From the IMG/VR virus record IMGVR_UViG_3300042453_002338, positions 1 through 20,900 of that record: DNA of 20,900 bases; one strand, given 5' to 3'. How positions within the stretch are numbered: position 1 is the first letter of the stretch; each line of letters starts with the position of its first letter. A program made the translations under genes and the position numbers. The notes under the pieces are model-generated. The model was not told where the DNA came from. It saw only the letters and a program-made list of their open reading frames with translations, and searched no databases. The DNA is from a virus. Below are positions 1 to 20,900 of this stretch, piece after piece.

Positions 1-192
1 TTAGAGTTTCAAATTGTCAATTTAAAGATGGATATTGATCGCTTTAGTATTGAGTTTGATAAAGCAACCAAAACCATTGAAATGTGGCGCAAAGTTGCTG
101 ATGGTTTTGCTGAAGCAGGAACGCATCCAACTGCTCACGACATGGCAATGGAAGACTATGAAGAAGCAGTACAAAACGAGTTGATGATTTGA
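1..192 (+). CDS. Hypothetical phage protein, 5'-truncated
   Basis: The frame is open from the first base of the window and ends at TGA 190-192, giving 63 residues; its start lies upstream. The visible part is acidic and helix-prone and ends in AMEDYEEAVQNELMI. There is no recognisable domain. The next gene's ATG overlaps its stop (TGATG), so the two are probably co-translated. Function is unknown. Confidence 0.7.
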   Translation, partial: LEFQIVNLKMDIDRFSIEFDKATKTIEMWRKVADGFAEAGTHPTAHDMAMEDYEEAVQNELMI

Positions 193-410
193 TGATTCCA
201 GATCAAAGTAAACATCTTACTATTGCTCAACGTTTGAGGATCATCCACTGTTCTCTTGATGATCTACAGCATTGTGGAAATTGTCTGCCATGCCAAGCCG
301 CTGATGAGATTGAACGACTGAACCATGAAAATTTAAGTTTGCGTCATGCTTTATCAAAGCAAAACAAACTAAATAGGATGACCAACATTTTGGAGGCCGA
401 CCGTGACTGA
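192..410 (+). CDS. Small ADEIERL-type phage protein, CxxC-containing
   Basis: A 72-residue protein; the ATG at 192 is preferred over the TTG at 189 because it overlaps the upstream stop as TGATG. Residues about 26-35 form a CGNCLPC cysteine cluster and are followed by AADEIERLNHENLSL, a heptad-like stretch that could form a short coiled coil. The AADEIERL segment is repeated in the next gene, and at the DNA level 22 bases around it are identical (from about 298 and 488). ADEIERL modules are common in small phage proteins of unknown function. The next gene overlaps its end by 8 bases. Confidence 0.7.
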   Translation: MIPDQSKHLTIAQRLRIIHCSLDDLQHCGNCLPCQAADEIERLNHENLSLRHALSKQNKLNRMTNILEADRD

Positions 411-645
411 TGACATTGTGACCCGACTACGGGAAGTTTGTATGTGTAAGGGAATTACTTGTCCCCATGATGGGGTCGATTTGGAAGCCGCTGATGAGAT
501 TGAACGCCTCCGGGAACTTGCTGATACATTGGTAAATAAAGTGCGCCACAGTGCGACATGTAGTTTTATGTGGAAAGATGATGACCCGTGTTCGTGTGGG
601 GTATTTGAGGTTCGCAAAGAATACTGGTCGGTTCGTGGTAAATAA
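403..645 (+). CDS. Small ADEIERL-type phage protein with several cysteines
   Basis: An 80-residue protein starting at GTG 403, overlapping the preceding gene; no ATG occurs near the start. It has cysteines in CMCKGITCPHDG and, later, CSFMWKDDDPCSCG, which may bind a metal. The central AADEIERLRELADTLV is a likely helix and repeats a segment of the upstream gene, so the pair looks like partial paralogues or carries an exchanged module. Function is unknown. Confidence 0.7.
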   Translation: MTDDIVTRLREVCMCKGITCPHDGVDLEAADEIERLRELADTLVNKVRHSATCSFMWKDDDPCSCGVFEVRKEYWSVRGK

Positions 646-678
646 TGCAAACTCCATTTATACAAACTGGAGTAAGTA

Positions 679-861
679 ATGGCGATAGGTAGTGGAGCAG
701 AAATTGGTGTTATCTTTGGTAGGTGGGGTGACATGTCTGACGAGCAACGGGACTTGTGGTGCGCTACCTTTAGGGATAGTTTTGGCGATGACCTTATGAG
801 AGGTTATGCGTCTGTCCATTACCCAAGGAGATACCCCAATGGGGAACCGCAACAAAGCTAA
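679..861 (+). CDS. Hypothetical protein, 60 residues
   Basis: Starts at ATG 679 behind a GGAG ribosome-binding site at about 669-672. The product is short and neutral to acidic, with no motif I recognise. Its last 23 bases overlap the start of the resolvase-like gene in another frame, and the Shine-Dalgarno of that gene lies inside it, which suggests coupled translation. Confidence 0.6.
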   Translation: MAIGSGAEIGVIFGRWGDMSDEQRDLWCATFRDSFGDDLMRGYASVHYPRRYPNGEPQQS

Positions 862-1204
862 AGGTACGACATTTGAAACCCTCATTAAAGACTATTTAAA
901 AAGTAAAGGGTTTAAGAATACTCGCCGCGCTGCTTTAGAAGGTGCTGAAGACAAGGGTGACATTCATGGCATCCAACAACGCACAACTCTTCGACAACTC
1001 TGCATACAATGTAAAAACCAAAAACAGTTTAAGTTGAGCGAATGGCTCAACGATACTGTTGACCAAGCCACAAGACTAGATAAAGCCCTTCCTGCTTTAG
1101 TGGTAAAACGCCCAGGTAAAGGTGAAAAAGCACTGGGAGATAGTTACGTTGTGATGAGGTTGGATGACTTCATTGATCTGATTGAGGATGCTCAATACTC
1201 CTAA
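839..1204 (+). CDS. Holliday junction resolvase-like PD-(D/E)XK nuclease
   Basis: A 121-residue protein. An upstream in-frame ATG at 806 exists, but AAGGAG at about 824-829 places the start at ATG 839, and the product then opens with GNRNKAKGTTFE, typical of phage resolvases. The PD-(D/E)XK core is visible: E13 in the first helix, D41 in KGDIHG, and Q57-x-K59 in IQCKN, where Q replaces the usual E. Archaeal Hjc-type and actinophage resolvases share this arrangement and size. Such enzymes cut branched DNA during recombination or before packaging. Family assignment is fairly secure; actual junction cleavage is inferred. Confidence 0.75.
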   Translation: MGNRNKAKGTTFETLIKDYLKSKGFKNTRRAALEGAEDKGDIHGIQQRTTLRQLCIQCKNQKQFKLSEWLNDTVDQATRLDKALPALVVKRPGKGEKALGDSYVVMRLDDFIDLIEDAQYS

Positions 1205-1209
1205 AATTG

Positions 1210-1227
1210 TAGGACAACAATGTCCTA
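1210..1227 (+). other. Hairpin just upstream of the SpoVS-family gene
   Basis: TAGGACA-ACAA-TGTCCTA is a perfect 7-bp inverted repeat with a 4-base loop. It lies between the resolvase stop (1202-1204) and the AGGAGT ribosome-binding site (about 1230-1235) of the next gene. There is no T-tract, so it is not a convincing terminator. It could be an operator, or an RNA element affecting translation of the next gene; both are inference. Confidence 0.5.
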
Positions 1228-1240
1228 TTAGGAGTAACTT

Positions 1241-1531
1241 ATGTCACAAGATCTGACAACTACTATTGATGATGTTCTGAAGGTGTCTGGTTCCAGCAAC
1301 CCTCAGTCCGTAGGCTCTATTATGGCCCGCGCCATTAACGCAGGGCAGACCCCTAAAATGCGGGCAATTGGGGCTTCTGCGGTCAATCAAGCAGCTAAAG
1401 CTGCTGCAATCGCCCGTGGCTTCGTCGCGCCACGTGGAATTGATCTATCATTTGTTATTGGTTTTGATGATATCCAAGGGGATAACGGAGAAACCATTTC
1501 AGCAATTTCTTTCAAACCAATCACTAGGTAA
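1241..1531 (+). CDS. SpoVS-family (stage V sporulation protein S-like) protein
   Basis: A 96-residue protein with an AGGAGT ribosome-binding site 5 bases before the ATG. Residues 11-95 match the SpoVS family along its whole length: DVLKVSGSSNPQSVG at the start, then the signature AIGASAVNQAAKAAAIARGF (residues 42-61), then FVAPRGIDL and a FDDIQGDNGE turn before the last strand. In Bacillus, SpoVS affects septation and coat assembly; the family has an Alba-like fold and is thought to bind nucleic acid. In a phage it may regulate transcription or RNA, or touch host division. It carries a 10-residue N-terminal extension relative to the domain. A 7-bp hairpin stands just upstream. Confidence 0.9.
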   Translation: MSQDLTTTIDDVLKVSGSSNPQSVGSIMARAINAGQTPKMRAIGASAVNQAAKAAAIARGFVAPRGIDLSFVIGFDDIQGDNGETISAISFKPITR

Positions 1532-1675
1532 ATGGCTTCTCGTAAACCCTCCCGTCGTCCCTCAGCAGGGAAGTACCGCAAGCAGGTTAATCGCCCACGC
1601 CCCATCAGCAATGTAGGGGGTGGACAGGGAGGGCTGTTAACACCTTCTGGTAATGCTGGGAGTTCTTGGGGATGA
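1532..1675 (+). CDS. Very small basic protein, 47 residues
   Basis: ATG 1532 follows the SpoVS stop (TAA 1529-1531) directly, and the TGA at 1673-1675 overlaps the next ATG as ATGA. The product is rich in Arg, Lys, Ser and Pro at the N-terminus (MASRKPSRRPSAGKYRKQ) and Gly-rich at the C-terminus. It looks disordered and possibly nucleic-acid binding. The tight spacing on both sides supports a real gene; function is unknown. Confidence 0.6.
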   Translation: MASRKPSRRPSAGKYRKQVNRPRPISNVGGGQGGLLTPSGNAGSSWG

Positions 1676-2169
1676 GTCAGCAAACTCCAACCTTTAACTC
1701 TTGGAATAATCCATCAGAACCCCCCGGAATTGGGACAGCCATTGCTTATGGTCCTGCTCCGGTGTTTCGTAATGCCAAAGATCAAATGCTTTCTGGCTAT
1801 CGGACTGGTCCTGACAGCCAATACCCAGATGGTTATCTTGGAACGATGTCGTCTAATAGGCGACAAGACAAGGTTCTTGGCACGTTAAGCCGAATGAATG
1901 CACGGCAGTACAGTCGTGGAGTCCATAAGGGAGAACGAGTGAATGCTGGAGATTATCTCTGGCCTCAAGAGTTCAATATGTGGACAGGGATCCAATATGA
2001 AGCACAAGGGTTAAAGTTTGCTCCAGTTGGAGCAGAGCCTGTGCGGTTAACAAATGATGGAAAAGTTGGGCCTCGCGGTATTCCATCGCAACAGCCTGAC
2101 GTAGAAGGCACAACAGTTGACCCAAATAGACGAGCAATGTTGAAGTCTTTAGTACCGTCATGGAGATAA
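1672..2169 (+). CDS. Hypothetical protein, Pro/Gly/Tyr-rich, 165 residues
   Basis: Starts at ATG 1672 (ATGA overlap with the preceding stop); an in-frame TTG at 1666 is less likely. The protein is rich in Pro, Gly, Tyr, Asn and Gln with little hydrophobic core, as in SWNNPSEPPGIGTAIAYGPAP. I recognise no domain. It opens a run of similarly composed genes to 5634 that may encode accessory virion or scaffold-like proteins; that rests on composition and clustering only. Confidence 0.7.
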   Translation: MSQQTPTFNSWNNPSEPPGIGTAIAYGPAPVFRNAKDQMLSGYRTGPDSQYPDGYLGTMSSNRRQDKVLGTLSRMNARQYSRGVHKGERVNAGDYLWPQEFNMWTGIQYEAQGLKFAPVGAEPVRLTNDGKVGPRGIPSQQPDVEGTTVDPNRRAMLKSLVPSWR

Positions 2170-2172
2170 CCG

Positions 2173-3321
2173 ATGCCCAGCGAATCCTTTTGGGAACCCA
2201 GTCAGCAGTTCCGTTCTGAGCGCACAGCCAATGTTTTAAACTCATCCCTTGGTGGATTGAGTGAAATTGATAGCGTTCTTGCTTCCAATGAGAACGCAAT
2301 TAAGCGTCAGCAGAACCCGATCCTCCATGTTCCTGTTGAAGACCGTCCAAGTGATTCACAACTTGAAACCATGTTGGATTACCACTTTGGGGAAGCTACC
2401 AGAGTCCATGATATTGATAATCCAATGGATCGCCCAGCACCAAACAGCCCTGGGTATGTCGGAACCTCCGTTCAAGCATTTCAAGCTAGACAACACCCAA
2501 TCGGTAGTCCTGAGTATTGGAGTGCTGTTGATACACAAAATAAATACAATCAAAGTAGAGGACCATACGATCCTTACAATACTCATAATGATTTTTTCCG
2601 TATTCACGATGACAACATTGCAGTAGGTGCTCCCTCTGAAGAACTTGATAACAATCATCTTATTGTTGGTCGCGCTGCTTGGCATTACCGTCCGGTAGGG
2701 TCTACAGCTTCTCTGTACCCCAGTCGTACTACTACTCCCCGTACTCAAGCAACGCGCACCCCAACCACTCGTGGGTTAACTCGCGGTCTTGTACGCGCCC
2801 ATATGGGACGATCCGGTTCTAACTCTGTCAATGAACTCCTTGCATCAGGGCAACCATTTTATGGTGGTGCTCGTCGTACAGGTCCATATCCAGGAACGTA
2901 TGGGGTATTTACTCCAGAACATCTTGAGCGTTTTGGGTTAGGTAGAGGCCGATTTACTGCGTACGATGCTTTACGAAGTGGTGGTCGCTCAGCTCCACAA
3001 ATTGAAAATTTTGACCAACAAATGAATGACCTCATTGAGCATTTTGATAGCATTCGATCAGGAAGTGGCAGTCGTATTGCCTATTCCTACAATACTCCTA
3101 TTGCATGGCATGTTCCTGAAGAAGAATATGCTTCTACGTTTGGTGAGCAGGGTAAACTTTCACCAAGTCGGGAGCAGTTTCACCACGTTACGACGAGTGA
3201 AGGTAACCCGCTTGGTCGCGGTGCTTGGGTTATGCCACGTACGAGTTATTCACGCACCACTTCTAAGCACCAAGGTGTTATGTTAAGGGCTTTATCTAAT
3301 ATGCAACGGTACGGAAGTTAA
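2173..3321 (+). CDS. Large hypothetical phage protein with C-terminal SYxTPIAW / TTSKHQ module
   Basis: A 382-residue protein starting at ATG 2173, with GGAG at 2161-2164 in the end of the previous gene. Residues 1-290 are low-complexity and rich in Ser, Arg, Pro, Asn and Tyr, including an Arg/Thr stretch near 190-205. The C-terminus carries SYNTPIAW (305-312) and YSRTTSKHQ (359-367). I recall this pairing (a TPIAW/TPIAY strand followed by S-x-TTSKH) from small domains in many phage and bacterial proteins, whose function is not known to me. Context suggests coordinated expression with the neighbouring low-complexity proteins. It could be virion-associated. Confidence 0.7.
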   Translation: MPSESFWEPSQQFRSERTANVLNSSLGGLSEIDSVLASNENAIKRQQNPILHVPVEDRPSDSQLETMLDYHFGEATRVHDIDNPMDRPAPNSPGYVGTSVQAFQARQHPIGSPEYWSAVDTQNKYNQSRGPYDPYNTHNDFFRIHDDNIAVGAPSEELDNNHLIVGRAAWHYRPVGSTASLYPSRTTTPRTQATRTPTTRGLTRGLVRAHMGRSGSNSVNELLASGQPFYGGARRTGPYPGTYGVFTPEHLERFGLGRGRFTAYDALRSGGRSAPQIENFDQQMNDLIEHFDSIRSGSGSRIAYSYNTPIAWHVPEEEYASTFGEQGKLSPSREQFHHVTTSEGNPLGRGAWVMPRTSYSRTTSKHQGVMLRALSNMQRYGS

Positions 3322-3337
3322 GGAGTATAATAAGATT

Positions 3338-3640
3338 ATGCCTCAGGACCATCGTGGAACTCCATTAGCCAGTAATTACCGACCTCTTGACGAGGACGAG
3401 GCACGTTCTGTTGCTGCCCAAGTCAGTCGTGGAAACCCTGCTAGTGCTTTGTACCAGTTTGCAGTTAAAGGCCATAACTATGACTTTGATCAAATCATTA
3501 GTGAGTTGGGAAAAGAAATGACCCATCCTGATGCCGACCATAGTTCTCGTCATAATGCCCACCGACTGCACAACTACTTGTTTGCTCATTTTGCGACTAA
3601 CCGCACAAAGGCACTCACTGAAGAAGATGACGAACAATGA
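3338..3640 (+). CDS. Hypothetical protein, 100 residues
   Basis: ATG 3338 lies 13 bases after AAGGAG (3320-3325), which overlaps the end of the previous gene. The product is charged and His-rich towards the C-terminus (HPDADHSSRHNAHRLHNY) and ends acidic. Its opening MPQDHRG resembles MPTDHRG at the start of the zinc-ribbon gene at 6007, perhaps a shared N-terminal segment. Function is unknown. The next gene overlaps as ATGA. Confidence 0.65.
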   Translation: MPQDHRGTPLASNYRPLDEDEARSVAAQVSRGNPASALYQFAVKGHNYDFDQIISELGKEMTHPDADHSSRHNAHRLHNYLFAHFATNRTKALTEEDDEQ

Positions 3641-3828
3641 GTCGCAAAGATAACCCCAAGGATCAAACGGCTCTAAATACCTATACCAGTGCTATGCGTA
3701 CGCGCAGGGCTGGGTTAGCTACTCCGCAAACACAATCAATGAAGTCATCGAAGGCCCCCAAAGCCAAAACTACGACTCATGTTAAAACCAAAGCCACTAA
3801 AGGCTCATACAAGAAGCCAGGTAAGTGA
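3637..3828 (+). CDS. Small lysine-rich basic protein, 63 residues
   Basis: ATG 3637 overlaps the previous TGA (ATGA). The C-terminal half is built of Lys, Thr, Ala and Pro (SSKAPKAKTTTHVKTKATKG), like the tails of histone-like or DNA-condensing proteins. It is probably disordered and may bind nucleic acid or act as a tail on virion DNA; this is inferred from composition. The stop overlaps the next ATG (TGATG). Confidence 0.65.
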   Translation: MSRKDNPKDQTALNTYTSAMRTRRAGLATPQTQSMKSSKAPKAKTTTHVKTKATKGSYKKPGK

Positions 3829-4103
3829 TGGGTAAGCGACGTAGTTTTGATGCTGTTATGAATGAAGCAGAATACCGTTGGGGAACTGCTACTTTGTATG
3901 TTAACCGTAAGCGCAGTTTGAAAGATACTCTTCTCAATACTAAGCAGTTTACGGAAAATGAAGATGGCTCATTAGAAAACGAGCATGGTGCAACTATAAA
4001 TATTTTAGATAGTAAAGCTGCACACCCAGCTGGTAAGGGTAGGAAAAAAGAAGAGCCAAAACCCCCTTCAGAACCTTACGATCACGAAAAAGAGGGATTG
4101 TGA
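3828..4103 (+). CDS. Hypothetical protein, 91 residues
   Basis: Start chosen at ATG 3828, which overlaps the upstream stop as TGATG; a GTG three bases earlier is in frame but less likely. The N-terminal half (MGKRRSFDAVMNEAEYRW) looks folded and helical, while the C-terminus is a charged Lys/Glu/Pro tail (GKGRKKEEPKPPSEPYDHEKEG). No family is recognised. It is coupled to its neighbours on both sides. Confidence 0.65.
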   Translation: MGKRRSFDAVMNEAEYRWGTATLYVNRKRSLKDTLLNTKQFTENEDGSLENEHGATINILDSKAAHPAGKGRKKEEPKPPSEPYDHEKEGL

Positions 4104-4402
4104 CCCCTCAACGTCCGTGGCAATCCCGGCAAGAAATGTTGGTTGATATTGCCCTTCAGTCGGCTATTTCTGATCCTGACACTATTCGCCAAATTAGACC
4201 TGTTGTTCCTCAACATTTGATGCCGGAAAAACGAGGATTTGGTAAACAAGAATTGAGTATAATGGATGTGTTGCAGACTGACAGATACGCACCTACCTAC
4301 CGTTCATGGGTATCAGGTGCGCCAGTCATGTTCCGTAATGGGTTTATGGAGGATAACTTCTCCAGCTCTAGTAGATACTCAATGCAAGGATTGTGGGCGT
4401 AA
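4100..4402 (+). CDS. Hypothetical protein, 100 residues, GTG start
   Basis: The GTG at 4100 overlaps the preceding TGA (GTGA) and has AGAGGGA about 5 bases upstream. The protein has Met-, Pro- and Arg-rich stretches such as RQIRPVVPQHLMPEKRGFG and ends in SSSSRYSMQGLWA. No domain is recognised. The stop overlaps the next ATG (TAATG), consistent with one polycistronic unit. Confidence 0.65.
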   Translation: MTPQRPWQSRQEMLVDIALQSAISDPDTIRQIRPVVPQHLMPEKRGFGKQELSIMDVLQTDRYAPTYRSWVSGAPVMFRNGFMEDNFSSSSRYSMQGLWA

Positions 4403-5634
4403 TGGCTGAATATCAGGGTGTGAAATACTCACAAGGTCCCAATATTTATGGCGACCTCCAAAACTACCGTTTCGCCCTCGGTGGTACTGAGACGAAGTTC
4501 ACAGCACCTCCTCGTGTTGACGCTGGTCCTATGCACCAATCAGCACCCAGCGGTCCCGGAGCACCTATGGGTGGTTACAAGCAACCTGGAACCCCTGCTG
4601 CACGTCCGTTCACCCCTCAAAGTAGTGGTCTTGGTGCTCCTAACTATCGCCAAGTCATTCAAGAGCGCAATCAGCAAGCCAGTGGTCTTGGACGCACGGG
4701 TGGCGGTGCAGGAGACGCACGTGGCGGACGCGGAGGCGGTGCTGGCGTTTCTTTGAACGTGGGTGATGTTAACATTGGCGGTCAATTCGCCAAGAATGTC
4801 CAAGGAAGCACTCTTTCATTCGGAGACAATGCTCCAACTTTTACGACTAACGCAAACATGGGAAGTCGTAATGTTATGCGCGTTGGTACTGATCGTGCCC
4901 CCGCTGCTCCTAAGGGTGGATCTGGAGGTGCTGATCAAGGTGCTTCCCCATCAGGATTTCCAACGAGCAACCCGTCCGCACCAATGGGTGGTGGCGGTGG
5001 CGGTGGTCAAAATCGTGCCCCGTTCCCAACACAGGCCCCTATCAAGTTTGGTCGCACTGGTCGTCCCAACGCCATGATTCCGAATGCTCTTGGTTCTGTG
5101 GACACACCTACTCGTATGGGTCCAAAACAGGGTGAATTAGGGTATAGCGGTAGTAGTCCTGTTCCAATGCTCAGTGGTGGTGTTCAGCCTATGCAAGTTG
5201 GTGCTGGACAACAGTCACCCATGCTTCCCCCTGCGTCTTCCCGTCGTCGTCAAGCGGCTTACGGTCAGTACATGGGTGGTATGGCAGGACGCACACAGAG
5301 CGAACAAGACACCATTGGTCAAATGGCAGGAATGTACGGTCCTTGGCAAAGTGAAACTGGTTCTGCACAACCGTCAGGTCCACTGGCTATTAGTGGTCCG
5401 CAACCTCCAGCAGGTGAAATTGGTCCTGCACAAACGACGCAGCGTACAACGGCAAAGAAAACTGGTGGAAAGACCACAGCTAAAAAGACCTCTTCACAGG
5501 CTGGTGGCGGAAAAACAACCAACCGTAGACCAGTTGCGCGATCTGGTGGTGCTCCTCAAGGAAATCAAAATTGGGGATATAACCCCGGATGGGAAGCCGT
5601 CCGCGCTAAGCAATTACCACCGATGGGAGGCTGA
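4402..5634 (+). CDS. Large Gly/Pro/Gln-rich low-complexity protein
   Basis: A 410-residue protein. The ATG at 4402 overlaps the previous TAA; an in-frame GTG at 4393 is less likely. Nearly the whole chain is low-complexity: Gly/Pro/Ala tracts (SAPSGPGAPMGG, APMGGGGGGG), a short more ordered segment near residues 115-150 with alternating strand-like residues (SLNVGDVNIGGQFAKN), and a Lys/Thr-rich C-terminal stretch with a repeated TTAKKT unit. It has no cysteines that I see and no transmembrane helix. Such chains occur in virion-associated or condensate-forming proteins, but nothing here proves either. Coupled to a small downstream gene two bases after its stop. Confidence 0.7.
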   Translation: MAEYQGVKYSQGPNIYGDLQNYRFALGGTETKFTAPPRVDAGPMHQSAPSGPGAPMGGYKQPGTPAARPFTPQSSGLGAPNYRQVIQERNQQASGLGRTGGGAGDARGGRGGGAGVSLNVGDVNIGGQFAKNVQGSTLSFGDNAPTFTTNANMGSRNVMRVGTDRAPAAPKGGSGGADQGASPSGFPTSNPSAPMGGGGGGGQNRAPFPTQAPIKFGRTGRPNAMIPNALGSVDTPTRMGPKQGELGYSGSSPVPMLSGGVQPMQVGAGQQSPMLPPASSRRRQAAYGQYMGGMAGRTQSEQDTIGQMAGMYGPWQSETGSAQPSGPLAISGPQPPAGEIGPAQTTQRTTAKKTGGKTTAKKTSSQAGGGKTTNRRPVARSGGAPQGNQNWGYNPGWEAVRAKQLPPMGG

Positions 5635-5636
5635 TC

Positions 5637-5816
5637 ATGGCTAAAGGTAAGGATGAACGCCATAACCCTAGGCGTAAAGTAAGTCGTTATGATGAATACG
5701 GCTCTCCATTGGATGATAAGTACTCTGAGATGGAGAGAGAGGCAGACGAAGCCACTCGTCGCCGTCCCAACAACTTTTATAGCGAAGACGCAGGAATTAC
5801 GGAAGAGGATTACTGA
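5637..5816 (+). CDS. Small charged hypothetical protein, 59 residues
   Basis: ATG 5637 lies two bases after the TGA of the preceding gene, with GGGAGG (about 5625-5630) as ribosome-binding site. The N-terminus is basic (AKGKDERHNPRRKVSR), the rest acidic (KYSEMEREADEATRRR, then GITEEDY at the end). The stop shares its last base with the next ATG (TGATG). No family is recognised, but spacing and coupling support a real gene. Confidence 0.6.
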   Translation: MAKGKDERHNPRRKVSRYDEYGSPLDDKYSEMEREADEATRRRPNNFYSEDAGITEEDY

Positions 5817-6007
5817 TGGCAGTCAATGAAGCACGTTCAATGAACGCAGATCTTAAGTTAGGCGCAGGTGATGGTAAGTACAAGTCCCTTACCCCTGGGC
5901 GTGGTGGCGAAGTTGAAATGAGCAATGTTGTTACACGTATGACGGAACTTCAAGAACAGTACAACATTCAAAATCGCCTTTCTCCAATGGGAGAGGCACA
6001 TCTCTGA
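5816..6007 (+). CDS. Small hypothetical protein, 63 residues
   Basis: The ATG at 5816 overlaps the previous stop, and the TGA at 6005-6007 overlaps the next ATG, so translation is coupled on both sides. The sequence (GAGDGKYKSLTPGRGGEVEM, then a helical RMTELQEQYNIQNRL) suggests a flexible N-terminal half and a short helix. Function is unknown. Confidence 0.6.
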   Translation: MAVNEARSMNADLKLGAGDGKYKSLTPGRGGEVEMSNVVTRMTELQEQYNIQNRLSPMGEAHL

Positions 6008-6186
6008 TGCCTACCGATCATCGGGGCAACTATGTGGACGGCCCTCACAATAATTGTGTAAACTGCGGAGATAGTGGCGCACTTAGTGCGCCAAGCGGTA
6101 AGAAGGTATGCCACCAGTGTATGGCGGATTACATGTCTTATTTACCGTATATGCCAGAGGGCGGAAAAGCCTCCTGGGACGAATAG
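6007..6186 (+). CDS. Small zinc-ribbon-like protein, 59 residues
   Basis: ATG 6007 overlaps the preceding TGA; stop TAG 6184-6186. Two CxxC knuckles, C17-C20 (CVNC) and C35-C38 (CHQC), 14 residues apart, form a classic zinc-ribbon arrangement. The N-terminus MPTDHRG resembles that of the protein starting at 3338. It probably binds one zinc ion and may contact nucleic acid or a protein partner; the specific role is unknown. It closes the coupled run that begins at 1532. Confidence 0.65.
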   Translation: MPTDHRGNYVDGPHNNCVNCGDSGALSAPSGKKVCHQCMADYMSYLPYMPEGGKASWDE

Positions 6187-6208
6187 TTCTCAAACAAAAA
6201 GGAATACA

Positions 6209-6661
6209 ATGCCAAGACTACTTGTATGTAAGGCGCACGGAGTCATGTACAACATGCGGGACTACGACGGCCCTGCTGAATATGACATGGAACTCATTGA
6301 AGTTATCAACCGTCACAAAGGGCAAACTCCTGACCCTGACAACTGTCGCGGTTTGATTTTTCGTACTGACGAAGAAACAGCTTCCAAGCTGGATACAGAG
6401 ACAGAAGTCCGTAAAGAGCTTGCCAAGAACCACATCTGGGTTAAGGACTTCCGTGACGAGTTAAAGACTGAGGCTATCAAGTGCTTTAACCGCCATGATC
6501 GTCCTAAGAACGGATGTATTGACTGGTGCGATGAGTCTAAGACTGTTGGTCGCAAAGTGGGCGTTCCCAAGGACAAGCGTCAGTACCTTTGCATGTACTG
6601 TCCGGCTGCTGATCACTATGTCCATAAGGCTCGTACCATTAAGGGCTACTACGACCAATGA
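6209..6661 (+). CDS. Conserved cysteine-rich phage protein, 150 residues
   Basis: The open frame extends upstream to 6074, but AAAGGA at about 6198-6203 marks ATG 6209 as the start, and the extra sequence would overlap the zinc-ribbon gene. Seven cysteines (C7, C46, C92, C103, C107, C128, C131) plus histidines suggest two metal sites; the C-terminal YLCMYCP is a CxxC knuckle. The blocks DYDGPAEYD near the N-terminus and IKCFNRHDRPKNGCIDW in the middle resemble a family I recall from actinobacteriophages, annotated only as hypothetical. The next gene starts within its stop (ATGA). Confidence 0.7.
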   Translation: MPRLLVCKAHGVMYNMRDYDGPAEYDMELIEVINRHKGQTPDPDNCRGLIFRTDEETASKLDTETEVRKELAKNHIWVKDFRDELKTEAIKCFNRHDRPKNGCIDWCDESKTVGRKVGVPKDKRQYLCMYCPAADHYVHKARTIKGYYDQ

Positions 6662-7134
6662 TTGTTGTTTCGTTCGATGTGATTGCTAATCCCAGCGACG
6701 AACTAGGATCAAGACAACCGAACCCTGCTGGTCGCAAATTATGGAACATGATGTTCATGCAGAACAATGGGCGTATTTGTCTGCTCGTTGACGGGGTAAA
6801 CAAAACACAGCATGAAACCGTTATGTCTTGGCTTAAAAAAGAAGGGTATAAGCCCAATTCCATTGACTTCTCATCCGAGTCAGGGGTAGATCATCGGTTA
6901 GAACGCATCCGAGCAATTTATGCTGGGTACGGAAAGCTTGATTATTATGTAGATATTGATCCTGCTGTCGCCCGCCTTGCTATTAAAGAGGGTATTTGTA
7001 CTATCCTCATTACTGATCCTCATGTCATTCGCCCTGAATGGGAAAAAGTAAAAGATATCCGTCAATGGGATCAATTAGTTGAAGAAATTGAGCACCAAAC
7101 CTTGCGAAAAGCAGAAAAAGCGTGGCATGATTAA
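6658..7134 (+). CDS. HAD-like protein with incomplete catalytic motif
   Basis: A 158-residue protein with an ATGA overlap start. The pattern is that of a small HAD-fold domain: VVSFDVI at residues 3-9 (motif I position), the hydrophobic strand ICLLVDG at 40-46 (motif II position), then DYYVDIDPAVARLA (95-108), like the acidic motif IV loop, followed by the strand CTILITDPH. The second aspartate of the DxD motif is replaced by Ile (D7-V-I9), so phosphatase activity is doubtful. It may be a non-catalytic nucleotide-binding relative. A genuine nucleotidase of the same superfamily follows at 8846. Confidence 0.55.
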   Translation: MIVVSFDVIANPSDELGSRQPNPAGRKLWNMMFMQNNGRICLLVDGVNKTQHETVMSWLKKEGYKPNSIDFSSESGVDHRLERIRAIYAGYGKLDYYVDIDPAVARLAIKEGICTILITDPHVIRPEWEKVKDIRQWDQLVEEIEHQTLRKAEKAWHD

Positions 7135-7137
7135 TTT

Positions 7138-7413
7138 ATGACGCTTAGGGATGACCTTGATGAGTACTTTACCGATTCAGAACAGTCAGTTTTACTTGCT
7201 GACGGGTTTGATGATGCCTTAATTGGTTTTTCTGAGCAAATAGGTCGCCCTGTCCTTGCCGTGTATGCCTGGAACAAGATGATTGACATTTTGGTTGAAA
7301 GGGACGGTATGGACTTGGATGATGCTCTTGACTTTCTTGAGTTCAATGTTGTGAGTGCATGGATGGGGGAAGGCACTCCAATCATTGTTAAGCCTTTGGA
7401 TGAGTACCTTTAA
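7138..7413 (+). CDS. Small acidic phage-family protein, 91 residues
   Basis: ATG 7138 lies 3 bases after the previous stop, with no clear Shine-Dalgarno. The pattern DGFDDALIGFSEQIGRPVLAVY, then a helix, then DALDFLEFNVVSAWMGEGTPI matches a small protein I recall from many phages. It is generally annotated as hypothetical and often encoded among nucleotide-metabolism and early genes. No catalytic motif is known to me. Its TAA overlaps the next ATG (TAATG). Confidence 0.7.
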   Translation: MTLRDDLDEYFTDSEQSVLLADGFDDALIGFSEQIGRPVLAVYAWNKMIDILVERDGMDLDDALDFLEFNVVSAWMGEGTPIIVKPLDEYL

Positions 7414-8849
7414 TGCGCTTGTTCTTTGGGGGAGCGGAGAAAAGTTCGTATCGTTCCATGCTGGCATCTGCTGGTGTAGAACGGTACGGAATTAACCTTA
7501 CTCATTTTCCCATCCCAAAGCGCAAAGCCTTAGATCTTTCACAAGTATACGGTGGAGAGATTTTAATTTATACTTCTGAGACTGACGAAGACATTGCTCG
7601 GTACGACAGTTTTATTCGTGACCATGTTGACAATATTTCAGTCGTCATCGGAAGACCTGACTATGATGGTTTGTGGCTAGGAGAGAAGTATGTTCCCATA
7701 TGGAACGATGAAAACGATTTGGAAAGATTGGCGTGGCTTTGCCAAAAGTACGGTAGAGCGGCGATCAGCGACAAAGCAATCAACGCCAAAAACCAGCAAC
7801 GAATCAACGCTCTTGCCAAAAGATGGGGTGCAAAACTCATAGGACTAACGTCCAAGGTAGAAATCATCGAAGGTATCCAATGGGATACGGTGGTGGCAGG
7901 ATCTTGGTCTAGTGCCATTAGGTACGGAGAAACTCAAGTTTGGGACGGGCATTCTTTGCGACGATACCCTTCTCAGCAGAAAGAGTCAGCCCGAAAGCGT
8001 CATCGTGCTGATATTGAACGTCTAGGAGTAGACGTTGAAGCCGTTTTAAATGACGAAGTATCCGCTCTTGGCTTGCTTGCAATTAGGTCATGGCAAGCGT
8101 GGGAGCACCGAACTTTTGGGGGCTATGACCCTATGAATGACGACGACGAAGCAGAGTTCACAGGTGATGATAGGGGGGATATAACAATTACACCCCCCTC
8201 AGGTGCTACCCCCCAAAAAGTGGTTTTTGGAGGATCGGATATTGTTGCCATTCAGCCTGAGAAGCGGCACGAGAGTGAGCGCGTATTGTTGCCAGTTATG
8301 GGGGTTGAAACCATCACCTCCTTGGGGTCTCAAACCGTTGATTCTGAAGGAGAATCAATAGATTTAGCTCCTGAACAAGTATCCGTTTTACGCTATAACG
8401 CCGACCCTTTGAGGCAGTGTGATAATTGTTATCTTGCCTCACGTTGTCCTAGTTTTAAAGAACATTCTGAATGTGCGTTTCGTCTCCCTGTGGAGATCAG
8501 GACTAAAGACCAACTTCAGGCTGCAATGCGAGCGATGGTGGAGATGCAAGTTGGTCGTGTCTTGTTCGCTAGGTTTGCCGAAGAACTGGAAGGTCAAGGT
8601 CTTGACCCTGCTCTTTCAGCGGAAATGGATCGCCTGTTTACCATCATTGAACGTTTTAAAAATATATCGGACACACGAGATTTGGTTCGGTTTGAAGTTG
8701 AAGCGCGAGGATCTAGTGGAGTGTTGTCCCGCTTGTTTGGTCAGAAGGCAGGAGAAGCGGCTAGGGAACTTCCCAACGGGGGACTGAGTGCCGCAGGAGC
8801 CGACGCGATGTATGCCGAGATCATCGACCTATCAGAGGATGAGCGATGA
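7413..8849 (+). CDS. Two-part phage protein: N-terminal alpha/beta (possibly TIM-barrel) domain, C-terminal four-Cys domain
   Basis: A 478-residue protein. Residues 1-235 look like an alternating alpha/beta domain: FFGGAEKSSYRSML at the start, VVIGRPDYDG near 77-86, VPIWNDENDLERL near 94-106, LIGLT at 142-146 and SWSSAIRYGETQVWDG at 164-179. I recall similar blocks in phage proteins of probable TIM-barrel (TGT-like) type, but no transglycosylase catalytic motif is evident. Residues 240-330 are an acidic, low-complexity linker. The C-terminal part has C336-x2-C339-x5-C345-x8-C354, able to bind zinc or an iron-sulfur cluster, followed by LPVEIRTKDQL and a helical region. The start overlaps the previous stop; the end overlaps the nucleotidase start. 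Function is unknown. Confidence 0.65.
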   Translation: MRLFFGGAEKSSYRSMLASAGVERYGINLTHFPIPKRKALDLSQVYGGEILIYTSETDEDIARYDSFIRDHVDNISVVIGRPDYDGLWLGEKYVPIWNDENDLERLAWLCQKYGRAAISDKAINAKNQQRINALAKRWGAKLIGLTSKVEIIEGIQWDTVVAGSWSSAIRYGETQVWDGHSLRRYPSQQKESARKRHRADIERLGVDVEAVLNDEVSALGLLAIRSWQAWEHRTFGGYDPMNDDDEAEFTGDDRGDITITPPSGATPQKVVFGGSDIVAIQPEKRHESERVLLPVMGVETITSLGSQTVDSEGESIDLAPEQVSVLRYNADPLRQCDNCYLASRCPSFKEHSECAFRLPVEIRTKDQLQAAMRAMVEMQVGRVLFARFAEELEGQGLDPALSAEMDRLFTIIERFKNISDTRDLVRFEVEARGSSGVLSRLFGQKAGEAARELPNGGLSAAGADAMYAEIIDLSEDER

Positions 8850-9592
8850 CCGACACACCTATTTTTGAACTTCGTCAATTTAAAGAAATTACAAATGTTG
8901 CCATTGACTTAGATGGTGTAGTTTACCCATTCATTCCTGCTTTTAAAAAGTACTGTGAAGAAAGAATGGGAAAAGAACTTCCCGATGCCACTAAGTGGTC
9001 GTTTTACGAAGACTGGGGTCTAGACGAACTGACTTTCATGGACTGGTTGAAAGATGCTGCTGTAAATCACAACATCTTTAACTGCGTGGCTCCTTATGAC
9101 GGGGTTATTGAGTCGTGGAAAACATTGAACGAACTTGGAGTCCACACCCACTTCATTACTACTCGCCCTAACTATTCATGGGCGCAGACAGTTGCTTGGA
9201 TTGAGCACTATGGGTTAATTACGGACGAACTCATCTTTACCCATGACAAGCAAGTACTCGCTCCATTTGCTCGTAAGGGACGAACGGTTTTGTTGGAAGA
9301 TCACGTTTACCATTATCAATCCGCACGATGGGTTGGCGTATATCCCGTATTACAAACGAGGCCGTGGAATGCCGATTACCCAAATGCTGTACGAGTAAAC
9401 ACTTTCACAGAATTTGTAACCCTTATTAAAAAGTACAACGATAGAGAGACCACATGGCCCGAACCACCGACCAATTTTCCGATTTTTCCCAAGCAACCAC
9501 TCTCAGAGCTGACTTACTCTATGAAGCCGCGAGTCTCATTGACGGCGACCGCAATTCCTCATATGGGGAACCCTACGACGATTTCTCGCTGA
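8846..9592 (+). CDS. 5'(3')-deoxyribonucleotidase-like HAD phosphatase
   Basis: A 248-residue protein starting at ATG 8846 (ATGA overlap). HAD motifs are complete: motif I DLDGVVYPF with D21 and D23, motif II TTRP (T105-T106), motif III K135 in FTHDKQVL, and motif IV LLEDH with E151-D152. The cap segment between motifs I and II (KYCEERMGKELPDATKWSFYEDWG) is typical of the NT5C/YorS-type family, which dephosphorylates deoxynucleoside monophosphates. It probably adjusts dNTP pools during replication. The conserved domain ends near residue 200; the last 47 residues are encoded over the start of the next gene in another frame and look non-conserved, perhaps after loss of an earlier stop. Confidence 0.85.
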   Translation: MTDTPIFELRQFKEITNVAIDLDGVVYPFIPAFKKYCEERMGKELPDATKWSFYEDWGLDELTFMDWLKDAAVNHNIFNCVAPYDGVIESWKTLNELGVHTHFITTRPNYSWAQTVAWIEHYGLITDELIFTHDKQVLAPFARKGRTVLLEDHVYHYQSARWVGVYPVLQTRPWNADYPNAVRVNTFTEFVTLIKKYNDRETTWPEPPTNFPIFPKQPLSELTYSMKPRVSLTATAIPHMGNPTTISR

Positions 9593-9810
9593 CTGCCACT
9601 TTGTGGGAAGCGTACCTGAGCAGAACAACAAACGCACGGGGAACTTTCACAGTTAAGGCTCACGACGTGGCTGCTTTGATGATGCTTCTCAAAATTTCCC
9701 GCCTGTCATGGACTCCCAATAAGGCAGATCATTGGCTTGACATTGCAGGGTACGCCGGATGTGGATGGGAATGCACCGTTTTGGAAAATGCTGAAGGATT
9801 AGAAGACTAA
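9454..9810 (+). CDS. DUF6378 family protein
   Basis: A 118-residue protein. Residues about 20-105 match the DUF6378 pattern: LLYEAASLIDGDRNSSYGEPYDDF, then LWEAYL, then TVKAHDVAALMMLLKISRLSW, then HWLDIAGYAGCG. These helical proteins are frequent in phages, often beside nucleotide-metabolism genes, and their activity is unknown to me. The helical pattern recalls MazG-like pyrophosphatases, but that is only an impression. GAGAG at about 9441-9445 precedes the ATG. The first 139 bases overlap the nucleotidase gene in another frame; the conserved domain here shows that this start region is real coding sequence. Confidence 0.85.
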   Translation: MARTTDQFSDFSQATTLRADLLYEAASLIDGDRNSSYGEPYDDFSLTATLWEAYLSRTTNARGTFTVKAHDVAALMMLLKISRLSWTPNKADHWLDIAGYAGCGWECTVLENAEGLED

Positions 9811-9816
9811 TTATCA

Positions 9817-10248
9817 ATGGTTTCCTCGTACACAGACCCTAGAGAATGGCGTTCACAGTCCTTGTGCAAGAAAATGAACATGGACTTCTTTTACCCTCCG
9901 CTGGATGCTGAAGTTCCTGAGCATTACTACGCCATTGGTCGTGAGGTTTGTCGTAGATGCAAAGTATGGGAACAGTGTTTAGAAGATGGTGAAAAAGAAG
10001 TTTGGGGTATGTGGGGAGGACTCACGCCCAACGAACGCTCTGTATTCTCATCATCAAGGGTAAAGGTCAACGCATTAAAACCTCACGGATCATGGTTGCG
10101 ATACCGCCAAGGATGCCGTTGTGAGGAGTGCCGTTTGTCACAAGAAGAAGTACCAAACCCAATAAACACAAAGGCTATACCCCGTGTTGGACAGCCTGTT
10201 GGAGATTTATCTGCCATGAGGTTTGAAATGCTCTTCCCAACCGAGTAA
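9817..10248 (+). CDS. WhiB-family iron-sulfur regulator (number 1) with extra C-terminal Cys motif
   Basis: A 143-residue protein. The four WhiB cysteines are C17, C45, C48 and C54 (CRRCKVWEQC), with YYAIGREVC before them and the GMWGGLTPNER turn at 64-74; these bind a [4Fe-4S] cluster and the host sigma factor region 4. After the WhiB domain a further segment, HGSWLRYRQGCRCEEC (90-105), resembles the short HGTxxxYxxGCRCxxC motif of other actinobacterial and phage proteins. Phage WhiB proteins such as WhiBTM4 interfere with host WhiB regulation. No good Shine-Dalgarno lies directly before ATG 9817. The gene ends its transcription unit: a strong hairpin terminator follows. Confidence 0.9.
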   Translation: MVSSYTDPREWRSQSLCKKMNMDFFYPPLDAEVPEHYYAIGREVCRRCKVWEQCLEDGEKEVWGMWGGLTPNERSVFSSSRVKVNALKPHGSWLRYRQGCRCEECRLSQEEVPNPINTKAIPRVGQPVGDLSAMRFEMLFPTE

Positions 10249-10257
10249 TATATACAG

Positions 10258-10320
10258 ATACCCCATACCAAGCCCTTAAGGGAAGCTCCGGCATCCTTTG
10301 GTATGGGGTATATGTTTTTA
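10258..10320 (+). terminator. Rho-independent terminator after WhiB number 1
   Basis: ATACCCCATACCAA (10258-10271) pairs perfectly over 14 bp with TTGGTATGGGGTAT (10298-10311), followed by ATGTTTTTA. The 26-base loop contains a second perfect palindrome, CCCTTAAGGG (10273-10282). Location 9 bases after the WhiB stop and the T-tract support termination on the plus strand. The loop is long for a simple terminator, so a processing or regulatory RNA structure is also possible. Confidence 0.75.
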
Positions 10321-10343
10321 TTGCCTAGTAAGGAGACTGACTA

Positions 10344-10838
10344 TTGAAGTACCGCCACGTAACTGCGGTGGCACTGGCTCTGATTGCTTCTTTTAGCACT
10401 CCGGGTGTGTCATTTGCAGCCAAGAAAACGGATACAACAATTGTTGCCCCCACAAAACCAGCAAAACAACCACCGCCCCTTCCTAACTGGATTGAAACTA
10501 GGATGGAGCAAGGGCAGAAATGCCCACAATGGGAATCCTTGTTCAAGGAATTTGGACTCCCAGTAAAATACTTCTCCTACATTTCATGGCGCGAAAGCCG
10601 TTGTAGGAAATCCGCAGTAAATGCTCGTTGGAAAAACGGCAAGATCGTGTGGACTTTGAATAAGAACGGTACATTTGACAGTGGGCTTCTGCAAGTCAAC
10701 TCAGGGTGGCGAACCGTTACTTCTCAAGTCTGCAAGAGCCGACAGGGAGACCTTTCAGTCCTCCTGTCACCCCGATGCAACGTCGCCGTTGCTCGCTACC
10801 TGTACGACAATGGTGGATTACGACATTGGAGTATGTAA
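10344..10838 (+). CDS. Secreted lysozyme-like / lytic transglycosylase-like protein
   Basis: A 164-residue protein starting at TTG 10344, with AAGGAG at 10330-10335, 8 bases upstream; no ATG fits. A Sec signal peptide is clear: MKYRH, hydrophobic TAVALALIASFS, and a signal peptidase I site after VSFA (cleavage near residue 25). A Pro-rich linker (residues 35-47) leads to a lysozyme-fold domain: FSYISWRESRC with probable catalytic E84, then GTFDSGLLQVNSGW (109-122) and NVAVARYLYDNGG. Four cysteines (C60, C87, C130, C145) could form disulfides outside the cell. It would cleave peptidoglycan after export, at lysis or at infection. Resemblance is to SLT/Rpf-type domains. Confidence 0.8.
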   Translation: MKYRHVTAVALALIASFSTPGVSFAAKKTDTTIVAPTKPAKQPPPLPNWIETRMEQGQKCPQWESLFKEFGLPVKYFSYISWRESRCRKSAVNARWKNGKIVWTLNKNGTFDSGLLQVNSGWRTVTSQVCKSRQGDLSVLLSPRCNVAVARYLYDNGGLRHWSM

Positions 10839-10845
10839 CCAAAGG

Positions 10846-10875
10846 TTGCAAATCGACCACACGTACTGGTAGGTT
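10846..10875 (+). promoter_or_regulatory. Candidate promoter for the helix-turn-helix gene
   Basis: TTGCAA (10846-10851), an 18-bp spacer and TAGGTT (10870-10875) fit an actinobacterial TTGnnn / TAnnnT promoter. TAGGTT is also the -10 of the repeated promoter at 18905. The predicted start lies about 22 bases before the ribosome-binding site region of the gene at 10905. TCGACC (10853) with TATATT (10875) at 16 bp is an alternative. Confidence 0.4.
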
Positions 10876-10904
10876 ATATTTATCCCTCACAAAAGGAGCT
10901 ACAA

Positions 10905-11165
10905 ATGGAAAACACAATTAGTTACGACAACATCTGTGGGACTGGAGAAGCCGCAGAGGTTTTGGGTGTAAGCAAACAGCGCATCCACTCCCTCCGCAAG
11001 CACCCGAGTTTCCCCGCACCCATCCGGGAAATCTCCGCTTCTCCCATTTGGGACAAGACCCATCTCGTTGAGTTTTTGACCATCTGGCAACCACGCAAGA
11101 AGAAGACAGCAGAAGTGATCAACACGGAAGTGAGCAATGAAGAACTCCACGGATTGGCAGCGTAA
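10905..11165 (+). CDS. Helix-turn-helix DNA-binding protein (MerR/excisionase-like)
   Basis: An 86-residue protein with AAAGGAG about 8 bases before ATG 10905. Residues 12-58 form a winged-helix HTH of the MerR/AlpA type: GTGEAAEVLGVSKQRIHSLRKHPSFPAPIRE, followed by PIWDKTHLVEFL. A basic segment WQPRKKK (61-67) and an acidic tail follow. Proteins like this act as excisionases or as small transcription regulators; no integrase is visible here, so regulation of nearby phage promoters is at least as likely. The next gene overlaps its end by 29 bases. Confidence 0.75.
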   Translation: MENTISYDNICGTGEAAEVLGVSKQRIHSLRKHPSFPAPIREISASPIWDKTHLVEFLTIWQPRKKKTAEVINTEVSNEELHGLAA

Positions 11166-11337
11166 GAACCAACTCCGCAAAGAGGCTAAGTCTGCCGATC
11201 CTCGCGCATACCGCGAGGGTCGGCGGAACCGCCGTATGTTTGCGAATAACGGTGCGTTTGGGCACTGGAGTGGTCGTACATTCAACTGGTGTGCGTTGGG
11301 AACATCAACCACACGCAAAGACAAAGAAGAAGAGTAA
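11137..11337 (+). CDS. Small basic protein, 66 residues, containing a strong hairpin
   Basis: ATG 11137 lies inside the end of the HTH gene in another frame, with GGAAG (about 11124) as a weak ribosome-binding site. The product is very basic in the first half (WQRKNQLRKEAKSADPRAYR, then GRRNRRMF) and could bind nucleic acid. A 13-bp inverted repeat (11194-11224) lies within the coding sequence, covering codons for ADPRAYREGR. No family is recognised. The region could alternatively be non-coding with a structured element, so confidence is moderate. Confidence 0.5.
   Translation: MKNSTDWQRKNQLRKEAKSADPRAYREGRRNRRMFANNGAFGHWSGRTFNWCALGTSTTRKDKEEE
11194..11224 (+). repeat. 13-bp inverted repeat inside a small gene
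   Basis: GCCGATCCTCGCG (11194-11206) and CGCGAGGGTCGGC (11212-11224) pair over 13 bp with one G-U, with a 5-base loop CATAC. It is GC-rich compared with the surroundings and directly followed by a second short palindrome, GGCGGAACCGCC (11222-11233). No T-tract follows. Confidence 0.75.
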
Positions 11338-11342
11338 TCTTC

Positions 11343-11354
11343 TATTCTTTAGTC
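11343..11354 (+). promoter_or_regulatory. Possible -10 element of a leaderless promoter
   Basis: TATTCT (11343-11348) is followed by 6 bases and then ATG 11355, and the gene has no Shine-Dalgarno. This resembles the -10 to ATG spacing of the better-supported leaderless starts at 16798 and 18918. No good -35 is seen. Confidence 0.3.
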
Positions 11355-11513
11355 ATGCCTAAAACAAAGTACTACTGCCCACACTGTGACCAAACTGTCA
11401 CTGTTTTTGTTAAGTTACTTGAACCACCGGCACACCATTGCCGTAAGCGAAGTAAAAAGTATCTACCATTAGTTATTGAAGGAATGAATGAAGATCGGGA
11501 TAGCGAGTGCTGA
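11355..11513 (+). CDS. Very small zinc-finger-like protein, 52 residues
   Basis: Starts at ATG 11355 and ends at TGA 11511-11513. YYCPHCDQTV (C8, C11) and PPAHHCRKR (H27/H28, C29) provide four possible zinc ligands. No Shine-Dalgarno precedes the ATG, so a leaderless transcript is possible. The last 26 bases overlap the glycosyltransferase start in another frame. The in-frame region upstream to 11289 overlaps the previous gene and is not used. Confidence 0.55.
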   Translation: MPKTKYYCPHCDQTVTVFVKLLEPPAHHCRKRSKKYLPLVIEGMNEDRDSEC

Positions 11514-12549
11514 CTGGATTGCCCCAGGACGCTTTGATGATCGTGAACATTGGGGTGGTGCTGGATGGGCACGACTGGCAAAGTACATGCCCTATTTGGA
11601 TTATGAATGCGTAAATGGCACTCTAACGTGGAACGGCAGTCACTTTCAGATTCGTGACATCTACGGAAACCTCTATGACACCGATGTCATCATTCTTCAA
11701 CGGCTCATGCACAAAGGTCTTTCTAAGCATGTCAAGAGTGCTAAGGCTGTTGGTCAAGTAGTCATTAACGAAGTAGACGATTGGTACTGGGGGTTGTCCC
11801 CGAGTAATCTTGCATGGAGTACATCCAATCCACGAGATAACAAAGACGAGAACATCAATCACTACAAGTCAATCATCATGGCTAGTACCCTGATTGTGGT
11901 CTCCACTCCGTATCTCTACGAGCGTATTACTGCGTGGAACCCCCAGTGCCCCGTCGTCATTCTCCCAAATACCGTTGATGTGGACTCTTTCACACCAGTC
12001 GTACACACGGATCGCACCCCTGTTGTTGGGTGGGTCGGGTCTACCGGACACAGGTCAGGGGATATTGAAACTCTGCGTGGCATTCTTCCCCCTCTTGCCA
12101 AAGAAGGTTCTATCTCTCTGTATCACGGAGGAGCAGGCGGGCACACGAGTTTTGCAACTCTTCTTGGAGTCCCTGATGAGATGGTGACTACTGCACCTTT
12201 GTGCGAAGCAGAAGAGTATCCAAAACTTTTAACGATGGACATTGGCGTGGCTCCATTGAAAGATACCCCCTTTAATCACGCTAAGAGCGAGATCAAGCTG
12301 ATGGAGTATTCTGCATCAGGAATCCCTTGGGTTGCTACAAAACTCAGTTCGTATCAGCGATTTGCTGAAAACATGGGCATGGGAAGACTTGCTAAAAATG
12401 GAAAGCAGTGGGTCAGCCACCTCAAGGCGTTGATGGACGTAAACACACGCATTGAGGAAGGCGCACGACTCCGAGAACTCGTACGAATGTACGACATTAA
12501 ACACGGAGTAACAGCGTGGAATGATCTGTTAGACCACTTCAAGCCCTGA
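11488..12549 (+). CDS. GT4-like (GT-B fold) glycosyltransferase
   Basis: A 353-residue protein with AAGGA at 11479-11483, 4 bases before ATG 11488. It has the two-domain GT-B plan: an N-terminal domain with VVINEVDDWYW (91-101), then STPYLYERI and VILPNTVDVDSF (157-168), and a nucleotide-sugar domain with GWVGSTGH (181-188), DIGVAPLKDTPFN (251-263) and KSEIKLMEYSASGIPWVA (266-283), where the glutamates and the ASGIP loop are typical of GT4 sugar-donor binding. It transfers a sugar to an unknown acceptor: phage DNA, virion protein or host surface glycan. Its 3' end overlaps by 21 bases the 3' end of the convergent WhiB gene. Confidence 0.8.
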   Translation: MKIGIASADWIAPGRFDDREHWGGAGWARLAKYMPYLDYECVNGTLTWNGSHFQIRDIYGNLYDTDVIILQRLMHKGLSKHVKSAKAVGQVVINEVDDWYWGLSPSNLAWSTSNPRDNKDENINHYKSIIMASTLIVVSTPYLYERITAWNPQCPVVILPNTVDVDSFTPVVHTDRTPVVGWVGSTGHRSGDIETLRGILPPLAKEGSISLYHGGAGGHTSFATLLGVPDEMVTTAPLCEAEEYPKLLTMDIGVAPLKDTPFNHAKSEIKLMEYSASGIPWVATKLSSYQRFAENMGMGRLAKNGKQWVSHLKALMDVNTRIEEGARLRELVRMYDIKHGVTAWNDLLDHFKP

Positions 12550-12843
12550 GTTGCTGGTCTTCCGACTGCGCTTGAACAGGACTCCACCCCATACGCCTTC
12601 TTTTGCTTTGGACTCCACCCCATACTTGTAGCAGTCGTCCTTCACGACACACTTTCCGCAGATTTCCTCTAATGCTTTTTTGAGCCTTTCGGGGTTTCTT
12701 CTTGCTGGTGGAAAGAACAGGACATTGGTCAGGTCACTTTTACCGCGACAGTTAGCCCTTTCCTTCCACGTTGGGTCTCCAGTGAATACAAAACTGTACT
12801 CCGATTCAACTCCGCCATTGAGGTGCATTCGTGAAACAGCCAT
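12529..12843 (-). CDS. WhiB-family iron-sulfur regulator (number 2)
   Basis: A 104-residue protein. ATG at 12843 shares its A with the TGA of the SNF2 gene (TGATG) and has AAAGGA upstream. WhiB features: WKERANC with C32, LFFPP (42-46), C62-x2-C65-x5-C71 (CGKCVVKDDC) and GVWGG at 83-87, followed by a basic tail KRSRKTS like the DNA-contacting end of host WhiB proteins. It is closer to a minimal WhiB than number 1 and lacks the extra Cys motif. Co-transcribed with the SNF2 helicase, it may regulate phage or host promoters through the host sigma factor. Confidence 0.9.
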   Translation of the reverse strand: MAVSRMHLNGGVESEYSFVFTGDPTWKERANCRGKSDLTNVLFFPPARRNPERLKKALEEICGKCVVKDDCYKYGVESKAKEGVWGGVLFKRSRKTSNSGLEVV

Positions 12844-14744
12844 CACATTCCTTTCATCATTTGTGCCAAGATCAAAGCGGTAATACTCCCCGCTTCAACT
12901 TCCATATTTACTGCCCACCCGTTCAAGATGGATGAAACGACTTCCTTCTTGTCATTCAGAACTCGCCACATCTGCGAGTCAATAGTTCCTGCTCCCTTGG
13001 GGTCAATGGCAGTGAACCACCACGCGACCACAGGGTTGACAGTGCCCACCCTGTGACAGCGATCTTCTGCCTGCTCGCCCATAGAAGGCGACCAAGGCAA
13101 CTGTGCCAACACAACATGGCGACTGGATGTCAAAGTGATGCCCGTCCCTGCCGCCATGTATTGACCGATAATGACATCAATCTCACCGCGCTGAAACTTC
13201 TCAACGTGATTGTGCTTTGTCTTGGCATCCACACCACCGTTGATAACAACAACTTTGTGCTTGTTGCCAAGTTTCTCTTTCAAATCTTTAATAACACTGG
13301 TGTGATGGGCGAACACAACTACCTGTTCTCCTTCTGCAAGGATGTTAAGACAATGCTCAACTACGGCATTGACCTTTGCCAATCCCAACAGTTCCCACAA
13401 CTTGTTCATTTGTACAATAACTTTGGCATTTGACGCAGCAACGAGAGCATCCAATCCGTAAGTCTCATACACCCAAGTAAGAAAGTCAGTTTCAGCCTTG
13501 CGATACTCCGTCATTACTTGATCAGACAACTCAACATCTACCTGCGCACGACGCTTCGGTGGAAGTTCAGTGAGTACATCTTCTTTCCGGTGTCGTGCCA
13601 TGCACGTTCCGGTGAGAATCTGATTCAGTTCTGAAGTGTTCGTTGCCCCACTGTAGTTTGGGAACCCATTGACCACTTTGTAATCACAGTAACGATTGTA
13701 AAAGTTACGACGAGTGCCGAACACACTGTCCAGCCTGTCAATGATCCTAAGAGGAGATACCAACTCAGACGGACGATTGGGTGTGATAGTTCCACTCATC
13801 AACACAACGTACCCATCGCGGTCAATCATGTTGGCGATGTTGTAGATAGCACGAGATCTCTGAGCCTTCATGTTTTTTACAGAGTGTGCTTCATCAACGA
13901 TGAGGCATTGGTACTTTTGCATCAGCACGTTTTGCCAGTTCGCCACAATGGAATCACTAATGATGAGCGCATCATGGGAGTCAATCTTGTATGGAGTACG
14001 ACCACTCACTGTTGTTACTTTCATCCAAGGCGCGAACTTTTCGCACTCATGCACCCAGTTCCACCGCAAATGTGCAGGAACAACAATCAGTGCTTTCTTA
14101 CCCTCAGTAATAGCATTGAGAGCAATAGCGATTCCAGTAGGGGTCTTACCAAGACCCATAGCATCAGTAATGAGGCAACGCTTAGTCCTAATGGCGTACT
14201 CAACAGATGCTTTTTGGTAGTTCAACAATGGCAGTTTCAGATCAACCGAACACACCCCATTGTGAGCCTTAGAAAGTTCCATGAGGTAGGGATCGGGCAC
14301 AACCGCAGGTTGGATTCGTGGAAGAACCGAACACATGGATTCCAGTTCCCTTCGTACACGCGCAGTGTCAATGAAGTTCGCTGAAAGACCCACAACAGGA
14401 GAACAATCTTCCAAGCGGTGGTATGTGTCCCAACCGCCGTCATGGAACGCGCAGTATCCATTTCCAGTTTCTACGATCTCGCCACACAAGACGCATTTGT
14501 CTTTTCTAGTATTGACAATGATCGCTGTCGTATTTACCGGAAGATGTAACTGGCTTTCATTGCGAGTAACAGGAATGCCTTTAATGTAGGACTCCAAGTC
14601 AATCCCTGAACGAATGGTCAGAGAATCCAACTTCTGTTCTTCAATAAAGTTGTCAATCTCGTCCTCTGAAATGCCAATAGAAGCGGTACGCTCCATTAAC
14701 GCAACGCGGATACGACTTTGCTGTTTAGGTGTGATACCTGTCAT
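12843..14744 (-). CDS. SNF2-family DEAH helicase/translocase
   Basis: A 633-residue protein. Start chosen at ATG 14744 with AAAGGA upstream; the frame runs 84 codons further, across the divergent promoter region, and that part lacks coding character. A zinc knuckle C84-x2-C87 with C98 and H101 precedes the motor. Motifs: Q-like LNYQKASVEYA (174-184), Walker A DAMGLGKT (194-201), DEAH (284-287), SGT (317-319), FAHHTS (478-483), AAGTGITLTSS (531-541) and QAEDRCHRVG (558-567). These define a SNF2 ATPase close to SMARCAL1-type annealing helicases and phage T5/actinophage homologues. It probably remodels replication or recombination intermediates. Its promoter is divergent from the right arm and shares its operator. 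Confidence 0.92.
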   Translation of the reverse strand: MTGITPKQQSRIRVALMERTASIGISEDEIDNFIEEQKLDSLTIRSGIDLESYIKGIPVTRNESQLHLPVNTTAIIVNTRKDKCVLCGEIVETGNGYCAFHDGGWDTYHRLEDCSPVVGLSANFIDTARVRRELESMCSVLPRIQPAVVPDPYLMELSKAHNGVCSVDLKLPLLNYQKASVEYAIRTKRCLITDAMGLGKTPTGIAIALNAITEGKKALIVVPAHLRWNWVHECEKFAPWMKVTTVSGRTPYKIDSHDALIISDSIVANWQNVLMQKYQCLIVDEAHSVKNMKAQRSRAIYNIANMIDRDGYVVLMSGTITPNRPSELVSPLRIIDRLDSVFGTRRNFYNRYCDYKVVNGFPNYSGATNTSELNQILTGTCMARHRKEDVLTELPPKRRAQVDVELSDQVMTEYRKAETDFLTWVYETYGLDALVAASNAKVIVQMNKLWELLGLAKVNAVVEHCLNILAEGEQVVVFAHHTSVIKDLKEKLGNKHKVVVINGGVDAKTKHNHVEKFQRGEIDVIIGQYMAAGTGITLTSSRHVVLAQLPWSPSMGEQAEDRCHRVGTVNPVVAWWFTAIDPKGAGTIDSQMWRVLNDKKEVVSSILNGWAVNMEVEAGSITALILAQMMKGM

Positions 14745-14770
14745 ACAGTCCTTTCTGTTGTCCGTGTCGC

Positions 14771-14798
14771 ATCCTATCTGGATTGGGACGATTCCCAC
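14771..14798 (-). promoter_or_regulatory. Minus-strand promoter of the SNF2-WhiB unit
   Basis: On the minus strand, GGTGGG (14799-14794), a 17-bp spacer and TAGGAT (14776-14771) make a TAnnnT promoter. Transcription would start near 14764, about 20 bases before ATG 14744 and just ahead of its AAAGGA. The -10 lies 30.5 bp from the centre of the palindrome at 14799-14814. Confidence 0.55.
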
Positions 14799-14814
14799 CG
14801 TGACAAAAGTCACA
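14799..14814. promoter_or_regulatory. CRP/GlxR-like palindromic operator between divergent promoters
   Basis: The core GTGA-CAAAAG-TCAC matches the TGTGA-N6-TCACA half-site arrangement of CRP/FNR-family sites (GlxR and Crp in Actinobacteria). The symmetry extends to CCACCGTGAC / GTCACAGTGG (14795-14818) with one mismatch. It lies midway between two opposed -10 elements. Binding protein unknown; a phage repressor is equally possible. Confidence 0.55.
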
Positions 14815-14842
14815 GTGGAAAATGGTGAGTACCCTGTACAAT
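14814..14842 (+). promoter_or_regulatory. Plus-strand promoter of the right-arm genes
   Basis: AGTGGA (14814-14819), a 17-bp spacer and TACAAT (14837-14842). The weak -35 is what an activator-dependent promoter would show: the palindrome centre would sit about 42 bp before the predicted start (near 14849), the class II activator position. A leader of about 29 bases with AAAGGAG precedes ATG 14878. Confidence 0.55.
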
Positions 14843-14877
14843 CGTGTGTGAACATTGGACAACTAAAGGAGACACAG

Positions 14878-15132
14878 ATGACTGTCCGTACCATCATCGG
14901 CGCAAACGCCGTAATCAAATGGGGGCACGACGACCCCGAAACTGAAAATGTGTACATTTCGTTTGGACGCGAAGTTGCTGACATCGACGGTTTCATTTAC
15001 GGCGACACTTTTGGAGTCAATGACTATCGTATCTTTTTCTACGGATCACCCTCAGATGAGGAGAACTACCGCGAAGGACATGAAGATTGGGTTTTGGTTG
15101 ATTGGGAGTTTGTGTACCGTGACGAAGCATGA
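14878..15132 (+). CDS. Small acidic hypothetical protein, 84 residues
   Basis: ATG 14878 follows AAAGGAG (about 14865-14871) and is the first gene of the right arm. The protein is acidic with strand-like segments (VYISFGREVADIDGFIYGD, then VLVDWEFVYRDEA). The frame is open upstream to 14614 but that would cross the promoter region. No family is recognised; small acidic early phage proteins often inhibit host factors, which is only a general analogy. Confidence 0.7.
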   Translation: MTVRTIIGANAVIKWGHDDPETENVYISFGREVADIDGFIYGDTFGVNDYRIFFYGSPSDEENYREGHEDWVLVDWEFVYRDEA

Positions 15133-15142
15133 AGGAGACATT

Positions 15143-15388
15143 GTGAGCGTACCGACAAAGGTAAAAGTGTTCGGCAAGATGTGGGCACTGAAATACATCC
15201 TCACACATCCCAACTGGAAGAATGAATACGAAGACACATGGACTTCATTTTCCAACTACGACATTAACTTGTACGTTGAGGAAGGGTATCTGAGCGTTTG
15301 CGCTTACCCATTCACCCGTGTACTTCCTAGTGGATGTGCAGAGGTTGATTACAGCAACTGGGCAACACTCTACAGCGTGAAAGGCTGA
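15143..15388 (+). CDS. Small hypothetical protein, 81 residues, GTG start
   Basis: GTG 15143 with AAGGAG at about 15132-15137, 5 bases upstream; longer in-frame starts (14948) would overlap the previous gene almost completely and lack a ribosome-binding site. Aromatic-rich, with strands such as YDINLYVEEGYLSVCAYPF. No domain is recognised. The next gene starts two bases after its stop. Confidence 0.65.
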   Translation: MSVPTKVKVFGKMWALKYILTHPNWKNEYEDTWTSFSNYDINLYVEEGYLSVCAYPFTRVLPSGCAEVDYSNWATLYSVKG

Positions 15389-15390
15389 CA

Positions 15391-15630
15391 ATGACTACTC
15401 TGATTGACCGTGACATTTGGTACGCTGTGGGTTACTTGCAGTGCTACATTGACACTTGGGGCGATCTCTCCAATCTTGATGCGTGGTTCAACTTGAACGC
15501 TAGTTGGGATGCCAACATCACGCACAACGAAAATGGAGAACTGGTTATCAAGGCATACCCCGTTGTAAATGACAGCGTTGATCTGAACTCCCCCCACATC
15601 ATTTGGTCGGGCAAGGCAGATGCCTCATAA
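15391..15630 (+). CDS. Small acidic hypothetical protein, 79 residues
   Basis: ATG 15391 lies two bases after the preceding TGA, with GAAAGG (about 15378-15383) as ribosome-binding site. Contains Trp/Asp-rich segments (DTWGDLSNLDAWFNLNASWD) and ends in HIIWSGKADAS. Its composition resembles that of the preceding gene, as if the two were distant relatives, but I cannot align them convincingly. The next gene overlaps by 11 bases. Confidence 0.65.
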   Translation: MTTLIDRDIWYAVGYLQCYIDTWGDLSNLDAWFNLNASWDANITHNENGELVIKAYPVVNDSVDLNSPHIIWSGKADAS

Positions 15631-15997
15631 AAACGACTTGCTTTGCATCGTTCACGACTTGGACGAAGAAGTTGGTGTTGGTATCTTTACTATCAACATT
15701 AAAACGGAGCAGTGGGAACCTTACGATCTGTTTTACATTCCTGTAGCGGAATGGTTGTATCACGATCCTGTGTATTTTGCTATGGACAAGGTTGTGAAAG
15801 CGTATGGAACCCTGTACCATGATGCTCGTAAAAAACAGATTGCCTACGACGGCTTTTTGGACTGGACAGTAGAACTTCTGCCTTCACGACACAGGTTTTG
15901 CTACGCCTATCGGGATGGCGAAGAATGGGCAGAAGTAAAACAAGAACTCAACGAAAGGAAAAGTCGTGCGCTCACTGCAACTTATCAGTTTAGATAA
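15620..15997 (+). CDS. Hypothetical protein, 125 residues
   Basis: ATG 15620 within the end of the previous gene. The first part has alternating hydrophobic and acidic residues (LLCIVHDLDEEVGVGIFTINI), then aromatic-rich helices, and a charged C-terminal helix EEWAEVKQELNERKSR. No family is recognised. The following gene starts 32 bases before its stop, inside the C-terminal helix codons. Confidence 0.65.
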   Translation: MPHKNDLLCIVHDLDEEVGVGIFTINIKTEQWEPYDLFYIPVAEWLYHDPVYFAMDKVVKAYGTLYHDARKKQIAYDGFLDWTVELLPSRHRFCYAYRDGEEWAEVKQELNERKSRALTATYQFR

Positions 15998-16229
15998 AGA
16001 CACATACACCGCATACGCTGTCATCGCTACGGAAGAAACAGATTCTTCAGACTACCTTGCTGATCCCAACATTCAACGCACGTTGGTATCTGTCACTCCT
16101 GATCAGGTCGTCCTTGACTTTTATCATGGAGAGAACCGCATTCACTCGTTGATGCTGGATTATGACGAATGGTTTGCTCTTTCTGAACTGTTCAACAACA
16201 TCATTAAAAAGGAGGCAGAAGATGAATGA
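15966..16229 (+). CDS. Small acidic hypothetical protein, 87 residues, GTG start
   Basis: GTG 15966 is preceded by AAAGGA at about 15955-15960. The product shows a beta-rich first half (LQLISLDKDTYTAYAVIATEE) and an acidic C-terminus ending in IIKKEAEDE. It overlaps the previous gene by 32 bases and the next by 8. Function is unknown. Confidence 0.65.
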   Translation: MRSLQLISLDKDTYTAYAVIATEETDSSDYLADPNIQRTLVSVTPDQVVLDFYHGENRIHSLMLDYDEWFALSELFNNIIKKEAEDE

Positions 16230-16515
16230 TCAAGATTTTTATACATCCATTGTTTTTAGCACTCAGACATTGAAAGATGAGGCTGACCAATGGTTCTTTG
16301 ATCACAATGAAAAAATCAAGTATCAAGATCCTTATGAACGTGATGCGATGCAGTGGCTTTTGAACAACGCTACACAGGAACAAATGGAAAGCATTTGCGC
16401 CATGTGTATTGAGGATGACGCGCTGTGGGATCAGTTTCGTCGCACAGTCCTCTCTACCATCCAATACTACTTCCAAGAAAATGTTGCCGACAAGATGGAA
16501 GGCGGAACCCAATGA
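16222..16515 (+). CDS. Hypothetical protein, 97 residues
   Basis: ATG 16222 has one of the strongest ribosome-binding sites in the window, AAAAAGGAGG at about 16206-16215. The protein is acidic and mostly helical (LKDEADQWFFDHNEKIKYQD, then ATQEQMESICAMCIEDD). CAMC could bind metal but stands alone. The stop overlaps the next ATG (ATGA). Function is unknown. Confidence 0.7.
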   Translation: MNDQDFYTSIVFSTQTLKDEADQWFFDHNEKIKYQDPYERDAMQWLLNNATQEQMESICAMCIEDDALWDQFRRTVLSTIQYYFQENVADKMEGGTQ

Positions 16516-16736
16516 GTGAAATGACAGTACAAAAAGTAACTGTTCACCAGTCACCCTACTACGACGGGTGTGACGCTATTTGGGCACAGATTGACGGTCA
16601 GAGTACTTGGATTACCTACGAACAGGTGGATGGAGCATTGCTCATTTGCTCTGATCGTGTGGATGGTTTAGAAACTTTGCAACTTGGTGACGGTCGTTTG
16701 GCTCTCGTGCAGAGCATTGACTTGGATTACTTGTAA
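16512..16736 (+). CDS. Small acidic hypothetical protein, 74 residues
   Basis: ATG 16512 overlaps the upstream TGA (ATGA). The chain reads as a small beta-rich fold (VQKVTVHQSPYYDGCDAIWA, then TWITYEQVDGALLICSD). No family is recognised. It is the last gene before one of the repeated promoter elements, which begins 18 bases after its stop. Confidence 0.65.
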   Translation: MSEMTVQKVTVHQSPYYDGCDAIWAQIDGQSTWITYEQVDGALLICSDRVDGLETLQLGDGRLALVQSIDLDYL

Positions 16737-16753
16737 TCAAAAAAAAGATTGTC

Positions 16754-16790
16754 GTCACAGGTTGGTATTTCGTAAAAAAGACGATAGCGT
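16754..16790 (+). promoter_or_regulatory. Repeated promoter element E, probable leaderless promoter
   Basis: GTCAC half-site (16754-16758), then TTGGTA (16762-16767), a 17-bp spacer and TAGCGT (16785-16790), with CGATAG overlapping the -10. Seven bases separate the -10 from ATG 16798 and there is no Shine-Dalgarno, so the transcript would begin at or next to the start codon. It shares TTCGTAAAAA and GACGATAG blocks with the element at 17794. Confidence 0.6.
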
Positions 16791-16797
16791 TCTGTAC

Positions 16798-16989
16798 ATG
16801 GACAAACAACACTTGCGCTCTCTCATTCGGGAAATGGCTGTGCCAACGCATCGTCAGGCTCTCACCGAGTCCAATGTGCGATGGATGCAACGCAACCTTG
16901 CGATTCAGAATAGCGATCACCCTCAGTTTGAGACAGTACAAAAAATGTTGGTAAAGATTGCTCAGTCACAAGACTGGGACATGGAATAA
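16798..16989 (+). CDS. Small hypothetical protein, 63 residues, leaderless start
   Basis: ATG 16798 is chosen because it lies 7 bases after a TAnnnT -10; the longer frame from 16684 would cover the promoter and overlap the previous gene. Sequence is helical and basic to neutral (KQHLRSLIREMAVPTHRQAL, then NVRWMQRNLAIQN) and ends DWDME. Function is unknown. The next ribosome-binding site overlaps its stop. Confidence 0.6.
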   Translation: MDKQHLRSLIREMAVPTHRQALTESNVRWMQRNLAIQNSDHPQFETVQKMLVKIAQSQDWDME

Positions 16990-17000
16990 AAGGAGTACAC

Positions 17001-17297
17001 ATGATTGCAAAAGTACGGATGAAGGTGGATGAACCGATTGAGATTCGGTTTCATTCCTCTAGCACAGATAAGAACTGGCAACTCGTTGCCAGTGTCAATA
17101 CAAATGGAACAGTAAGTTATACACTTTATTCCATTCCTCACACCGCTAATACATACTCTCTGACCAACTTGGTTGGCGAGTCAGATCAAGTTTTGCCACG
17201 CAAGACATACACTGATTGGCAGAACGACGTTATCAACTGGGTTTCTACACTCCGCACAAAGCACACCACCATTTACGAGATTGACGAGGTTTTCTGA
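17001..17297 (+). CDS. Hypothetical protein, 98 residues
   Basis: AAAAGGAG (16988-16995), the recurrent AAAGGAGTACACA cassette, precedes ATG 17001. The protein looks beta-rich (VRMKVDEPIEIRFHSS, then WQLVASVNTNGTVSYTLYSI) with a C-terminal helix. No family is recognised. Its TGA overlaps the next ATG (TGATG). Confidence 0.7.
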   Translation: MIAKVRMKVDEPIEIRFHSSSTDKNWQLVASVNTNGTVSYTLYSIPHTANTYSLTNLVGESDQVLPRKTYTDWQNDVINWVSTLRTKHTTIYEIDEVF

Positions 17298-17764
17298 TGG
17301 GACTTGACCAATACCTGTACGCAAAAACATTTCTTTACCCTTCTCCCTACAAACAAAGCACTGAAAATGCTAAGTTTTCAGCAGTTGCAGAACTGTTGGG
17401 AGTCGCTTCTTTCATGGACACTGAGTTGCCGTCCATGTTTTTTGAGGTCAAGGTAGCGCAGTGGCGTAAGTCCAATCAGATTCATAACTGGTTCGTTGAG
17501 AACGTTCAGGGCGGTGAAGACGACTGCCGTGAGTATGATGTGTCACGAGAACAACTTGAAGAACTGGTTTCTCTCTGTGAGCAAGTGATTGAGGATCACA
17601 GTCTTGCAAATGAACTTCTGCCCACTGTACAAGGCTTCTTCTTTGGTGGTACTGATTACGACGAGTGGTATTTCAATGATGTGAAATACACCGCAGGAAC
17701 ACTGAAGAAACTTCTTGCAGATGTTCCCAGCGACTTTTATTTCGTGTACTCGTCCTCTTGGTAA
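17297..17764 (+). CDS. Conserved phage protein of the MGLDxYLYA type, 155 residues
   Basis: ATG 17297 overlaps the previous TGA. The opening MGLDQYLYAK, the centre VAQWRKSNQIHNWFVENVQGGEDDCREY with following VSREQLEELVSLC, and LPTVQGFFFGGTDYDEWYFND match a protein I recall as widespread in phages and some bacteria under hypothetical annotations. The conserved Trp, His and Asp residues suggest a defined binding or catalytic site, but the function is unknown to me. It is followed by the long inverted repeat and promoter at 17778-17839. Confidence 0.75.
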   Translation: MGLDQYLYAKTFLYPSPYKQSTENAKFSAVAELLGVASFMDTELPSMFFEVKVAQWRKSNQIHNWFVENVQGGEDDCREYDVSREQLEELVSLCEQVIEDHSLANELLPTVQGFFFGGTDYDEWYFNDVKYTAGTLKKLLADVPSDFYFVYSSSW

Positions 17765-17777
17765 AAAAAGACAAATG

Positions 17778-17839
17778 TTTTGTTGGTACGATGTTGTGAT
17801 TCGTAAAAAGTGACGATAGACAGCATCGTACCAACGAAA
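17778..17839. repeat. Long inverted repeat around promoter element D
   Basis: GTTGGTACGATG (17782-17793) and CATCGTACCAAC (17824-17835) are perfect 12-bp inverted copies, extendable to 16 bp (17778-17839) with one G-U. The 30 bases between them hold the promoter -35 and -10. No T-tract follows the right arm, so a terminator is unlikely. Confidence 0.8.
17794..17822 (+). promoter_or_regulatory. Repeated promoter element D
   Basis: TTGTGA (17794-17799), 17-bp spacer, TAGACA (17817-17822), with CGATAG overlapping the -10 as in the other elements. A 19-bp stretch ending in the -35 region (17785-17803) matches 19869-19887 at 18 of 19 positions. The transcript would start near 17829 and carry only the tail of the right inverted-repeat arm. 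Confidence 0.5.
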
Positions 17840-17849
17840 GGGGATGCAA

Positions 17850-18041
17850 GTGACTGTTTTGCGACGTTTTGAGATGCAGTGTGACACCTGTGGTATGCAC
17901 ACAGCCGAATGTTGGAACTGGGTATCTAACATGAAGGACGATCTTCTGAAAAAAGGTTGGAAGATTGGTAATACTTCAAAATGCCCGTCATGCGCTGGCA
18001 TTGACCCCGATTATTGGGAAACTAGTTGGCACATCGTATAA
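17850..18041 (+). CDS. Small zinc-ribbon protein, 63 residues
   Basis: GTG 17850 is preferred to the in-frame ATG at 17844 because AAAGGGG (17837-17843) abuts that ATG but lies 6 bases from the GTG; this is uncertain by two residues. Two CxxC pairs, C11-C14 (CDTC) and C45-C48 (CPSC), flank a helix NWVSNMKDDLLKKGWKIG, a rubredoxin-like zinc-ribbon layout. The role is unknown; metal binding is likely. The next gene's ribosome-binding site overlaps its stop. Confidence 0.65.
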   Translation: MTVLRRFEMQCDTCGMHTAECWNWVSNMKDDLLKKGWKIGNTSKCPSCAGIDPDYWETSWHIV

Positions 18042-18055
18042 AAGGAGTACACGAA

Positions 18056-18304
18056 ATGAATGAAACTCAACTTCGCAACTTTGCACTGACAAACGCATTG
18101 AATCACTATCTCTGTGATGTTCCTGAGAACAATCACCCTGAAGAAGTGTTGGAGATGCTTTCAGAAGGAGATGACAGTCTTCTTGTGTGGGAACCTTTTG
18201 AGCATCATCCCAAGTCGGTCATCGCTGATCTTGTAGATGACTTGGCTCACAGCCTGAAGCACCAGTACGACTACATCATTACTAATAGCAAGAAGGAGAA
18301 CTGA
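18056..18304 (+). CDS. Small acidic hypothetical protein, 82 residues
   Basis: Start at ATG 18056 behind AAAAGGAG (18040-18047); the in-frame ATG at 18026 would overlap the previous gene and lacks a site. Helical and acidic (NHPEEVLEMLSEGDDSLLVW, then SVIADLVDDLAHSLKHQ). No family is recognised. Confidence 0.7.
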   Translation: MNETQLRNFALTNALNHYLCDVPENNHPEEVLEMLSEGDDSLLVWEPFEHHPKSVIADLVDDLAHSLKHQYDYIITNSKKEN

Positions 18305-18305
18305 C

Positions 18306-18722
18306 ATGGGAGCAGACTTCACTTACTCAGTGATTGACATGGAGATTGACAAGAACGATCTCATTGAGATTGTCAATACTGCCAGCGAAGATACATTGAA
18401 CGCTTTTTATAGCGAGTTTGATTATTTTCTTGAAACTTCATACAACGTTTCTTCGGAAGATTACGAAGATCAACAAGAGTTTTACAACGATGTTCGCAAT
18501 GGTTTGATTGGTACTATCAACGAAGCGTACGCTTGCGAAAACTCACGAGAAGTAGCCCCGTTGTGGATTGACTGCCCTGAAACAGGATCAACTCACAAGT
18601 ATCTGATCACCGGAGGAATGTCGTGGGGAGATACCCCCACAGAAGCATACGACGCATTTTGCATCGTAGATGCTTTGCAGATTTACTTCCGCAAGGAGCA
18701 AAAGAAAGCACAAAATGTCTGA
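18306..18722 (+). CDS. Acidic hypothetical phage protein, 138 residues
   Basis: AAGGAG at about 18293-18298 precedes ATG 18306, one base after the previous stop. Strongly acidic first half (DMEIDKNDLIEIVNTASEDT, then SSEDYEDQQEFYNDV). The C-terminal part HKYLITGGMSWGDTPTEAYDAF resembles a segment I recall from other phage hypothetical proteins (ITGGMSWGDxPT). Function is unknown. The next gene overlaps its end by 8 bases. Confidence 0.7.
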   Translation: MGADFTYSVIDMEIDKNDLIEIVNTASEDTLNAFYSEFDYFLETSYNVSSEDYEDQQEFYNDVRNGLIGTINEAYACENSREVAPLWIDCPETGSTHKYLITGGMSWGDTPTEAYDAFCIVDALQIYFRKEQKKAQNV

Positions 18723-18870
18723 CTCTTACACATTTACCATCACCGTTGCCAAGCGTGACGACTTGGATCATCCACGAGATGAGCAGGAAGCCTATTACTT
18801 GGTAAAGGAACGTTTAGAGAGTGGCTCGTTGCTTGACATTGTTAGTATCAACTGGCGACCGAATGAGTGA
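18715..18870 (+). CDS. Very small hypothetical protein, 51 residues
   Basis: ATG 18715 lies inside the end of the previous gene in another frame; AAGGAG is about 16 bases upstream, rather far. The sequence YTFTITVAKRDDLDHPRDEQ and the acidic helix EAYYLVKERLESGSLLDIVSI suggest a small strand-helix fold. Its stop (18868-18870) lies inside the palindrome of the next promoter element. Confidence 0.55.
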   Translation: MSDSYTFTITVAKRDDLDHPRDEQEAYYLVKERLESGSLLDIVSINWRPNE

Positions 18871-18910
18871 CAAAAGTCACGTTGGTAAAAGGTACAACTG
18901 GCGATAGGTT
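18866..18910 (+). promoter_or_regulatory. Repeated promoter element B with CRP-like palindrome, leaderless
   Basis: AGTGA-CAAAAG-TCACG (18866-18881) repeats the palindrome core of 14799-14814. It is followed by TTGGTA (18882-18887), 17-bp spacer, and TAGGTT (18905-18910) overlapping CGATAG. The -10 starts 31.5 bp from the palindrome centre, against 30.5 at 14806. Seven bases separate the -10 from ATG 18918. Confidence 0.6.
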
Positions 18911-18917
18911 GGATGAC

Positions 18918-19103
18918 ATGACAACAGTACAAGACCGGCTCAACTGGATTCATTCTCTGTTTCAGGAACTTGAAACCCAAGGTGTGGAACTTCCAATGGG
19001 CGATTACAACTATGTCTATGACATGATTGAAACTATCCGTGACAATCATACTGACGGATGGGAATGGACTATTGGCGTAGGGACACAGCCCTACTCAGAG
19101 TGA
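18918..19103 (+). CDS. Small acidic hypothetical protein, 61 residues, leaderless start
   Basis: ATG 18918 is chosen because it sits 7 bases after TAGGTT and has no Shine-Dalgarno; the longer in-frame start near 18867 would translate the promoter itself. Mostly helical and acidic (VQDRLNWIHSLFQELETQG, then YVYDMIETIRDNHTDGW). Function is unknown. Confidence 0.6.
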   Translation: MTTVQDRLNWIHSLFQELETQGVELPMGDYNYVYDMIETIRDNHTDGWEWTIGVGTQPYSE

Positions 19104-19130
19104 CAAAACACAAAGTAAAGGAGTACACAA

Positions 19131-19307
19131 ATGACTGACAAGTATTATTTTGCCGGTGACGGCAACTACGGTGACGCAAATGACTTGTTTATTTGCGACA
19201 CTTCCAACTGGGACGAGCGTGATTGGATGCGCGTTGATCTTTCCCAAGACTATGAACGTCTTGACGTAGCGCGACAGATCTTTCAAGAAAATGAGGAAGT
19301 GCGATGA
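19131..19307 (+). CDS. Very small acidic hypothetical protein, 58 residues
   Basis: ATG 19131 follows a full copy of the cassette AAAGGAGTACACAA (19117-19130). Asp- and aromatic-rich (YYFAGDGNYGDANDLF, then TSNWDERDWMRVDLSQDYER), with a C-terminal helix. The strong ribosome-binding site and the ATGA overlap with the next gene support it. Function is unknown. Confidence 0.65.
   Translation: MTDKYYFAGDGNYGDANDLFICDTSNWDERDWMRVDLSQDYERLDVARQIFQENEEVR

Positions 19308-20900: not shown

Follow-up and report, generated by a model that had tools for sequence, protein, structure and literature searches.

Features of the divergent spacer

The window, i.e. the whole stretch of DNA analysed here, is a 20.9 kb viral record with 46.7% G+C and two WhiB-like genes, genes of this kind being a hallmark of actinophages (PMC10202952). 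The features at and around its divergent spacer are as follows.

12529..12846, minus strand: WhiB-like gene (PF02467), overlapping the end of the SNF2 gene
12843..14744, minus strand: gene for a SNF2-type DNA helicase (PF00176, PF00271, phrog_62), first gene of the leftward arm, with a good ribosome-binding site
14745-14877: divergent spacer of 133 bp, separating the SNF2 helicase gene (minus) from a small ORF (plus)
14776-14771, minus strand: putative leftward -10 element TAGGAT, 16-bp spacer, predicted start ~14764
14793..14798, minus strand: putative leftward -35 element GTGGGA, first base 8.5 bp from the palindrome centre
14795..14818, no strand: extended palindrome CCACcGTGACaaaaGTCACaGTGG, from comparison of the arms; its outer arms coincide with both -35 elements
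14800..14813, no strand: Crp/GlxR-like core palindrome GTGACAAAAGTCAC, centre 14806.5, candidate shared operator by its sequence, enrichment and recurrence in IMG/VR
14815..14820, plus strand: putative rightward -35 element GTGGAA, first base 8.5 bp from the palindrome centre, resembling TTGGnA of the window promoter family
14837..14842, plus strand: putative rightward -10 element TACAAT, 16-bp spacer, predicted start ~14849
14878..15132, plus strand: first gene of the rightward small-ORF arm, with ribosome-binding site AAAGGAG and homologues in relatives

Family scans gave no match for the product of 14878..15132, and comparison of the DNA of 14300-15300 with cultured phages found no similarity. 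Farther to the left, the window carries a transglycosylase gene (7413-8849; phrog_887), whose product shares ~28% identity with a dpdA-like protein of a Streptomyces phage and is well conserved in relatives (~70%). Its presence suggests modified DNA bases.

The candidate operator is central in the spacer, with a -35 element on both shoulders and the -10 elements farther out, 30.5 bp from the palindrome centre on either side. The palindrome, its centre at 14806.5, both -10 positions and the 30.5-bp distances all agree with an earlier note on this DNA, and the interval of about 42 bp which that note placed between palindrome and each start is ~42.5 bp by the predicted starts. Its palindrome is right in the core but too short, since the symmetry extends over 14795-14818. 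The -35 regions, which it had called poor, are decent matches to the virus's own promoter consensus: the outer palindrome arms CCAC/GTGG are the first bases of a mirrored -35 pair, GTGGAA and GTGGGA, with 16 bp between -35 and -10 on either side, and both hexamers are close to the hexamers TTGGTA, TTGGTA and TTGGGA of the promoter family in the window (consensus TTGGnA). In its perfect extended form, CACNGTGACN4GTCACNGTG, the palindrome is present once in the window, with 0.17 expected even when up to three mismatches are allowed.

On both sides the operator centre is 8.5 bp before the first -35 base, at about -42.5 by predicted start and close to the -41.5 of class II activators, and two outward -35/-10 pairs, each with a gene and a ribosome-binding site, flank one palindrome, as in divergent promoters. 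Both promoters are absent from a generic sigma-70 scan of the window because their -35 and -10 elements are non-canonical. A terminator reading of the palindrome was rejected, as there is no T-run on either side and it lies upstream of both predicted starts.

Palindromes and promoters elsewhere in the window

Three copies of GTGAN6TCAC are present in the 20.9 kb window against 0.63 expected, a number reached by 1 of 100 shuffles. All three are at gene starts, each beside a plus-strand promoter. By the gene list, no more than 4.8% of the window lies between genes; the first and third copies are wholly intergenic and the second (18867) overlaps a gene's end by 4 bases. The additional copies and the predicted promoters are listed below.

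16762..16790, plus strand: predicted promoter TTGGTA-N17-TAGCGT, preceded by no more than a half site, GTCAC at 16754
17794..17822, plus strand: predicted promoter TTGTGA-N17-TAGACA, without a palindrome
18867..18880, no strand: second copy, GTGACAAAAGTCAC; the -35 starts 8.5 bp from its centre
18882..18910, plus strand: predicted promoter TTGGTA-N17-TAGGTT, preceded by the second copy
19852..19865, no strand: third copy, GTGACGAAGGTCAC, inside the full CRP consensus TGTGA-N6-TCACA
19878..19906, plus strand: predicted promoter TTGGGA-N17-TAGCGT; its -35 is 19.5 bp from the centre of the third copy

The four promoters share the pattern TTGNNA-N14-CGATAG (starting at 16762, 17794, 18882 and 19878), which is found four times against 0.02 expected, always on the plus strand and intergenic, and which we read as a putative -35 TTGGnA, 17 bp and -10 TAGnnT. 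Two of the four have GTGACN4GTCAC upstream (boxes 18867 and 19852). From box centre to -35, the distance is 8.5 bp for the copy at 14800, on both sides, and for that at 18867; at 19852 it is 19.5 bp, 11 bp or one helical turn more than for the first two copies. All three copies fit the Crp/GlxR operator GTG(N)6GNCAC, the one at 19852 reading TGTGACGAAGGTCACA. The promoter at 17794 is enclosed by an inverted repeat, GTTGGTACGATGTTG / CAGCATCGTACCAAC (17782-17836).

Recurrence and phasing of the box in viral sequences

IMG/VR was scanned for GTGACN4GTCAC followed by a gap of 0-30, TTGACA, 16-18 nucleotides and TAnnnT, so that only boxes upstream of the -35 could be found. After removal of near-identical copies there were at least 105 distinct matches (loci up to L175). 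Among the matches listed, the gaps fall into the classes 11 (at least 55), 12 (at least 8), 1-3 (at least 11) and 21-23 (at least 12), with others scattered. In-phase gaps account for 86 of the 105 matches listed compared to 27 expected (p ~3e-33) and, without gaps 11-12, for 23 of 42 compared to 8.7 expected (p ~1e-6); these p-values are optimistic, as the in-phase classes were picked after the histogram had been seen, while the gap-11 peak is independent of that choice. Among the matches listed, the concentration of gaps amounts to a helical phasing of the box relative to the promoter. An identical scan with the control palindrome CAGTGN4CACTG returned 54 stretches, 22 of them distinct, and no gap class above 3. 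For the control, 31 matches lie before TTGACA with gap 6 (within L176-L229); they reduce to 3 distinct sequences and are another phage operator family.

Of 36 records selected mostly for gap 11-12, 26 encode WhiB, compared to none, by our tally, of 14 records with off-phase gaps; the phased box is thus a feature of actinophages. GTGACN4GTCAC is common to many actinophages that are unrelated to one another and whose G+C ranges from 44 to 68%. When cellular genome contigs were scanned with gap 11 and spacer 17, only 8 matches were obtained, and hence the consensus -35 form is rare there. In three genomes from Elusimicrobia MAGs (L231, L234, L235), one and the same gene for a short predicted protein is preceded by a conserved gap-11 box with its promoter. 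In mycobacteriophage MaryV (L110), a box with gap 10 and spacer 16 points leftward within rightward genes and is probably due to chance. Some large relatives contain tandem arrays of Crp-like boxes in steps of ~16 bp (L048:1501-1562, L041:1484-1546, L045:1459-1529 and L047:1485-1514), and those of L041, L047 and L048 adjoin TTATCCACA (DnaA-box-like) repeats. These four arrays may mark an origin or else a major early promoter.

The phasing bears on two other explanations. A chance palindrome between two ordinary promoters could be imagined, as such single 14-mers are expected 0.6 times per window, but with three copies, all at promoters, and with the IMG/VR phasing we strongly disfavour it and regard it as very improbable. 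Alternatively, the palindrome could be a repressor operator, the bound dimer shutting both promoters as cAMP-CRP does at coliphage T1 pir; host cAMP-CRP is known to repress T1 promoters (PMC6737242), and the consensus-like TTGACA -35 elements of the IMG/VR set could function without an activator. The boxes of that set, however, are wholly upstream of the -35 in a scan which allowed upstream boxes only, and they are helically phased as for activators. Repression is therefore considered quite improbable, and activation remains our preferred reading.

Back-to-back promoters around one box are not confined to the window. The pattern TGTCAA-gap-box-gap-TTGACA occurs in 12 contigs, including L248 (gaps 11/11, its TAATGT and TAGTGT each following a 17-bp spacer), L094 (12/11), L083 (13/11) and the L059 group (3/12). 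By the same measure the gaps of the window's pair are 1/1, and in view of the pairs in L248, L094, L083 and L059 it is one of several. The DNA of L248, L083 and L123 had no match to cultured phages. The earlier note had proposed a CRP/GlxR-like box common to two outward promoters in an activator-type position, and this proposal is borne out to the extent that the box recurs at phased promoters elsewhere.

Relatives that share the gene order

The SNF2 protein alone retrieved distant relatives only; the family was found with the tRNA-guanine transglycosylase and with a SNF2 alignment. In the SNF2 relatives (~50% identity), a divergent spacer with a palindrome is often present, usually of other sequence: AGTCACGAATCCTAGGAATCGTGACT in L027/L259, CAAATCCTAGGATTTG in L250 and a CCATGGGGTA-type palindrome in L253. 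The spacers of L027/L259, L249, L250 and L251 contain outward copies of TAGGATTYG exactly 21 nt before TAnnnT, and in L250 and L259 these copies overlap and form a palindrome. Two Crp-like sites, each with one mismatch and 16 bp from the other, lie upstream of SNF2 in L252; across every spacer tested, 0.17 sites of this kind would be expected. The architecture is thus kept in the SNF2 relatives and the box is swapped, the window carrying the Crp-like version. Conservation of palindrome and spacing in relatives of like gene order, the lack of which would by the earlier note refute its proposal, holds for the divergent architecture and mostly fails for the palindrome sequence.

TAGGATTYG-N21-TAnnnT (often TAAGGT) constitutes a second phage promoter family with 4-6 copies per locus (L027:18447, L249:2946, L250:455, L251:2945 and others), and in the spacer that precedes SNF2 its copies are arranged back to back. 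No phage sigma-70 gene was above the cut-off in the relatives searched.

These spacers are in favour of another reading, in which a phage regulator encoded outside the fragment binds the box, the operator changing from phage to phage. Several of their palindromes consist of copies, placed back to back, of the TAGGATTYG-N21-TAnnnT promoter box that belongs to the phage itself, and in cluster K mycobacteriophages the inverted-repeat consensus differs between subclusters (PMC3203893). Such a regulator may lie elsewhere in the genome, the window being a 20.9 kb fragment. A private regulator would not predict, however, that GTGACN4GTCAC spans many unrelated actinophages, and the search gave no conserved candidate. 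The HTH protein at 10905, which had been put forward as a possible binder, is unlikely to be one, as it has homologues in relatives in which the stretches read contain no box. We therefore regard a phage regulator as unlikely, though less so than repression, and prefer a host activator.

Candidate binding proteins

The consensus of S. coelicolor Crp is GTG(N)6GNCAC and that of C. glutamicum GlxR is GTG(N)8CAC (PMC10033298); the box motif equals the former and fits the latter. M. smegmatis Crp is able to activate from an upstream position, -81.5 (PMC4218801).

With two Pfam models, a cNMP-binding domain was found in none of 49 box-bearing or related phage records, while the positive control was detected in 11 of 14 genomes. 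The absence of such a protein from the phages tested favours a host regulator. A phage-encoded Crp was rejected for lack of a cNMP domain in these 49 records; the HTH_Crp_2 matches above the cut-off that were read (G010, G005) adjoin a DnaC-like loader and look like replication proteins.

Among hosts, 93 larger genomes of one actinobacterial class contain the motif 555 times compared to 192 for the control, and 26 genomes of the same class of at most 1.1 Mb show no excess (4 against 4). The same two models detected cNMP-binding proteins in 9 of the 12 larger actinobacterial genomes tested and in none of the 16 small (at most 1.1 Mb) genomes tested. A host Crp-like protein read from L328 has the recognition helix ASRERVNKAL, which we take to resemble that of E. 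coli CRP. The best candidate binder would therefore be the host Crp, provided that the host has a genome of the larger type; in a host of the small-genome kind, of which the 16 tested gave no cNMP match, host Crp could not be the binder.

Rex operators (TTGTGAAN4TTCACAA) also have GTGA-N6-TCAC cores, and another dimeric host regulator, for example Rex, could bind the box. The genomes G070, G103 and G111, in which the motif is in excess and the two Pfam models gave no cNMP match, agree with this and count against host Crp. Rex has A/T at the positions beside N4 where the box has a conserved C/G (GTGAC/GTCAC), the latter matching the Streptomyces Crp GNCAC, and we hold a Rex-type binder to be slightly less probable even than repression.

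Proposed mechanism

We consider it fairly probable that the spacer is a symmetric actinophage divergent promoter at which a host Crp/GlxR-type activator binds once and serves both arms; the geometry, the repetition, the phasing, the distribution among phages and the lack of cNMP proteins in the records searched are observed, while promoter activity, the identity of the binder, activation rather than repression and co-control of both arms are what we infer. A dimer of a host regulator of the Crp/GlxR type (cAMP-binding, CRP/FNR family) would bind the GTGAC-N4-GTCAC palindrome and, as a class II-like activator, contact RNA polymerase at either promoter. Transcription of the SNF2-WhiB arm would then rise together with that of the small ORFs on the right when the host Crp is active. 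The same regulator may also serve the promoters at 18882, in the same phase, and at 19878, one helical turn farther away. The window arrangement would then exemplify a type of promoter that is common among actinophages.

The recurrence of the box in >100 other viral sequences suggests that many actinobacterial viruses read the metabolic state of the host. On the broader claim, that actinophages as a group use host Crp/GlxR to activate early genes via standard phased promoters, tuning infection to host cAMP, and some of them with one box for two divergent arms, our judgement is evenly balanced. If it is true, a large share of uncultured actinophages tie expression to host cAMP without a regulator of their own, the phased box is a sequence signature for finding such promoters and helps host assignment, and the spacer makes it possible to test the activation of two divergent phage arms by a single dimer. 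In the open-access papers searched we found no earlier description of this promoter type.

Comparison with known systems

The ESAS repeats of cluster K are similar in being inverted repeats upstream of non-structural genes with a consensus that varies among related phages, but they are imperfect repeats of 17 bp linked to a start-associated sequence of 13 bp, and a translational role has been suggested for them. Coliphage T1 pir shares with the window a phage that reads host cAMP-CRP, which is presumed here; CRP represses pir, whereas the present geometry suggests activation, and both hosts and phages differ. In the class II and divergent CRP promoters of E. coli, the site likewise adjoins the -35 and one dimer may serve two promoters; the class II centre is at -41.5, compared to -42.5 to -43.5 here by predicted starts. 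The actinobacterial Crp/GlxR promoters of S. coelicolor, C. glutamicum and M. smegmatis have the same GTG(N)6GNCAC / GTG(N)8CAC box in an upstream activator position. Here, by contrast, the genes are those of a phage, the box is combined with a good -35 and the binder is a presumed one; the box centre is ~18.5 bp before the -35 in most of the phages and 8.5 bp before it in the window pair.
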